64,000 nucleotides of DNA from Fervidobacterium gondwanense DSM 13020. Its GTDB lineage: Bacteria; Thermotogota; Thermotogae; Thermotogales; Fervidobacteriaceae. Shown piece by piece: positions 1 to 64,000 of the stretch (position 1 is the first letter of the stretch; every line of letters begins with the position of its first letter). The stretch is from assembly GCF_900143265.1 (NCBI RefSeq), contig NZ_FRDJ01000003.1, positions 1 to 64,000 of the forward strand, written 5' to 3'. The position numbers and the translations under genes were made by a program. The notes under the pieces are model-generated. The model was not told the origin of the DNA, made no database searches, and saw nothing but the letters and a program-made list of their open reading frames with translations.

Positions 1-101
1 TTTTGGAAAAGAAAGGGAAGTAAGAATTTTTTGAAAAAATAAGAAAAAACGTATTTCAGGAGGCTAATCAAAAATATTTCTTTGAAGAGGAGGTGGAACG
101 G

Positions 102-1037
102 ATGAAAAGGTTGATTTTTGTTTTTGGCATAGTATTAACAATGCTTGTGCTTTTCAGTTGTAATCCTTTGAATCTTTTTGAACCAAGAACATCGAAAGTT
201 TCTGTCGTCTTATCATCTGGTATTGAGGAAAGTGGAGATACAGTCAAACCTCAAAAATTCAGCGGAGTGGAAATCCTTGGTACCCAGTCAAGGCAAGAAG
301 CACCATGGGTTAAGAACATCGAGCACCTTTACGTGAAAGTCTCCAAGTTCTCGTATAGATACTCAACAAACCCAGGTGAGAACAAGTGGGCTACACCTAC
401 GGCTGTGGACAAAGTTGTTGACCTTACAATGCTTGACGCTACTGAGCTGAGCTGGTTAACATTTGACGTGCCAAAGGGTTCTGTTATATTAGCTCTTGGA
501 TTTGAAATCACCGAGGCAACGGTTACTGTAAATGATACAGACTATCCAGTTGAAATTCCAGCCGAAAGAAAAAGGATAGTTCTCAAGAACTTGAACTGGC
601 AAGTTGTCAACGATGAATCCCAAATTGTCCTCAGCATTGACTGGACAAGGAGCATTGTAAAAGCATCTGGCGGAGATTATATGCTTGTTCCAAGGATTGC
701 TTACAGATGGAGAGGTACATTGAAACAGTTGTGGGCAATCTATGGAGATGTGAAAATTAACGACTCAACCCCAACGGAACCTTTGTTGATAGGATTGTAC
801 GAAGGAACCGATACATCGGCAACACCTGTTGTGTTGAAGATGATTCCGACAAGAAATGAAGGAAAGTTCTACCTCGGAAAGCATGAAAAAGGTACTTATA
901 CGGCTGTTGTTTGGTATATTGATTTTACTTACGAAGGAACAGATGTCACTTTCACAGTTAATGAGGCGACATCGACGACGTTTGAGCATGGGGATGATAC
1001 TGCATACACGGAACTCCATCTGACAATCAAGAAATAA
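102..1037 (+). CDS. DUF4382-like secreted lipoprotein
   Basis: The 311-residue product starts with a lipoprotein signal: MKR, a hydrophobic stretch and a lipobox LFSC with the Cys near residue 17, so it is probably lipidated and held in the periplasm or on a membrane. The body resembles the DUF4382 family: a beta-rich domain with a segment on a surface-exposed strand (VKNIEHLYVKVSKF) and the SIVKASGGDYMLVPRI region near residue 190. A second beta domain of about 90 residues ends the protein. The ATG at 102 is preferred over an in-frame GTG at 93 because GAGGAGGTG (87-95) is well spaced for it and the GTG lies inside that ribosome binding site. Its function is unknown. It ends at a bidirectional terminator and appears to be a single-gene unit, although its promoter may lie outside the window. 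Confidence 0.8.
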   Translation: MKRLIFVFGIVLTMLVLFSCNPLNLFEPRTSKVSVVLSSGIEESGDTVKPQKFSGVEILGTQSRQEAPWVKNIEHLYVKVSKFSYRYSTNPGENKWATPTAVDKVVDLTMLDATELSWLTFDVPKGSVILALGFEITEATVTVNDTDYPVEIPAERKRIVLKNLNWQVVNDESQIVLSIDWTRSIVKASGGDYMLVPRIAYRWRGTLKQLWAIYGDVKINDSTPTEPLLIGLYEGTDTSATPVVLKMIPTRNEGKFYLGKHEKGTYTAVVWYIDFTYEGTDVTFTVNEATSTTFEHGDDTAYTELHLTIKK

Positions 1038-1051
1038 AAAATGCAAAAATT

Positions 1052-1086
1052 AAAGCCCAGCGCACATATCGCTGGGCTTTTTATTT
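1052..1086. terminator. Bidirectional rho-independent terminator
   Basis: An 11-bp perfect stem (AAAGCCCAGCG / CGCTGGGCTTT) with a 7-nt loop is followed by a T-rich tract and preceded by A residues. It lies between two convergent genes and can serve both. Confidence 0.9.
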
Positions 1087-1098
1087 TTAAATTTACAC

Positions 1099-2631
1099 TC
1101 ACTCTTCGCTTAGAAGTATATTTTTGAGTTTCTTATAGTACACAGCAAACAAGACTGCCAATGCAATTCCTGAGCCAGTTAAGAGTAGCCAATTTAAAAC
1201 CATCTTAATTCCTTCAAGTTTAGCCCTCATTATGATTAAGTTCAGCGGGAAGATGATGCCAAACGCAAGGCCGAGGGTTATTCCTTCTATTAGGAACGTC
1301 GCACCAACCGAGAACGGCTGGTTCTTCGCCTTACCTGGACTTTTGATACTGTAGTAAGAACCTATCAATGCACTGAGCATGAATAAAAGCACAGATATGG
1401 CTACGTAAATCAGAGATTGAACTGAGAATTTTCTGATTATCGATGCGATGATAGTGATAGCTACAAACACCGAGATGTTAATGAATACAGGTATGATGAG
1501 CTTTGGCAATATGAGGTTCTTAGGCCTAATTGGGAATGCCTTGACTACAGATTTGTATTGGATTTCGTTCGATGTCAGTATACCTGCTTCTATTGCACAA
1601 TAAAGCACAGCTATTACGATGTATGGCGTGAGCGCACTTATTGAAGAGCTCGATGTGAAGAACATGAAAAGTGAAAAGATTGCAGGGTAGAGAATCAAGA
1701 AGATGAACTGCTCATTTCTGACAAGTAATTTAGTATCTTTCCAAAGTACACCGCCCATTCTGGAAGAGTAAGAGCTCTTTTTGAAATATTCTTTTTTCTC
1801 TTTACTCTTTTTGCGTATATTCTCAAATCCGACCTTTCCTGCCAACTTCCAAAATAGGAATAGAGAGCCTACAGAAAGAATGCCAACTGCGAGTACGATT
1901 GAGAAGTTTTCAGAATATGACCATGTTAGGACGTTGTATTTGGAATTTGCAAAAGATAGTAATTTTACTATATTCTGGTTCTCACCTAAAGTTGAAAAGT
2001 CCACGTCTTGCAAACTCACAAAAACAAGGTATATGAATACGAGCAACAGTATCATCACCGTGTTAAGTATTCTGAGATACCTCTTCGATGTTACCCCACC
2101 AAAGAGAACTGCAAATAGGGCAGAGACACTTGAGAGAAATATTAAATGGAGCAACGTTTGGAGTATGAAAGCCAAGACATTCTGTTTAACTGCGATACCA
2201 TATGCCAGGGCTGACGCTACAAAAAAACCAAGCGTGAAGGCTTGACTAGAAAGAGTGACAAGTAAATAGTACAGAGTGATTACGTTCCTTCTTATCGGTA
2301 AAGTGAGGAGGAATTCCACATCTTCGTTTCTCGAGAATGCGTACATCCCTGTTCCAACAAACCCTACGACGTAGAAGAGCGAGAACATCGATATCGTTAG
2401 AAAATAGAAAGCCTTAGCAACATCAGGAAATGCTGATAGTGCTTTGTAAATCTGATAATTTGATAAATAAATAAATATAGCCATTGGAAGAGTGGAAAAT
2501 AGAAGGAGAATGATATATCTTGACCCTTGGCTTCTTGACGTGTTAGATTCCTTTCTTTTTGATTTTCGTTGTGCATTTTGCTGCATAAGGTTAAGTCCAA
2601 CGTATCTGAACAATATACTCAATTCTCGCAT
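1099..2631 (-). CDS. ABC-2-type transporter permease
   Basis: An integral membrane protein of about 510 residues with roughly a dozen hydrophobic segments in two halves, separated by a charged region near residues 270-290. It follows an ABC ATPase gene by 26 bp on the same strand, so the two probably form an exporter of the ABC-2 type. The substrate is not evident. The preferred start is the ATG at 2631 (MRELSILF), because the in-frame GTG at 2640 forms part of an AAGGTGA-like ribosome binding site. The family call is from overall topology and gene context; I see no diagnostic motif. It shares the bidirectional terminator with the convergent lipoprotein gene. Confidence 0.75.
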   Translation of the reverse strand: MRELSILFRYVGLNLMQQNAQRKSKRKESNTSRSQGSRYIILLLFSTLPMAIFIYLSNYQIYKALSAFPDVAKAFYFLTISMFSLFYVVGFVGTGMYAFSRNEDVEFLLTLPIRRNVITLYYLLVTLSSQAFTLGFFVASALAYGIAVKQNVLAFILQTLLHLIFLSSVSALFAVLFGGVTSKRYLRILNTVMILLLVFIYLVFVSLQDVDFSTLGENQNIVKLLSFANSKYNVLTWSYSENFSIVLAVGILSVGSLFLFWKLAGKVGFENIRKKSKEKKEYFKKSSYSSRMGGVLWKDTKLLVRNEQFIFLILYPAIFSLFMFFTSSSSISALTPYIVIAVLYCAIEAGILTSNEIQYKSVVKAFPIRPKNLILPKLIIPVFINISVFVAITIIASIIRKFSVQSLIYVAISVLLFMLSALIGSYYSIKSPGKAKNQPFSVGATFLIEGITLGLAFGIIFPLNLIIMRAKLEGIKMVLNWLLLTGSGIALAVLFAVYYKKLKNILLSEE

Positions 2632-2657
2632 ATGTTTCACCTTCGCTCGCTACGAAA

Positions 2658-3410
2658 TCAGAGGTTTTCAACAATTTCTTGTATATCGTCAGTGGCGGTG
2701 AGCGATAGGAAGATATCTTCCAATGACTTGCCGTAGCTCTCTTTCAGTTCCGCGACAGAACTTTCGGCGATTACTTGCCCTTTGTTTATTATCGCAACTC
2801 TATCGCACATCTTTTCGGCTATTTCAAGTATGTGTGTTGTCATGAAGATTGTCATTCCTTCACTCGCGTATTTTCTAAGCAGTTCTTTAAGTATTCGAGC
2901 ACTCTTTGCGTCAAGACCTACAGTTGGTTCATCTAAAAACAGCACTTCTGGTTTTCTCATCAAAACAGAGATGAGCATGAGTTTTTGCTTCATACCGTGC
3001 GACATTTCGCCGACAAGTTTTGAAAGATAATCTACCCCGAACGCACCGCATAGCTCATCTATCCTTTCTTCGAGCTGCTTTTTGTCTAATCGATATATCG
3101 CAATTATGAAATCAAGGAACTCGTATCCTTTGAGATGTTCGTAAATCTTCGGTTCATCTGGCACAATACCGATTCTCCGCTTTATCTCAACATCATAATC
3201 CTTCATATCAAGTCCAAGTATTTCCACTTTACCACTTGTTGGCTTGAGTGTTCCAGTGAGCATCTTTATAGTAGTTGTCTTACCTGCACCATTAGGACCA
3301 AGGAAACCAAATATCTCGCCATGTTTGACCTGAAGATTTACACCATCTACAGCGGTGAAATCCCCGAACTTTTTTACAAGACCAGCAGCACGTATTGCTA
3401 ACCCGGACAT
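2658..3410 (-). CDS. ABC transporter ATP-binding protein (exporter type)
   Basis: A 250-residue nucleotide-binding subunit. It has Walker A GPNGAGKTT (about residue 36), the signature helix around GEMSHGMKQ, Walker B VLFLDEPTVGLD and the switch histidine in MTTHILE. The order of motifs and the GLDxxS segment match the CcmA/NatA subfamily that energises ABC-2 exporters, in keeping with the membrane gene 26 bp downstream. The start at 3410 has only a distant G-run (AAGGGGG) as a ribosome binding site. A good sigma-70-type promoter lies 45-72 bp upstream, so this gene probably begins the two-gene operon. Confidence 0.93.
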   Translation of the reverse strand: MSGLAIRAAGLVKKFGDFTAVDGVNLQVKHGEIFGFLGPNGAGKTTTIKMLTGTLKPTSGKVEILGLDMKDYDVEIKRRIGIVPDEPKIYEHLKGYEFLDFIIAIYRLDKKQLEERIDELCGAFGVDYLSKLVGEMSHGMKQKLMLISVLMRKPEVLFLDEPTVGLDAKSARILKELLRKYASEGMTIFMTTHILEIAEKMCDRVAIINKGQVIAESSVAELKESYGKSLEDIFLSLTATDDIQEIVENL

Positions 3411-3454
3411 ATAGTATTTGTACCCCCTTATGTGCGAAATATTAAGTTAATAAA

Positions 3455-3482
3455 ATTCTACCTCAAAAGGTCAGAATGTCAA
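3455..3482 (-). promoter_or_regulatory. Promoter of the ABC exporter operon
   Basis: On the minus strand TTGACA is followed after 16 bp by TAGAAT, upstream of the ATPase gene. Confidence 0.65.
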
Positions 3483-3483
3483 A

Positions 3484-3516
3484 TTAAAAAAATCACATAG
3501 TATATTGTGTGAGATT
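3484..3516 (-). terminator. Possible terminator of hflKC
   Basis: On the minus strand an imperfect stem pairing AAATC(T)CACA with TGTGATTT, with a 10-nt loop and one bulge, is followed by a T run. It sits just beyond the hflC stop codon. The stem is AT-rich and weak. Confidence 0.45.
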
Positions 3517-3535
3517 TTAAAATTCGTTTTGCACA

Positions 3536-4384
3536 TTACTGCATCTCCTCAAGTATTCTTAGATCTTGTCCTACTATTACTACACTTCCTGGAATTATCT
3601 TCTTATAGCTCTCCAAGGTTCTCAACAGTTGGTAGAATTCACTATCTCGTGCGAATGACTCAGCATAGATTTGTGTTGCACTGGCTTCACCTGTTCCTTT
3701 TATCTTTTCTGCTTCGCTTATTGCTTGTGCCTTAATTATTGTTGCCTGCTTCTCGGCTTCCGCCCTAATCCTCTGAGCTTCTTTTTGTCCTTCTGCTCTG
3801 ATAAGTTCGGCTATGCTCTGCCTTTCCGACTTCATTCTCTCAAAAACCGCTTGCTGGTTTTCTTTTGGAAGGTCTGTGTGTTTAATTCGCACGTCCAATA
3901 CTTCAATGCCAAATTCGGAGAGGTTCTTTCGGGCAAAATTAGTTATAGCCGACAAGTACTGCCTTTCGCCCGTCACTATATCGTCGAAATTGAGCTTCGC
4001 GAGTATGTTCCTCAGGCCAGAGTAGATAACATCGTCTATTCTTGATAGTGCTAAGTTTGGTGTTTTGACCGATTCGATGAATTTCTTGGGGTCTGAGATC
4101 TTCCATATCGCATATGAATCTACAAGCATTGTTTTCTTATCGAGCGATATTATCTTTTCAACAGGAATATCGTAGATGTAGTATCTTTTACTCAGCCTAA
4201 CGACGTTGTCGATGAATGGAGAACGAAAGTATATGCCTGGTTCGGAAATAACGCGTCTTATCTCTCCAAATCGCAACACTATGGCATATTGAGTTTGATC
4301 TACGATGAACAGCGATAAAGCTGCCAGAATTAATATCACTACTGCGAAAATGCTTACAGAAATTATTGTCGTAATCCTTTTCAT
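3536..4384 (-). CDS. hflC: SPFH/Band 7 protein HflC
   Basis: A 282-residue prohibitin-like protein with one N-terminal membrane segment (residues about 5-27) and an SPFH domain (VDQTQYAIVLRFGEI onward). A charged Ala/Glu/Lys/Arg helical stretch near residues 195-240 resembles the coiled-coil part of HflC. In characterised bacteria HflK and HflC form a large membrane complex that modulates the FtsH protease. The start overlaps the hflK stop codon by 4 bp (ATGA), which implies translational coupling. Family assignment is firm; its partner FtsH is not in the window. Confidence 0.93.
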   Translation of the reverse strand: MKRITTIISVSIFAVVILILAALSLFIVDQTQYAIVLRFGEIRRVISEPGIYFRSPFIDNVVRLSKRYYIYDIPVEKIISLDKKTMLVDSYAIWKISDPKKFIESVKTPNLALSRIDDVIYSGLRNILAKLNFDDIVTGERQYLSAITNFARKNLSEFGIEVLDVRIKHTDLPKENQQAVFERMKSERQSIAELIRAEGQKEAQRIRAEAEKQATIIKAQAISEAEKIKGTGEASATQIYAESFARDSEFYQLLRTLESYKKIIPGSVVIVGQDLRILEEMQ

Positions 4385-5307
4385 TTTGAACCACCACCTA
4401 ACAGGTTGTCGAGATTGAGGAACGTGATTTTTTGAGAATCATCCAATGTTATTATAGTTCTCGCTTTTGGCAATACCTGTTCGAGTGTTTCTATTCTGAG
4501 CCTTGTTTCTGTGATTTTTGGAGCTTTCTTGTACTCGTTGAGGATGCTCAAGAATCTTTGTGTTTCACCGGTGGCTTGGAGAATCTTCTCTTGTGCATAT
4601 GCTTCCGCTTCAAGGATTATCTTCTTAGCCTCACCTTCGACCTTAGGAATGAGGTTGTTTGCGTATTTTAAAGCTTCGTTGATGTATCTTTCCTTATCTT
4701 GCTTGGCGTTGTTTACATCATCGAAAGCAGAAATCACTGGAGCAGGCGGAACAACTTCCTGGAGCAGTACATTAATCACATAGATTCCTACGTCATAACT
4801 GTCGAGAAGTTTTTGGACTATTTCTCGGACCTCCGAAGAGACTGTATCCCTTTCAGCAGTCAATATTTCATCAACGGTCCTTCTTGCGATGCGCTCTCTT
4901 AACGCGGATTCTGTAGAGAATTTGACAAGCGCTTCAGGATTATCAACCTTGAATGCGAATTTGATAGGATCACTTACTCGGAACTGAACTACTGCCTCAA
5001 CTGAGACAATATTTCCATCTTCTGTTAGAGCCAGGGCTTCTTCCTCTTCGCTGGCATATTGACCTGGTCTCACCGTTCTGAATCCAATTTCCTGTTTCCT
5101 CACAGTCTGAACGTCGACTATGACGTGCGACTGGAATGGATAAGGTGCGTGTGCGTGTATACCAGGTCCTGTGGTATGTGAGTACTTTCCAAAGGTCTTG
5201 ATTAAAGCAACTTCTGAAGGACCAACTTGATAGACCCCCGTACCAAAATAAATAACTACAAGTACGATTAAAATAGTTAGCAAGATAGTACTTCTTTTGG
5301 TGCTCAT
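4381..5307 (-). CDS. hflK: SPFH/Band 7 protein HflK
   Basis: A 308-residue partner of HflC: one N-terminal transmembrane helix (residues about 7-25) followed by an SPFH domain (VGPSEVALIKTFGKY, GPGIHAHAPYPF) and a C-terminal helical region. It lacks the long Gly-rich N-terminal extension of the enterobacterial protein, so it is shorter. The ATG at 5307 is chosen because GAGAGGTG lies 6 bp upstream; an in-frame GTG at 5316 lies within that site. An extended -10 element just upstream suggests that transcription starts here independently of btuFC. Confidence 0.93.
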   Translation of the reverse strand: MSTKRSTILLTILIVLVVIYFGTGVYQVGPSEVALIKTFGKYSHTTGPGIHAHAPYPFQSHVIVDVQTVRKQEIGFRTVRPGQYASEEEEALALTEDGNIVSVEAVVQFRVSDPIKFAFKVDNPEALVKFSTESALRERIARRTVDEILTAERDTVSSEVREIVQKLLDSYDVGIYVINVLLQEVVPPAPVISAFDDVNNAKQDKERYINEALKYANNLIPKVEGEAKKIILEAEAYAQEKILQATGETQRFLSILNEYKKAPKITETRLRIETLEQVLPKARTIITLDDSQKITFLNLDNLLGGGSK

Positions 5308-5340
5308 GTTTGTCACCTCTCTATTTGTATGTTCAAAATC

Positions 5341-5349
5341 ATTATACCA
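5341..5349 (-). promoter_or_regulatory. Extended -10 promoter of hflKC
   Basis: The minus strand carries TGGTATAAT 34 bp before the hflK start codon. No convincing -35 hexamer is visible, as expected for an extended -10 promoter. Confidence 0.55.
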
Positions 5350-5392
5350 CGCATTTGGAAAAAAGCAGGTGTGAAAGACTCTTGAAGAACGC

Positions 5393-6397
5393 TCAGAAAT
5401 TCTTATTGCCGTTCTTCAATTTGAGCAGAACGAACATGAACGGTGCACCTATGAGGGAGGTGATTATTCCAACAGGGATTTCAACGGGGTTGAGCAATGT
5501 ACGGGCTAATGTATCGCAGATTGACATGAGCATGCCACCTAAGAGAATGGTAGCAACGATGTTGTTCCTGTGTTTCGGACCAGCTAACGTTCGTGCCATG
5601 TGCGGGACTATCAATCCAACAAATCCTATAATTCCTGTTTTTGAAACGAAAGCTGCGGTAACGAACGCACCAAGCAAGTAAAAGAGCCATTTTAGAAGCT
5701 CAACATTGACTCCCAAACTCTTCGCTTCTTTCTCGCCAAGTACCATTGCATCGAGCTGTCTGCTCATCATCATCGATAGTACGGCAAGAGTTGTTAAAGA
5801 AATTGCTGGTAGCACAATATCAGTAAATGTGATTCCGGAAAAAGAACCAAAAAGCCAGACGTGGCCTGTTACGAGTGATCTATTCGCTATATTCAAAAGG
5901 AGCATGCTCCCTGCCGAGAACATAGTGCTCACGAGTACACCGCTTAGGACTAAATGTACGGTAGGGACTATGTTGCCCTTTCTCGCAAGTGCTATAGCCA
6001 GCATAGATGCTACTACTGCGAATATGAAACTCATTGTTGGTATACTCACGTGAGCGATAGAGTTGACAATGAAGTATATGCCTAAAAGAGCACCGAAACT
6101 TGCACCAGCAGACGTTCCGATAAGATATGGGTCAACAAGTGGGTTTTTCATTATCGCTTGAAATATGTTACCTACAAGTGCCAGTGCTGAACCTGTGAGC
6201 GTTGCCATTAAGACCCTCGGAAGTCTTAAGTGCCAGAGCATGTAGCTTTCTGGAGAGTCTGAGTTTATTAATTTTATGGCTTTGATTGGGCTAACATATA
6301 CCGTCCCAAAAGAGATATTGATGAGAAAAACAAATAAGAAAAGGACAGGGAGAAGATATCTCCCTGTCTTGATTAAGAGAACCCTTAACTTAGTCAA
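5393..6397 (-). CDS. btuC: Cobalamin-type ABC transporter permease (FecCD/BtuC family)
   Basis: A 334-residue polytopic membrane protein of the FecCD family. Conserved features include LRLPRVLMATLTGSALALVG near residue 55 with the following NPLVDPYLIGTSAGA stretch, and GIIGFVGLIVPHMAR in the cytoplasmic loop that contacts the ATPase. These families import cobalamin, haem or siderophores. The upstream cobalamin riboswitch and BtuF-like binding protein point to corrinoids. The gene starts 2 bp after the binding-protein stop codon. No ATPase gene follows: the next gene is hflK, with its own promoter, so the ATPase must be encoded elsewhere. Confidence 0.88.
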   Translation of the reverse strand: MTKLRVLLIKTGRYLLPVLFLFVFLINISFGTVYVSPIKAIKLINSDSPESYMLWHLRLPRVLMATLTGSALALVGNIFQAIMKNPLVDPYLIGTSAGASFGALLGIYFIVNSIAHVSIPTMSFIFAVVASMLAIALARKGNIVPTVHLVLSGVLVSTMFSAGSMLLLNIANRSLVTGHVWLFGSFSGITFTDIVLPAISLTTLAVLSMMMSRQLDAMVLGEKEAKSLGVNVELLKWLFYLLGAFVTAAFVSKTGIIGFVGLIVPHMARTLAGPKHRNNIVATILLGGMLMSICDTLARTLLNPVEIPVGIITSLIGAPFMFVLLKLKNGNKNF

Positions 6398-6399
6398 TA

Positions 6400-7299
6400 T
6401 TATTTTCCTCCGTAGAAGAAGTTGTAGAATATATCCAAGTATTTAAAAACATGAGGTGCTGCCTGACTAATTTCGTCTCCGTCAATTACAAAGACCTTTC
6501 CATTCTTAACTGCTTTCAGGTTTTTCATTATTGAATGGTTCTTCACTGTTTTTTCAATTTCTTTTGGATCTCCATAACCGCCAATGACAATAACATCAGG
6601 ATCTTGTTTAACAAGCCATTCCCAGCTGACTGAAAGCCAGCCGTTGTTTCCTGAATAAGGAGCCGCTATGTTCCTTCCACCAGCGATAACGATGAGCTCG
6701 TTCACATATGAACCAGTACCAGCGGTCCAGAGCTCTTTGGCTTTTTCATCTGGAATTGTTATCGTGAAGAATACAGTTGGCCTGTTTTCTAATGGTATTT
6801 TTGATGTCTTTTGTCCCATTTCAGCCATCTTGTCTCTTAACTCTTGTGATATTTTGTCAGCTTTAGCCTTAATGTTAAAAACTGCGCCGAGTTGTCCAAC
6901 GGCCTTTATGATATCAGTCAATGTGTTTGCATTGAGAACGTATGCAGTAAGATTTGCTTTCTCAAGTTTCTCAACTTCTGGAAATTGGAATCCGCCAAAT
7001 GTGAACACAATATCTGGTTTTAGCGAGTAAATCTTTTCAATGTTCAGTGGTACCATGTTTCCGATGTTTTCAGCCTTTCTGTAATTATCCCATGCTGTGA
7101 CTCCAACTATTCTGTTTTCAAGTCCAAGGGCCTGCAAGTATCTTGTTGCGCTCGGTGCTGCGGATACTACCCTTCTTGGTGGCATCGGGATGTTAACGAT
7201 ACGTCCAGCATCGTCTACGACTGCTATCGCTAAGGATAAGACAGTGCTTAAGAGTACAAAAAGTGCTAAAAACCTTCTCAGTGTTCCAGACCTAAACAT
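6400..7299 (-). CDS. btuF: Cobalamin-type ABC transporter substrate-binding protein
   Basis: A 299-residue secreted binding protein. A signal peptide (FRSGTLRRFLALFVLLSTVLS) is followed by a class III binding fold: IPMPPRRVVSAAPSATRYLQALG, then VGVTAWDNYR, and DPDVIVIGGYGDP in the second lobe. This matches the BtuF/FepB family. The true start is the ATG at 7299, 9 bp after GAGGGAGG. The same frame stays open upstream to 7401, but that extension is riboswitch RNA, not protein. Regulation by the cobalamin riboswitch in the leader makes a corrinoid the likely ligand. It is co-transcribed with btuC. Confidence 0.9.
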   Translation of the reverse strand: MFRSGTLRRFLALFVLLSTVLSLAIAVVDDAGRIVNIPMPPRRVVSAAPSATRYLQALGLENRIVGVTAWDNYRKAENIGNMVPLNIEKIYSLKPDIVFTFGGFQFPEVEKLEKANLTAYVLNANTLTDIIKAVGQLGAVFNIKAKADKISQELRDKMAEMGQKTSKIPLENRPTVFFTITIPDEKAKELWTAGTGSYVNELIVIAGGRNIAAPYSGNNGWLSVSWEWLVKQDPDVIVIGGYGDPKEIEKTVKNHSIMKNLKAVKNGKVFVIDGDEISQAAPHVFKYLDIFYNFFYGGK

Positions 7300-7325
7300 A
7301 GCAAAACCCTCCCTCTTTGCAAAAA

Positions 7326-7538
7326 TTTGTTGCCATCCCCAGGCGTCGTGGTGGATGGCATACCTTCCTCTACACATCAGGTCTCCCGACTTGTGGATCA
7401 TCCTACTCCCTGCGCCTTCCCAGCCTTTTAAGAATTAGCCAGTGGCACTTTGCAGGTTTCGTCCCCACTTACGGTGGCGGCCCCGTGCCGGATTTTCACC
7501 GGTCTTCCCTTGAGTGTGTAAAGGGAGGTTATTCTTAT
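7326..7538 (-). ncRNA. Cobalamin (AdoCbl-type) riboswitch
   Basis: Reading the minus strand, the leader contains the conserved core GGTGAAAATCCGGCACGG with a following GCCACCGT element, then GCCACTG, and finally the B12 box AAGTCGGGAGACCTG (7378-7392). The elements occur in canonical order and spacing. The 3' part forms a hairpin pairing TGCCATCC with GGATGGCA (7331-7360), followed after 5 nt by five Ts. I take this as the expression platform, probably a transcriptional switch. The btuF start codon lies 27 nt downstream. Cobalamin binding should repress btuFC. Confidence 0.95.
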
Positions 7539-7543
7539 TTCGT

Positions 7544-7572
7544 ATTATACTACACCCTTTTAGCTACAGCAA
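7544..7572 (-). promoter_or_regulatory. Promoter of the riboswitch-btuFC operon
   Basis: On the minus strand TTGCTG is followed after 17 bp by TATAAT. The -35 hexamer lies inside the last codons of the preceding membrane-protein gene of the feo operon. Confidence 0.7.
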
Positions 7573-7970
7573 CTGCCCTTTTCGTTCTTCTGTATCCCAA
7601 CGTCTGTTCTTAAAGCTGTCTTTTTTATGTATATGACGTTTATCACGCTGTATATGCCTGTGATGAAAAGTATAGCGTCGGCAAGGCTGAGCTTGTATAC
7701 TTCATCGCCTATTATCAGATTCGAAAAAGATATCAAGTACGCGAGCAGAACATAACCTGCGGCGATTGAAAACAAAATGCTCCCTACGTAAAGATGTGCG
7801 ACTCTGAATGAGTAATTCGCCGTGCCATACTCGCGAAATCCGAAGAAAAAGACCATTGAAAAGCTGAGTATAACGAGTGAGAATATTATCTCGTCACTAA
7901 GAAGATACGATATGAAGGTGATGAGTGATAACACAAGCATCGTTAACAACATCCTGTTCAGGCTTCTCAT
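7560..7970 (-). CDS. Small membrane protein of the feo operon, Cys-Cys C-terminus
   Basis: A 136-residue protein of unknown family with about four hydrophobic helices (residues about 8-25, 28-46, 58-80, 95-112) and a cytoplasmic-looking charged tail ending in GSCCS. The ATG overlaps the feoB stop codon by 4 bp, so it is translationally coupled to feoB. The position recalls small accessory proteins (FeoC-like, or the Cys-rich FeoB-associated proteins) found after feoB in other bacteria, but there is no sequence motif beyond the terminal Cys pair to support that identity. A role in ferrous iron transport is inferred only from context. Confidence 0.75.
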   Translation of the reverse strand: MRSLNRMLLTMLVLSLITFISYLLSDEIIFSLVILSFSMVFFFGFREYGTANYSFRVAHLYVGSILFSIAAGYVLLAYLISFSNLIIGDEVYKLSLADAILFITGIYSVINVIYIKKTALRTDVGIQKNEKGSCCS

Positions 7971-9907
7971 ATGATCACCCTTCCGATCGTGTATGTGATG
8001 AAAGCTAAGATGTAAGATATGCTTAGGCTATATATCACTGCAAACGCTGTATATTTCCAGCTGTTCGTTTCACCTTTTATTGCAGCCAGTGTTGCAAAGC
8101 ACGGCATGTATCCGAGGACGAATACCATTAACGAAGCAGCAACGACCGGATTTAAGTGAATATTAGACGCATTCTCGTAAAACTGAGACAGAGAAGATAC
8201 AATGACTTCTTTAGCAACACCGCCAAATATGAGCGCTGAAACTATTTGCCAAGTGTAGTTAAGAGGTGCGAATATAGGTTGCAAAAACTTACCAAGCATC
8301 GAAACGTAGCTGTTTTCTATGTTTGCTGGATCAGGGAAGTAACTAAGTGCCCAAATTACAACACTTGATACGAATATTATCGTTCCTGCTTTCTCCAAGA
8401 AGTGCCTTCCTCTGTTCCACATGTACGTAGCAACGTTCGAAATCTTTGGAAATCTGTACCTTGGCAACTCCATGACAAGCGGAACGTTTTGTCCTTTTAG
8501 TACAACCTTGTTTATGATTCTTGACGAGAGAGCTGTCAAAACGAGGCTCAGTACGTATATAGCAAAGAATGCCTCAGCTTTATGGTTCGGGAACGCGACG
8601 CTTATGATTAAAAGGTATACGGGAATTCGCGCACTGCAACTGATGAATGGCGAAACTAAAATTGTTGTAACTCTTTCTCTTTCGTCAGAAAGCCCGCGAG
8701 CTGCCATAACTGTACTAACGTTACAACCAAAACCAAGTAAGAGAGTCATGAACGAACGGCCCGTGAGCCTCAGCGAATACATAATTCTGTCCATCAAAAA
8801 TGCGATCCTTGGTAGATACCCACTCTCCTCCATTATTCCAAGTGCGAAGAAGAGTGCGAAGATACTCGGGACAAACGCGAGAACACTTCCTACGCCATTT
8901 ATTATGCCTTGAGAAATAAGCGACGAAAGCATCGTTTCCGAGCCAATCATTTCTGAAAGTTTTCCGAATAAGAATTCAAGAAGTCCGACAAGGGGTTCGG
9001 AGACTTTGAAGGTAAAATTAAATGCAAGGTACATAAGCGCGAGGAATATCGGGATACCAATGAATCTATGAGTCAGTACGTGATCCAGAGCCTCAGTAAC
9101 CGTTAATGCGCTGTCGGTTTTCTGGAAAGCCTTTTGCAAGACGTCGTTTATGTACTCGTACTTGATCGAAGGTATTTTTGTAGCAAGTGAGTCATCTGAC
9201 TTTTCAGGATTGCTATTCATATTTGAACTCTGAAGTTCTTCAGACTGGCCCTGTTTTTGACAATCTTTGCTCAAAAACTCAGATACGAACTTGTCCCCTT
9301 CGATAACTTTTATGGCAGTGAATCTTTTATTGAAACCTTCCATCACGCACTTTTCTACTTCAGAGATCCTTTCTTCGACCTCTTTTCCGTAGTCTATTAA
9401 TAAAGGTCTTGTGGGTTTTTTAAACGCAGATACGATCTTCTGTTTAAGTTCATCAATACCTTCCCCGGTGTGAGCTGACGTAAGGATAACGGGCACTCGC
9501 AGAAATGTCTCGAGTACGGCTTTATCTATTTTGTATCCGCCCTTTCTTGCCTCGTCAATCGCATTAAACACCGCAACGACGTTGAGTTCCAATTCTAATG
9601 CTTCGAGGAGTAAAAACAATCCCTGTTCAGGGCTCATACTATCGATTATTACTACCGTCACATTTGGCGGAGAAAAGAGCAGATAATCTCTCGTCACTTT
9701 TTCATCTATCGACGTGGCTGTCAGTGTGTATACGCCAGGCAAATCAACAAAATGAAGAGTGTAGCCTTCATACGTTGTGGCACCTTCTATCCTCGATACC
9801 GTAACACCGGGCCAGTTGGCGACGTACTGCCTCGCGCCAACCAACCTGTTGAAAAGGCTTGTTTTTCCTACGTTTGGATTTCCGAGTAGTCCTACTGTTA
9901 TGACCAT
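7967..9907 (-). CDS. feoB: Ferrous iron transporter FeoB
   Basis: A 646-residue protein with an N-terminal G domain and a C-terminal membrane part. The G motifs are GNPNVGKTSLFN (G1, residue about 8), DLPGVYTLT (G3) and NAID (G4). A variable, acidic and Gln/Ser-rich linker at residues about 215-245 precedes the transporter core, with two Gate-like regions. LLLGFGCNVSTVMAARG carries the conserved Cys of the FeoB core, and VLGYMPCFATLAAIKGE is its counterpart near the C-terminus. It imports Fe(II) across the cytoplasmic membrane. Its start overlaps the feoA stop (TAATG). Regulation is likely by iron through the operators upstream of feoA. Confidence 0.97.
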   Translation of the reverse strand: MVITVGLLGNPNVGKTSLFNRLVGARQYVANWPGVTVSRIEGATTYEGYTLHFVDLPGVYTLTATSIDEKVTRDYLLFSPPNVTVVIIDSMSPEQGLFLLLEALELELNVVAVFNAIDEARKGGYKIDKAVLETFLRVPVILTSAHTGEGIDELKQKIVSAFKKPTRPLLIDYGKEVEERISEVEKCVMEGFNKRFTAIKVIEGDKFVSEFLSKDCQKQGQSEELQSSNMNSNPEKSDDSLATKIPSIKYEYINDVLQKAFQKTDSALTVTEALDHVLTHRFIGIPIFLALMYLAFNFTFKVSEPLVGLLEFLFGKLSEMIGSETMLSSLISQGIINGVGSVLAFVPSIFALFFALGIMEESGYLPRIAFLMDRIMYSLRLTGRSFMTLLLGFGCNVSTVMAARGLSDERERVTTILVSPFISCSARIPVYLLIISVAFPNHKAEAFFAIYVLSLVLTALSSRIINKVVLKGQNVPLVMELPRYRFPKISNVATYMWNRGRHFLEKAGTIIFVSSVVIWALSYFPDPANIENSYVSMLGKFLQPIFAPLNYTWQIVSALIFGGVAKEVIVSSLSQFYENASNIHLNPVVAASLMVFVLGYMPCFATLAAIKGETNSWKYTAFAVIYSLSISYILAFITYTIGRVII

Positions 9908-10398
9908 TACTTACCACACTCCTGACGTTTTTCAACCTGTAGAGATTCTGTCATCTTGTAATCTTTGACTGGTACAACATAGATCTTTGAGAGTTTCCCA
10001 AGTCCTATGTCATAAAGACCAGTAGGTGTCTTCACCCTTCTGTCTGGTAGTAACAAGAGCTTTGAATTTTCAACTATACCACATTTTTCAAAGAATCTTC
10101 TTGCCATAATCCCGGCTCTCAGTTCTTTGACGATGTATTCTCCGGGGGCAACGTACGAAAGTGGTAAAGAGCTCTCCTGCTGGAGCTTCACCTCAATCAG
10201 CTCAGCTTCTGATTGCCTAAGTGTTATTATCTTGTTGAACACTTTGTACATGCGTGGGTCACCCATCGGTGCACTCCTGATAACTGTTATGCTCACTCCA
10301 GGCAAGATACCTATAGCTCTCAGTCTTGGAGAAATTTCAGATTCACCAACCTTTTCAACAATCGCTTCTGCACCAACAGGTACTTCTGATAATCTCAT
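9907..10398 (-). CDS. feoA: Tandem-domain FeoA protein
   Basis: A 163-residue cytosolic partner of FeoB made of two FeoA/SH3-like domains. The first covers residues about 1-70 (LSEVPVGAEAIVEKVG, LRAIGILPGVSITV) and the second about 78-145 (VAPGEYIVKEL, FFEKCGIVENSKLLLL), with a charged tail. Typical FeoA proteins have one domain of about 75 residues, so this is a duplication or fusion. The ATG is preceded by GGGGGTGA. It is the first gene of the feo operon and follows a strong promoter bracketed by two inverted repeats. Confidence 0.9.
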   Translation of the reverse strand: MRLSEVPVGAEAIVEKVGESEISPRLRAIGILPGVSITVIRSAPMGDPRMYKVFNKIITLRQSEAELIEVKLQQESSLPLSYVAPGEYIVKELRAGIMARRFFEKCGIVENSKLLLLPDRRVKTPTGLYDIGLGKLSKIYVVPVKDYKMTESLQVEKRQECGK

Positions 10399-10431
10399 AA
10401 TTCACCCCCACTTTCAATTATCATTAAAGAA

Positions 10432-10450
10432 ATTGAGAATCAATCTCAAT
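10432..10450. promoter_or_regulatory. Candidate iron-repressor operator, proximal
   Basis: A perfect inverted repeat ATTGAGA-N5-TCTCAAT lies 3 bp downstream of the feo -10 box and so covers the expected transcription start. The shared TGAGA half-site with the distal repeat suggests one regulator, possibly Fur- or DtxR-like. Confidence 0.6.
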
Positions 10451-10453
10451 AAT

Positions 10454-10482
10454 ATGATACATTAAGAGTGTAATGATGTCAA
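10454..10482 (-). promoter_or_regulatory. Promoter of the feoAB operon
   Basis: On the minus strand a consensus TTGACA is separated by 17 bp from TATCAT. It is flanked on both sides by related inverted repeats. Confidence 0.75.
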
Positions 10483-10487
10483 TAATT

Positions 10488-10507
10488 TTTGAGAATTTTT
10501 TCTCAAA
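10488..10507. promoter_or_regulatory. Candidate iron-repressor operator, distal
   Basis: A perfect inverted repeat TTTGAGAA-N4-TTCTCAAA lies 5 bp upstream of the feo -35 box. It shares the TTGAGA...TCTCAA arms with the proximal repeat 37 bp away. It is also 22 bp upstream of the divergent glnA promoter, so it could influence both. Confidence 0.6.
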
Positions 10508-10529
10508 TCCATTCTAATAAAAAGTATTG

Positions 10530-10558
10530 TTGACCACGGGAAGTTATAGTGCTAAAAT
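10530..10558 (+). promoter_or_regulatory. Promoter of glnA
   Basis: TTGACC is followed after 17 bp by TAAAAT, about 105 bp before the glnA start. The untranslated leader of about 100 nt shows no obvious riboswitch. Confidence 0.65.
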
Positions 10559-10664
10559 AACAGTATACTTTTGCATGAGCGTTATTGTGTCCTGTTGCTA
10601 ATTACAGAAGGTGTTTTAAAGTTTCACAAGTGTAAGTCAATTTATACGAAGTGGGGGGAAGAGT

Positions 10665-11990
10665 ATGGAGATGAGTAAGGAGAAGTTGTACGAATTTATT
10701 GAAAAGAACAAGGTAGGATTTATTAGGTTACAGTTCACGGATATCAACGGGACGATGAAGAACGTTGAAATACCTGCCGATGAGATTGACAGTGCATTGT
10801 CTTCAGGTATTATGTTCGATGGCTCATCAGTTGAGGGTTTTGCAAGGCTACACGAATCAGATATGTATCTTAAACCAGACTTGAGAACCGTTGCAATGCT
10901 GCCGTGGACATTCGACGGACGAAGGAGTGCAAGGATTATCTGCGATGTGTACAACAATCCTGAAACACCGTTCGAGGGTGACCCGAGATACAGATTGAGA
11001 CTTGTGGAAGAGAAAGCGAGGAAGATGGGGTTCATTCCATACGCAGGTCCAGAGGTGGAGTTCTTTATCCTTCCAAGAGCGAATGGAAGACCGGTTTTCG
11101 AATTTCTCGATAATGGAAGCTACTTCGATTTGTTACCGGTAGATATAGCCGAGGACATAAGAACGGAAGTCTCAGTGCACCTTGAAGAGATGGGAATTGA
11201 TGTCGAAACAACTCACCACGAGGTTGCTCCATCTCAGCACGAAGTTGATTTCAGATACGCAGAGCCTATTGTTGCTGCTGATAATGTCCAAACCGTTAAA
11301 CTTGTTATCAAGACACTTGCAATTAGGAATAATCTTTATGCAACCTTCATGCCTAAACCATTCTTTGGCGTAAATGGAAGCGGTATGCACGTTCATATGA
11401 GTCTTTTCACACTCGATGGGAAGAACGCTTTTTACGATGAGACTGCGCCTGATGGTATTTCTCAAACTATGAAGTACTTTATTGGTGGATTAATTGCACA
11501 CGCACGTGAGATAACCGCTGTCACAAATCCAACTGTTAACAGCTACAAGAGATTGGTTCCTGGATACGAGGCACCTGTAAACATAGCATGGAGTAAAGGT
11601 AACAGAACCGCTTTAATAAGGATTCCTAAGGCAAGGGGAAAGGCTACAAGGCTCGAGTACCGTGCACCGGATCCGTCATGTAACCCTTATCTCGCATTCG
11701 CAGTTATTTTAGCAGCAGGATTAAACGGTATAGAGAATAAAATAGAGGCACCTATGGCAGTTGAGGAGAATATATACAAGATGACAGAAGCGGAAAAGCA
11801 AAAAAGAGGTATCAACAAACTTCCAGCAAATCTTAAAGAGGCACTGATCGAAGCAGAAAAGAGCAAGTTAGTAAGGGAAGTATTGGGAGAGCATGTGTGG
11901 GAGAAGTTCCTGACATTAAAAGAAAGAGAATGGTGGGAATATTCAACAAACGTTTCTGAATGGGAGAGGAAGAGGTACGAAAACATATAG
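10665..11990 (+). CDS. glnA: Glutamine synthetase type I
   Basis: A 441-residue GSI-type enzyme that makes glutamine from glutamate, ammonia and ATP. It shows the N-terminal beta-grasp domain (FIRLQFTDINGTMKNVEI), the motif MFDGSSVEGF, the metal-binding GPEVEFF, NGSGMHVHMS, and the glutamate/ATP site around NPTVNSYKRLVPGYEAP. The length and the absence of an adenylylation insertion match the short GSI-alpha type. The start follows GGGGGGAAG; an in-frame ATG two codons later is an alternative. The next gene's coding frame runs into the glnA stop region. Confidence 0.97.
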   Translation: MEMSKEKLYEFIEKNKVGFIRLQFTDINGTMKNVEIPADEIDSALSSGIMFDGSSVEGFARLHESDMYLKPDLRTVAMLPWTFDGRRSARIICDVYNNPETPFEGDPRYRLRLVEEKARKMGFIPYAGPEVEFFILPRANGRPVFEFLDNGSYFDLLPVDIAEDIRTEVSVHLEEMGIDVETTHHEVAPSQHEVDFRYAEPIVAADNVQTVKLVIKTLAIRNNLYATFMPKPFFGVNGSGMHVHMSLFTLDGKNAFYDETAPDGISQTMKYFIGGLIAHAREITAVTNPTVNSYKRLVPGYEAPVNIAWSKGNRTALIRIPKARGKATRLEYRAPDPSCNPYLAFAVILAAGLNGIENKIEAPMAVEENIYKMTEAEKQKRGINKLPANLKEALIEAEKSKLVREVLGEHVWEKFLTLKEREWWEYSTNVSEWERKRYENI

Positions 11991-12000
11991 TCTCGGCAGT

Positions 12001-13686
12001 TTTCTGCCAACAACACCTGAAGAGTTAAGAATAAAAAACTTAGATATCATCTTAGTGACGGGTGATGCCTACGTGGATCACCCGTCTTTTGGCGCTGCAT
12101 TACTTGGGAGGTATCTCGAATCTCACGGCTATAAGGTTGGAATCATCGCACAACCTGAGAATCCTCAAGATATAGAGCGACTTGGAAAGCCTAATCTGTT
12201 CTTTGGTGTCACTTCGGGTAATGTCGATTCCATGGTGGCTAATTATACCGCATCAAGGAAAAAGAGAAAGAGCGATGATTATACACCAGGCGGTGTCAAT
12301 AACAAAAGACCTGATAGAGCTGTAATACAGTATGTGAACTGGATAAAACAGGTTTTCAAAGATGTCAAAGTTGTTATCGGTGGTATAGAGGCAAGCTTAC
12401 GTAGATTCGCACATTATGATTGGTGGAGTGATAAGGTTAGGAAATCGATATTAATCGATTCAAAAGCTGATATTCTTGTGTACGGCATGGGGGAACGCGC
12501 AATACTCGAAATCGCAAAGCGTCTGGAGAACGGAAAAGACCTCGATAACATACGCGGCACGATGGTTTGGAAAAGTTCAATACCGCAGAATATACAAAAC
12601 GCAATTTTCTTGCCTACGTTCGAAGAGGTTTCGGTTGATAAGAAACTCTACGGTGAAGCTTATAAGAAAGCAGTGTTCTTCACAGATCCATACAAAAATT
12701 ACGTTTTAGTACAAAAGCAGGATAACAGGTACGTAATCCAATATCCGCCTGCTTTGCCATTAACACAGGAAGAACTCGATGAGCTGTATTTACTCCCTTA
12801 TACAAGGCACGTGCATCCATTTTACCTTTCCAAAGGCGAAGTAAAGGCTATAGAAACGGTGAAATTTTCAATAACAGCGGTTAGAGGTTGTTTTGGTAAT
12901 TGCTCGTTCTGTGCAATCACGAATCACCAGTCGACCCATGTTGTATCAAGGTCTGTTGATTCCATAATCGAGGAAGCTAAAATACTCACAAGACTGCCTG
13001 ATTTTCGGGGCACGATTGTTGATGTTGGTGGTCCCACAGCAAATATGTATGGGTTATCTTGCCAAGTCAGGAATTCAAAAGGTCAGTGTGAAAAAGGTTG
13101 TCTGCATCCAAGCGTTTGTAAACTGTCTATTTCTGGCGAACAATTCGATAGTGCGGATGCGTTCATATCGCTGCTCAAGTCAGTCAAATCGGTGCCGGGT
13201 GTAAAACACGTCTTCATAGGTTCGGGTTTGAGACACGATTTGATACTTGCATCTTCAAAGGCTGATTACATAATAAATGAGCTTGTGGAATTCACTTCAG
13301 GTCAGCTAAAACTAGCACCAGAGCATGCACATCCAAAGGTATTAAAATTCATGCACAAACCTTCAGCAGAACTGTTCTTGGATTTCAAAAAACGCTTTGA
13401 AGATGATGCAAGACGAAAAGGACAAAAAAAGTATGTGATAGGCTATTTCATCGTCGCACATCCCGGTGAAGGACCAGAAGAAAATAAATACCTTCGCGAG
13501 TTTATCAAGAGAAACCTGGGTTACATACCACAGCAAGTTCAGATATTTACACCAACCCCAGGAACGCTCAGCACGACCATGTATTATACTGGTTTCGATC
13601 CGTTCACTGGGGAAAGTGTTTATGTAGAAAAGAGCGAGAAGAACAGAAATTTGTACAAAGAGAATATTATTAACCTAAGAAAATGA
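12001..13686 (+). CDS. ygiQ: YgiQ family radical SAM protein (5' end unresolved)
   Basis: A protein of at least 560 residues of the YgiQ family. The N-terminal domain contains VTGDAYVDHPSFGAALLGRYLE; the radical SAM cysteine motif is CFGNCSFCAITNHQ (Cys-x3-Cys-x2-Cys) near residue 295. The C-terminal part includes ELVEFTSGQLKLAPEHAHP and HPGEGPEENKY. The biochemical function of the family is not settled. The first ordinary start codon, GTG at 12055, would cut into the first beta strand (IILVTGDAYVDHP). The same frame encodes the family-typical FLPTTPEELRIKNLD from 12001, and no ATG, GTG or TTG exists upstream in frame. The true start is probably a non-standard codon overlapping the glnA 3' end; the coordinate given is a minimum. 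Confidence 0.85.
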   Translation, partial: FLPTTPEELRIKNLDIILVTGDAYVDHPSFGAALLGRYLESHGYKVGIIAQPENPQDIERLGKPNLFFGVTSGNVDSMVANYTASRKKRKSDDYTPGGVNNKRPDRAVIQYVNWIKQVFKDVKVVIGGIEASLRRFAHYDWWSDKVRKSILIDSKADILVYGMGERAILEIAKRLENGKDLDNIRGTMVWKSSIPQNIQNAIFLPTFEEVSVDKKLYGEAYKKAVFFTDPYKNYVLVQKQDNRYVIQYPPALPLTQEELDELYLLPYTRHVHPFYLSKGEVKAIETVKFSITAVRGCFGNCSFCAITNHQSTHVVSRSVDSIIEEAKILTRLPDFRGTIVDVGGPTANMYGLSCQVRNSKGQCEKGCLHPSVCKLSISGEQFDSADAFISLLKSVKSVPGVKHVFIGSGLRHDLILASSKADYIINELVEFTSGQLKLAPEHAHPKVLKFMHKPSAELFLDFKKRFEDDARRKGQKKYVIGYFIVAHPGEGPEENKYLREFIKRNLGYIPQQVQIFTPTPGTLSTTMYYTGFDPFTGESVYVEKSEKNRNLYKENIINLRK

Positions 13687-13693
13687 TGATTTC

Positions 13694-14761
13694 TTAAATG
13701 AAAACTTTCTCAACGTATGGACTTGTAAACGCTCTTAGTGCGCAGCCATAACTCATTCTAAACCTTACTATGTCCCCTACTTTGAATTCTCTATTGCTCT
13801 CGGTTGTGTCAACTATAAGGTGGTCGCTTGAAGCGTGGAGTATTTGAAGCCCATCTTCAAGAGGTTTTAATCCATCTGGTTTAACATCTTGTTCGCCGAC
13901 AGCAAGTATTACTCTTTTTCTGTATCCTCTATCTTCAAAGTGTGGCGTTCTTCCAAACGCGTCTTTTCCTATTTCTCCTACTGGGACTGATGGCTTGTAA
14001 TCCACCTCGATAACTTCTGCCTCTAATATCACGGTATCTTGTCTTAGGTATGGTATATCCCTATCACCAGTAGCATCGGTTCCGAGTATTATGCCTTCTC
14101 CAACCCTGAATTGGTTTATGCCTTTTGGCAATTTTCTATCCTCGAGCAATTTCAACGTCACTGTACTGCCACCACTAACAATTAATTGGCGACCGAGTTC
14201 TTTCTCGAGTTCATCTTTTATTCTCAGTAGCATACTCATGTTTTCTTCGGTGGGCAAGACTCCACCGTAACAACCTACGTTAGTGCCGATGCCACGAAGA
14301 TGAACGAATCTGAGATTATTTGCTACTTCGATTATTTCCTCTTTAGCCTTTTCAAACCAAACACCCTCTCTTAAATCGCCGACATCGATCATGTATATCA
14401 GACTGACATTTCTGTCTATTTCTTGAGCGTGTCTGTCTATGAGGTATGCAGTCTCTGGCATCGACACTAAGAATTCATCTACAATTCCTACAGCAAACGG
14501 AATTTCCGATGGCATAGGTATCCTCAACAGTTGGTATGGACCAGGAACTCCATTTTTGTACAGGTTTACGATGTTCTTGAGACGAGATTCCCCAATTTTG
14601 TCGACACCATTCAAGCGCATGATTTTACCTATTTGAGGATTCCCGAGCGTGAGTTTTGTCACGCCAACAAGTTCAATACCGTTAGAATGACATATTTCTG
14701 ATAGCTTCTGAACGTTGTTCTTTAATACGGAGGTGTCTATAATAAGCCTTGGGTAATCCAT
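13694..14761 (-). CDS. Alanine/ornithine racemase-family PLP enzyme
   Basis: A 355-residue protein with an alanine racemase-type TIM barrel: LIIDTSVLKNNVQKL at the N-terminus, VGVTKLTLG with the probable PLP lysine at residue 36, IGTNVGCYGG, IVSGGSTVTL and FRVGEGIILG for phosphate binding. A beta-rich C-terminal domain follows. This pattern fits the ornithine racemase-like group rather than biosynthetic alanine racemase. The substrate (Ala, Orn, Lys or another amino acid) cannot be told from sequence. D-amino acids could feed peptidoglycan, as Thermotogales have unusual D-Lys-containing walls. The gene is convergent with ygiQ, only 7 bp apart, with no terminator hairpin visible. Confidence 0.85.
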   Translation of the reverse strand: MDYPRLIIDTSVLKNNVQKLSEICHSNGIELVGVTKLTLGNPQIGKIMRLNGVDKIGESRLKNIVNLYKNGVPGPYQLLRIPMPSEIPFAVGIVDEFLVSMPETAYLIDRHAQEIDRNVSLIYMIDVGDLREGVWFEKAKEEIIEVANNLRFVHLRGIGTNVGCYGGVLPTEENMSMLLRIKDELEKELGRQLIVSGGSTVTLKLLEDRKLPKGINQFRVGEGIILGTDATGDRDIPYLRQDTVILEAEVIEVDYKPSVPVGEIGKDAFGRTPHFEDRGYRKRVILAVGEQDVKPDGLKPLEDGLQILHASSDHLIVDTTESNREFKVGDIVRFRMSYGCALRAFTSPYVEKVFI

Positions 14762-14909
14762 AAAATCCCCCTTTTCGGTGTTTTATATGAATGGAAATTA
14801 TGATATAATTGTTTGAAAACCGAATTAGGACGAGGATAGTTCAAGTTCACTTGTAATATTTTAAACTAAGTATGTTAAAGTGTAAATGAAGAAATCAGGA
14901 GGGATAAAA

Positions 14910-15707
14910 GTGGATACGAGAGTAAAAGAGGCTTGTGAATACATTACGTCAAATATCAATAACAAGCCAAAGATTGCTTTAATACTTGGCTCAGGATTGG
15001 GATTTTTGGCAGACAAAGTGAACAACGCTCGCTCAATAGCTTACAAAGACATTCCAAATTTTCCGTATTCTACCGCACCGGGACATGAGGGAAAGTTGGT
15101 TTTCGGAGAGCTCTTTGGAAGAGAGGTTGTTGTGTTGAACGGAAGGTTCCATATATACGAAGGTTGGAATCCTTCTGATATTAAGTTGGTTATTCACACG
15201 TTGAAGATGATTGGTGTGGAAAGGATTTTGATTACAAATGCCGCTGGTGCGATAAATACATCTTACAGCCCGGGTGACATAATTTTGGTGAAGGATATAA
15301 TCAACTTAATGTTCAGGAACCCTCTTAGAGGACCAAATGATAATGACATGGGACCAAGGTTTCCCGATATGCTTGGTGCATTCGATAGAGAGTGGATGGA
15401 AAAACTCAAAAATGCTGAGGGACTGAGAGAAGGAGTATACTTAGCTGTTACAGGTCCAACATACGAGACGCCAGCCGAAATAAGAGCATTTAGAAAGCTT
15501 GGGGCGGATTTGGTTGGTATGTCAACAGTGCCTGAGCTAATTGTCTGTGCACATGTTGGTATAAAGGCACTTGTGCTTTCGTGTGCGACAAATATGGCAG
15601 CTGGCGTATTGGACCAGCCTCTGTCTCATGAAGAAGTTGTCGAAGTTGCAAATATGGTAAAAGGCAGGTTCACAGAGATAGTTCAGAAAGCTTTGGAGGT
15701 GCTTTGA
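14910..15707 (+). CDS. Purine nucleoside phosphorylase
   Basis: A 265-residue trimeric-type (PNP-I) phosphorylase that splits inosine and guanosine with phosphate. Motifs are LILGSGLG (phosphate loop), PGHEGKLVFG, GRFHIYEGW, ITNAAGAIN, and GPTYETPAEIRAFRKLGADLVGMSTVPE, which carries the base-binding Glu and Met. The GTG at 14910 is preferred over an in-frame ATG at 14886 because AGGAGGG (14897-14903) is 6 bp upstream. The stop overlaps the next start by 1 bp (TGATG). It opens a 29-kb run of same-strand genes. Confidence 0.95.
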   Translation: MDTRVKEACEYITSNINNKPKIALILGSGLGFLADKVNNARSIAYKDIPNFPYSTAPGHEGKLVFGELFGREVVVLNGRFHIYEGWNPSDIKLVIHTLKMIGVERILITNAAGAINTSYSPGDIILVKDIINLMFRNPLRGPNDNDMGPRFPDMLGAFDREWMEKLKNAEGLREGVYLAVTGPTYETPAEIRAFRKLGADLVGMSTVPELIVCAHVGIKALVLSCATNMAAGVLDQPLSHEEVVEVANMVKGRFTEIVQKALEVL

Positions 15708-16708
15708 TGAATAGAGATTTTCTAACAATAGTTGCTGAATTAAACTCAGCAAATAAGGTTCTTGTTGTTGGACATATAATGCCGGACGGTGATGATATAA
15801 GCTCCGTGCTTAGCGTAACTCTTGGGTTGAAAAAACTTGGTAAAGAAGTCTTCGCTGGAATTGACTGGAGGATTCCATGGTATTTCTATGAATTTGAAGA
15901 GACCAATATAATTAAAACTTTTGATGATATAAAGTCTTCTGGATTTGTTCCTGATGTAGTTTTGGTTGTTGATGCTTCCAGCCCAGATAGGATAGGTAGA
16001 TTTCAAGAATTCCTTGGTAGCGTGCCGTTGATGGTAATAGACCACCACGGAACGAATACGCTTTTTGGAAATATCAACTGGGTTGATACGAAATTTGGCT
16101 CAACGGCACAAATGGTTTACAGACTAAATACCGAGCTTGGCGTTGAGTACGATGAGAGATTGGCAACGATAAATTTGATGGGAATAGCAACAGATACGGG
16201 TTTCTTTAGGTACTCGAATGCTGATGAAATAGTATTCAGCGATGCTACAAAACTTGTTTTTTTGGGCGGAAAGGTGTACCTTGTCTCCAGATTGTTTGAG
16301 AATAAGAGAATCGAGCAGTTTAAATTGCTTTCGACGATGATAGAACACTTGAAGATGGAAGCTAATGGAAAGATCGTTTACTCATACCTGTCTAAGGAGG
16401 ATTATGAAACTAACAATTGCACTGAGGACGACAGTGGAGGGTTTGTTGGAGAACTTAGATCAATTCAAGGAACTGAATTAGCGATCTTTTTTTCGGAATA
16501 CGAAAATAGCGAAGTGCACATAAGTTTCAGGTCGAAAGATTGGTTTGACTGTAGTAAACTCGCTGTACTCCTTGGTGGAGGGGGGCATCCAAGGGCAGCT
16601 GGTTGTACTTTAAAAGGAGATTTGTTTGTGATTGTAGAACAAGTTATTAGGGAAGCTAAAACGATGTTTGCCGCACAGAACAAGGAGATAGAAAAAATAG
16701 GTAGATAG
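15707..16708 (+). CDS. nrnA: DHH/DHHA1 phosphoesterase, NrnA-like
   Basis: A 333-residue DHH-superfamily enzyme. The metal-binding motifs are GHIMPDGDDISS, VVDASSPDR, VIDHHGTN and TDTGFFRY. The C-terminal DHHA1 domain ends in GGGGHPRAAGCTL. NrnA proteins degrade nanoRNAs and pAp, and relatives of this family also hydrolyse pGpG or cyclic dinucleotides, which is notable because two GGDEF proteins follow directly. GGAGGT is placed 7 bp before the ATG at 15707. Family assignment is solid; the exact substrate is inferred. Confidence 0.92.
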   Translation: MNRDFLTIVAELNSANKVLVVGHIMPDGDDISSVLSVTLGLKKLGKEVFAGIDWRIPWYFYEFEETNIIKTFDDIKSSGFVPDVVLVVDASSPDRIGRFQEFLGSVPLMVIDHHGTNTLFGNINWVDTKFGSTAQMVYRLNTELGVEYDERLATINLMGIATDTGFFRYSNADEIVFSDATKLVFLGGKVYLVSRLFENKRIEQFKLLSTMIEHLKMEANGKIVYSYLSKEDYETNNCTEDDSGGFVGELRSIQGTELAIFFSEYENSEVHISFRSKDWFDCSKLAVLLGGGGHPRAAGCTLKGDLFVIVEQVIREAKTMFAAQNKEIEKIGR

Positions 16709-16760
16709 GTCTTTATTAAGAAATACTTTAATTGAAATAGTTCAAACGCAAGGGGGGAAA

Positions 16761-19700
16761 ATTACGAAACCTCTTTTCGATAATGGTTATGATTTTTCAA
16801 GTAATTTGGTCAGAGAAATACATGTTGGACATGAAGTGGTTGACGCGAAATCAGAGCACCCCAAGCTGATAAGAAGTTTTCCGAGCGTTTTTGTTGAGAA
16901 CTTTGATGATTTTGTTATTAGTATAAATTCATACACATTTTCAAGTAGATTTTTAATTCCCACAACTATAGAGATTTCAAGAAAGAATGATTCATGCTCG
17001 GTCTTTTTCAACCATTTTGGTGAAAAACCTATTTTGACCGGCAATCAACATGTGATAAGTTTGTCGGAATTAGAACGAACGAATCTAATTAACTCACTCC
17101 TCAGGATTGCTAAGTTCGTATTTTTTGATAATATCCCTCCATTTCCTGCGTATACTCTGTACGATATATACGCTTATGCTACAGAATTCTTCTTTTCGCC
17201 ACCATTTGTACTTAACAATGAAGTGTGGAGACAGGTAATTGAGAATCCACATGTTGTGGGTGATTATATTTTCATAGATGAGGAATTCCTAACAACAGGT
17301 CGTTTTAATAAGGCAAGCACGATGAGAATTTTGGCAGATCTGATAGACTTTTTTGACCTGAAAAAAGAATTTACACAGATTAGCAGTAAGATGAGGGCTT
17401 TCGAAATTGGTGAGGAAGATTTCATCTATCATGGGAATGAGATAGAATTTGCTCGGAACATTGTGGAAAAGATAGCTTCCGAGAGTTCTTTAAGAGAAGT
17501 TTTTTGTATAGACACAAAAGATGTGTACAAAATCTTTAAAGACTATATTTCAGTCGTTGAATACCACATTAGAAAATCTACACAGTATGCTGTTCTGTAC
17601 CTTGGTAATGATTTTACAAATATTCTTAGACAGCTTCTATCTAAGTATTCGAGTCTTATAGCCGATGAGGAAAAGATTAGCTTAACTAAGTGTCTTTATA
17701 ATGTTTGCAAATTTGATAGTGTAGTCGAGGAACTAATCCCAATACTGAAGAGATTTAAAAAAATGATACTCATCATCAAGGACTTGGATAATTGTAGCCC
17801 GTTAATAAGTAGATTTTTAGGAATACTGGATGATTTAAAAATGGAAGCAGGAGTATTAGCTTTTAAATCGAGTCGTGCAGATGTTGTTTATAATTTAGAT
17901 GTCGATAGAAGTAATGCAGCACAGGACTTTTCAAGATATGAAACACATATTGAAGAAGCAACCTTAGAACGCGATGATTTGTACATAGCTTTGCTCGGTT
18001 ATAGATTTAATAAACATGACTTGGCAGTTCTTGAAAAAGTTTTGGGTAAGAGTCTTGAGAGTAATGTTTATAGATTGCAGGCTTCAGGGCTTTTAAGAAC
18101 GGACGACGGCGAATACATAGTTTCAGAAAACCTCAAAAAAGTTCTCAGCGAAATTGATGAAAAAGAGGTAAGAGAAATTCACCTCAAGCTTGCTAAAGAG
18201 TACAGCAAGAGTATTTCGCCTTACACATTAAATTTGAAAAAGGCGGCCGAGCACTACGAGTATGCTGGTTCTAAAACATCGGCTGTGGTTACGTATTTAA
18301 TGTTTATCAGAAATGCCATGAGCAATTATAACTTTTCTCAAACTGTAATTTTAAACGTTTTCGAAACGCTATGGAATATATTGCAGGATATCAACCGTAC
18401 TGATCTCTATGCCTTTCACAAGCTGAGGTTGGAATTCGAATATAGAACAAATAAGAAAGTTTTTGATGCTGTCGTCCCAAAAAAGGAAAAGGGAATTTAT
18501 GCCTATTTGAGAGCATACGAATTATTTGTGAACGAAAAATACACTGAATGTATAGAGTTTATCGATGGCTTGCTCAATTCGGAAAGTTGCACTGACTATG
18601 TGCGTTATAATTTAATCTTCCTCAAAGAGAGGGCCTACTTGGTCTTACACGACAGATTGGAAGATGAAAAGCAAATTTCGGATATTGCTCAAAATATAAG
18701 CGCTGTCAATCTACCTTGGATGGAACTTAAAGCAAAGATGTTTTGGCTTTTGGGAAACTCAAAATCGTATTCGGATTCGAGGAAAGCAAGAGATTATCTG
18801 CAGATGGCGGAGCCCATTGCAAAGGAGCATAATCTCGAACACATATTAATCGATATCTACAACACTCTTGGAATTGTGTATGATGGCACTTTGCTTTCAA
18901 CGATGTATTTTCAAGAAGCCATACGCACTGCACAAAAGATTGGCTACACAAAACGAGCTTTAGTTCCGCGGCTTAATTTGGTACGTGAGCTTTTGTATTT
19001 TGGAAAGTTTGACGACTTGGAAAGAGAACTATCTGGAGTGTCGCTAAGTTTGTCAAATGAGCTCTCCCCGTCAGATAGGGCCTATTTTAACAGATTAAGA
19101 GGAATGATATATACTTATTTGAGAAAATATGAAGATGGACTGAAATACTTTGAAGAAGCTTACGAGATTGAAAAGCAACATAATTTGCCACATGCTTCTT
19201 TAAGAGCCCGCATACTGCACGAATTAATTTGTGGAAATTACGAAAACGCAAAGACAATAATCATTGAAAATTACGACGATCAAGCAATTCATGTTCGTGG
19301 ATTCGAGTTCCTTATAAAACTGGTGTTAGCCAAAGATGATAATGAGTTTTTACAGAATTGGCTGGCATACAAAAATTCACCGTACAATTTGTTGAGAGAG
19401 GAGATGCTTTTCATATTCTCTGAACAGCTAACAAGACTTGACCCAAAAGGATTTGTGGATGAAATTACAAAATGGGAAAGGTTGTTCGGTTCCCAGCTGG
19501 TTAAACTCTCTCTTTTGTATGTGTTGCTTGCTAAAGCAAATTATTATAAGGCTCTCAATAACAGCGTAAAGTTTGAACTTACAAAGCTTGAAATATCAAG
19601 GTTGTTATCGGAAATGGGGATCCGTGAAAGTTTTTCAGAATATAGCTTTGACAAATATTCGGAAAGAATACCTTCAAATGAACTTTATCCAATCGCTGAT

Positions 19701-20543
19701 ATGCTTTACGTTTTAAAATCCGTTGATTCTGACGTGAGTTTGGAGGATGTTGTGCGAATAACTTCAAATGTTATGGTTAATGTTTTTAAACCTAACAGAC
19801 TTTATGTTTCGGTTTTGGATAAAAAATACAACTTTGATATATCAGTAGGTTTATTACCAAAGTTTGGTGAAAAATCTTATCTGAACTTCGAACCTGTGGA
19901 GGTGTACATAAAAGAGAAAATAGACAAAGATTGCGAATATGCTATTTATATGTCTTCCGAAAGACACGTTCACGATGTCACTGAACAACAGAAACTTATG
20001 AACAATGTAATTTTGCTCGAAGAGTTGTTCTCAGGACAGCTGAGAGGGCTGATATATAGAGAGCGCGCTACAATGGATCCGTTAACTGGTTTGTATAACA
20101 GGTGGAAATTTAACAGCATATTCGACGAGTATATGCAAAATTCAAAGACTTCAGGCGAAGAATTCAGCGTTTTTCTGTGCGATGTGGACTCTTTCAAAAA
20201 AATCAACGATACTTATGGCCATTTAAAAGGCGATGAAGTGTTGAGAGTTTTGGCAAAAATTCTCGAGGAGAACATTGAAAGCGCTGGTATAGTGGCAAGG
20301 TACGGCGGAGAAGAATTCGTTGGAATTTTAAAAGGTGACAAAGACAAATGTGTAACACTATGTGAGAATGTGAGAAGGATAATCGAGGATAAATCTGCAG
20401 AGTTACTTGGTTTCAAGGTCACTATGAGTTTTGGGATCTCTTCTTGTAGAGAGAAAGAAACAAAATCGGAGATACTTGGCCTTGCTGACCAAAGGCTTTA
20501 TAAAGCAAAAGAAATAGGAAAGAACAGAGTTTGCTATGACTGA
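16761..20543 (+). CDS. Giant TPR/GGDEF signalling protein A (degenerate STAND-like)
   Basis: About 1,260 residues in the same layout as the next gene. Order: an N-terminal region of about 200 residues with no clear motif, a STAND-like segment in which the P-loop position reads VLYLGNDFTNILRQL (no GxxxxGKT) while a Walker B-like strand KKMILIIKDLDN persists, a long alpha-helical TPR-like region (about 450-950), a GAF-like domain, and a C-terminal GGDEF domain. DPLTGLYNR, FLCDVDSFKKINDTYGH and RYGGEEF are intact, so diguanylate cyclase activity is expected; no RxxD inhibitory site precedes it. The first TTG (16806) has no ribosome binding site. The frame continues upstream to ATT at 16761, 3 bp after AGGGGGG, so that start is preferred but unproven. 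Confidence 0.82.
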   Translation: MTKPLFDNGYDFSSNLVREIHVGHEVVDAKSEHPKLIRSFPSVFVENFDDFVISINSYTFSSRFLIPTTIEISRKNDSCSVFFNHFGEKPILTGNQHVISLSELERTNLINSLLRIAKFVFFDNIPPFPAYTLYDIYAYATEFFFSPPFVLNNEVWRQVIENPHVVGDYIFIDEEFLTTGRFNKASTMRILADLIDFFDLKKEFTQISSKMRAFEIGEEDFIYHGNEIEFARNIVEKIASESSLREVFCIDTKDVYKIFKDYISVVEYHIRKSTQYAVLYLGNDFTNILRQLLSKYSSLIADEEKISLTKCLYNVCKFDSVVEELIPILKRFKKMILIIKDLDNCSPLISRFLGILDDLKMEAGVLAFKSSRADVVYNLDVDRSNAAQDFSRYETHIEEATLERDDLYIALLGYRFNKHDLAVLEKVLGKSLESNVYRLQASGLLRTDDGEYIVSENLKKVLSEIDEKEVREIHLKLAKEYSKSISPYTLNLKKAAEHYEYAGSKTSAVVTYLMFIRNAMSNYNFSQTVILNVFETLWNILQDINRTDLYAFHKLRLEFEYRTNKKVFDAVVPKKEKGIYAYLRAYELFVNEKYTECIEFIDGLLNSESCTDYVRYNLIFLKERAYLVLHDRLEDEKQISDIAQNISAVNLPWMELKAKMFWLLGNSKSYSDSRKARDYLQMAEPIAKEHNLEHILIDIYNTLGIVYDGTLLSTMYFQEAIRTAQKIGYTKRALVPRLNLVRELLYFGKFDDLERELSGVSLSLSNELSPSDRAYFNRLRGMIYTYLRKYEDGLKYFEEAYEIEKQHNLPHASLRARILHELICGNYENAKTIIIENYDDQAIHVRGFEFLIKLVLAKDDNEFLQNWLAYKNSPYNLLREEMLFIFSEQLTRLDPKGFVDEITKWERLFGSQLVKLSLLYVLLAKANYYKALNNSVKFELTKLEISRLLSEMGIRESFSEYSFDKYSERIPSNELYPIADMLYVLKSVDSDVSLEDVVRITSNVMVNVFKPNRLYVSVLDKKYNFDISVGLLPKFGEKSYLNFEPVEVYIKEKIDKDCEYAIYMSSERHVHDVTEQQKLMNNVILLEELFSGQLRGLIYRERATMDPLTGLYNRWKFNSIFDEYMQNSKTSGEEFSVFLCDVDSFKKINDTYGHLKGDEVLRVLAKILEENIESAGIVARYGGEEFVGILKGDKDKCVTLCENVRRIIEDKSAELLGFKVTMSFGISSCREKETKSEILGLADQRLYKAKEIGKNRVCYD

Positions 20544-20565
20544 CAATTCATTCGAGGTGGGAAGT

Positions 20566-23500
20566 GTGGATATCATTGAGTTTTTGCATGAAGGTTATTG
20601 GAGCAAGGACTACATTGTGGAAATCGATGGATTCAAGAAAATAGCTAAGTTCGTTGATAAAAAGTTAATACCGAGAACTTCAGAAGTTATCTTGAAATCA
20701 GAGCTTGGAAGGAATGTAAGAGGACTACTTGTGCCTGATATGTTTGACTTTGAACAAGAGTCGGAGTACATATTTGTGTATTCTATACCTTATTATACTC
20801 GTTATGCGGAATATCAAGAAGATGAGAGGCTGGTCTTTTCGTCCATTATTTCAACCCTGAGAAGTCTGCTCCACATTCCTGGTTTGTACATCCCGTTCCT
20901 TGGAACTGACGACTTAGTAGTTGTTGACGGTGAAATAAAGGTTTTTCTGCCTTTAGCTCAAAACTTGCAATCTCTATTTAATGAAAAAAGCAAGTACAAA
21001 TTCTTTGAAGCACCGGAAGTTTCGAAGGGAGAAGTATCTGATAAATCTACTATCTATGTTTTTGGTAGATTGCTCTCTGAGTTTGTTAAAAGTGAAGAGA
21101 TTAGAGAAATGATAAAACCAATGTTAGGGGACGAGCCGGCTGAAAGGGTTTTCAGTGAAGATGTTCCATTTCAGTATATACCAGAGTCAAAGAAAACATT
21201 ATCAGTTAGAAGAATTAGGAGAGATGAAGAATACGAAGTGATAAATTTAGTCTTGCAAAACGATCCAGAAACGAAATTTATTGGCTTTATAGGTCCACAA
21301 CGCGTAGGTAAAACAACTATGATTGAAAATATTCAAAATCAATTTAGGCAACTGAACATACCATTTATGCATGTAGCATCTGGTTCAGACATTGTCGTAC
21401 AGACTTTGCAATTGGTTTCAGAAAAGATTCCGGAAAAATTATTGGAGAGAATTTCATACTGCCTGGAAAATATCTGTACTATTGATACGATAAGCTTGGA
21501 TATTGTTGAGGCGCTCCAATATCTCGAAAGAGTAGCTATATTTGTCGATGATTATCAGGAAGCTCCTGAACGTTTGAAAGCATTCTTGAGAAAGATAGCT
21601 CAGATAAACAAAACCGGAAATATAAAGATATTGGCATTTTCTGTTGAAGACTCAGAAGATTTTAATACAAGAGTGTTTTTGAATCCGTTCACCAAGGAGT
21701 TAATTTCGAAATTGTTAGAAAATTCCTTGGGTGAGATTGAAAAAGAAGACGTATTTGCAGAGTGGCTATATCACTCAACCAAAGGGTTACCTGGAGTTAT
21801 AGTTGAATACCTCAGATACTTATATGAAATCGATATTTTGAAAAGAGAGCAAGGAAAATATGTTGTCGATATTGACAGGTTATCAGAAGTGAACCTTGGT
21901 ACTTTTGTTTCTGATCGAGCCGAAAGTTTCAAGAACACAAAAGAAAGATATGTTGCTATACTGGGGCAGAAGTTTGTTGAAGAAGAGGTAAGGAAACTTG
22001 AGAGCTTAATTGGTTCGGAAATAGATTTAAGTGTTCTCTACAAAAGCGGTATCCTGTATAGAGAATACGATAAAATTCGCTTTACATTGAAGCAATATTG
22101 GGAGGTCTTGTACGAAAGCATTCCTGATGCTGAAAAGAAGCAACTGCACGAAAAACTTTCAAGTATTCTCAACGATTATGAGAAAAGAGCGATGCATTTG
22201 GAAGCTGTTGGTAGAAAAATTAGTGCAGCGAGAATGTACTTGGAATACATAAGAGAAATGATGATGTACTACGCATCACCATCTGTAATTTACAGCATCT
22301 TGAAAAAGGTTAAAAAGCTTATTGGAAATAAGAATTCTTATGCTCTAATAAAATACGCAGTTGAATTGAGTGAAAGAGTAGAAGACACCTCTTATTGCGC
22401 AGATTTGGAGATTCCTAATACAAAGTTGTATGCATATTACTTAGCTTTGAGATATTACAGCGACTATGAATACGATAGAGCTATTGATGTTCTTAATACA
22501 GGTACCAATTCAAATGGTTATGGAAAGATAGGTTACATAAAGAGAAACATGCTGAAGCTCAAATCAGAGTTTGAAAAAGACCATAGGCGAAGAGATTTTT
22601 ATGAAAAGCTGAAGGAATTGGTCAATGGTTTAGAGCCAAAGAATTCAGAATATGCCAAAATTCTTGTCGACTACCACATTTTTTTGGGATTACTCTTCGT
22701 TGGTAATTCTCCAAAAGCTATAGAAAACCTCAGAAAGGCTGAAAGAATTGCGCTTGATTTTAATATTGCTCACCGACTGCCCACTATATACAATAATCTT
22801 GCTGTTCAGATGTCAAACACCTCTATAACGATGGAATACTTGGAACGTGCAGTCAAAGCAGCGGAAAATATAGGATTACCTGCAAGAAGTTATATGGCAC
22901 GACTTAATATGTTATACAGCGCGCTTTATGCTGGAAGAATAAGAGAATTTGTTGAAGGCATAATCGAAATTAGAAAGAAAATTGAAATGTTGAATTTACG
23001 AAACGAATTCATATACGCGAATTCCTTAGAAGCTTATTATCACGCTTACAATTTTGAATTAGAAGAGGCTCTCGAACATCTCAAAGTATGCCGAGAGAAG
23101 TATAAATTGGAAATGAAGGCAGATGAATGTTCAATATATATGATTACCAGACAATTTGACAAACTTAAAGACACGATACTCGATGTTATCAACAGCGATG
23201 AGACAGAGGAAGAAGTGCGTAAAGCTATGGAAGTGATATTTTCACTTGAAACTCAAGATTTCACTGCTAACTGGGAGAAGTATGTGAACGCAGGTGGAAA
23301 GGTCTTCAGAGAAGAAATCGTCGCAATTTTCGGTAGAAAACTCGCCCAGGAAGTACCGGAAGCTTTTAAAAGGGAACTTGAGTATTTGGAAAGTACTTTC
23401 ACGCTTGATGGATCACTTTTGTCGTTAGCAATGACTTACGAAGGGTATGGACATTACTACTTTGTCAGAGGTAGTGAGTACAAGGCGAGAGCATATTATT

Positions 23501-24516
23501 CAAAAGCAGTTACTATTTATAAAGACATAGGTCTGCTGAACGCTTCAAAAAAACTCAGAGAGATGTACCAAGTAAGGTATGATATAGGTGAAGGCTATTT
23601 CGAAAATAAAGATTTTCAAAAATTCGCTTACGAGCTGCTCTCAAGCTTAAAAGCGGTTGATCCAAAGACTGATCCCGAAAAGCTTCTTGGCTACTTTGCG
23701 TCGAAAATTATTAACGTGTTGCCTGTGAAAGATTTAAGAGTCACTCTTTCCGACAACGTCTTGGATAAGACGTATGAGGTTAGTATAGGTGAGGTTGATG
23801 AAAGTCAAAACGGAGAATATATACAAACGGCACCTTTGAAAGTTCAGATTGAAGATTATATCGATAAGAACGCTCGATACACATTCATTATTCAGAATAA
23901 GAATGTTAAACTGCCAGATGATTATAGATTGCAGATTCTTCCAATCTTAGAGCTTATAGAGTATGCTATGACAGCCGTGCTCAAGGGTACTCTATCTCGT
24001 TTGAGAAGTTTGATAGATCCACTTACAAAGCTTTACACAAGGTACTATTTTTCAGATGTATTGCTTTATTACTTTGAAAAAGCATTTAACGAAAAGGGTG
24101 AACTTACCGTTGTAATGTGCGATATAGATAATTTTAAGAAAATAAACGATACTTACGGACATTTGACGGGTGATGAAGTACTAAAAGAGATTGCAAAAGT
24201 GCTGAGAGAGCACGTAAGAACCACAGATGTGGTTGGAAGATTCGGCGGTGAAGAGTTTATAATCTTGTTCCCCTCAACAGGATTAGAAGATGCTATAAAC
24301 ATTGTTGAAAGATTGAGACGTCATATTAGAGAAATTGCGGGATTCCCATTTAATATATCGCTTAGTTTTGGTGTTGCGAATTATCCAAAATGTCAAGTCT
24401 TTAAATCTGAAGAGTTAATACAAAAGGCTGACATCGCGCTGTACAACGCAAAGAATACTGGAAAGAATAAAATAGTTGTTTATACGGAGGGAATGACAGG
24501 TGGATTACACGCATGA
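20566..24516 (+). CDS. Giant kinase-like/STAND/TPR/GGDEF signalling protein B
   Basis: About 1,316 residues, probably cytosolic. The N-terminal 200 residues look like a degenerate protein-kinase fold (VGSVDIIEFLHEGYWSKDYIVEI; no HRD or DFG motif). A P-loop ATPase of STAND/AAA type follows, with GPQRVGKTT (about 243) and VAIFVDDYQ (Walker B, about 333), then winged-helix and TPR-like repeats to about residue 1040, a GAF-like domain, and a GGDEF domain with DPLTKLYTR, MCDIDNFKKINDTYGH and RFGGEEF. RTTD five residues before RFGGEEF forms an I-site, so feedback inhibition by c-di-GMP is likely. The GTG at 20566 follows GAGGTGG and is preferred to an ATG at 20536 overlapping gene A. Confidence 0.85.
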   Translation: MDIIEFLHEGYWSKDYIVEIDGFKKIAKFVDKKLIPRTSEVILKSELGRNVRGLLVPDMFDFEQESEYIFVYSIPYYTRYAEYQEDERLVFSSIISTLRSLLHIPGLYIPFLGTDDLVVVDGEIKVFLPLAQNLQSLFNEKSKYKFFEAPEVSKGEVSDKSTIYVFGRLLSEFVKSEEIREMIKPMLGDEPAERVFSEDVPFQYIPESKKTLSVRRIRRDEEYEVINLVLQNDPETKFIGFIGPQRVGKTTMIENIQNQFRQLNIPFMHVASGSDIVVQTLQLVSEKIPEKLLERISYCLENICTIDTISLDIVEALQYLERVAIFVDDYQEAPERLKAFLRKIAQINKTGNIKILAFSVEDSEDFNTRVFLNPFTKELISKLLENSLGEIEKEDVFAEWLYHSTKGLPGVIVEYLRYLYEIDILKREQGKYVVDIDRLSEVNLGTFVSDRAESFKNTKERYVAILGQKFVEEEVRKLESLIGSEIDLSVLYKSGILYREYDKIRFTLKQYWEVLYESIPDAEKKQLHEKLSSILNDYEKRAMHLEAVGRKISAARMYLEYIREMMMYYASPSVIYSILKKVKKLIGNKNSYALIKYAVELSERVEDTSYCADLEIPNTKLYAYYLALRYYSDYEYDRAIDVLNTGTNSNGYGKIGYIKRNMLKLKSEFEKDHRRRDFYEKLKELVNGLEPKNSEYAKILVDYHIFLGLLFVGNSPKAIENLRKAERIALDFNIAHRLPTIYNNLAVQMSNTSITMEYLERAVKAAENIGLPARSYMARLNMLYSALYAGRIREFVEGIIEIRKKIEMLNLRNEFIYANSLEAYYHAYNFELEEALEHLKVCREKYKLEMKADECSIYMITRQFDKLKDTILDVINSDETEEEVRKAMEVIFSLETQDFTANWEKYVNAGGKVFREEIVAIFGRKLAQEVPEAFKRELEYLESTFTLDGSLLSLAMTYEGYGHYYFVRGSEYKARAYYSKAVTIYKDIGLLNASKKLREMYQVRYDIGEGYFENKDFQKFAYELLSSLKAVDPKTDPEKLLGYFASKIINVLPVKDLRVTLSDNVLDKTYEVSIGEVDESQNGEYIQTAPLKVQIEDYIDKNARYTFIIQNKNVKLPDDYRLQILPILELIEYAMTAVLKGTLSRLRSLIDPLTKLYTRYYFSDVLLYYFEKAFNEKGELTVVMCDIDNFKKINDTYGHLTGDEVLKEIAKVLREHVRTTDVVGRFGGEEFIILFPSTGLEDAINIVERLRRHIREIAGFPFNISLSFGVANYPKCQVFKSEELIQKADIALYNAKNTGKNKIVVYTEGMTGGLHA

Positions 24517-25435
24517 TTTTGAGAAAGTTAGAAGAATAGATAAAAAGATAGTCTATAAGCTTTGGGACTTAGGATGTGATCTGTATTTTGAGGAAAGCTT
24601 AGCGCACCATGTCAATTTCAGATTAGGGGGCAATGTTCCTCTTTTAATCGTTCCGAACAATAAGATTGGACTCATCGAAACGTTAAAGCTATTGAAGTGC
24701 GAAGAATTTGATTATAGAATACTTGGCAATGGTACAAATATCATCCCAACGGACAAGAGCAAAGATTTTGCCGTAATTTCAACTGAAAGGATTAATGAAG
24801 TTAGAATAAAAGAAGGAATTGTATACGCCTCAGCTGGCGTATCTTTTAAATCACTATGTTTGGCTGCATCGGAGAATTCATTATCTGGGTTAGAAAAAGC
24901 TTACGGTTTACCTGGAAGCGTCGGCGGTGCTATTTATATGAACGCAGGATGCTATGGTTGGGAAACCGCAGAAAATGTTGTCAGCATAGAAGTCTTTGAT
25001 GGAAATGAGATATTTGAAATGAAACCCGACGAGGCGAAATTTGGGTACAGAAATAGTGTATTTAAGAATGAGAGATCACTGATAATTCTTGGGGCTAAAT
25101 TCAGACTCGCTCACGGTAAGAAAGATGAGATTTTGGAATTGATGACTGAAACGATGAGGAAACGATATGAGAAGCAACCGTTAGAATATCCGAGTGCAGG
25201 CAGTGTATTCAAGAGACCGAGACCAGATTTTTACGTCGGCACTGCGATAGAGTCTTTGGGGTTGAAAGGCTATCAAATCGGTGGAGCTCAAGTTTCTGAA
25301 AAGCATGCGGGATTTATAATAAACAAGAACAATGCAACCGCTTCGGATGTTTTGAAACTCATAGATTTCATAAAAACAAAAGTAAAAGAACACTACAACG
25401 TAGAGCTTGAAACAGAAGTGGAAATATGGGATTAA
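24500..25435 (+). CDS. murB: UDP-N-acetylenolpyruvoylglucosamine reductase
   Basis: A 311-residue FAD-dependent enzyme that reduces UDP-GlcNAc-enolpyruvate to UDP-MurNAc in peptidoglycan synthesis. It shows the FAD-binding stretch HHVNFRLGGNVPLLIVP, LGNGTNIIPTD, GLPGSVGGAIYMNAGCYG, and the type II-like SAGSVFKRP with its catalytic Ser. A conserved Glu in ELETEVEIW ends the protein. The start GTG at 24500 lies 8 bp after GGAGGG and overlaps the 3' end of the GGDEF gene by 17 bp, which couples the two. Confidence 0.95.
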   Translation: MDYTHDFEKVRRIDKKIVYKLWDLGCDLYFEESLAHHVNFRLGGNVPLLIVPNNKIGLIETLKLLKCEEFDYRILGNGTNIIPTDKSKDFAVISTERINEVRIKEGIVYASAGVSFKSLCLAASENSLSGLEKAYGLPGSVGGAIYMNAGCYGWETAENVVSIEVFDGNEIFEMKPDEAKFGYRNSVFKNERSLIILGAKFRLAHGKKDEILELMTETMRKRYEKQPLEYPSAGSVFKRPRPDFYVGTAIESLGLKGYQIGGAQVSEKHAGFIINKNNATASDVLKLIDFIKTKVKEHYNVELETEVEIWD

Positions 25436-25467
25436 TATGTGATTTTAATAATCTTGGAGGTGTTGAT

Positions 25468-26811
25468 ATGGGAATGAACGAACTTGTTTGGAAAAAGAGA
25501 ACCCGAGAAGAGATTGAGCATTTTTCTGATGACTACAAAAGATTTATCGAATTTGCGAAGACAGAGCGTCTTGCAATTGAGTATTTTGAGAAACTCTTGC
25601 AGCAGAACGGTTTTGTATCGATGGAAGAAACGGCAAGCAATTTTGATAAGGTTTTTTATATCAACCGTGGCAAGTCACTTGTCGCAATAAAAGGAGACAT
25701 TTCAAAAGGTGTCAACTTTATCGCAGCTCATGTCGATGCTCCTCGCATCGATTTGAGGACATATCCTCTGTATGAAGATAGTTCGATCGCTTTAGCAAAA
25801 ACACATTACTATGGTGGCGTAAAGAAGTACCAATGGTTCAGTTTACCACTGGCATTGGTTGGAGTTGTTGTCAAGGAAAGTGGAGAAAAAATAGATGTAT
25901 GTATAGGTTGCGACGAGAAAGATCCTGTCTTGGTTATCCCCGACCTTCTCCCGCACCTTGACAAGGAAGATAAAAAAGTCAGTGAACAGTTTAGAGCCGA
26001 TAAGATGAACGTAATTCTCGGCTCGATACCACTTGATGGTGAAGAAAAGGAGCCTGTAAAGAAATACGTGCTTAAACTCTTGAAAGAGAAATACAACATA
26101 GATGATGAGGACTTTGTCAGTGCGGATCTTGAATTGGTTCCAGCTTTAAAGCCAAGAGATGTCGGTATAGATGCAAGCTTTGTTGGGGCATATGGACATG
26201 ATGATAGGATATGTGCTTATCAAGCTGTAATGGCACTTTTGGCTGCTGAACCAAAAGAGAAGGCATTGGGGGTAATTCTGTTTGATAGGGAGGAAATCGG
26301 CAGCGAAGGTGATTCTGGAGCTCAGGCACGTTTTTATAAGGCTTTTTTGAGAAAGTTGTTGGTGTTGAAAGGTGTCAGAGACACTGAAAGCGCACTCGAT
26401 GACGTGATAAAGAATTCGACAGTTTTGTCAGCAGATGTAACAACACTCTTTGATCCTTCTTTCCCAGACGTACATGATAAACTTAACGTTGCAAAAGCAG
26501 GCTATGGTGTTGCATTGGTGAAATATACGGGCAGAGGTGGAAAAGGTGGAGCAAGTGAAGCTCACGCTGAATTAGTAGCAAGGGTCAGGGGTATTCTTAA
26601 CAAGAATGGTATTTCGTGGCAAGTAAGTTTGCTCGGAAAAGTAGATGTTGGCGGTGGTGGTACAGTTGCGAAATTCTTAGCGCAAGAAGGATTTAATACA
26701 ATCGATATAGGTCCTGGACTGATGAGCATGCACGCACCATTCGAGCTTGTATCAAAAGCTGATTTGTATGAAACGTACTTAGCATTCAAAGTACTTATAG
26801 AAGAGTTATAA
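25468..26811 (+). CDS. M18 family aminopeptidase
   Basis: A 447-residue zinc aminopeptidase of the M18 family. Metal and catalytic residues appear in order: HVDAPRIDLR (His), YGHDDRICAY (bridging Asp), DREEIGSEGDSG (catalytic and metal Glu), SADVTTLFDP (Asp) and SMHAPFELVSK (His). It trims N-terminal, usually acidic or neutral, residues from peptides in the cytosol. The ATG at 25468 is chosen because GGAGGT lies 6 bp upstream; the frame is open from 25426 but that stretch overlaps murB. Confidence 0.93.
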   Translation: MGMNELVWKKRTREEIEHFSDDYKRFIEFAKTERLAIEYFEKLLQQNGFVSMEETASNFDKVFYINRGKSLVAIKGDISKGVNFIAAHVDAPRIDLRTYPLYEDSSIALAKTHYYGGVKKYQWFSLPLALVGVVVKESGEKIDVCIGCDEKDPVLVIPDLLPHLDKEDKKVSEQFRADKMNVILGSIPLDGEEKEPVKKYVLKLLKEKYNIDDEDFVSADLELVPALKPRDVGIDASFVGAYGHDDRICAYQAVMALLAAEPKEKALGVILFDREEIGSEGDSGAQARFYKAFLRKLLVLKGVRDTESALDDVIKNSTVLSADVTTLFDPSFPDVHDKLNVAKAGYGVALVKYTGRGGKGGASEAHAELVARVRGILNKNGISWQVSLLGKVDVGGGGTVAKFLAQEGFNTIDIGPGLMSMHAPFELVSKADLYETYLAFKVLIEEL

Positions 26812-26832
26812 CAGGCACGCAGGGGTGAAAGC

Positions 26833-27276
26833 ATGGAAGGAAAGGCGTTCACAGAAGAAAAAAATTTAGAGGAGTTGCTGAGAGCAATTTGCTTTAGAAT
26901 CCGTGTCCACGGCCGAGAAGCTTTGAAGAATTATAGCATAACCTCTGCACAATTTGATCTACTTCAGAGAGTGTATTTCAACGGTCCGCAGACTATGACT
27001 AAGCTGAGCCAAATGCTTGGAATAGCTAAGAGTACTACAAGTGGTTTGGTCATGAGGTTGGTGAGAGATGGATTTTTGAACAGAACAAGAGACCAAAAGG
27101 ACAAGAGAATTTTCAAAGTTGAGATAACTGTTCTTGGTGAAGAAGTGATTAAGGCTGTCATTAAGAAGAGGGAAGAATATATTGGGACGATAATACGCAA
27201 ACTTCCAGAAAAGAAGAGAGAAGAAATAAGAGAATCTCTGGAGATTTTATACAAACTTATGCAAGAGGAGGAATAA
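26833..27276 (+). CDS. MarR family transcriptional regulator
   Basis: A 147-residue winged-helix regulator. Residues about 35-100 form the DNA-binding domain (ITSAQFDLLQRVYF, MTKLSQMLGIAKSTTSGLVMRLVRDGFL, the wing RDQKDKRIFKVEIT), flanked by dimerisation helices. The ligand and targets are unknown. It lies between M18 aminopeptidase and the envelope gene cluster; MarR proteins often control adjacent genes, but I saw no clear palindrome in the 45-bp gap downstream. Confidence 0.9.
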   Translation: MEGKAFTEEKNLEELLRAICFRIRVHGREALKNYSITSAQFDLLQRVYFNGPQTMTKLSQMLGIAKSTTSGLVMRLVRDGFLNRTRDQKDKRIFKVEITVLGEEVIKAVIKKREEYIGTIIRKLPEKKREEIRESLEILYKLMQEEE

Positions 27277-27321
27277 TTGTTGATTTTTAATTTTTAATGT
27301 GCGTTAAGGAGGTTAGAATCT

Positions 27322-28749
27322 TTGAGGATTCTCAGGATCATTTTACTACTTATTTTGACATTTCAATTCAGTGCTTTTTCTTTAACGATTGAAGCTCCGA
27401 GTGGTAGTATGGTCTACTACAATGGAAAGTTGATAGGTACAATAAAAGAAAAAAGTATATCCTTTCAAGCAACATTTCCGGGAGAGCTGAAAGTAGTAAA
27501 GCCTGGATACGTTACCTTTGAAAAGATAATAACGGAAGACGGTACAATAACTGTGAATTTACAACTGCCAGCATTTCTGAACATTACGTTAAGCCCACAG
27601 AATTCTTTAGTTTTCATCGACAACGAAATGCTGAAAACTGAAAGCGATTCAACAAGCTTGCGCCTTCAAATAACGCCCGGGGTACATGAAATAAAGGTCA
27701 TTGCCCCGGATTTTATGCAAAAATCTCTTAAAGTGGAACTTTCGCCGTATGAGGAGAAGTATCTTGATATATCTTTAAAAAGGACTGTAACTTTAAAACT
27801 CACTTCGGATAAACCAGTTAAAGGTGCAATCATAAACAACATGATTTTAGACTTGCCGGCTCAGATTGAGGTACTGCCAGGTAAGTACAAGCTCTACTTA
27901 CCACAGAATTTCGTAAAAAGTATACAAGAGATAGAAGTTCCAGCTTATGATGAATACTCAGTGAATATAGACACTTCTGAATTTCGAAAACTTTCTTTGA
28001 GTGGAAAGCCAGAGAAAGCTTACGTAAAGATTGGAAATGATATATTTAAGCTACCACTGGAGAAGTTATTACCAGAAGGTGTTTATGCTTTAGAGATATT
28101 TGCAGAAGGCTTCTTTCCGTATAAGACCGTTGTTAATTTAAAAAACGACTACACCCTCTTTTACAGTCTCCAACCAGTACAAGAGATCGCGATGAGTGAA
28201 ATTGCGAGCGACGCTCTTTTTTACGATTTATATGAGGTTCTATTTGACGGATATGAGCGGAAGTTATTACAGAAAAGGTCTTGGTTAACATCAATTAGAG
28301 AAAGAAGAACCGATAAAAGGGAACTTATCTGGGTTGGATTCAGTGATGGTTCCTTAAAGAGGTTACCAAATACTGTCCCAATAGTCATAACTTCGAAGAT
28401 AAATCTCTATTACGATAGCATCGTCTTCCAAGGACCTGGAATTATACAGGTTGAAAAGGGTAGCGTTGTACGTTTTAGTGACGCAAAGGGTGTTTTGGAA
28501 GGCAGACAATTTAAAGCTGAAAAACTGACAGTTATAGATGATGGTACGAGATGTTTGGTTAATATTTATTCTGAACAAACGTGCGATGTTTACTGGGATA
28601 ATGTATTCATTGGAAAAACACCGATATACTTATTCGTGACAACAGCGGGCGAACACAAGATTTCTTTTGTAAAGAATGGGATAACGATTGAGAATAAAGT
28701 AATAAACATTGACTCTGGTGTCCTGAATGAAATTGTCTTGCAAAAATAG
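27322..28749 (+). CDS. Exported PEGA-domain protein
   Basis: A 475-residue protein with a signal peptide (residues 1-20, RILRIILLLILTFQFSAFS) and several PEGA-type beta modules: GSMVYYNGKLIGTIKEK at the N-terminus, NSLVFIDNEM with HEIKVIAPDFMQKSLKVEL, and a clear C-terminal copy CDVYWDNVFIGKTPIYLF followed by AGEHKISFVKNG. PEGA domains are common in surface proteins; their binding role is not well defined. It starts at TTG 27322, 7-8 bp after AAGGAGG. It heads an envelope-related cluster. Confidence 0.85.
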   Translation: MRILRIILLLILTFQFSAFSLTIEAPSGSMVYYNGKLIGTIKEKSISFQATFPGELKVVKPGYVTFEKIITEDGTITVNLQLPAFLNITLSPQNSLVFIDNEMLKTESDSTSLRLQITPGVHEIKVIAPDFMQKSLKVELSPYEEKYLDISLKRTVTLKLTSDKPVKGAIINNMILDLPAQIEVLPGKYKLYLPQNFVKSIQEIEVPAYDEYSVNIDTSEFRKLSLSGKPEKAYVKIGNDIFKLPLEKLLPEGVYALEIFAEGFFPYKTVVNLKNDYTLFYSLQPVQEIAMSEIASDALFYDLYEVLFDGYERKLLQKRSWLTSIRERRTDKRELIWVGFSDGSLKRLPNTVPIVITSKINLYYDSIVFQGPGIIQVEKGSVVRFSDAKGVLEGRQFKAEKLTVIDDGTRCLVNIYSEQTCDVYWDNVFIGKTPIYLFVTTAGEHKISFVKNGITIENKVINIDSGVLNEIVLQK

Positions 28750-28778
28750 AGAAAAACAAAAAGCCGAGGTGAGTCTCT

Positions 28779-30005
28779 ATGATACTAAGAAAGTTTTTGA
28801 TTATAACAGCTGTTCTCATTTTTCTAAATTCGGTCTTTCCCGCGACGATTAAAGATCTATCGCCTTCCGCTGCTGATTATAAGGCTGTAAATTTTCTTGT
28901 CGATGAGAAGATTATGGACGTTGACGCAAACAGTAATTTCAAACCATCTCTGCTAGTTACCAAACTTGATTTGGCAAGATATCTTTATGCACTCGTGAAT
29001 AGGTATAATCTAATTGGACGCACAGAAGACTACAGTGATTCTATTAAGAGACTTGAGGCAAGAATCTCAGCTCTTGAGAAGCAAATGGAAAACATACCTA
29101 AAACGAGTTCAGCTGGTGTGAGTATCCCCCAGATTACAGCTTTACAAAATGAAATAAGTGACTTAAAGAAAAAGATTGCAAATTTAGAGAACACTTCGGT
29201 AAGTTCTACAAACGTTTCAAAAAGCATTGAACAGTCACTGACCCCTGTTCAAAATGATTTATCCAACCTTACTAAGAGGTTGACGAGTCTCGAAAATAAA
29301 GTCAATACACTTCCTCAACCGAAAGATTATTCTAAGGATATAGAGTCTATAAATTCAAGAATTACAAATCTTGAGAAAATAACCAGCAGTCTACCTCAAC
29401 CGAAAGATATTCAGCAGCTAAATGAAAGAATAAATAACCTGAACAATTTAATTAACCGGGCTAACGATGAAATAGCTGGACTCAAAACTGAAATCAGAAG
29501 CGAAATCAAGACTGAGATAGAAAATGTTTCGACGAAAATTGACAGTAATTATCAACAGCAACTTGCCGAGATGGAAAAACTGAGACTCAGGGTTCAAAAA
29601 CTGGAAGAAGTGATAAATAAAGGTGACGATTTTTTAAGAAGACTTGATGCGATAGATGCATTAACTCTTGTTAATATGTTTTCAACGGTTCAAGTGCTTT
29701 ACAACAGGTTTGACCAAATCGAAGATAGGTATACGAAACTGGAAAATAAGATATCTGAGATTTCTGTCGAACAGCAGTACGTAATGAGTGAAATAGCAAA
29801 GGTATCTTCAAGTACTGACAAATTGCAAAATATGGATAATAGGGTGCAAAATGCCGAAAAGATAGCCATCGAATCAACACAAAGAGTTGATTCAATGAGT
29901 TTGGAATTGTCAAAAATTAAGAGCGAACTTGAAACTACAAGAATAATAGCGATAAGTGCTGTTGTACTTGCTGCAGTCCTCGGTATAGTTATTTTATTGA
30001 AATAG
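28779..30005 (+). CDS. Omp-alpha-like coiled-coil outer-sheath protein
   Basis: A 408-residue protein with a signal peptide (about 1-21), an SLH-type domain (IKDLSPSAADYKAVNFLVDEKIMDVDANSNFKPS, split here only by description of residues 23-60), a long heptad-patterned coiled coil (about 85-380) and one C-terminal hydrophobic helix (IIAISAVVLAAVLGIVILL). This is the layout of Thermotoga maritima Omp-alpha, a rod about 400 residues long that links the outer sheath to the cell body. The SLH domain would bind peptidoglycan and the C-terminal helix would anchor the sheath. The ribosome binding site is GAGGTGAG. The organism-level inference rests partly on this gene. Confidence 0.85.
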   Translation: MILRKFLIITAVLIFLNSVFPATIKDLSPSAADYKAVNFLVDEKIMDVDANSNFKPSLLVTKLDLARYLYALVNRYNLIGRTEDYSDSIKRLEARISALEKQMENIPKTSSAGVSIPQITALQNEISDLKKKIANLENTSVSSTNVSKSIEQSLTPVQNDLSNLTKRLTSLENKVNTLPQPKDYSKDIESINSRITNLEKITSSLPQPKDIQQLNERINNLNNLINRANDEIAGLKTEIRSEIKTEIENVSTKIDSNYQQQLAEMEKLRLRVQKLEEVINKGDDFLRRLDAIDALTLVNMFSTVQVLYNRFDQIEDRYTKLENKISEISVEQQYVMSEIAKVSSSTDKLQNMDNRVQNAEKIAIESTQRVDSMSLELSKIKSELETTRIIAISAVVLAAVLGIVILLK

Positions 30006-30026
30006 CAAACGTAAAGGTGATAACGA

Positions 30027-30809
30027 GTGCTGGGACTTGCACTTCAAGCGGGTGGAGTTAAAGGCTTTTCTCATATAGCCACCTTAAAGATTTTTGAAGA
30101 ATGTCGAGCACGGCCAGATGTTATATCTGGTTCATCAGCCGGTTCAATAGTTGGTGGTCTGTACGCAATTTACACGAATGCTGATGCAGTATACGATATA
30201 TTTGCAAAGACAGTGAAGAAATTTCTGAGAAGGCAGAAGACTAAGCCTGAACCGATTATGAACTTGGAAATGACAATTAAAGAATCTCTCTATTCATTGG
30301 ATGAATATTATGAATTCTTTAAAGAACTCTTTGGAAAGACTAAGTTTTCGGAGCTAAAGATTAAATTGTTAGTAATTGCTTTCGATTTATCAGAAATGAA
30401 GAGTATGATAATTGACGAAGGTTTTCTTGTTGACGCTGTTCTTGCAAGCTGCACAGTTCCTGGAGTTTTCGAGCCAACTTATGTTGCAGGTAACAAAATG
30501 CTTGATGGCGGTGTGCTATCACCTGTTCCTGCTAAGGAGTTGAAGTACTACGGTGCTGATAAAATAGTTGCGAGCGTTTTTGAAGAGAACGTTCCTAATT
30601 ATACGACATATGCCGATTTGATGCTTGTTGTTGACTGGTTAAAAGAAAGACAAATTATAAACAATGCAGTGAACTACGTGGACTTCTGTTTCAAATATCC
30701 AATTTCAGTTGGTTGGAGGGATTTTGACAAATGTGATAAGGTTTACTATGATGCTCTTAATGTTGCAAGGAGTGTGAAAGATGAGTTTCAGAGTTTCCTT
30801 GGGCGGTGA
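30027..30809 (+). CDS. Patatin-like phospholipase
   Basis: A 260-residue patatin-domain protein. It shows the oxyanion loop (LQAGGVKGFSH), the nucleophile elbow GSSAGS (Gly-x-Ser-x-Gly, Ser near residue 37), and the catalytic Asp in MLDGGVLSPVP. These form the Ser-Asp dyad of lipid acyl hydrolases. No signal peptide is present, so it acts in the cytosol or on the inner face of the membrane. It starts at GTG 30027 after AAAGGTGA. Its last 29 bp overlap the next gene, a degenerate relative. Confidence 0.92.
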   Translation: MLGLALQAGGVKGFSHIATLKIFEECRARPDVISGSSAGSIVGGLYAIYTNADAVYDIFAKTVKKFLRRQKTKPEPIMNLEMTIKESLYSLDEYYEFFKELFGKTKFSELKIKLLVIAFDLSEMKSMIIDEGFLVDAVLASCTVPGVFEPTYVAGNKMLDGGVLSPVPAKELKYYGADKIVASVFEENVPNYTTYADLMLVVDWLKERQIINNAVNYVDFCFKYPISVGWRDFDKCDKVYYDALNVARSVKDEFQSFLGR

Positions 30810-31533
30810 TGTGATACATTACCTCGGAGCTGTGGGGTTCTTTAGAGCTCTCGACGAATCAAATATCTTAAACAACGTAGAGATCCATTGTAGTGGTTTC
30901 TCCTGTATTCCTGCCATTGTCTACCTCACCAAACCACAATCATCATACAACATTCTTTCAAATGCTTGGGCAGAAGCGCAAAAGGTTTTCAAAAATGCAG
31001 CTTTAACTTCTTTAGATGAGCTTTCTAAGAATATCCTATTGCTTTATAAGATGAGTACAGTTATCAATAAAGAGTCATCAAAGAAGAGAATTCAAGAATT
31101 TGTCGAAAAGTTTGTCCCATCCTGTGAGATAGCAGAAAGTGACAATGTTAAGGTTCACGCATTCGATGTTTCAACAAATAAGGACGTGATTCTTTATGGA
31201 AATTCAAAAGACCTCTTGCTGAAAGCCTTACCATACCCTTTAGATTTTGCTCCTGTGGAAAATTTCATTTCTTCAAGTTGGGTATTTGGTATTTCGGAAG
31301 GTGATGGTATAATATATCTCGATTGGATTGAAAGAAATACGCCTAAGCGAGCCACTGATTATCTCCTTCTCGCAACATTCGCAAGAACATCAGCCCTTGT
31401 AAATGAGAAGTTACAGAGGGCAAGATTTCCCTACAGAATTCGCTTATCAAATTCGAAGGACGATTTCAGAATAATCAGCCTAAAGTTTTATCAGATAGGA
31501 CAGGAATTGGCAGGAGCTATCAAAAACGTTTAA
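30781..31533 (+). CDS. Degenerate patatin-like protein
   Basis: A 250-residue protein whose beginning (SLGGDVIHYLGAVGFFRAL) and the segment IHCSGFSCIPAIVYL align by eye with the patatin oxyanion loop and nucleophile elbow of the preceding gene. Here the elbow is GFSCI rather than GxSxG, and no DGG/DGA motif is evident. It is probably an inactive or altered patatin paralogue, perhaps a regulatory partner. The ATG lies 8 bp after AAGGAG and inside the upstream gene (29-bp overlap, different frame). The function is unknown. Confidence 0.75.
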   Translation: MSFRVSLGGDVIHYLGAVGFFRALDESNILNNVEIHCSGFSCIPAIVYLTKPQSSYNILSNAWAEAQKVFKNAALTSLDELSKNILLLYKMSTVINKESSKKRIQEFVEKFVPSCEIAESDNVKVHAFDVSTNKDVILYGNSKDLLLKALPYPLDFAPVENFISSSWVFGISEGDGIIYLDWIERNTPKRATDYLLLATFARTSALVNEKLQRARFPYRIRLSNSKDDFRIISLKFYQIGQELAGAIKNV

Positions 31534-31548
31534 TTGGGAGGTGGACAT

Positions 31549-32226
31549 ATGAAAAGGCTTTTTAGAATTGTTTCCTTAATTGTTGTAAGCATTGTTATAG
31601 TAGCAGTCCTTACAGCTCAAACAACGACGACAATCACCACAACGACACAGAAAAAATCAAAAACCGTTAGGGTATCCGCGGATTACGTTGAACCAAAAAG
31701 CGATGTAATCTACTACAAGGGAAGAGTCTTTGTCAATATCGATGAAGACAAAGTGAGCGTAAAAACGACAGAGATGTATGTAAAGAAGGTAGGAGACAAG
31801 TGGAAGACCGTCGAGATACCTGTAAAAGCGGAATTTTCCTTCGATGGCGGAAGTGCTACCACAGAAAAAATGACTTACGATTTGGATAATCGCACTGGAA
31901 CTTTGACAAATTCGACAGTTACAATAGTGGATTCGAAAAGCAACGAAAAGATAATAATAATTACCGATACGCTTAACTATGATTTGGAAAACGATCGGTA
32001 CAACGGAACTAAAAAAGGGGGCGTAAGCATAACAAAGGGTGATATAACCGCTGTTGCCGATAGATTTGAGTACGATAAAAAGAAAGGCGAACTTTCTCTG
32101 TTCGGAGCAGTTGTCATAAACGATCCTAAGAAAGGCGTAAAGATGACAGCTTCAGATGCGGTCATCTACACAGAGAAAAACGATATGAAGGCTAACAACG
32201 CAAACATCGAACTTAAAGTCGATTAG
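31549..32226 (+). CDS. LptA/OstA-like periplasmic protein
   Basis: A 225-residue exported protein with a signal peptide (about 1-24), a Thr-rich linker and repeated OstA-type beta strands: VRVSADYVEPKSDVIYYKGRV, TEKMTYDLDNRTGTLTN, ITDTLNYDLENDRYNGT and ITAVADRFEYDKKKGELSLFG. This jelly-roll family carries lipopolysaccharide or other lipids between membranes. Thermotogales lack typical LPS, so the cargo here is uncertain. The ATG at 31549 follows GGGAGGTG; an in-frame TTG at 31534 overlaps that site. The neighbouring patatins and Omp-alpha-like gene fit an outer-envelope role. Confidence 0.82.
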   Translation: MKRLFRIVSLIVVSIVIVAVLTAQTTTTITTTTQKKSKTVRVSADYVEPKSDVIYYKGRVFVNIDEDKVSVKTTEMYVKKVGDKWKTVEIPVKAEFSFDGGSATTEKMTYDLDNRTGTLTNSTVTIVDSKSNEKIIIITDTLNYDLENDRYNGTKKGGVSITKGDITAVADRFEYDKKKGELSLFGAVVINDPKKGVKMTASDAVIYTEKNDMKANNANIELKVD

Positions 32227-32269
32227 GTTGATTGAATTGTTTCCACAAACTCAAAGATGAGGGATGAGC

Positions 32270-33169
32270 GTGAAGAGAATTATAATATCTGGCCCAACGG
32301 CATCTGGAAAGACAGATATAGTTGTTGAACTGTCTAAAAGGATTCCAATCGAAGTTATTTCTATGGATTCGAGGCAAATTTACAAATATATGGACATTGG
32401 GACGGCAAAGCCTGATCCTTATCAATTAACCCTTGTTAAACATCACATGATAGATATAATAGAGCCAAATGAGTATTTTAATGCATTTTTGTATCAAAAG
32501 GAAGCTAAAGAGATAGAAAAGGAGATTTTGGAGCGAGGAAAAATTCCAATTTATGTTGGTGGTACTGGACTTTATATTGATGCATTAGTAAAAGGCTTTT
32601 TTGAGGGTGTATCACGCGATGAGAACATACGTAAAGAGTTGAGCAAACTAAATGAACAAGAACCCGGTATATTAAGAAAAATGCTCGAAGAATTTGACCC
32701 TCAAGCTGCATCACACATACATCCTCAAGATATAAAAAGGACTATACGAGCACTCGAGGTTTACTTGAAGACTGGTAAGAGAATTTCCGAACTCCAGAAA
32801 CAGCAACCAACAGAGGATTTTATTTTATTAGTGCTAAATCCAAAAAGGGAGGAGCTCTACGAGAGAATTAATCACCGTGCTGAGAAAATGATAGAGCATG
32901 GTCTTATCGATGAGGTTAAGAACTTGGTGGAAAAGTACGGTGATAACCTCGAATCTTTCAAAACAATCGGATATCGAGAAATTATCGATTACCTCAACGG
33001 TGTTTACAGTCTTGAAACAGCTATTCATTTAATAAAACGCAACACAAGACATTATGCGAGGCGCCAAATAATATATTTGAGAAGGTTCAACAATGCTATT
33101 TGGATTGAGCCAGACAAAGACACTGTGGAAAATATCGAGAACATAATCAGGAAAGAATACACTCTTTAA
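32270..33169 (+). CDS. miaA: tRNA dimethylallyltransferase
   Basis: An enzyme of about 299 residues that adds an isopentenyl group to A37 of tRNAs reading UNN codons. It has the P-loop GPTASGKT, SMDSRQIYKYMDIGTAKP, HHMIDIIEPNEYFNAF, YVGGTGLYIDALVKG and the C-terminal IGYREIIDYLNG with KRNTRHYARRQ. The GTG at 32270 is 6 bp after a GAGGG site; an ATG at 32264 lies almost against it and is less likely. It is part of the long plus-strand run. Confidence 0.96.
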   Translation: MKRIIISGPTASGKTDIVVELSKRIPIEVISMDSRQIYKYMDIGTAKPDPYQLTLVKHHMIDIIEPNEYFNAFLYQKEAKEIEKEILERGKIPIYVGGTGLYIDALVKGFFEGVSRDENIRKELSKLNEQEPGILRKMLEEFDPQAASHIHPQDIKRTIRALEVYLKTGKRISELQKQQPTEDFILLVLNPKREELYERINHRAEKMIEHGLIDEVKNLVEKYGDNLESFKTIGYREIIDYLNGVYSLETAIHLIKRNTRHYARRQIIYLRRFNNAIWIEPDKDTVENIENIIRKEYTL

Positions 33170-33243
33170 GGCTTTTCTTCAATCAATCCTCGACATTGGA
33201 GCGATCCTCAAGTAGGACTGAAAAAACGACAGAGGTGAAAGAC

Positions 33244-34785
33244 ATGGAATCGCTTTACAGGAAGTACAGACCTTCAACCTTCCGGGAAATTGTTGGCCAA
33301 GGACATATAAAAAAGCTGTTGAAAAATGCGTTGGAAAAGAGGACTCTTAGCCACGCTTACATCTTCGCAGGACCGCGAGGTACTGGAAAGACAACAACAG
33401 CGAGGATTCTCGCAAAGTCACTGAACTGTGAGAAGAACCAATTTGGTGAACCGTGTAACGAGTGCGCATCGTGTAAATCAATAGACAACGGTTCTCATCT
33501 TGATGTCGTTGAACTTGACGCAGCTTCAAACAGAGGCATTGATGAGATTAGAAAGATTAGAGACGGGGTCAACTTTACTCCAGTAATGGGAAAGTATAAA
33601 GTTTATATAATCGATGAAGTCCACATGCTGACACGTGAAGCTTTCAATGCGCTATTAAAGACTTTGGAAGAACCACCTGAGCACATCCTCTTTGTACTTG
33701 CAACGACAAATCCTGAGAAGATCCCGCCAACGATTATCTCCAGATGCCACGTTTTGGAATTTAGAAATATTTCAAAAGAAGACATTGTGCAAAGGTTAAA
33801 GGAAGTGTGTGAAAGCGAAGGATTTGACGTTACCGAAGAAGCTTTGGAAAAGATTAGTAAAAAGGCAGCTGGCGGTTTGCGTGATGCTCTGTCTATCTTA
33901 GAACAGGTAGTACGCTATGCAGGTGGCGAAGTAACTTCAGAAGTAGTAGAAGAAGCTTTGGGTTACGTTAGCGAAGATGTTTTGATGAGGTTTTTGGATG
34001 CTTTGTTTAGCGGGGATGGTCATACTGTAGAAAATGTGCTCGATGAAGTATATATAGAACGCGGTGATTTTGATACATTTTTAACGCAGCTTGTTGAATA
34101 TGCTGTCGAAAAGAAGGATTACGAACATATAAAAATAGCAACCAAGATTTACGACATTCAAAAAGAGCTTAAGAACGCTGAAGAAAAGTTGATAGTCGCA
34201 AAGTTGCTATTTTTAAATCTCGTCGCTGAAACAAGAAATATCGAAAAGCCCAAAGAATCAAGAGTCCCAACCTTGGAGACTTCAAAGAGTAAAGAAAACT
34301 TAATTAAAAGTGCTAAGCCTGAAACGAAAGAGATTAAACCAAGCATTGATAAGCTCATAAATGTGAATGAAGTTGCTGAAAATATCGTTGATGGCGATGT
34401 TGCCCATGGGAATAAGGAAGAGATCAAACGCTCTGAAACGGGACAAGAACAGGAAAGTGTAAGTTTCATACCTGCTGCTACGAACGAAATTTCCAGCTCA
34501 AAAATGAAGTTAGTTACTAAAGAAATTTTAGATGACTTAAAGCTTAACGGAGATCTTTCGATTTATGTTGGTTTATCTCTTGCAACTGTTTATGAACTCG
34601 ATGATGTTGTCAGAATTGTATTTGATAAATCCAAGCAGTTCAGTTATGAAATATTGAAGGAAAAGAAAGAACAGATAGAAATTTTGTATTATCAAAAATC
34701 TGGCAAGAAAAGAGAAGTGAAAATTGAGCTCTCAGACGATGATCATGATCCTGTCTTGGAAAAATTGAAAATGTTACTTAGCTGA
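33244..34785 (+). CDS. dnaX: DNA polymerase III subunit gamma/tau
   Basis: A 513-residue clamp-loader ATPase. It shows YRKYRPSTFREIVGQGHIKKLLKNAL, Walker A GPRGTGKTT, the four-Cys zinc module CEKNQFGEPCNECASC, the Walker B/DExH stretch YIIDEVHMLT, the sensor TTNPEKIPPTIISRC, and a collar domain. The C-terminal third is charged and variable, as in tau. The ATG at 33244 follows AGAGGTGAAAG; the frame stays open from 33196 but that extension is not conserved in kind. I found no A-run that would allow a programmed frameshift to a short gamma form. Confidence 0.95.
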   Translation: MESLYRKYRPSTFREIVGQGHIKKLLKNALEKRTLSHAYIFAGPRGTGKTTTARILAKSLNCEKNQFGEPCNECASCKSIDNGSHLDVVELDAASNRGIDEIRKIRDGVNFTPVMGKYKVYIIDEVHMLTREAFNALLKTLEEPPEHILFVLATTNPEKIPPTIISRCHVLEFRNISKEDIVQRLKEVCESEGFDVTEEALEKISKKAAGGLRDALSILEQVVRYAGGEVTSEVVEEALGYVSEDVLMRFLDALFSGDGHTVENVLDEVYIERGDFDTFLTQLVEYAVEKKDYEHIKIATKIYDIQKELKNAEEKLIVAKLLFLNLVAETRNIEKPKESRVPTLETSKSKENLIKSAKPETKEIKPSIDKLINVNEVAENIVDGDVAHGNKEEIKRSETGQEQESVSFIPAATNEISSSKMKLVTKEILDDLKLNGDLSIYVGLSLATVYELDDVVRIVFDKSKQFSYEILKEKKEQIEILYYQKSGKKREVKIELSDDDHDPVLEKLKMLLS

Positions 34786-34810
34786 TTTACAAAAAGAGGG
34801 GGGAATGGGT

Positions 34811-35868
34811 ATGCTCGATATATATGATGTTATTAATAAGGCAAAGTCAGCAAGAGCTACGGACATACATATATCAGCTGGTAATCCACCTATCATACGC
34901 GTAGACGGTTTTTTGTCGAGAATGCAAGGATATCAACCATTGAGTGCCGAGGATGTTTCTTATGCGGTTAAATCTCTCTTAGAGTCTGAAGACGTTATAG
35001 CTGATTCCAAAGAGACTGATTTCTCTTTCGGCTTCCAAGATGTTAGAATAAGGGCCAACCTTTATTACGAGCGCGGGAATCCTGCACTTGCACTGAGAAT
35101 TATCACAAAGCGAATTCGAACATTCGAAGAACTGGGATTACCGAGCATTTTAAGGGACTTTTGCGATAGAGATACTGGATTAGTTATCGTAACAGGTCCA
35201 ACTGGTAGTGGTAAATCGACAACATTAGCAGCTATGATAGACTACATAAATTCAAAGTACGCATATCATATAATAACAATTGAAGACCCGATAGAATACG
35301 TCTTCGAAAATAAGAATTCCTTGATTCACCAAAGAGAAATTGGTAGAGATACGGAATCTTTTGCTGACGGCTTGAAGTACGCACTCAGGCAAGACCCAGA
35401 TATCATACTCGTTGGAGAAATGAGAGATTTGGAGACGATTTCTTTGGCATTGACAGCTGCCGAAACAGGGCATCTCGTTTTCGCAACTTTGCATACAAAC
35501 TCAGCAGCAACAGCTCCAGAAAGAATAGTTGATGTATTTCCTGCTCATCAACAAAAGCAGGTATCATTACAGCTAGCAAATACATTGGTAGGCGTTGTAT
35601 ATCAAAGGTTAGTACCTAAAAAGACATCAGGTATGATGCCTATCGTCGAGGTCTTAGTCGCGAACAGTGCTGTGAAGAATCTAATAAGAGAAGGAAAAAT
35701 ACACCAGATAGAGAGCATAATGCAGACAGCTCAAAAATTAGGAAACATACTTTTCGATGATGCGCTTCTCAAAGCATATTTCTCAGGCGAGATAAGCAAA
35801 GAAGTAGTTGTGGGATTTGCAAGGAATCCAGAGGAGGTGGCTAAAAAAGTAGGATGGACAGGAGTTTG

Positions 35869-35869
<1 letters not shown>
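34811..35869 (+). CDS. pilT: Type IV pilus twitching ATPase PilT
   Basis: A 352-residue hexameric retraction ATPase. It has an N-terminal PAS-like domain ([20 protein letters not shown]), Walker [10 protein letters not shown], the Asp box ITIEDPIEY, Walker [11 protein letters not shown] and the His box [12 protein letters not shown]. The AIRNLIREGK-type motif of retraction ATPases appears as [15 protein letters not shown]. The ATG at 34811 is 7 bp after AGAGGGGGG; an ATG at 34805 is too close to it. No pilin genes lie nearby. The stop overlaps the prfA start by 1 bp. Confidence 0.95.
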
Positions 35870-37544
<1,675 letters not shown>

Positions 37545-37577
37545 TTTTTTTGACTCGAAAACGGAGGTGTTTACCGC

Positions 37578-38846
37578 TTGAGTGAAGGTATAAGCATGAG
37601 GCAATTGGAAGAAATGAACATGAAAGAATTGTACGAACTGGCCCGAAAGTACGACATACCGCGATACACAAGCATGAGAAAGCAGGATCTGATATTTGAA
37701 ATCTTAGAGGCAAAAGCAAAAGCGGAGGGCTATTTCTTTGGAGAAGGCGTCTTGGAAATAGCCCCGGATGGTTATGGCTTTTTGCGTAGTCTTGAGACTA
37801 TGCTGACGGGTCCCAAGGACATATACTTATCACAATCACAGATAAGAAAATTCAATCTTAATACAGGGGACATTGTTTCCGGTGTTATACGCCCGCCGAA
37901 GGAAGGCGAACGTTTTAATGCAATGATAAAGATCGAAGCGATAAATTATAAACCACCTGAATTTGCGAATGAAAGGGTTAATTTTGAAAATCTCACGCCT
38001 GATTATCCAAAAGAAAAATACATTCTTGAAACAAAGAGCGATGTTTTCTCTACAAGAATCATAGACTTGTTTGCACCAGTGGGCAAAGGGCAGAGAGGAA
38101 TGATTGTTGCTCCTCCAAAAGCGGGAAAGACCACCATACTTAAGGAAATAGCCAATGGAATTGCGGAAAACCATCCTGATACTGTGCGAATTGTCCTCCT
38201 AATAGATGAAAGACCTGAAGAAGTAACTGATATAAAAGAGTCCGTAGATGCAAAAGTTATAGCTGCTCCATTCGATATGCCGTCCGAAAAACAGATAAAA
38301 ATAGCCGAGCTTACACTGGAAATGTGCAAAAGACTTGTAGAGTACGGAAACCACGTTGTCGTTCTTTTGGATAGTTTAACAAGACTTGCAAGGGTGTATA
38401 ATGTTACTGTACCACCGAGTGGCAAATTACTAACTGGAGGAGTTGACCCTGCAGCATTGCACAAGCCGAAACAATTTTTCGGCGCGGCTCGGAATACGCG
38501 AGAAGGTGGTAGTCTGACGATAATAGCTACCGCACTTGTAGAAACCGGTTCGAAGATGGATGAAGTTATTTTTGAGGAGTTCAAAGGAACTGGTAATATG
38601 GAGTTAGTTCTTTCACGGCAGCTTGCGAATAAAAGGATATTCCCAGCTATAAATATAACGCTCTCTGGAACAAGGAAAGAAGAACTACTATTAGACCAAA
38701 ATAGTTTAAAGAAAATTTGGCTCTTGAGACGTATGCTTGATTCAATGTCAGAAGAAGATGGTTTAAAACTCTTACTCAGCAAGATGAAAACAACGAAATC
38801 TAACGAAGAATTCTTGGCCCTGATCGATGCACAGAAGAATGCCTAA
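37578..38846 (+). CDS. rho: Transcription termination factor Rho
   Basis: A 422-residue hexameric RNA helicase. It has a Rho_N helix bundle (MKELYELARKYDIPRYTSMRKQDL), a cold-shock-like RNA-binding domain (GFLRSLETM, DIYLSQSQIRKFNL), Walker A IVAPPKAGKTT, VLLIDERPEEVTD, VVLLDSLTRLARVYN and the Q/R loops with GGSLTIIATALVETGSKMD. The TTG start at 37578 lies 8 bp after GGAGGTG. Members in related bacteria usually have ATG, so translation may be modest. Confidence 0.96.
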   Translation: MSEGISMRQLEEMNMKELYELARKYDIPRYTSMRKQDLIFEILEAKAKAEGYFFGEGVLEIAPDGYGFLRSLETMLTGPKDIYLSQSQIRKFNLNTGDIVSGVIRPPKEGERFNAMIKIEAINYKPPEFANERVNFENLTPDYPKEKYILETKSDVFSTRIIDLFAPVGKGQRGMIVAPPKAGKTTILKEIANGIAENHPDTVRIVLLIDERPEEVTDIKESVDAKVIAAPFDMPSEKQIKIAELTLEMCKRLVEYGNHVVVLLDSLTRLARVYNVTVPPSGKLLTGGVDPAALHKPKQFFGAARNTREGGSLTIIATALVETGSKMDEVIFEEFKGTGNMELVLSRQLANKRIFPAINITLSGTRKEELLLDQNSLKKIWLLRRMLDSMSEEDGLKLLLSKMKTTKSNEEFLALIDAQKNA

Positions 38847-38924
38847 GAATCTAATTTCTGAGTCTCACCGATGTATCTTGGAATGCTTCCGAGATTCTAA
38901 GCATTAATCTACTGAGGTGAACGA

Positions 38925-40058
38925 ATGAAAATTCTAAGATGTACTTCGGTTTTCGTTGTTCTTTTTGTTCTTCTGTCAGCTGTTTTTGGTATTTCAAATC
39001 AAGCCATTGAGTATTATTCAGCTGCTGAATTGTCGTATAAAGCAGGAGATTACGCTACGGCGCTCCGAAATTATGAACTTGCATTGTCTGTCGATTCAAC
39101 AATAGAAGGATATGACTCTCAACTCAAATTTAAGATGGGCATATCCGCATACATGATAGGCGACTATGACAAAGCCAAAAGTTACTTGTCTGGGTATCAT
39201 AACGATTTTGTTAACGCGCTCCTCGAATCTATTGCTCAAAGAAAGGCTCAAGATGAATGGAAAAAATGGATTGTTAAAAATAGACCGGTAACTTCTGAAA
39301 TGCCGGAAGTTTCTTCACAGGTTCCTGAAACGCAAACAAAAGGGAAGAACAATTACTTTTTGCTTACGGTGTTAATATTCGCAATTACTTTTTCCGTTCT
39401 CATATTTGCAGAGTTCAGGATTTATCGGCTGAGAAAAGTTGTTGAGCTGCCGGTGAGACCTGAAGCACAGCCAGTAGAACAGCCAATAGTTGTCGAAGCT
39501 GAAAAGATGGAAGAAGCAATTATATCTGAAGAATTACAATTGCTTCCGAAAGATGCCAAAGTAATAGATTTCGAATCTCTTATGAACAGCGAAATAGACG
39601 TCTTTAAGGACATTCTCGAACAAATTCAATCTCAAAATATCCCATCAACAGGTACAGAAGAGAGCAAAGAGCCGATGATTTACGGTGAGCAGGCAGAACT
39701 GGACAAAGATGTTGAAACTACGGATGAACGTGAAAAACTAATACACGAAATATTGGACGAATCGAGAGAGCTTGTTGAGAGTATCGAGGAAGAAAAGCTT
39801 AATGTAGAAAATATTTTGAGCGAAGAGAAAGGAATATCAGAAGAGCATATTGACCTAGAAGACCAGGAAATGTTTCTACTTGAGCGACTGAGAGAGATTT
39901 CAGACAAATTAGAAGAACAAAAGAACATTACCGTTGAAGAGTTTGAAAGTATTCAAAAAGATTTCGAAGAATTTGATGAAATAGAGAAAATAACGGAAGA
40001 TGAAACAAAGATTCTTGTCAGAAAGCTTATTGAATTACACAGGGGTGGAAATAATTGA
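38925..40058 (+). CDS. TPR membrane protein with acidic coiled-coil tail
   Basis: A 377-residue protein of unknown function. It has a signal peptide (about 1-22), a short TPR-like region (YYSAAELSYKAGDYATALRNYELAL, about 30-100, with GDYDKAKSYLSGY), one transmembrane helix at about 143-163 (NNYFLLTVLIFAITFSVLIFA), and a 200-residue Glu-rich, probably coiled-coil cytoplasmic tail. The layout suggests an extracytoplasmic TPR domain joined to a cytoplasmic scaffold. The ribosome binding site is TGAGGTGA. Its stop overlaps the following permease gene by 4 bp. Confidence 0.8.
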   Translation: MKILRCTSVFVVLFVLLSAVFGISNQAIEYYSAAELSYKAGDYATALRNYELALSVDSTIEGYDSQLKFKMGISAYMIGDYDKAKSYLSGYHNDFVNALLESIAQRKAQDEWKKWIVKNRPVTSEMPEVSSQVPETQTKGKNNYFLLTVLIFAITFSVLIFAEFRIYRLRKVVELPVRPEAQPVEQPIVVEAEKMEEAIISEELQLLPKDAKVIDFESLMNSEIDVFKDILEQIQSQNIPSTGTEESKEPMIYGEQAELDKDVETTDEREKLIHEILDESRELVESIEEEKLNVENILSEEKGISEEHIDLEDQEMFLLERLREISDKLEEQKNITVEEFESIQKDFEEFDEIEKITEDETKILVRKLIELHRGGNN

Positions 40059-41299
40059 TCTTCTTTATATTAGCTGTGTATGTGGTTGCATATTTGTACA
40101 TAATTTTTAAAAGCGAGACCGCTTCTATAACTACCTTTATATTTGGTTTGCTATCCGTACTCTTGTTGGGAGCTTTTGATTTTGAAAGCGTCTCAAAAAT
40201 AGTTGATTTTAATACTCTCTTCATACTTATCGGTATGATGATAATGGTTTCTGTATTGAAAAGAAGGGGTGTTTTTAGCGAAATTTCACGTATTCTTATC
40301 AAGATGAGTAAAGGAAATTTTCTGGTGCTTACAATGTTAATCTATATTGGTATATTCTTTTTATCCGCTTTCTTAGATAACGTGACAACAATTATCATCT
40401 TTGTACCTATATTGTTTTATACTGCTGAATCATTGGAATTGGACCCAAAACCACTTTTAACAAACGCAATCCTTTTTTCAAACTTAGGCGGTATGACAAC
40501 AGCGATAGGTGACCCACCGAATATAGTAATATACAGCGTTTCTAAGTTAAGTTTTATTTCTTTCATAACTCACCTCATGCCCCCTGGGATACTTATCATG
40601 CTTTTTCAGTTATATTTTCTCGGCAAAAATGTCAGGTACCCAAGAACCGGTATTGGTATAAATATCGAAGCATCCAAGCGTTCTGAAAATCAGAAATGGC
40701 TTTACTATTTTATTGCCTTCACAGGTGTCGTTTTATTCATGGCATTTCACGAAGCGCTTGGATTGGAACTTGGAGTTATTTCTATAATTTATGCTTTCAC
40801 AATCTTGTTTGTTGAAGACATGAATATCCACTCTATAGGTGATGATATCGAGTGGGATTCTATATTTCTCATATCAGGGTTGTATCTTCTCAACTATTCA
40901 ATCGAGCAAATTAACATAACAAAACCTTTATTAGCTGTGCTTTCTCCTCTTGCTAATTCAGTATTTCTTCCTTTGTTTATTCTCTGGTCTTCCATGTTTG
41001 TGAGCGGATTCCTCAGCGCACTTCCTGTTACACTTCTTTACCTCTCGTTGATAAAAACTTTAATAAGGTTAGGAGCTGGTAATGAACTCTACTGGGCTCT
41101 TGCACTCGGGATTGGTGTCGGTGGAAACCTCACCCCAATTTCATCTATGTGTAATATAGTAGGCAATAATCTTTTTAGAAATATGAAAAACGAAACATTG
41201 TCATTCAAAGAGTTCACCAAAAGAATGTTGAAGCCAGTTTTATCTGGTGGTATAATCTCAAGTGTCTTTTTGATCGTATTCTGGTGGTTTGGTATTTGA
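40055..41299 (+). CDS. ArsB/NhaD-type (SLC13-like) permease A
   Basis: A 414-residue membrane protein with about 11-12 helices. It carries two motif pairs of the ion transporter superfamily: AFLDNVTTIIIFVPI and GDPPNIVIYS in the first half, and GNLTPISSMCNIVGNN in the second. Members exchange Na+/H+ or export arsenite; the substrate cannot be called. It starts at TTG 40055 after GGGGTGG, overlapping the upstream stop (TTGA). A second, related permease follows. Confidence 0.88.
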   Translation: MIFFILAVYVVAYLYIIFKSETASITTFIFGLLSVLLLGAFDFESVSKIVDFNTLFILIGMMIMVSVLKRRGVFSEISRILIKMSKGNFLVLTMLIYIGIFFLSAFLDNVTTIIIFVPILFYTAESLELDPKPLLTNAILFSNLGGMTTAIGDPPNIVIYSVSKLSFISFITHLMPPGILIMLFQLYFLGKNVRYPRTGIGINIEASKRSENQKWLYYFIAFTGVVLFMAFHEALGLELGVISIIYAFTILFVEDMNIHSIGDDIEWDSIFLISGLYLLNYSIEQINITKPLLAVLSPLANSVFLPLFILWSSMFVSGFLSALPVTLLYLSLIKTLIRLGAGNELYWALALGIGVGGNLTPISSMCNIVGNNLFRNMKNETLSFKEFTKRMLKPVLSGGIISSVFLIVFWWFGI

Positions 41300-41325
41300 T
41301 TTGCTTTTGCTTGGAGGTGGCTGTT

Positions 41326-42609
41326 GTGAAAATTGTCGTTGCCGCTGTATTTGCAATCGTTTTGTATTTTGTCATAACCAATAAAATAAACAAGACAATA
41401 GCAGCAATGGCCGGTGGATTAGTTTTGCTGTTTATTCGAGTTTTTCCGGATCCGTTCGAAGGATTAGAGAAATCTTTAGATATTAATACTATATTCTTCC
41501 TTGTTGGAATGATGATCTTTGTAAGAGTAATGGAAACCTCGGGCATATTTGAATACATAGGTATAAAAACTGTGAAGCTGGCTGGCAAGAATGTTCGCTC
41601 TCTCTTTTTAGCTCTCACGTTTGTCGTTGCGGCTGTTTCGGCCTTTATAGATAACGTGACAACCATCTTGATATTTGTTCCTATTACATTTGCGATTACT
41701 GATATTTTGGAAATAGATCCTGTACCATTCATAGTGGGAGAGATATTTGCATCGAACATCGGTGGTACTATGACGCCTATTGGAGATCCACCGAATATCC
41801 TTATCACTTCCGCAGCAAGAATACCGTTCACAGAGTTTGCAAAATACATGGTTCCTATAAATTTATTGATCTTAGCTTTAGCTGACTTGGTTTTGATAGT
41901 AGTTGGTGGGGAGAATTTCAAGAAGAAATTTCCAGCTGAATTCATAAAAGGGCTTGACGAAAAAAGGGTTGTAACAAGTAAAAAGAAATTTTTTAACTCT
42001 GCCGTCTTTATGATTCTTATAATAACATTATTCTTACTGCAGAAGCAACTTAAGTTGGAAAGTTCAATAATAGGTTTGACGGCTGGTTTTTTTGGATTAT
42101 TGTTGTTCGAACGCCAGGAGATCACGCCATTTTTAGAAAAGGTTGAATGGGAAGTAATATTCTTTTTCTTCGGACTTTTCATTATAACTGGAGCAATGGA
42201 ACATGTTGGCATTATGAAAGATATAGCTACATTACTTGTGAAACTTTCAAGTGGTTCGATGACAATTCTTTCATCCGTTATAGTTTGGGCATCTGGAATA
42301 GTTTCTGGATTTGTTGACAACATCCCATTTGCAGCAACTATGATACCGGTTATTAAAGGACTTCCGAACATTAATCCTAATTTTTCAAATATAACACCTT
42401 TGTGGTATGCTTTGGCACTTGGTGCATGTCTTGGTGGTAATTTGACACCGGTTGGTGCTTCTGCAAACGTTGTAGGCTTGACACTTTTAAAGAAATACAA
42501 AGATACTGAAATTACGTTTGGGAAATTCTTAAGATATGCAATACCTGTTGTATTCATAAGTTTGGTCATCTCAAACATTTACTCGATAATCTTGCTAAGG
42601 ATTATTTAA
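41326..42609 (+). CDS. ArsB/NhaD-type (SLC13-like) permease B
   Basis: A protein of about 427 residues related to the preceding permease: AFIDNVTTILIFVPI, GDPPNILITSAARI, and FVDNIPFAATMIPVI with GNLTPVGASANVVG in the second half. The second DN motif (GFVDNIPF) is intact here, whereas copy A has GFLSALPV at the equivalent place. Start at GTG 41326, 6 bp after GGAGGTGG; the frame is open upstream to 41284 but that overlaps copy A. Na+/H+ exchange or oxyanion export is possible. Confidence 0.88.
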   Translation: MKIVVAAVFAIVLYFVITNKINKTIAAMAGGLVLLFIRVFPDPFEGLEKSLDINTIFFLVGMMIFVRVMETSGIFEYIGIKTVKLAGKNVRSLFLALTFVVAAVSAFIDNVTTILIFVPITFAITDILEIDPVPFIVGEIFASNIGGTMTPIGDPPNILITSAARIPFTEFAKYMVPINLLILALADLVLIVVGGENFKKKFPAEFIKGLDEKRVVTSKKKFFNSAVFMILIITLFLLQKQLKLESSIIGLTAGFFGLLLFERQEITPFLEKVEWEVIFFFFGLFIITGAMEHVGIMKDIATLLVKLSSGSMTILSSVIVWASGIVSGFVDNIPFAATMIPVIKGLPNINPNFSNITPLWYALALGACLGGNLTPVGASANVVGLTLLKKYKDTEITFGKFLRYAIPVVFISLVISNIYSIILLRII

Positions 42610-42613
42610 CTTA

Positions 42614-43315
42614 GTGCAGGTTATGAAAAGGAAAGTAGCTGATATCGACAGAATCACGAACGGGTGCAGTGAAGCTTTTGAATTTTCGGATTTAATGGAC
42701 GTACAAAACAAGCTCCGCGAAAAAGTGGAGCTTAACTTTTTGGATTTCGATGAACTTGAGACTATTGCCGGTATCGATGTTAGCTACATCGATGAAGAGG
42801 CCTTAGGTATAGTTGTTCTGCTTGATAGAGAACTTAACCTCATCCAAGTTCTTTCCCACCGAGAAAGGGTTAACTTTCCATACATACCGGGATTCTTGGC
42901 ATTCAGAGAAGCACCGGTTATTTTGAAATGTTTCGAGCAACTTGAAAAACTGCCTGACTTAGCTGTCTTCGACGGACAAGGTATAGCACACCCGCGCGGT
43001 CTTGGAATAGCGAGTCATGTCGGGGTTTTGCTCGGTATTCCAACGATTGGGGTCGCAAAAAGTAGACTACATGGTTATTGTGAACAGCCAAAGCAAGTTG
43101 GCGAAGCGACAGTATTAAGAAATGAGAGAGGAGAAAAAATAGGCTATTGCTACATGTCGAAACCTAAAACAAAGCCAATCATTATTTCTCCAGGGCATAA
43201 GTGTGATGCTGATTCTGCACTGAGTATAGTCAAGCGCTTGATTAAGGGATACAAATTACCTGAACCGGTGCGATTAGCTCATTATTACTCACAAAAGTTG
43301 AAGTCAGGAATATAA
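42614..43315 (+). CDS. nfi: Endonuclease V
   Basis: A protein of about 233 residues that nicks DNA near deoxyinosine. The metal-binding residues appear in ETIAGIDVSYID (Asp), FPYIPGFLAFREAP (Glu) and AVFDGQGIAHPRGLGIASHVG (Asp, with the RGLG stretch). IPTIGVAKSRLHG and ISPGHKCDADSAL complete the family pattern. The start is unclear: GTG at 42614 and ATG at 42623 both have poor ribosome binding sites. It follows the permease gene by 4 bp, so it is likely co-transcribed. Confidence 0.95.
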   Translation: MQVMKRKVADIDRITNGCSEAFEFSDLMDVQNKLREKVELNFLDFDELETIAGIDVSYIDEEALGIVVLLDRELNLIQVLSHRERVNFPYIPGFLAFREAPVILKCFEQLEKLPDLAVFDGQGIAHPRGLGIASHVGVLLGIPTIGVAKSRLHGYCEQPKQVGEATVLRNERGEKIGYCYMSKPKTKPIIISPGHKCDADSALSIVKRLIKGYKLPEPVRLAHYYSQKLKSGI

Positions 43316-43492
43316 TTATTACCCCTCACCATCCTATCATCTATAAATTATTCCAATCTGGATTGTAACTCTCCTTTCATGATGACTGCTTTCTTCAACC
43401 GTACAATATTACAAAATTCTAAGGATTTTTTAAGGTTACCTTTATAAAATTCATCATGAAAATCCACAAATTCTATGAGAGGAGGTGTTTGT

Positions 43493-44155
43493 ATGAAGAG
43501 ATATCTTGGACTCGTTTTTATCTTGATATTTACAGTTATATCCATTGGAGCTATTAAACCATTTCAGATGCAAGACTATCTAAAAAACTTCATCTTGGAT
43601 AAGACATCATATGAAACCTCTGGAACAGTAAAAGAAATAGTTGTAGGTCCTCGTGGTGCTGGTTACGTGGTTCTTACAACGGAAGCAACTGAAGTCAAAT
43701 TACCAGGGATGTTTCTTAATCTATCAACTTTGAAAGTCGGAACTAAGATAGACATAAAAGGAACAAAGTACATAGTGTTCGTTCCAACAAGTCTTGAAGC
43801 TGATGGATACAAATTGATCTTGAGACGGAAGGTACCTCAAGGTGTTGAAACAATGGCTGTAAATGGAACCATAAAGAATATCGAAATTACAAAAACGGCA
43901 GTAACCATTGTTATTGTTGATGAGAATAATAAAGAATACAGACTACCGGCTGCCATCATACCATTCTGGAAGAATTTGAAACAAGGAACGAAAATCACTT
44001 TTACAGGGTTAAAAAGAACAATCGAGGTCAAAGAAAGTATAACAATTGATGGGAAAACATACAAATTAGAGCCAAGGGCTTATCTTATGCAACAATTCGG
44101 CATGGCAACTCAATGTTTCCCAACTCTAATGATGCATAGATTTGGAAGAAGATAA
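43493..44155 (+). CDS. Small secreted protein with two beta repeats
   Basis: A 220-residue exported protein with a signal peptide (about 1-19). It has two similar modules of about 75 residues, near 42-105 and 118-185: GTVKEIVVGPRGAGYVVLTTEATEVKLPGMFLNL matches GTIKNIEITKTAVTIVIVDENNKEYRLP (compared by eye). Each continues with L.VGTKIDIKGTKYIV or LKQGTKITFTGLKRTI. This is an OB-fold-like pattern. The C-terminus is Met-rich (QQFGMATQCFPTLMMHRFGRR). The function is unknown. GAGAGGAGGTG gives a strong ribosome binding site, and a 177-bp gap separates it from nfi. Confidence 0.75.
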   Translation: MKRYLGLVFILIFTVISIGAIKPFQMQDYLKNFILDKTSYETSGTVKEIVVGPRGAGYVVLTTEATEVKLPGMFLNLSTLKVGTKIDIKGTKYIVFVPTSLEADGYKLILRRKVPQGVETMAVNGTIKNIEITKTAVTIVIVDENNKEYRLPAAIIPFWKNLKQGTKITFTGLKRTIEVKESITIDGKTYKLEPRAYLMQQFGMATQCFPTLMMHRFGRR

Positions 44156-44185
44156 CGTCAAACTCAGATGATTACCGATAACAAC

Positions 44186-44218
44186 AAAGCGCCGGAAAAC
44201 CGGCGCTTTCTCTATTTT
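44186..44218. terminator. Bidirectional rho-independent terminator
   Basis: A 10-bp perfect stem AAAGCGCCGG / CCGGCGCTTT with an AAAA loop is followed by a T-rich tract. It separates the plus-strand run from the convergent ferritin gene. Confidence 0.92.
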
Positions 44219-44231
44219 TTAGATTGTCGAA

Positions 44232-44720
44232 TTATTCTCTATTTCCCAACTCTTTATCGAGCATGTAAAGTCCTGTCGGGGAATCTTGTAGCTTTTTGAG
44301 CTTTCTGACAATCAAGTCAGTCTGAGCTTCTTCCTCAACCTGCTCCTTTATGAACCATTGTAGGAATTGTTCCGTGGCATAATCTTTCTCTTCTTTGGCA
44401 ATTTCAAGAATGGTATTAATGCTTTTGGTTATAAATTTCTCATGCTCGTAAGCGGCTTCGAATGCATCTAATGGACTCTTCCAATCTGACTTTGGTTTCT
44501 CAAGTGCTGGGAGTTCAACTCTTGAACCTCTTTCGTAAAGGAATTCGTAAATCTTCATTGCGTGTCCAAGTTCTTCTTTGGCCTGGACCTTCATCCACTT
44601 TGCAAATCCGGGTAAATCATTTGCATCAAAGTATGTTGCCATCGATAAATATAGATAAGAAGAAAATATCTCCTTCCCAACTTGTTCGTTTAAAGCGTTG
44701 AAAACTTTTTCGCTCATCAT
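44232..44720 (-). CDS. Ferritin
   Basis: A 162-residue four-helix iron-storage protein. Ferroxidase-centre residues are visible: Glu17 in QVGKEIFSSYLYL, the ExxH motif in AKEELGHAMKIYEF (about residues 50-53), Glu94 region KFITKSI, and EQVEEEAQTD near residue 130. It oxidises and stores iron in a 24-mer. AGGAGGG precedes two adjacent ATGs (44720, 44717); either may be used. It follows the peroxiredoxin gene by 29 bp and is probably co-transcribed, which links iron storage to peroxide defence. Confidence 0.95.
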   Translation of the reverse strand: MMSEKVFNALNEQVGKEIFSSYLYLSMATYFDANDLPGFAKWMKVQAKEELGHAMKIYEFLYERGSRVELPALEKPKSDWKSPLDAFEAAYEHEKFITKSINTILEIAKEEKDYATEQFLQWFIKEQVEEEAQTDLIVRKLKKLQDSPTGLYMLDKELGNRE

Positions 44721-44749
44721 AATCCCTCCTATAGTTTTACTTTTCCTAA

Positions 44750-45202
44750 TTAAAGAACTTTTTCAACTTCTTCATATGGTGGTTCTACCCTTGGATCTTC
44801 CGTTACCCATGCATAGAGAACTTTACCATCTTCAACGACAAACACAGCACGCTTTGCGACTGTATAATTCGGTATACCTATAAAATTTTCGTGTACTCCG
44901 CCGTATTCTTTTGAAACTAACCCACCAAAATCTGATAGCAGTCTGAAATTAATTCTATTCTTCTCAGCAAAAGCCTTGTTTGCAAAAGGACTATCAATAC
45001 TGATTCCGAATATTGTAGCGTTTAAGTTGTTAAACTTTGCAATCATATCCCTAAAAGTGCATAGTTCTTTCTCACATACACTGGTGAAAGCTCCTGGGTA
45101 AAATACAAGAACAACTTTCCCTTTAATCGATGACAACCGAACCTTGTTCAATTCGTGATCAACTAATTCAAAATCTGGTGTACCCATTCCAACTTTTAAC
45201 AT
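44750..45202 (-). CDS. Peroxiredoxin (AhpC/TSA, Bcp/AhpE-like)
   Basis: A 150-residue thioredoxin-fold peroxidase. The peroxidatic Cys is in YPGAFTSVCEKELCTFRD, with a second Cys five residues later that could act as a resolving residue, as in some Bcp/PrxQ-type enzymes. SDFGGLVSKEYGG and AVFVVEDGKVLYAWV complete the fold. It reduces peroxides in the cytosol. It starts at ATG 45202 after AAGGAGTG. A consensus promoter overlapped by a palindrome lies upstream, which suggests peroxide- or iron-dependent control. Confidence 0.93.
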   Translation of the reverse strand: MLKVGMGTPDFELVDHELNKVRLSSIKGKVVLVFYPGAFTSVCEKELCTFRDMIAKFNNLNATIFGISIDSPFANKAFAEKNRINFRLLSDFGGLVSKEYGGVHENFIGIPNYTVAKRAVFVVEDGKVLYAWVTEDPRVEPPYEEVEKVL

Positions 45203-45237
45203 ATAACCACTCCTTTGTATAAAATCAGTTTACAAAT

Positions 45238-45260
45238 AAAATTATACCAAATATAATTTT
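45238..45260. promoter_or_regulatory. Candidate PerR/Fur-type operator
   Basis: A perfect 9-bp inverted repeat AAAATTATA-N5-TATAATTTT covers the -10 box and spacer of the peroxiredoxin-ferritin promoter. The AT-rich arms resemble PerR boxes (TTATAAT-N-ATTATAA), but AT-rich palindromes also occur by chance near -10 elements. Confidence 0.5.
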
Positions 45261-45269
45261 GTGTGTCAA
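45241..45269 (-). promoter_or_regulatory. Promoter of the peroxiredoxin-ferritin operon
   Basis: Both hexamers match consensus on the minus strand: TTGACA, 17 bp, TATAAT. Confidence 0.8.
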
Positions 45270-45405
45270 CACTTTTTTATAAACGAAAACCATTCATGCA
45301 TTTAATATGGTTACTATCGTTGAAAATGAATAGTTAGAGACAGAAAATGATAAGTATTCCGAAATATTTTCATCTAAGGAGTAATAATTAAAGTTCAAAA
45401 AACAT

Positions 45406-45435
45406 TTGCAACTTTTCCGTAAAGTGTGTTATAAT
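45406..45435 (+). promoter_or_regulatory. Promoter of the solute-binding protein gene
   Basis: TTGCAA is followed after 18 bp by TATAAT, giving a leader of about 55 nt. The remaining intergenic DNA between 45270 and 45405 is AT-rich and shows no further feature. Confidence 0.7.
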
Positions 45436-45496
45436 ATATCTGTACCTGAGCACTTATTAATGCAAACCATCACATCCTTTTGAAGGGGGGATTTTT

Positions 45497-47347
45497 GTGA
45501 AAAAGTGGTTAGTACTTCTTGTCAGTCTTTTTGTGGCAGTCCTTGCTCTTGCGGCTTTTGATCCTACGGTTTACGTCGAAGCAACCATTGGCGAACCTGA
45601 CACACTCGACCCACACCTTGCTTACGACACAGCCAGCGGTGAAGTTCTTTACAACGTTTATGAAAACCTTATTGCTTACAAAGGCAGAAGCGTTAGCGAG
45701 TTCGAACCGAGACTTGCAACAGAAGTTCCATCTGTGAAAAACGGACTCATTAAAGACGGTGGGAAGACATACGTTTTCCCAATCAGAAAAGGAGTAAAGT
45801 TCCACAACGGTAACCCGCTTACACCAGAAGATGTTGAATACTCATTCGAACGCGGACTTCTTTACGACCCAGAAGGCGGTCCAATGTGGGTGCTCTGGTA
45901 CGCGATTTTCGGAACACATTCAAGAGATGAAGCTCTTGAAGAGTTTGTAGGAAAACCAGTTGATGAGATTTATGACAAGAGCGGTGAGCCGAAGCCCGAG
46001 TACAAGCAGAAACTCATCGATTTCTACAAACAAGTTGTTGATCCAGCAATCGAAGTTCAAGGTGACAATGTTGTGATTAAACTCAAGAGAGCATACGCAC
46101 CATTCATGAACATCATTGCACAAAGTGCCCACTGGGCAGCGATACTTGACAAAGAGTACTGTATAAAACTTGGACTCTGGGATGGAAAAGCAGAAACATG
46201 GTGGAAGTACAAAGATATGGAAAAAGAAGAATCACCACTTTACGGAACGGCAATGGGTACAGGTCCATACAAATTCGTCGAATGGGACAGAAAACAACAG
46301 AAAATTACACTCGTTGCAAATGAAAACTACTGGAGAGAACCAGCGAAGATAAAGAAAGTTATAATTTGGGGTATCGATGAATGGTCAACAAGAAAAGCAA
46401 TGCTTGAGAAAGGCGACGCAGATTCCATAGCAGTCGTTCTCGAATACCTTGACCAGTTGAGAGGTAATAAGAACATACAAATTATCGAAAACATTCCAAC
46501 AATGTCTGTTACGGTTCTTGCATTCAACTGGTCAGTCAACCCATCAAGCAAATACATAGGCAGTGGAAAACTTGACGGAAACGGAATACCGGTTGATTTC
46601 TTCAACGATGTGAACGCGAGAAAAGCAGTGGCATCGGCAATTAACTACGATGCTCTTATCAGAGACGTTCTCAAAGGTTTTGGTAAGAGAATACCAACAG
46701 CATTGCCAGAAGGACTCCTTGGATTTGATCCATCACTGCCACTTTACAAGTTCAACGTTAAATCAGTCCAAGACTACCTTAAGAAAGCATGGAATGGTCA
46801 AGCATGGACAAAAGGAATTAAGTTCAGCGTTGCTTATAACCAAGGAAACACAGCAAGACAAAGAGTCGCTGAAATGGTTAAGATGTATATGGAAATGGCA
46901 GCACCTGGAAAAGTCAAGATCGATGTCCAACCACTCCAGTGGCCAACATTCTTGGATGCAACGAAACGCGGCGAACTGCCAGTGTTTATACTCGGATGGC
47001 TTGCTGACTTCCCAGACCCAGATAACTTCATCTTTACATACTACCACAGCAACGGTGACTACTCATCAAGACAAGGTGAGAACTTCAGAAAATTCGTAAG
47101 CACCCCAAGAAAAGAACTTGGCGGAAAGAGCCTTGATGAACTTATCGAGGAAGCCGCAGCAGAAACTGATCCAGCAGTCAGAGGCAAGTTGTACGCACAA
47201 ATTCAAAAGTTCGTTGTTGACAACTGTATAAGCGTACCAGTTTATCAACCAGTTGGAGTACGCGTCCAGAGAACATGGGTCAAAGGTTGGTTTGACAACC
47301 CAATGAGACCCGGTATGGACTTCTACACAGTTTACAAACAACAATAA
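45497..47347 (+). CDS. Family 5 ABC transporter solute-binding protein
   Basis: A 616-residue exported protein with a signal peptide (about 1-19, KKWLVLLVSLFVAVLALA). It has the SBP_bac_5 pattern: GEPDTLDPHLAYDTASGEVLYNVYENL, YVFPIRKGVKFHNGNPLTPEDVEYSFER, GTGPYKFVEWDR and ILGWLADFPDPDNF near the C-terminus. Such proteins bind peptides, or in Thermotogales often oligosaccharides. There is no lipobox Cys. AAGGGGGG lies 8 bp before the GTG start. Codon choice is strongly biased (many AAC, TAC, CCA, ACA, AAG/ATC) unlike its neighbours, which suggests very high expression. No permease or ATPase genes are nearby; promoter and terminator make it a single-gene unit. Confidence 0.93.
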   Translation: MKKWLVLLVSLFVAVLALAAFDPTVYVEATIGEPDTLDPHLAYDTASGEVLYNVYENLIAYKGRSVSEFEPRLATEVPSVKNGLIKDGGKTYVFPIRKGVKFHNGNPLTPEDVEYSFERGLLYDPEGGPMWVLWYAIFGTHSRDEALEEFVGKPVDEIYDKSGEPKPEYKQKLIDFYKQVVDPAIEVQGDNVVIKLKRAYAPFMNIIAQSAHWAAILDKEYCIKLGLWDGKAETWWKYKDMEKEESPLYGTAMGTGPYKFVEWDRKQQKITLVANENYWREPAKIKKVIIWGIDEWSTRKAMLEKGDADSIAVVLEYLDQLRGNKNIQIIENIPTMSVTVLAFNWSVNPSSKYIGSGKLDGNGIPVDFFNDVNARKAVASAINYDALIRDVLKGFGKRIPTALPEGLLGFDPSLPLYKFNVKSVQDYLKKAWNGQAWTKGIKFSVAYNQGNTARQRVAEMVKMYMEMAAPGKVKIDVQPLQWPTFLDATKRGELPVFILGWLADFPDPDNFIFTYYHSNGDYSSRQGENFRKFVSTPRKELGGKSLDELIEEAAAETDPAVRGKLYAQIQKFVVDNCISVPVYQPVGVRVQRTWVKGWFDNPMRPGMDFYTVYKQQ

Positions 47348-47361
47348 TCAGTAATGAAATT

Positions 47362-47392
47362 AAAAGCCGCTGGGAAACCAGCGGCTTTTTTA
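47362..47392 (+). terminator. Rho-independent terminator
   Basis: A 12-bp perfect stem AAAAGCCGCTGG / CCAGCGGCTTTT with a GAAA loop is followed by Ts. It also precedes, in convergent orientation, the end of the radical SAM gene and may work both ways. Confidence 0.93.
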
Positions 47393-47407
47393 GTTATTCA
47401 TATAAGG

Positions 47408-48334
47408 TTACGAAATTTTGGTTCTCTTTCCTTGGTAAGTGTCTTTCGTTTTGAGTGTGTTCTCTATTAGGTTTACTATTTCTGTCTTTGTCTTACCCCA
47501 ATTTCCGAATAACGTTCCCGAATGCGGAGGATCAGCAACTAGTCTGTGAATGGTAATCTTGGGTGATAGATTTTCTAAGAATGTGACGCATCTTTCAACA
47601 TAGCTATCCAATGTTCCGACTTCCAGTTTCCCGGTTTTATACATTTCACCAAAGATTGAACCTTCAACGATGTACAATGAATGTATCTTCACTCCATCGA
47701 CTCTAAGCGCACTTAAAAGTTTTGCACTCTCTATAACGTCTACGATGTTGTCACCAGGTAAATTGAGTATCACGTGAGAAACAACTTCAAAATTGTATTT
47801 CTTAATCAAATTGACGGCATATATGTATTCGGCTAACGTGTGGCCTCGGTTTATTTTCAGCAACGTATGGTAATTGGCACTTTGCAAACCAATGTCGAAA
47901 GATATCTCGATATTGTATTCTCTCTTTATTTCATCCACCAGATTCAGCACGTTTTCGTCTATACAATCAGGCCTTGTTGCTATATCAAGCTGGACTATGT
48001 CTTCATCAATTGCCTGAATATATGTTTTTCTCAGAACATCGATTGGTGCGTAGGTATTGGTATAATTCTGAAAATAAGCTATGAACTTTTTGATGCCCTT
48101 CTTCTTGTAACGTTCTTTCATTTTTTCGAGTTGTTCTTTTATACTAAACCCCCCGAAAGTTGTAAAACCGCTTCCCGTTTCGTCACAAAATAAACATCCG
48201 GGCCTTCCGTAAGTCCTATTTGGACACGTAAAACCTGCGTTAATTGGTAGCCTTTGAACCTTTTCACCATATTTCTTCTTCAGTTCAATGCTCAGCTTTC
48301 TATACCTGTAACCTTCTTCGAGAAAATCGAAAAT
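47408..48334 (-). CDS. TIGR01212-type radical SAM protein, probable ATT start
   Basis: A protein of about 308 residues of the YhcC/TIGR01212 family, function unsettled. The first ATG (48121) would remove the radical SAM motif. The frame continues upstream and encodes YRYRKLSIELKKKYG, VQRLPINAGFTCPNR and RPGCLFCDETGSG, with the family's Cys-x8-Cys-x2-Cys cluster ligands. There is no ATG, GTG or TTG in frame before the stop at 48350. An ATT at 48334 lies 8 bp after GGAGGTG and gives IFDFLEEGYRYRKL; I take it as the start. It overlaps the amidohydrolase 3' end by 43 bp. The rest includes NYTNTYAP, ATRPDCI, FDIGLQS and HVILNLPGD. Confidence 0.85.
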   Translation of the reverse strand: MFDFLEEGYRYRKLSIELKKKYGEKVQRLPINAGFTCPNRTYGRPGCLFCDETGSGFTTFGGFSIKEQLEKMKERYKKKGIKKFIAYFQNYTNTYAPIDVLRKTYIQAIDEDIVQLDIATRPDCIDENVLNLVDEIKREYNIEISFDIGLQSANYHTLLKINRGHTLAEYIYAVNLIKKYNFEVVSHVILNLPGDNIVDVIESAKLLSALRVDGVKIHSLYIVEGSIFGEMYKTGKLEVGTLDSYVERCVTFLENLSPKITIHRLVADPPHSGTLFGNWGKTKTEIVNLIENTLKTKDTYQGKRTKIS

Positions 48335-49524
48335 CTTGAAAGCACCTCCTCAGCATCTATTGTTGGATATTTACCATCTATATAGACGAATTTTCCATTC
48401 ACCATCGTTGCGTAAACGCTGTCTGTAAATGAATGAACTAAATTCTCTAAGAATTTATGTTTAGGTTGCAGCTGGATATGGTTGCTATCGAAAATGACAA
48501 GGTCAGCTGGCATGTCGACGGCTATTTCACCACCCGAGAGTCTTAGAGCCTCGTAACCGTTCTTTGTAATAGAATTGAACGCTTCATATATGTTGAAATT
48601 TTCAGGAGATTTCACCTTTTGAGAGAGTACCGTTGTTCTTAAATCAAAAAGAACGTTTTGCGAATTATTACTCGCGGGACCGTCAGTTCCTATTGTTATT
48701 TTTATACCTTTCTTCAACATTTCCACAATCGGCGGAATACCGTTTCCCAATTTCATGTTACTGACGGTATTGATGGAAGGGTATGAATTTTTTAGAATTT
48801 CTAAGTGCTCATCCCTCAGTTGGGTACAATGTACCGGTATGAAGTGAATTTTATCAAACCCAAGGTTTATAATCTCTTCTGGTGAATATCTTTCGTACTC
48901 CCAAGCGTTCTCAAAAAAGTGCATCGTTACCAGCATGTCGTTTGATTTTGCAACATCTAATATTCTCAGAAGATATTCTCTCGAGCAGCTGTATGGTGCG
49001 TGAGGACCAAGACCAACATAGATTCTGTCATCATACCCATGCCATTTTTCATACAGCTTAATATTCTCGTCTAACCTGCCGTTGTCATCGCCATTGCTAT
49101 CTACGAGTCCTCTTGTAATAACAGCTTTCATGCCAAAATCTGCAACCGCCTGTGCGACCATTTCCTCGTGAAAATACATATCGCAAAAAGCAACAACACC
49201 ATGAGATGCCATTTCCATCATGGACACTATTGAACCGTAGTATATTGCTTCAGGTGTCAAGCGTTCTTCAGCAGGCAGGATTCTTTCAAAAAGCCAGGTG
49301 TTGAAAGGGATATCCTCGGCATAACCCCTGAGAACGGACATACCAACGTGGGTATGAGTGTTTACAAAGCCAGGCGTGATTATCTTTCCTGAAAAATCTA
49401 TAGTTTCTTCCCTGTCTTGTGAAATGATTGTCTCGCCAAGCGAGTTTATGTAACCGTTTAAAATACGAATGTCCAATCTTTCAAGTTTCCCGTTTATTAG
49501 AACAAGAACGTTCTTTATTACCAT
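48292..49524 (-). CDS. MTA/SAH deaminase-type amidohydrolase
   Basis: A 410-residue metal-dependent deaminase with a TIM barrel: FVNTHTHVGMSVLRGYAEDIPFNTWL (HxH metal site, residue about 55), GLGPHAPYSCS, VTMHFFENAWE, PVHCTQLRDEHL and GTDGPASNN (catalytic Asp). This matches the 5-methylthioadenosine/S-adenosylhomocysteine deaminase group, typified by a Thermotoga maritima enzyme. It would convert MTA or SAH to inosine derivatives. The start at ATG 49524 overlaps the rsfS stop (TAATG). SAM-using genes (radical SAM) follow, which would fit recycling. Confidence 0.9.
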   Translation of the reverse strand: MVIKNVLVLINGKLERLDIRILNGYINSLGETIISQDREETIDFSGKIITPGFVNTHTHVGMSVLRGYAEDIPFNTWLFERILPAEERLTPEAIYYGSIVSMMEMASHGVVAFCDMYFHEEMVAQAVADFGMKAVITRGLVDSNGDDNGRLDENIKLYEKWHGYDDRIYVGLGPHAPYSCSREYLLRILDVAKSNDMLVTMHFFENAWEYERYSPEEIINLGFDKIHFIPVHCTQLRDEHLEILKNSYPSINTVSNMKLGNGIPPIVEMLKKGIKITIGTDGPASNNSQNVLFDLRTTVLSQKVKSPENFNIYEAFNSITKNGYEALRLSGGEIAVDMPADLVIFDSNHIQLQPKHKFLENLVHSFTDSVYATMVNGKFVYIDGKYPTIDAEEVLSRFSIFSKKVTGIES

Positions 49525-49889
49525 TAAAGCACAACCCTCTCCGCATCTAACCAAAGGTGTTCCAGATCATAGAATTCTCTTGCGCTTTTTGTAAATATGT
49601 GAACAACTATTTCACCTGCATCGATCAACATCCAGTCGTATCCTTCACCGCGATCGTAATATATGATATCTTTTCCAATATCATTGAAGAAATCGACAAC
49701 CTCGTCTCTTAAGCTCTTCATGTGTATATTACTGTTTGCGGTACAAACAACAAAATAATCAGTGAGCAGCCTTGTCTTCGACATGTTCAGTATAACTGGA
49801 TCTATCGCTTCCTTCTTTTCGAGTACATTCATTAATTTTTTTAAGATTTCGGTCAAATCGAAAGATTCTTTTACGCTTTTTTCACTCAA
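49524..49889 (-). CDS. rsfS: Ribosomal silencing factor RsfS
   Basis: A 121-residue RsfS/Iojap protein that binds ribosomal protein uL14 and blocks subunit joining. It shows ILNMSKTRLLTDYFVVCTANSNIHMKSLRDEV and the YDRGEGYDWMLIDAGEIVVHIFT stretch (key residues Trp, Asp, Gly, Val-His-Ile). It starts at TTG 49889, 8 bp after GGGAGGTG that lies in the last codons of folC. It is coupled to the amidohydrolase at its 3' end. Confidence 0.93.
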   Translation of the reverse strand: MSEKSVKESFDLTEILKKLMNVLEKKEAIDPVILNMSKTRLLTDYFVVCTANSNIHMKSLRDEVVDFFNDIGKDIIYYDRGEGYDWMLIDAGEIVVHIFTKSAREFYDLEHLWLDAERVVL

Positions 49890-49892
49890 CTC

Positions 49893-51206
49893 TTAAGCAC
49901 CTCCCAGATTCAGTTCTTCGTTTATTCTTCCATTTACTAAGTAATCTCTAACATATCCGACAAGATAGAACGAACCAGTGACGAACTTGGCTTCATGTTT
50001 GAGTTCTCTAAGCTTATCGACTGCGATTAACGGTTCGGGTTCAAGAATGACATCCTTACAGTATTTCTTGGCGATTTCGTAAGTCTCTTGGAATTTCTGT
50101 GCACGTTTTGACGGTGGTCTTGTTATTATCAGTGTGTCGAATTTCGGACCTATCGCTCTGAGTACATTCTCTTTATCCTTGTCATCAACTATACCGAATA
50201 CCCCTGCCCTGCTTTTATTTGGAAAGTAAAGTTCTATGTTTTCAGCAAACTTTTCAGCAGCTTGTGGATTGTGTGAACCATCAAGTACAACTCCGTTTAC
50301 TATTTCAAATCTGCCGGGAATAAAAGCACGTTCAAATGCACTTTTTACAGCTTCTTCATCAAGTTTGTGTGCCAGTTCGAACGATTTTAGTGCTATACCA
50401 ACGTTGTAAAGCTGGTGAGTTCCGTTCAGCTTGACAGGTATGTTCTTTATTGTATTCTCACCATAGTAATTATACACATTTTCATTAAAAGAATATTTTA
50501 CAGGCTCTACAACAAAATCCTTACCGAACTCGTAGACTTTAGAATTCTTTTCCTTTGCTACCTGCTTTATAACATTTAATGCTCCTTCTGGCATCATACC
50601 TAAAACGACAGGTTTTCCTTCCTTAACAATTCCTGCCTTCTCAAATGCTATCTCTTCCACTGTGTTTCCCAAGACGTTCGTATGCTCGAGAGAGATAGTG
50701 CATATGACCGATACTTCCGGTGTTAGCACATTTGTTGAATCGAACCTGCCACCGAGTCCGACTTCCACACTTCCGTACTCGACATTTTTCATCTTCGTTA
50801 TGTAAAAGTACATAGCTGTCATGTATTCAAAAAAGCTTGGAGAAAACTCTTCGCCAAGTCTGTCCATTTCCTCAGCATGTTTTCTTACTTCATTTGCTGC
50901 TTCAACAAACTCATCTTCTCCGATGTTCGATGTGTTGTAATGAAATCTCTCAAGTATAGTTGACAGGTGAGGTGAATAAAAACCAGTAACGCTATGGCCG
51001 TGGTGATAAGTCAAGTACTCGAGGAACGTTGTCACGCTACCTTTCCCGTTTGAGCCTGTTACGTGGAAGAATTTAATTCCAGAATGGGGATTACCCATTC
51101 TGGAAAGCAAACCTTCTATTCTAAAAAGACCTAACTTCATCGTGTTGTATGGACGAGTAAAATACAAGTATTTTAAGGTGTCTATAAAAAGTCCAGAGTT
51201 GCTCAT
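49893..51206 (-). CDS. folC: Folylpolyglutamate/dihydrofolate synthase
   Basis: A 437-residue Mur-ligase-family enzyme that adds glutamate to folates. It has RIEGLLSRMGNPHSGIKFFHVTGSNGKGSVTT (P-loop GSNGKGS), EVGLGGRFDSTNV, the ATP-binding ISLEHTNVLG and AFEKAGIVKEGKP, and LDGSHNPQAAEKFAE in the C-terminal domain. A single folC often covers both the dihydrofolate and polyglutamate steps. The start overlaps the valS stop by 4 bp. Confidence 0.95.
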   Translation of the reverse strand: MSNSGLFIDTLKYLYFTRPYNTMKLGLFRIEGLLSRMGNPHSGIKFFHVTGSNGKGSVTTFLEYLTYHHGHSVTGFYSPHLSTILERFHYNTSNIGEDEFVEAANEVRKHAEEMDRLGEEFSPSFFEYMTAMYFYITKMKNVEYGSVEVGLGGRFDSTNVLTPEVSVICTISLEHTNVLGNTVEEIAFEKAGIVKEGKPVVLGMMPEGALNVIKQVAKEKNSKVYEFGKDFVVEPVKYSFNENVYNYYGENTIKNIPVKLNGTHQLYNVGIALKSFELAHKLDEEAVKSAFERAFIPGRFEIVNGVVLDGSHNPQAAEKFAENIELYFPNKSRAGVFGIVDDKDKENVLRAIGPKFDTLIITRPPSKRAQKFQETYEIAKKYCKDVILEPEPLIAVDKLRELKHEAKFVTGSFYLVGYVRDYLVNGRINEELNLGGA

Positions 51207-53806
51207 CTGTTTTCCTCCAAGTCGTGAATTATCTGCTCGATTTTAGAAATTTGCTCGTTAAACATCTTCTGTTTTTCCCTTGTTTCCTCGACAATGTCTT
51301 CTGGTGCGTTTTTCAAGAAGTTTTCGTCTTCAAGTTTCTTGGCGAATTTCTCAAGGTCTGTTCTCAGTTTTTCGACCTTTTTCTTCAACCTTGCAACCTC
51401 AGCTTTGACATCTATCAGTGTGCCAAGCGATACATAGGTCTCAAGGTTTGGAGAGACGTACGCGGTAGCACACATCTGCGGCCTTCCCTGAACGAATTCA
51501 ATATCTTCAACATTTCCAAGGAATTTTATGTATTCTTGCTCTTCTTGGGACAGGTTACCCTTAGCATATGTCTTAACCTTTGTAGACTGAGGAACGTTGA
51601 CTTCCGCTCTAACGTTTCTCACGCCTCTTATAATTTCCATTATCTGTTCAAATCTCTTCTCGGATTCTTCGTCGATGTACTCACCAAATACCTTAGGCCA
51701 TTCAGCGATGACCAACGATTCCGTAGTAGTTGGCAACTTGGTCCAAAGTTCTTCTGTCAAGAACGGCATGAATGGATGCAAGAGTCTCAAGCTCATATCG
51801 AGCACATAGACAAGTACGTTTTGGACGGTCTTTCTCTCCTCTGTCTTAAGTCTGCTCTTCACTGCTTCGATATACCAATCACAGAGTTCATCCCAGAAGA
51901 AGTTGTAGATTTCGCTCGCAGCTATGTTGAAGTCGTAGTTATCAAGAGCTTCTGTGACTTTCTGAATAACCTTCTGCAATCTTGAAAGAATCCATTTATC
52001 GACAAGTTTGAGTTGGCTCGCTTCGATCGGCTGTTTTTCGAAGTCTTCAAGGTTCATGAGTACAAACCTTGTTGCGTTCCATATCTTATTAGCGAACTTC
52101 TTGTAAGTGTCGAAAAACCTAACGTCAAGTTTCAAATCTCTTCCCTGAGCAGCTAAGATAGCAAGGGTGAATCTCATCGGGTCTGCCCCGTATTCGTCTA
52201 TGACTTCCAGTGGATCAATGCCATTGCCAAGAGACTTGCTCATCTTCCTACCAAATTTGTCTCTTACGAGTTGGTGGATATACACTTCGCTAAACGGCTT
52301 GTCATCCATGAATTCATATCCCATCATGATCATCCTGGCAACCCAGAAGAAGATTATGTCAAATCCGGTTACCAAGACATCTGTTGGATAGTATCTTCCA
52401 AGATCAGGTGTCTTCTCGGGCCAACCCATAGTGCTGAATGGCCAAAGCGCTGAGCTGAACCAAGTATCGAGGACGTCTTCATCCTGAACAAGATGCGCAC
52501 TACCGCATTTTTCACACGCTCTTACCTCTTCTTCTGAGACGTTGTAGTGGCCGCACTCTTCACACTTCCAGACAGGAATCCTGTGTCCCCACCATAGTTG
52601 TCTGCTTATACACCAGTCCCTTATTTCGTACATCCAATTGAGATATACCTTTTTCCACCTTTCAGGAACGAATTTCACTTCTCCATTTTCAACCGCTTCG
52701 ATAGCTCTCTTTGCGAGCGGTTTCATGCTCACGAACCACTGATCCATAAGCCTTGGTTCGACAACTGTGTCGCATCTGTAACATCTGCCAACCGAATGTT
52801 TGAGTTTTTCGATTTTCACAAGATAACCCAACGCTTCGAGTTCTTCAACAACCGCTTTTCGTGCTTCCTCTGCTTTCATTCCTTTGAATTTTCCACCATT
52901 TTCGTTTATGACAATGTGTTCATCGAATATGTCAACAAATGGCAAGTTGTGTCTTTGACCTATCAGATAGTCGTTTGGGTCGTGGGCAGGTGTGACCTTC
53001 AAAGCACCGGTACCGAACGATGGATCAACGTAATTGTCCGCGATAATAGGCAGTTCTCTGCCAACGATCGGTAGAATTGCGGTCTTTCCGATGTATTTTT
53101 TATACCTCTCGTCTGATGGATGAACAGCCACAGCTGTATCGCCAAGCATCGTTTCTGGTCTTGTTGTGGCTATGACCAAGTAATCATCTTCACCTTTTAT
53201 TGGATACTTGACGTGGTAAAGCGCGCCTTCTTCTTCGTGATAGTCAACTTCTTCATCCGAAAGCACCGTACCGCACCTGTGACACCAGTTCACTATGTAT
53301 TTGCCTTTGTATATTAACCCTTTCTTGTACAAATCAACAAAGACCTTTCTGACAGCTTTTGATAATCCTTCGTCTAACGTGAATCTTTCTCTTGTCCAGT
53401 CAACAGAAGCACCGATTGACATTATCTGCTTTTTAATCTCATTTCTGTACTTATTTGCCCAGTCCCACACGATTTCGAGGAATTCTTCCCGCGAATAATC
53501 CCTTCTGCTCTTACCTTGTGTTGCAATGTATTTCTCAACGGCTGTTTGTGTGGCTATACCTGCGTGGTCTTCGCCTGGAAGCCAGAGCACGTCAAAACCC
53601 TGCATTCTCTTGTACCTGCTAAGTATATCTTGAATAGTTATATTGAGTGCGTGTCCCATATGGATTCTTCCAGTTATATTTGGCGGTGGGATTACTATAC
53701 TGTACTTTGGTCCTGCTCCTTTTGGAGTGAAATATTTCTTTTCGAACCATTGCTTGTACCACTTCATCTCGATATTCTGTGGTTCATAACGTGTTCCTAT
53801 CTCCAT
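51203..53806 (-). CDS. valS: Valyl-tRNA synthetase
   Basis: An 867-residue class I enzyme. The HIGH-type motif is PPNITGRIHMGHALN (about residue 42) and the KMSKS loop is GRKMSKSLGNG (about 520). The CP1 editing domain has TTRPETMLGDTAVAVHP. Cys pairs CHRCGTVLS, CYRCDT and CEECGHYN...CEKCGS look like zinc sites. A C-terminal coiled coil (about 800-867) contacts tRNA. The ATG at 53806 follows GGAGGTG; the in-frame TTG at 53821 overlaps that site. The upstream small gene overlaps the valS start by 23 bp. Confidence 0.97.
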   Translation of the reverse strand: MEIGTRYEPQNIEMKWYKQWFEKKYFTPKGAGPKYSIVIPPPNITGRIHMGHALNITIQDILSRYKRMQGFDVLWLPGEDHAGIATQTAVEKYIATQGKSRRDYSREEFLEIVWDWANKYRNEIKKQIMSIGASVDWTRERFTLDEGLSKAVRKVFVDLYKKGLIYKGKYIVNWCHRCGTVLSDEEVDYHEEEGALYHVKYPIKGEDDYLVIATTRPETMLGDTAVAVHPSDERYKKYIGKTAILPIVGRELPIIADNYVDPSFGTGALKVTPAHDPNDYLIGQRHNLPFVDIFDEHIVINENGGKFKGMKAEEARKAVVEELEALGYLVKIEKLKHSVGRCYRCDTVVEPRLMDQWFVSMKPLAKRAIEAVENGEVKFVPERWKKVYLNWMYEIRDWCISRQLWWGHRIPVWKCEECGHYNVSEEEVRACEKCGSAHLVQDEDVLDTWFSSALWPFSTMGWPEKTPDLGRYYPTDVLVTGFDIIFFWVARMIMMGYEFMDDKPFSEVYIHQLVRDKFGRKMSKSLGNGIDPLEVIDEYGADPMRFTLAILAAQGRDLKLDVRFFDTYKKFANKIWNATRFVLMNLEDFEKQPIEASQLKLVDKWILSRLQKVIQKVTEALDNYDFNIAASEIYNFFWDELCDWYIEAVKSRLKTEERKTVQNVLVYVLDMSLRLLHPFMPFLTEELWTKLPTTTESLVIAEWPKVFGEYIDEESEKRFEQIMEIIRGVRNVRAEVNVPQSTKVKTYAKGNLSQEEQEYIKFLGNVEDIEFVQGRPQMCATAYVSPNLETYVSLGTLIDVKAEVARLKKKVEKLRTDLEKFAKKLEDENFLKNAPEDIVEETREKQKMFNEQISKIEQIIHDLEENR

Positions 53807-54215
53807 CCTGTGCACCTCCAACAGTTGTAATTTCTATTTGACAATCGATTTTTATCTTTTCTGGGCCGTAAGTTAGAAGTAAATAGTGTAGAGAGTCTCT
53901 TATTCTGTCTGCAATCTTCTTAACTTCAGCGTCCTGAATACCGTGAAGAACTATACAGAAATCGTTGTTATCCAATTTGCAGACAAAATCCTTTGGGATT
54001 CGCACGCTATGCTTAATAACTGAAGACACCCTTGACATAACAAAATTCCAGATATCGTTATTGGAAACTTGAAAATCAAGTTTCAAGTGCATAACATAAA
54101 AGAGTTCATTGTTTTCCTTAAGTTCCTGCAATACCATTTGTGCAAATTCTTTATTCGGCAAACGCGTGATTGGATCCACCCATTCTCCGGTGAGTAACTT
54201 ATGCAGACTTGGCAT
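53784..54215 (-). CDS. Stand-alone degenerate GGDEF-like protein
   Basis: A 143-residue protein matching a lone GGDEF fold by eye: DPITRLPNKEFAQMVLQEL resembles the DxLTGLxNR start, and FVCKLDNNDFCIVLHG sits where RxGGDEF would be, reading LDNNDF. Both glycines of the signature are replaced and the metal-binding Asp of the first motif appears as KLDF, so catalysis is unlikely. It could bind a nucleotide or act as a protein partner. There is no membrane segment. It is the first gene of the valS operon, with AAGGAGGTGG before the ATG, and overlaps valS by 23 bp. Confidence 0.75.
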   Translation of the reverse strand: MPSLHKLLTGEWVDPITRLPNKEFAQMVLQELKENNELFYVMHLKLDFQVSNNDIWNFVMSRVSSVIKHSVRIPKDFVCKLDNNDFCIVLHGIQDAEVKKIADRIRDSLHYLLLTYGPEKIKIDCQIEITTVGGAQDGDRNTL

Positions 54216-54265
54216 TATGCCACCTCCTTAACCGTTTCAGGAAAATAACCCGATTACTTTAACTT

Positions 54266-54294
54266 ATTTTATCACAAAATAACTATTGTGAGAA
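54266..54294 (-). promoter_or_regulatory. Promoter of the GGDEF-like/valS operon
   Basis: On the minus strand TTCTCA is followed after 17 bp by TGATAAAAT, an extended -10. Its -35 overlaps that of the divergent promoter. Confidence 0.6.
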
Positions 54295-54314
54295 TATAGT
54301 CCATATGCTAAAAT
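54286..54314 (+). promoter_or_regulatory. Promoter of the MFS transporter gene
   Basis: TTGTGA is followed after 17 bp by TAAAAT, with TGC as an extended -10. The -35 hexamers of the two divergent promoters overlap by 3 bp. Confidence 0.6.
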
Positions 54315-54372
54315 ATTACCAAGAAACATGTTCGCGTTACTAACAATTATCGGACAAAGGGAGATGCTGAAA

Positions 54373-55485
54373 TTGGGTTCAATGATGAGCATAATGTCTA
54401 TTTTTTCGCACTTCTTATTGGATTTCTTTGTTTCGTTTTTCAATCCACTTGGACCATTCTTGATTCAGAAATTCGGAATTGAGGTGAGGTTATTCACCTC
54501 TTTTTTAGCACTTTCAGCAGCCATGGCAAGTTTGCTTCAGATATTTTTTGGATTTCTATTTGATAGAATTAAGCAAACTAAGAGTTTGCTTTTTACGATG
54601 TACATAATGGAAGCTATTGGCATAGCATTGATAGGTTTTTCGACGAACTTTTGGATGCTTGTGATGTCCATATTTATAATCAGGATAGCGAACTCTGCGT
54701 TTCACCCGCTTGGTGCAGCGATGGCTGGTGAGAAAAGTGGAAGAGTTGTCGCTTTCTTCTCCATCTCCGGTACGCTCGGTGCCGCATTTGGTCCTGTCTT
54801 CGTTTCTCTTTATGTCAGTAGGTTCAACTTAAGTGCTTTATGGATAGTATCTTTACCGGCGATTGTACTTGCGATACTACTACTTAGAGTTAATCTGCCA
54901 GAGCGGACTGTACAAAGAAACAAATTTCAACTAAAAGAGGCACTCGTTCTATTACCAATTTTGTTTGTTGTTAGTGTCAGAAGTTTTGCAATGTCGGTTG
55001 TACATGCATACACCCCTCTTTTTGTTACGAACGTTCGAGGATATGATTTGACAGTCTCAGGTGCACTTATAACTTCTGGAATGATTGCTGGTGTTGTTGC
55101 TAACTACATTGGTGTTATATTGATGGAGAGAATAGGTGCGAAAAAACAAGACCTTGTTGCCTTCATTGGCATGGGTTTGTCTATCTTCTTGCTATTGTCA
55201 TCAAAAAATTTACCTTCTATTTTTGCTTCTTTTGTCCTCTTTGATTTCTGCGGATTTCTTCTTATGTCTGCGAACGTTGTTCAGGCTCAAAAAATACTAC
55301 CTAATAGGAAAGCCCTTGCTTCATCTGTTGCAATGGGATTTGCGTGGTCTATAGGTGATTTTATAGCGACTGGGTATAATTCCATTTTTGGAAATAACAT
55401 AGTACTCTCCTTAAGCTTAGTCGTTCCTGTAACACTTCTTGCGGCGATTTATTTTGGCATTATCCAGAAATTCGACACGAAGTGA
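54373..55485 (+). CDS. MFS transporter (fosmidomycin-resistance-like)
   Basis: A membrane protein of about 370 residues with 12 predicted helices. FGFLFDRIKQTKSLLF is the loop 2-3 motif of the major facilitator superfamily. NSAFHPLGAAMAGEKSGRVVAFFSISGTLGAAFGPVF resembles the AFHPxxxA region of Fsr-type exporters (quoted only by its key residues F-H-P and G-x-x-G). The substrate is unknown. The start is uncertain: AAAGGGAG ends at 54363, making TTG at 54373 best spaced; ATG at 54328 lies only a few bases after the likely transcription start, and ATG at 54364 abuts the site. Confidence 0.85.
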   Translation: MGSMMSIMSIFSHFLLDFFVSFFNPLGPFLIQKFGIEVRLFTSFLALSAAMASLLQIFFGFLFDRIKQTKSLLFTMYIMEAIGIALIGFSTNFWMLVMSIFIIRIANSAFHPLGAAMAGEKSGRVVAFFSISGTLGAAFGPVFVSLYVSRFNLSALWIVSLPAIVLAILLLRVNLPERTVQRNKFQLKEALVLLPILFVVSVRSFAMSVVHAYTPLFVTNVRGYDLTVSGALITSGMIAGVVANYIGVILMERIGAKKQDLVAFIGMGLSIFLLLSSKNLPSIFASFVLFDFCGFLLMSANVVQAQKILPNRKALASSVAMGFAWSIGDFIATGYNSIFGNNIVLSLSLVVPVTLLAAIYFGIIQKFDTK

Positions 55486-55492
55486 CATGTTA

Positions 55493-55501
55493 TGGTAAAA
55501 T
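55493..55501 (+). promoter_or_regulatory. Extended -10 element before the rRNA methyltransferase
   Basis: TGGTAAAAT lies 40 bp before the start codon. The -35 region is weak (TTCGAC at 19 bp). The same nonamer occurs upstream of recJ and of the B12 sensor gene. Confidence 0.45.
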
Positions 55502-55540
55502 TGTGCCGAAATTTGGAAAGAGCACAGGGAGGAGAGTGCT

Positions 55541-56884
55541 ATGGAGACAAGCAGAGAGAATTTACAAACGGTATATATAGAACGATATGCGTACGGTGGC
55601 TACGGACTTGGTAAATTGCCGGGAGGTAAGCTCGTTCTTGTCGAAGGCGTGTATCCTGGGGACCTCGTAGAAGTTGAAATAATGCAAGAAAAGAGTGATG
55701 TGGCGTTTGGAAGAGCTGAGAATATTCTTGAAAGATCACCGATTAGAAGACCTGCAAAATGCAAGTATTTTGGTACATGTGGCGGTTGTCACATGATGGA
55801 CGTAGTATATGAAAAACAGCTCGAGTTGAAGTCGCAGATAGTGAAAGACCAACTGAGAAGAATTGGAAAGATTGAAGTTGAAGTAAAAAGTGCTATCGGC
55901 AGTGACCTTGAATTCGGATACAGAAACAAGATGGAGTTTGCATTCTACTATGCAGGAAAGGTTGAACTTGGGCTTAAAATGAGAAACAGCAACAAGGTTG
56001 TAGATATCGATGAATGTCCGATTTCGCCCGCATCTTTTAATAAAGCATTGGAGAATGTAGCTGAGATAGTTGAAATCAGCAAAGCGAAGATATACAATCC
56101 GAGGTCGAGAACGGGCACACTTAAACACTTAGTTATGAGATACTCTCATTCAAACAATCAAACAATGGCGATATTTGTCACGAAAACGGAAAAGTTTGAA
56201 GAAGGCAAAATCATACGCTCAGAATTACTTAAAAGAGTTCCTCAGATTAATTCGATAATCCATGTTATGAATTCTTCTGACAACGTTGTTTTGCGCGGAC
56301 CGTACAAGACGCTCTACGGTTCTGGCGTACTCGAAGTCGAAATGGATTACGAAAAGTTTCAAATTCCGCCAACAGCGTTTTTCCAAAACAACTATCATGT
56401 TGCTTCAAAGATGATTGAATACGTGACGAAAAGCCTTGAACTAAACGGAAACGAGCATGTGTTAGACTTATACGCTGGTGTTGGAACATTTACAATGCGA
56501 CTTGCGATGCTTTCAAAATACGTTACAGCCGTCGAAAGTTCTCACATTTCTGTAAAAGCAGGCAGGGCAAATGGGAATATAAACAACCTGAGGAATGTAA
56601 AGTTTGAGGAGGCGGATGTAGAGGAGTTCATATCCTCTTTCGAAGGCAAGGCAGATGTTGTAGTCCTCGATCCGCCAAGAGGCGGTGCAGGCAAAAAGGT
56701 GTGCGAAGAGATACTTAGGATAAGTCCAGAAAAGATAGTGTACATTTCCTGTGACCCATCAACACTTGCAAGAGACCTTGCTATGCTGAAAGAGAAGTAT
56801 GAAATACTCTCTGTTCAGCCTTTCGATATGTTCCCGCAGACTTACCATGTGGAAAGTGTTGTGTTGTTGAAAAGGATAAGTTAA
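55541..56884 (+). CDS. 23S rRNA (uracil-5-)-methyltransferase, RlmD/RumA family
   Basis: A 447-residue enzyme with an N-terminal TRAM domain (about 8-65), a four-Cys iron-sulfur site (CKYFGTCGGCHM plus the later DECP), a central RNA-binding domain, and a SAM-dependent methyltransferase domain. SAM motif LDLYAGVGTFTMRLA, LDPPRGGAGKKV, and the catalytic Cys in YISCDPSTLARDL are intact. It methylates a uridine in rRNA; which position (U747 or U1939 type, or a tRNA U54) cannot be told. ATG follows GGGAGGAGAG. A terminator follows. Confidence 0.93.
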   Translation: METSRENLQTVYIERYAYGGYGLGKLPGGKLVLVEGVYPGDLVEVEIMQEKSDVAFGRAENILERSPIRRPAKCKYFGTCGGCHMMDVVYEKQLELKSQIVKDQLRRIGKIEVEVKSAIGSDLEFGYRNKMEFAFYYAGKVELGLKMRNSNKVVDIDECPISPASFNKALENVAEIVEISKAKIYNPRSRTGTLKHLVMRYSHSNNQTMAIFVTKTEKFEEGKIIRSELLKRVPQINSIIHVMNSSDNVVLRGPYKTLYGSGVLEVEMDYEKFQIPPTAFFQNNYHVASKMIEYVTKSLELNGNEHVLDLYAGVGTFTMRLAMLSKYVTAVESSHISVKAGRANGNINNLRNVKFEEADVEEFISSFEGKADVVVLDPPRGGAGKKVCEEILRISPEKIVYISCDPSTLARDLAMLKEKYEILSVQPFDMFPQTYHVESVVLLKRIS

Positions 56885-56907
56885 TAAAGGTGTTGAAAGA
56901 TTAGAAA

Positions 56908-56938
56908 AGCAGGGGCGAATGCCCCTGCTGATTTTTTT
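56908..56938 (+). terminator. Rho-independent terminator
   Basis: A 9-bp GC-rich perfect stem AGCAGGGGC / GCCCCTGCT with a GAAT loop is followed by GA and seven Ts. Confidence 0.92.
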
Positions 56939-57230
56939 CAGTACATTTTTCACTCTCTGGGTTTGGAGCATTAAGTTTAGAGCATTCAGTGGTACAGAAC
57001 TATCGATGGGATACTTAGTAGGAGTGACTTGATAGGTGCGGCATCATGTATTACCGTTCTCTTTAACTACGTGGAAGATACTTTGATCAAACAATAACCA
57101 CAGGTTTAGAAAACTGTTTTCTTGTTTGCTGTAGAAAATAAATGTGTTAAAATTGGTTACTCTTTTCAAAGTAAAAAGTGGTAAAATACTATCAAAGGCA
57201 AGTTGGAGATAGTCCATGGAGGCTGATAAT
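56939..57230. other. Intergenic region with possible gene remnant and promoters
   Basis: About 290 bp without a convincing gene. Frame 56981-57097 (plus) is open for 38 codons, has no start codon, and encodes a protein-like IDGILSRSDLIGAASC...LFNYVEDTLIKQ before its stop; it may be a decayed gene end. Two candidate promoters for the B12 sensor gene follow: TTGCTG-16 bp-TAAAAT (57126-57153) and an extended -10 TGGTAAAAT (57179-57187). Confidence 0.4.
57179..57187 (+). promoter_or_regulatory. Extended -10 promoter of the B12 sensor operon
   Basis: TGGTAAAAT lies 43 bp before the chosen start. An alternative promoter (57126-57153) sits a few tens of bases upstream. Confidence 0.5.
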
Positions 57231-58253
57231 ATGGAAAGTGTGAAGTTAGACCTTAATAGTGCATTCGAAATGTCGAAACGGGCGTTTGAAGAACTTTACA
57301 AAAATGAAAAGCATCTCTTTGAAAATCTAAACGACGAAAAGGTTGAGTTATGTAGAAAGGATGTGTACTATCACACATCCTTTCTCATTCAAGCGATAAA
57401 CTTAGATTCAAAACCTCTATTCGAAGACTACACAAAATGGGTCTTCGAATTGTTCAAGAGTTTGGGAATATCTTTTGAAAGTTATGTTATAAGTTTGAAC
57501 TACATTTTGTCTGTTATTAACGATACATTTGGAGAGGGTATTGCTAAGGTTGCGAGAAAGTTTCTAAACGATTCGATAGAATTTTACAAGAATGAAGAGA
57601 AAGTTATTCAAAACTCAAACCCACTTCAAGATTACAAGGAGCAATACAAAAAACTATTACTTCAAGGTGATAGAAGGAGCGCGAGTAAGCTTATAGATGA
57701 GCTAATAAGTAAGGGAGTTGGTGTTAAGGAAATTTACACTTACATTTTCAGAGAATCGCTCTATGATATTGGTCTTTTGTGGCAAACAGGGAAGATCAAT
57801 GTTGCCCAAGAACATTTCTTCACTGCTGCAACACAGATGATAATGACGCAGCTGTATCCATATATATTCACTCATTTGAAAAATGGTCATACAATTGTAG
57901 GAGCTTGCGCAAGCGGTGAGTTGCACGAAATAGGTATTCGAATGGTCTGTGATCTTCTTGAAATGGATGGGTACAACACCCACTTTTTAGGTGCAAGTAC
58001 TCCAGCACAGGGAGTTGCAGATTATGCTTATTTCAAAAAAGCCGAAGCTATCTTGCTCTCAGTTACTTTGAGTATAAATCTCGAAAGTTTGCGAAAGACT
58101 ATAGAAGTTCTTAGAGCAGACGATAGGCTTAAGGGTTTGAAAATAATTGTCGGAGGAAGGCCCTTCACACTCGATCCGGAACTATATGCAAAAGTCGGTG
58201 CGGATTACTCTACAACAAATGTTGAAGAACTAAAAAGAATCATCGAGCAGTAA
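57231..58253 (+). CDS. Cobalamin-binding sensor with CarH-type W-x9-EH motif
   Basis: A protein of about 340 residues. Residues 1-125 are helical with no recognised motif and no MerR DNA-binding domain. A B12-binding helical cap follows (about 135-205) with LYDIGLLWQTGKINVAQEH: W189, E199 and H200 (numbered from the ATG at 57216) give exactly W-x9-EH, the signature of AdoCbl-dependent light-sensing domains such as CarH. The Rossmann B12 domain has GACASGELHEIG with the probable lower-ligand His237, LGASTPAQ and a final VGGRPF. The ATG at 57231 follows GGAGG by 8 bp; ATG at 57216 is an alternative. A diguanylate cyclase gene starts 20 bp downstream, its likely output partner. Confidence 0.88.
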   Translation: MESVKLDLNSAFEMSKRAFEELYKNEKHLFENLNDEKVELCRKDVYYHTSFLIQAINLDSKPLFEDYTKWVFELFKSLGISFESYVISLNYILSVINDTFGEGIAKVARKFLNDSIEFYKNEEKVIQNSNPLQDYKEQYKKLLLQGDRRSASKLIDELISKGVGVKEIYTYIFRESLYDIGLLWQTGKINVAQEHFFTAATQMIMTQLYPYIFTHLKNGHTIVGACASGELHEIGIRMVCDLLEMDGYNTHFLGASTPAQGVADYAYFKKAEAILLSVTLSINLESLRKTIEVLRADDRLKGLKIIVGGRPFTLDPELYAKVGADYSTTNVEELKRIIEQ

Positions 58254-58273
58254 TTGTTTGGAGGTAAACATAC

Positions 58274-59257
58274 ATGTCTGGATTGGAGAAAACAATAGTT
58301 TGCATAGATGAAAATGGGAGAATAATCGACGTATTAACCGATGATTTTAAGGTGTTTGCAGGTTCTAAAGCAGATACTGTTCTTAATGTGCTGGATGATG
58401 GAAGCAGAACAAAATTCTTAGCTTTTCTCGTTGATCTCAAGGAAAGCGAAGTTCAAGTGAACTGGGACATGAATTTCAAGGTTGATGACAAAATAATTGA
58501 ATTTCTCGTTTCTGGAAAAATGCTCAAGAACGAGTGTATATATCTTATTATATTGACACGGATAGTAGCAGAACTAAAGAAATTATACGAAGATTTGAGC
58601 ACCATTAATAATGAGCAGATAAACCAATTTAGGAGAATAATAAAAGAATACGCAGAAAAACAGAACAAAATATATCTCGAACTTATTGAAGAAATTTCAA
58701 AGCTTAACAACGAACTTACGAATACTCAGCGAGAGCTAATGAAAAAAACGCTTGAGTTAGAAGAATTGAATAAAAGGTTATCAGAACTCGCCACAAAAGA
58801 TGCTCTCACCGGATTGTACAACAGGCGAGTTTTCAACGAAATAATCGAAAAAGAAATATCGAGAACTCGAAGGTTCAATCAAGAGCTCACAATAATATAC
58901 ATGGACATCAACAACTTTAAGATTGTTAACGATACGAAGGGACATAGTGAAGGTGATAAGCTTCTAATTGAGTTCGGCAAGATACTGCTTTCTTCAACTC
59001 GTTACAACGTGGACTATGCATTTCGATTCGGTGGTGACGAATTTCTTTTGTTATTGGTAGGTTCAAATGAGGAAGATGCTGTGAAAGTTGCTGAAAGGAT
59101 TCAGAGAGAAGTATCTAAGATAAGCGATATTGTGTCGGTTGCGTATGGAATAAGGGAGATTGATATTTCTCAAGAAGTGAACATTGATGAACTCCTTCGA
59201 GAAGCGGATAAGCTCATGTACGAACACAAAAGAAAAATGAAGGCAAAGCAAGTATAA
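58274..59257 (+). CDS. PAS-like/coiled-coil/GGDEF diguanylate cyclase
   Basis: A 327-residue cytosolic protein. An N-terminal PAS-like domain (about 5-95) is joined by a long coiled coil (about 100-175) to a GGDEF domain: DALTGLYNRRVF, IYMDINNFKIVNDTKGHSEGD and FRFGGDEFLLL. All residues expected for c-di-GMP synthesis are present. The R-x-x-D inhibitory site is not in place (YNVD). GGAGGT lies 9 bp before the ATG. The 20-bp gap to the B12 sensor gene implies co-transcription and a shared pathway; direct contact through the helical cap and coiled coil is an inference. Confidence 0.92.
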   Translation: MSGLEKTIVCIDENGRIIDVLTDDFKVFAGSKADTVLNVLDDGSRTKFLAFLVDLKESEVQVNWDMNFKVDDKIIEFLVSGKMLKNECIYLIILTRIVAELKKLYEDLSTINNEQINQFRRIIKEYAEKQNKIYLELIEEISKLNNELTNTQRELMKKTLELEELNKRLSELATKDALTGLYNRRVFNEIIEKEISRTRRFNQELTIIYMDINNFKIVNDTKGHSEGDKLLIEFGKILLSSTRYNVDYAFRFGGDEFLLLLVGSNEEDAVKVAERIQREVSKISDIVSVAYGIREIDISQEVNIDELLREADKLMYEHKRKMKAKQV

Positions 59258-59284
59258 CATATCGTATTATATATAACTTTGTAC

Positions 59285-59313
59285 TTGATATAAAGACGTT
59301 CATATGATAAAAT
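59285..59313 (+). promoter_or_regulatory. Promoter of the flavodiiron protein gene
   Basis: TTGATA is followed after 17 bp by TAAAAT, with TGA as an extended -10, about 32 bp before the start codon. Confidence 0.7.
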
Positions 59314-59346
59314 AGTAGTGAAAATTCTAACAATGGAGGTGTTATG

Positions 59347-60537
59347 ATGGAGATTGTTGCAAAGATTGTAGACGGTGTTTATTATGTCGGAGTGAATGAT
59401 AGGGATACTCACCTTTTCGAGAATATCTGGCCACTAACAAAGGGGGTTTCTTATAACTCCTACCTGGTTGTTGATGAGAAAACAGCACTCATTGACACGG
59501 TTAAGGTTAACAAGATGAAGGAGTATATTGAAAAGATTAGGCAGATTTTAAATGGCAAGGCTCTGGATTATCTTATCATCAATCACATGGAACCTGATCA
59601 CTCTGGAGCCATAGCTTCAATAGTTCACGAGTTTCCAGATGTTAAGATTGTTGGGAACAAGAAGACTTTTGAATTTATAAAAGCTATGTACCATCTTGAA
59701 GCAAATTTCTATGAAGTAAAAGAAGGCGACGAAATCAATCTTGGCAGCAGAACGCTCAAGTTCTACATGACCCCGATGGTCCACTGGCCCGAGACGATGA
59801 TGACCTATGACACCAAAGATAAGATTCTCTTTGCGGGTGATGCTTTCGGTGGTTTTGGTTCGCTTGATGGTGGAATATTCGATGACGAGGTCGATGTCAA
59901 GTACTTCGAAAATGAAATTAGAAGGTACTATTCGAACATCGTTGGAAAGTTCGGCCCTATGGTACAAAAAGCTCTCCAAAAGTTGAATTCAATCGAAGTT
60001 AAAGTTATATGCTCAACACACGGTCCGGTTTGGAGAACAAATCCGCAACATATAGTCAGTGCATACGATAGGTGGAGCAAGTACGAGTATGAAGAGGGTG
60101 TAGTTATTGCGTACGGAACGATGTACGGTAACACAGAAAAGATGGCTGACTATATTGCAAGGGTGCTTGCCGAAGAGGGTGTAAAGAATATCCGTGTGAT
60201 GAACACATCTACAACGCATGAAAGCTTTATAATCAACGAAATTTGGAGGTTCAAGGGCATAATCCTCGGTACTTGTACGTATAACAACTGGATATTCCCA
60301 CCGATGGAAAATTTGGTGATAAACTTGGCTCATAAAGGCTTGCCGAACAGAGTTTTTGGCGTCTTTGGAACGTATGGCTGGAGTGGTGGAGGAGTGAAAG
60401 GTATTCTCGAATATATCGAAAAACACAAATGGAAACTTGTTGGCGAACCAGTGGAAGTCAACTTCTCACCGAAAGAGGAAGATTTTGAAAAGCTGAGAAA
60501 ATTAGCGATTGAGATGGCGAAGGCAGTTAAACAATAA
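59347..60537 (+). CDS. Flavodiiron protein (FprA/rubredoxin:O2 oxidoreductase type)
   Basis: A 396-residue protein with a beta-lactamase-like diiron domain and a C-terminal flavodoxin domain. Iron ligands are in NHMEPDHSG (HxExDH, about residue 80), PMVHWPETM, FAGDAFGGFG and CSTHGPVWR. The FMN-binding loop is YGTMYGNTEKMAD (about 257). It reduces oxygen to water (or NO to N2O) and protects anaerobes. GGAGGT precedes two adjacent ATGs (59344, 59347). It has its own promoter and terminator. It lies just after the B12 sensor-cyclase pair, which may be functionally relevant if that pair senses oxygen or light stress. Confidence 0.96.
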   Translation: MEIVAKIVDGVYYVGVNDRDTHLFENIWPLTKGVSYNSYLVVDEKTALIDTVKVNKMKEYIEKIRQILNGKALDYLIINHMEPDHSGAIASIVHEFPDVKIVGNKKTFEFIKAMYHLEANFYEVKEGDEINLGSRTLKFYMTPMVHWPETMMTYDTKDKILFAGDAFGGFGSLDGGIFDDEVDVKYFENEIRRYYSNIVGKFGPMVQKALQKLNSIEVKVICSTHGPVWRTNPQHIVSAYDRWSKYEYEEGVVIAYGTMYGNTEKMADYIARVLAEEGVKNIRVMNTSTTHESFIINEIWRFKGIILGTCTYNNWIFPPMENLVINLAHKGLPNRVFGVFGTYGWSGGGVKGILEYIEKHKWKLVGEPVEVNFSPKEEDFEKLRKLAIEMAKAVKQ

Positions 60538-60553
60538 GTATCCCTAAAATAAT

Positions 60554-60582
60554 AAACCTCCGGTTTGAACCGGAGGTTTTGT
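60554..60582. terminator. Bidirectional rho-independent terminator
   Basis: AAACCTCCGG and CCGGAGGTTT pair around a TTTGAA loop, followed by TTTTG. It lies between two convergent genes. Confidence 0.9.
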
Positions 60583-60586
60583 CTTT

Positions 60587-61576
60587 CTATCTTCTCGAAT
60601 AAATTGCCGCTTGCTCAGGAACAAGGTTTGGAGGAATTCGACCTTCTAAAGCTTCAATTACGTTTATCGCCACCATTTCAGACATTTTGTCTCTTGTTTC
60701 ATATGTCGCAGAACCGATGTGAGGTAACAAAACAACGTTGTCAAGCTTCTCAAGACCAGGTGTTAGCAATGGTTCGTTCTCGTACACATCGAAACCGGCA
60801 CCAGCTATTTTTCCGTTTTTTAGAGCTTGGTATAGCGCAACCTCGTCGATAACGGGACCCCGGGCAGTGTTAATTATAATTGCATTTGGCTTCATTCTTT
60901 TTATTCGCTCTTCGCTGATTAAGTGATATGTTTCCTTTGTAAATGGTGTGTGGATAGATATGTAATCTGAGATGGCAATTAAAGTATCTAAATCAACATA
61001 TCGGGCATTGTACTTTTCTTCTATATCCACTGGCAATCGACGTCTGTTATAATATACTACATTCATTCCGAATCCGAGAGCTCTTCGTGCAACTGCCTGA
61101 CCAATTCTTCCCATTCCTATAATACCGAGGGTCTTTCCGAAAAGGTCGTATCCGAGAAATAGTTTTGGCTTCCAGCCAGTGAATTTTCCTTCCCTTACAA
61201 ACTTATCAGATTCGACTATCCTTCTTGCAACAGTGAGCAATAGCGCGAATGCAATGTCTGCAGTCGCTTCAGTAAGAACTCCAGGAGTGTTGGTGACGAA
61301 AATACCTTTCTGCGTAGCAGCTTGAACGTCTATGTTGTTGTATCCAACAGCGTAGTTAGCGATGATTTTTGCCTTTTGAAGTGATTCGATGAATTCATTA
61401 TCGACTGGGTCTCTCAGCTGTGTGACAATAGCATCAGCATCCTTGGATCTTCGTATCAGCTCGGATTTGGTCAAGAAGTCTTCTCCGTCATAGACATCAA
61501 CATAAAACTTTTCTTTCAGAAGGTTTATGCCTTTTTCAAGTATTGCATAGGTTATGAATACTTTAGCCGTGCTCAC
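60587..61576 (-). CDS. D-2-hydroxyacid dehydrogenase (glyoxylate/hydroxypyruvate reductase type)
   Basis: A 329-residue NAD(P)-dependent oxidoreductase. It shows NYAVGYNNIDVQAA, TPGVLTEATADIAFALLL, the Rossmann motif GIIGMGRIGQAVARRA (GxGxxG), the catalytic Arg in NTARGPVIDE, the Glu in FDVYENEP, and the His in LLPHIGSAT. The overall pattern fits the GyaR/GhrB group, which reduces glyoxylate or hydroxypyruvate. The GTG start overlaps the amidohydrolase stop by 4 bp, so they form an operon. The exact substrate is uncertain. Confidence 0.93.
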   Translation of the reverse strand: MSTAKVFITYAILEKGINLLKEKFYVDVYDGEDFLTKSELIRRSKDADAIVTQLRDPVDNEFIESLQKAKIIANYAVGYNNIDVQAATQKGIFVTNTPGVLTEATADIAFALLLTVARRIVESDKFVREGKFTGWKPKLFLGYDLFGKTLGIIGMGRIGQAVARRALGFGMNVVYYNRRRLPVDIEEKYNARYVDLDTLIAISDYISIHTPFTKETYHLISEERIKRMKPNAIIINTARGPVIDEVALYQALKNGKIAGAGFDVYENEPLLTPGLEKLDNVVLLPHIGSATYETRDKMSEMVAINVIEALEGRIPPNLVPEQAAIYSRR

Positions 61577-62733
61577 TCGTTTTCACCCCACCAGTGTGTT
61601 TCATTACCTTCTATGAATGTTTTTTCCACTCTCGCGTGTGGCAGGAACGGATCATCACTCCAGATAACAACATCAGCGTCTTTTCCAGGTTCTATCGAAC
61701 CGACCTTGTCGTCTATTCCAAGTATTTTTGCGGGATTTATTGTGAGCATCTTCAAAATATCTTCTTTCTTTGCACCGTACTTCATCGCGAGTGCCGCATG
61801 CATGTTAGCGAATTCCAAATGATGAACTGGATGATCTACCATTATCGCTGTTAGTACACCTTTCTCGTTCAATATTCTAACGTTGTCGTATGTTAGGTCT
61901 TTAGTCTCAATCTTCGTTCTAAAGCCAAATGGTCCGACTACGACTGGAACATTGTTTTCTGCAAGGTAATCTGCGATCTTGTAGGCCTCTGTTCCATGTT
62001 CGATAACGAGCTTGAAATTGAATTCTTTTGCTATTCTAACGGCAGTTGCGATGTCTTGAGCGCGATGAGCATGAATTCGAGCAGGTATTTCACCTTTCAA
62101 AACAAGCTCTCCAACTTCCATTTTTGGATCTCTATCAAGGAATACGCCGTCTTTTTCAATAGCTCGTCTTTTCTTTTCCATGTAATCTTGCACTTTCATA
62201 AAGTAATTTCTCATAACTGCGGCTATTCCAAGCCTTGTGGATGGCATCTTTTTCATCTCGCCGTAGACACGTTTTGGATTTTCTCCAGTTGCCATCTTTA
62301 AGCCGGCTGGAGCTTTAAGTATACAGTAATCAACTATATTTGATTTGAATTTCAAAATAGCTCCTTGTCCACCAATTACATTTGCACTTCCAGGGACAAT
62401 CATGACCGTAGTAAATCCACCATTTAAAGCATGTTTGATTGCAATATCGTATGGATTGAAAGCATCTATTGCTCGTACATCTGGAGTTACTGGATCCGTC
62501 ATTTCGTTTCCATCTTGCATGGATCCTACAGCTTCTTCGTAAAGGCCGATATGAGAGTGAGCATCGATAAAGCCAGGAAGGACGTACTTACCTGTGGCAT
62601 CAATAATCTCCGCATCTTCGCATTCCAAATGCTTGGCAACTTGAGATATCTTACCGTTTTCGATCAAAATATCCCCAACGAAAGTACCATTTGTTACGCT
62701 TACTATTGTTCCGTTCTTAATCAGTTTTTTCAT
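61573..62733 (-). CDS. Imidazolonepropionase-like amidohydrolase
   Basis: A 386-residue metal-dependent hydrolase: a small beta sandwich, then a barrel with FIDAHSHIGLYEEAVG (HxH), TTVMIVPGSANVIGGQG, HAHRAQDI (His-x-His), VIEHGTEAY and VDHPVHH. The C-terminus IEPGKDADVVIWSDDPF is typical of the family. The substrate is unknown; dipeptidase- or imidazolonepropionase-like activity is possible. GGGGGTG precedes the ATG, and TGGTATAAT lies upstream on the minus strand. Confidence 0.88.
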   Translation of the reverse strand: MKKLIKNGTIVSVTNGTFVGDILIENGKISQVAKHLECEDAEIIDATGKYVLPGFIDAHSHIGLYEEAVGSMQDGNEMTDPVTPDVRAIDAFNPYDIAIKHALNGGFTTVMIVPGSANVIGGQGAILKFKSNIVDYCILKAPAGLKMATGENPKRVYGEMKKMPSTRLGIAAVMRNYFMKVQDYMEKKRRAIEKDGVFLDRDPKMEVGELVLKGEIPARIHAHRAQDIATAVRIAKEFNFKLVIEHGTEAYKIADYLAENNVPVVVGPFGFRTKIETKDLTYDNVRILNEKGVLTAIMVDHPVHHLEFANMHAALAMKYGAKKEDILKMLTINPAKILGIDDKVGSIEPGKDADVVIWSDDPFLPHARVEKTFIEGNETHWWGENE

Positions 62734-62768
62734 ATTTACACCCCCTGAGCTTTGGTATAGCTATAAAA

Positions 62769-62777
62769 ATTATACCA
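62769..62777 (-). promoter_or_regulatory. Extended -10 promoter of the amidohydrolase operon
   Basis: The minus strand has TGGTATAAT 36 bp before the start, with a weak TTCGCT 17 bp further upstream of TATAAT. Confidence 0.55.
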
Positions 62778-62858
62778 TAGACGATTCGGAAAGCGAACTA
62801 AAATTATTAAGTTTTTTGAAAATTTAACACTGTTACATGAGCCAAATTCGCGTTTTTG

Positions 62859-62867
62859 TGGTAAAAT
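62859..62867 (+). promoter_or_regulatory. Extended -10 promoter of recJ
   Basis: TGGTAAAAT lies 44 bp upstream of the recJ start. No clear -35 box is seen. Confidence 0.5.
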
Positions 62868-62911
62868 ACATATTAGAATTAGAAAATTTGATAAGAAAGG
62901 TTGAGGGGCTG

Positions 62912-64000
62912 ATGAGATGGGAATTAAGAGAAGTTGATGAGTATTTGGTGGACCAGCTGGCAAAGGAGCTGGATGTTAGTCGTTTAGTTGCAAGACTCTT
63001 GGTTTTGCGAAATGTAAAGACCGTTGAAGAAGCAAGGAATTTCTTGTATCCGGCAAGAAATGTTTTAAGATCTCCCTTTCTGTTTAAGGATATGGAGAAA
63101 GCCGTGGAAATACTCCTCAAAGCAAGGGACAATGGGGAAAAGGTTGTTGTCCATGGTGATTACGATGTTGATGGAATAACCGGAACAGCGGTCCTTTATA
63201 CGTTCCTTTCAGAGAACGGATGGGATGTTGAGTATTACATTCCAAAACGTGTTGATGACGGATATGGAATACAAACACAGTTTGTGCAGGAGAGTTTTGA
63301 AAAAGGCGTGGACGTTCTGCTAACAGTAGACTGCGGTATTACAGCTTTTGAGGCAATAGAAAAGGCGAAAGAACTTGGCATGAAAGTTGTTGTTACGGAT
63401 CACCACCAACCTAAGGAAATCCTTCCAAAGGCTGATGCGATTGTTAATCCGAAAAGGCAAGACGAAACATACCCATTCAAAGAATTCGCGGGCGTTGGGG
63501 TTGCCTATAAGCTTGTATCAGCTCTTGCTGAGAGGCTCAATGTACACCACTCTGTCGTTGACAATCTCCTTGATTTAGTTGCGTTAGGAACAGTTGCAGA
63601 TATGGTAGAACTTGTAGATGAAAATCGGTACATTGTTAAAGAGGGCTTGAAGAGATTAAACACTACGGAGAAGCTCGGGATCATAAGACTTGTTCAGAAA
63701 CTTGGTATCTCTGCCATAAATTCGCGTGACATCGGTTATAGGATTGCTCCTAAATTAAATGCTGCCGGACGACTTGATTCTCCGGACGATGCTTTTAAAT
63801 TGATAATCACAAAAGATGAAGCAAGTGCAGCAGAACTTGCAGAGTTGTTGTTGGGTTACAATACAACAAGACAAAGCATAGAAGCGAAGATATACAACGA
63901 AGCTGTTCAGATGATAGAAGAGAATAGATTAAATTCGCTGCCGATAATTGTGGCGTATGGGTACGGTTGGCATCTGGGAGTAATAGGAATAGTAGCGACG
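62912..64000 (+). CDS. recJ: Single-stranded-DNA exonuclease RecJ (5' part)
   Basis: The open frame runs from ATG 62912 off the window end (363 codons seen of a usual 550 or more). It encodes MRWELREVDEYLVDQLAKEL, then the DHH motifs VVVHGDYDVDGITGTA, LTVDCGITAFEA and VVTDHHQPKE, VGVAYKLVSAL, ALGTVADMVEL, and APKLNAAGRLDSPDDA. These are the catalytic DHH and connecting regions of RecJ, a 5'-3' ssDNA exonuclease of recombination and repair. GAGGGG lies just before the start. An overlapping ATG five bases later is in another, quickly closed frame. Confidence 0.95.
   Translation, partial: MRWELREVDEYLVDQLAKELDVSRLVARLLVLRNVKTVEEARNFLYPARNVLRSPFLFKDMEKAVEILLKARDNGEKVVVHGDYDVDGITGTAVLYTFLSENGWDVEYYIPKRVDDGYGIQTQFVQESFEKGVDVLLTVDCGITAFEAIEKAKELGMKVVVTDHHQPKEILPKADAIVNPKRQDETYPFKEFAGVGVAYKLVSALAERLNVHHSVVDNLLDLVALGTVADMVELVDENRYIVKEGLKRLNTTEKLGIIRLVQKLGISAINSRDIGYRIAPKLNAAGRLDSPDDAFKLIITKDEASAAELAELLLGYNTTRQSIEAKIYNEAVQMIEENRLNSLPIIVAYGYGWHLGVIGIVAT

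Follow-up and report, generated by a model that had tools for sequence, protein, structure and literature searches.

The gene at 57231-58253 of Fervidobacterium gondwanense DSM 13020 encodes a photocobilin-type sensor, in which a bilin-type globin is followed by a B12-binding domain, and the next gene encodes a diguanylate cyclase that appears to be its dedicated partner. We consider it probable that the two proteins form a photocobilin system in which photolysis of AdoCbl changes the sensor's contact with the stalk of the cyclase. The window analyzed is the 64,000-nucleotide stretch at the start of contig NZ_FRDJ01000003.1. A first-pass annotation of this DNA had described a CarH-like B12 sensor wired to a cyclase; that interpretation was largely right in spirit, and it is mainly the name that changes, from CarH-type to photocobilin-type sensor with a dedicated partner.

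The sensor gene and its B12-binding part

The sensor ORF lies on the plus strand, with its final sense codon ending at 58250 and the ORF at 58253. It has two candidate starts, ATG 57216 (345 aa) and ATG 57231 (340 aa), and a GGAG-type site precedes both of them. All sensor residue numbers given here are counted from ATG 57231. The first-pass annotation had named W189, E199, H200, and His 237; these residues are present, but their numbers count from 57216, whereas the coordinates given with them began at 57231. Renumbered, they are W184, E194, H195, and H232. The features of the sensor and its upstream border are as follows.

56908-56929, plus strand: terminator-like hairpin 3' of rlmD, setting rlmD apart from the sensor-cyclase unit
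57231-58253, plus strand: whole sensor gene, photocobilin-type, globin first and B12 domain last
57216-57623, plus strand: bilin-type globin (photoglobin/phycobiliprotein-like), taken from the alternative start, assigned by profile search, AF2 helices, and alignment
57351-57353, 57360-57362, and 57438-57440, plus strand: globin residues C41, D44, and W70, respectively
57639-57854, plus strand: four-helix B12-binding_2 cap (Pfam PF02607), with GLLW (W184, 57780-57782) and EH (E194-H195, 57810-57815)
57891-58208, plus strand: Rossmann-type B12-binding domain (Pfam PF02310), with H232 (57924-57926) in GELH, and G254ASTP258

The hairpin after rlmD is strong and thus fits a separate two-gene unit of sensor and cyclase. 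A gene for a flavodiiron-type protein lies downstream of the pair, and in two congeners (G001 and G003) rlmD lies near the flavoprotein gene with no sensor-cyclase pair between them, so the pair has been gained or lost at one site. Elsewhere in the window, at 53784-54215 on the minus strand, a 143-aa stand-alone protein resembles a degenerate GGDEF domain with KLDNNDF replacing GGDEF; it has an ortholog in a third congener, G008 (locus L033, 11259-11678).

Pfam placed the cap at sensor residues 137-208 (2.8e-15) and the Rossmann part at residues 221-326 (1.6e-19), and it returned no MerR domain, as the first-pass annotation had held. The claimed W-x9-EH motif is present with the right spacing (W184-x9-E194H195), and so is the lower-ligand histidine 37 residues past the histidine of EH (H232, in E230LH232). 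Among 32 aligned relatives, W184, E194, H195, H232, and G254 are invariant and P258 is found in 28; that the key W/E/H/H residues are kept in every one argues against a chance motif. The proposed signature of light-responsive cobalamin domains, GxxW, EH, GxxH, and GxxxP (PMC11796333), is complete in the sensor, and exemplar proteins bearing this signature reacted to light in the SignatureFinder study.

Comparisons with known structures indicated which family is nearest. The top PDB sequence matches of the sensor were SasPcob (2.1e-21) and AbPcob (8.4e-19), along with the light-responsive CtMerR B12 domain, whereas CarH was a far weaker match (2.5e-7). The AlphaFold (AF2) model of the sensor (pLDDT 84) matched SasPcob with Z 26.1 and 2.2 A over 206 residues, the aligned region being about 130-340, and it matched CarH with Z about 21.8. 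The arrangement that had been read as the AdoCbl light-sensing domain of CarH is therefore a B12 photosensory-type domain, with the predicted fold and AdoCbl-pocket residues that it shares with CarH (TtCarH), but both PDB sequence and structure place photocobilins nearer. We rejected membership of CarH itself because the MerR domain is absent and the CarH equivalog model scored 65 bits where the cut-off is 400.

The pocket differs from that of CarH at one further position. CarH His132 forms the bis-His light state, and the residue at this position is Gln both in the sensor (Q185) and in SasPcob. By this sequence comparison, a SasPcob-type light state with water-ligated cobalamin would be a nearer model for the sensor than the large movement of CarH.

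Some further observations concern the distribution of such domains. No relatives of the sensor were found in a scan of viral contigs, and no match to it was found in PHROGs. One Thermotogota genome (G065) carries a stand-alone B12 domain with W-x9-EH, with neither a globin nor an adjoining GGDEF gene (L052, 5988-6704, minus strand).

The globin domain and its candidate bilin site

The N-terminus of about 125 residues had been called unfamiliar, and as a single query it gave only weak matches, to Phycobilisome, ApcB3, and the AbPcob globin. When 30 such N-terminal domains were combined in one profile and searched against all PDB chains, the matches included allophycocyanins (1.7e-5) and the globin domains of SasPcob (4.4e-5) and AbPcob (3.2e-4). 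The Pfam Phycobilisome family was matched by 4 of the 30 domains (best 5.7e-11), and AF2 predicted five helices in the domain of the sensor. Judged by the sequence profiles and the predicted helix pattern, the N-terminus is a phycobiliprotein/photoglobin-type globin, and the description as unfamiliar did not survive the 30-sequence profile.

Equivalences to SasPcob residues were taken from the offset of the PDB sequence alignment and the published residue names, with W61 as anchor. D44 aligns with SasPcob Asp270, which binds biliverdin, and W70 with Trp296, which contacts biliverdin as well as the corrin. W70 is present in 32/32 relatives and D44 in 26/32 (missing in 6/32). AbPcob is without the biliverdin-pocket Asp, so this residue is not strictly required of photocobilins. 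In an alignment to ApcB3, C41 falls at the phycobilin-attachment position, with C41-R-K-D44 where phycobiliproteins have C-x-R-D. The characterized photocobilins lack a Cys at this position, unlike the sensor here.

An additional chromophore might thus be considered: AdoCbl together with a linear tetrapyrrole that the globin carries attached via C41, conferring red-light sensitivity, with the bilin scavenged from phototroph neighbours. This would be a sub-case of the two-protein photocobilin explanation rather than a competitor to it, and we regard it as decidedly improbable. It would suit the attachment-site motif, the retention of D44 and W70, and the occurrence of Fervidobacterium in phototrophic mats; the corresponding motif is C-L-E-D in a congener and C-L-Q-D in locus L123, the latter matching the CXQD reported for photoglobins. 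However, Cys occupies the C41 position in just 4/32 relatives and hence is not a family requirement, and AbDPcob keeps its light control despite a decayed bilin site. The supply of bilin is a further objection. Searches of 20 genomes of the family, and of 11 further carriers and relatives, yielded no heme oxygenase, and HutW (TIGR04107) gave matches only below its cut-off, as it did in nearly all control genomes. Endogenous bilin is therefore unlikely. With no heme oxygenase found, any bilin would need to be scavenged, and B12 may act alone; by analogy with AbDPcob, in which this is largely so, AdoCbl without bilin may suffice for the sensor.

The partner cyclase, its stalk, and conserved pairing

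The partner gene, at 58274-59257, starts 20 bp past the sensor stop and encodes a 327-aa protein with the following features.

58274-58570, plus strand: PAS-like N-terminal region, residues 1-99, from the AF2 beta-alpha-beta pattern
58571-58798, plus strand: conserved helical stalk, residues 100-175, INNEQ-N-R ... ISKLNNELTNTQRELMKK, the proposed sensor contact
58793-59254, plus strand: GGDEF diguanylate cyclase domain (Pfam PF00990, 7.5e-37), with RFGGDEF intact at 59030-59044

The Pfam match and the complete RFGGDEF agree with what had been said of this gene, namely that a GGDEF protein with an intact active site follows the sensor after 20 bp. In the AF2 model of the partner, a PAS-like front leads through a long helix to the GGDEF domain, and the best Foldseek match of this model was SiaD. 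The PAS-like region distantly resembles other partners, one of them the kinase partner at locus L057 (6e-4). The canonical RxxD I-site is absent, with R243-x3-D247 in its stead; this replacement of the inhibitory R-x2-D upstream of GGDEF (window 59000-59030) is shared by the two nearest relatives of the partner.

We gathered relatives by sensor score alone and read their neighbours afterwards. This yielded 39 intact globin-B12 sensors, from 8 Thermotogota genomes, a Mollicutes-related class (about 24), Armatimonadota (6), and Bacteroidota (1). In 38 of the 39, a partner directly adjoins the sensor on the same strand, the two genes overlapping slightly or lying a short distance apart: 31 are GGDEF proteins, 6 are histidine kinases, and 1 is cut by a contig end. 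The sole sensor without a GGDEF or kinase neighbour is in Armatimonadota (L127, 4164-5351), where a transaldolase-like gene follows. In the congener G008 (L033), sensor and partner stand in the opposite order and overlap by 8 bp, so the association has persisted through a reordering of the genes.

Three loci were kept outside the 39. Two (L054 and L137) have broken sensor frames beside partner genes, and at the third (L057) the sensor has no recognizable globin in any frame. The last of these, at 4521-6889, nevertheless presents a B12 sensor, its N-terminus not recognizably globin, and the kinase that follows it has the stalk seen in the other partners.

Conservation of the same gene pair across phyla, rather than its absence from related genomes, strongly supports a dedicated pairing of sensor and cyclase. 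That the two genes stay adjacent points to a functional link; it does not speak to direct contact or to the sign of the effect. It also bears on a more ordinary identity for the sensor, that of a corrinoid shuttle of a methyltransferase system lying beside a GGDEF gene by chance. Weak profile matches to the MtbC, MtgC, and MetH corrinoid domains might suggest as much, but no corrinoid-type methyltransferase lies nearby, the W/E/H residues of the adenosyl pocket are invariant, a globin domain is present, and a GGDEF or kinase gene adjoins the sensor in 37/39 loci, with one truncated partner besides. We rejected the shuttle as a general explanation on the conserved pairing and gene context, and for this sensor we hold it to be very improbable.

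Two observations concern the cyclases themselves. At L034 (5108-8256, minus strand), an EAL phosphodiesterase gene lies directly upstream of sensor and cyclase, and enzymes that make and break c-di-GMP appear to share one operon there. Many partner cyclases of the Mollicutes-related class have AGDEF or SGDEF for GGDEF (L135, L136, L138, L140-L142, L145, L146, L148, and L150-L152), a consistent change that may alter cyclase activity or product.

The stalk is what the two kinds of partner have in common. Residues 100-175 matched both GGDEF and kinase partners, at about 30 loci in all. Among 1278 sequences, real and shuffled, no other ORF and no decoy matched, even though a handful of further GGDEF and kinase genes lie in the tested loci. 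When the PAS and stalk module was searched in 103 genomes of the phylum, it was strong only in this genome and G008, and weak in the sensor carrier G052. Two genomes without a full-length sensor match gave 8.5e-5 and 3.9e-4, which we read as coiled-coil noise, and the divergent partners of G010 and the Mesotoga-like genomes fell below the threshold. The simplest reading of these matches is that the stalk would be the receiving surface for the sensor, and the output domain behind it exchangeable.

Proposed mechanism and relation to known systems

In the two-protein photocobilin system that we favour, the sensor would bind AdoCbl base-off/His-on via H232, the adenosyl group being surrounded by W184, E194, and H195. 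Illumination with green light, or with red light should the globin carry a bilin, would cleave the Co-C bond and release this group, and its loss would shift the helix of E194 and H195 together with the self-association of the sensor. The altered sensor surface would then act on the helical stalk of the PAS-like/stalk/GGDEF partner and so set c-di-GMP synthesis. By analogy with AbDPcob, a fused photocobilin-cyclase whose activity rises more than 10-fold in light (PMC10979010), the cyclase would have low activity with AdoCbl bound in the dark and gain activity upon illumination. We infer the loading with AdoCbl or bilin, the light response, the direct contact, and the control of the cyclase, including its direction.

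Several observations fit the scheme. Photocobilins that are separate proteins affect cyclase activity in trans (PMC10979010), and AbDPcob illustrates that a bilin site can decay while light control persists. The genome encodes an AdoCbl-forming adenosyltransferase, so AdoCbl should be available to the sensor, and it encodes PilZ proteins, which can read c-di-GMP. Fervidobacterium occurs in lit, phototrophic hot-spring mats, which makes a light cue plausible.

The main rival is a corrinoid-status or redox/oxygen sensor, in which AdoCbl occupancy, or AdoCbl loss by oxidation or by thermal Co-C cleavage at high temperature, would be relayed to the cyclase or kinase stalk. Many of the carriers (among them the Mollicutes-related and Mesotoga-like genomes) are, we infer, probably anaerobes of dark places, for which light is no evident cue. 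The lack of heme oxygenase in the carriers searched also suits a status sensor, as does the cyclase of AbDPcob, which even in the dark differs according to whether AdoCbl is bound. Against this, the sensor keeps all residues of the published light-responsive signature, whose exemplars did respond to light, and the mats in which the host genus occurs are lit. We therefore judge a status sensor unlikely, though a serious contender.

The photocobilin-type system proposed here can be set beside four known ones. It shares with the photocobilins (SasPcob and AbDPcob; PMC10979010) the B12 cap and Rossmann domain, the W/EH/ExH motifs, the bilin-type globin, and the link to a diguanylate cyclase. It differs in its globin-first order, in having the cyclase as a protein of its own, co-encoded with the sensor and bearing a conserved stalk, and in that heme oxygenase was not found. 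Photocobilin groups that carry the B12 domain N-terminally and others that carry it C-terminally have already been recognized (PMC10979010), so the globin-first order is not new by itself. From CarH it is set apart by the missing MerR domain, the Gln for His132, and the low model score described above. SiaC switches the cyclase SiaD in trans by binding its helical stalk (PMC8457831), which is the kind of switching proposed here, and SiaD is the closest structural match of the partner. Unlike the sensor, however, SiaC is not a B12/globin protein, and the partner here has a PAS-like N-terminus; by sequence, the resemblance would lie in mode of action only, and the sensor is not of SiaC type. BBAG-2 clusters (PMC10151467) likewise link a bilin-type globin functionally to a B12-binding protein, but there the two are separate genes accompanied by heme oxygenase and bilin reductase, whereas here globin and B12 domain share one chain and heme oxygenase was not found.

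We tentatively suggest, with somewhat more doubt than confidence, that these pairs make up a distinct, phylum-spanning class of two-protein B12 photoreceptors. It would be defined by a separate globin-B12 sensor, a conserved stalk joined to cyclases or kinases, and no recognized heme oxygenase, with AdoCbl used alone or bilin obtained by an unrecognized route. The pairing of sensor and cyclase genes may in part already be described in an earlier survey of photoglobins (PMC8717448).

The photocobilins characterized so far comprise a fused cyclase and a stand-alone sensor without a known natural target. The pairs described here supply such a natural target, a gene dedicated to a stand-alone sensor of photocobilin type and conserved across phyla, and so open the trans mechanism to testing. 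They also raise the question of what role a B12/bilin-type photoreceptor plays in anaerobes without heme oxygenase, and they offer a heat-stable, two-part switch from light to c-di-GMP or from light to kinase.
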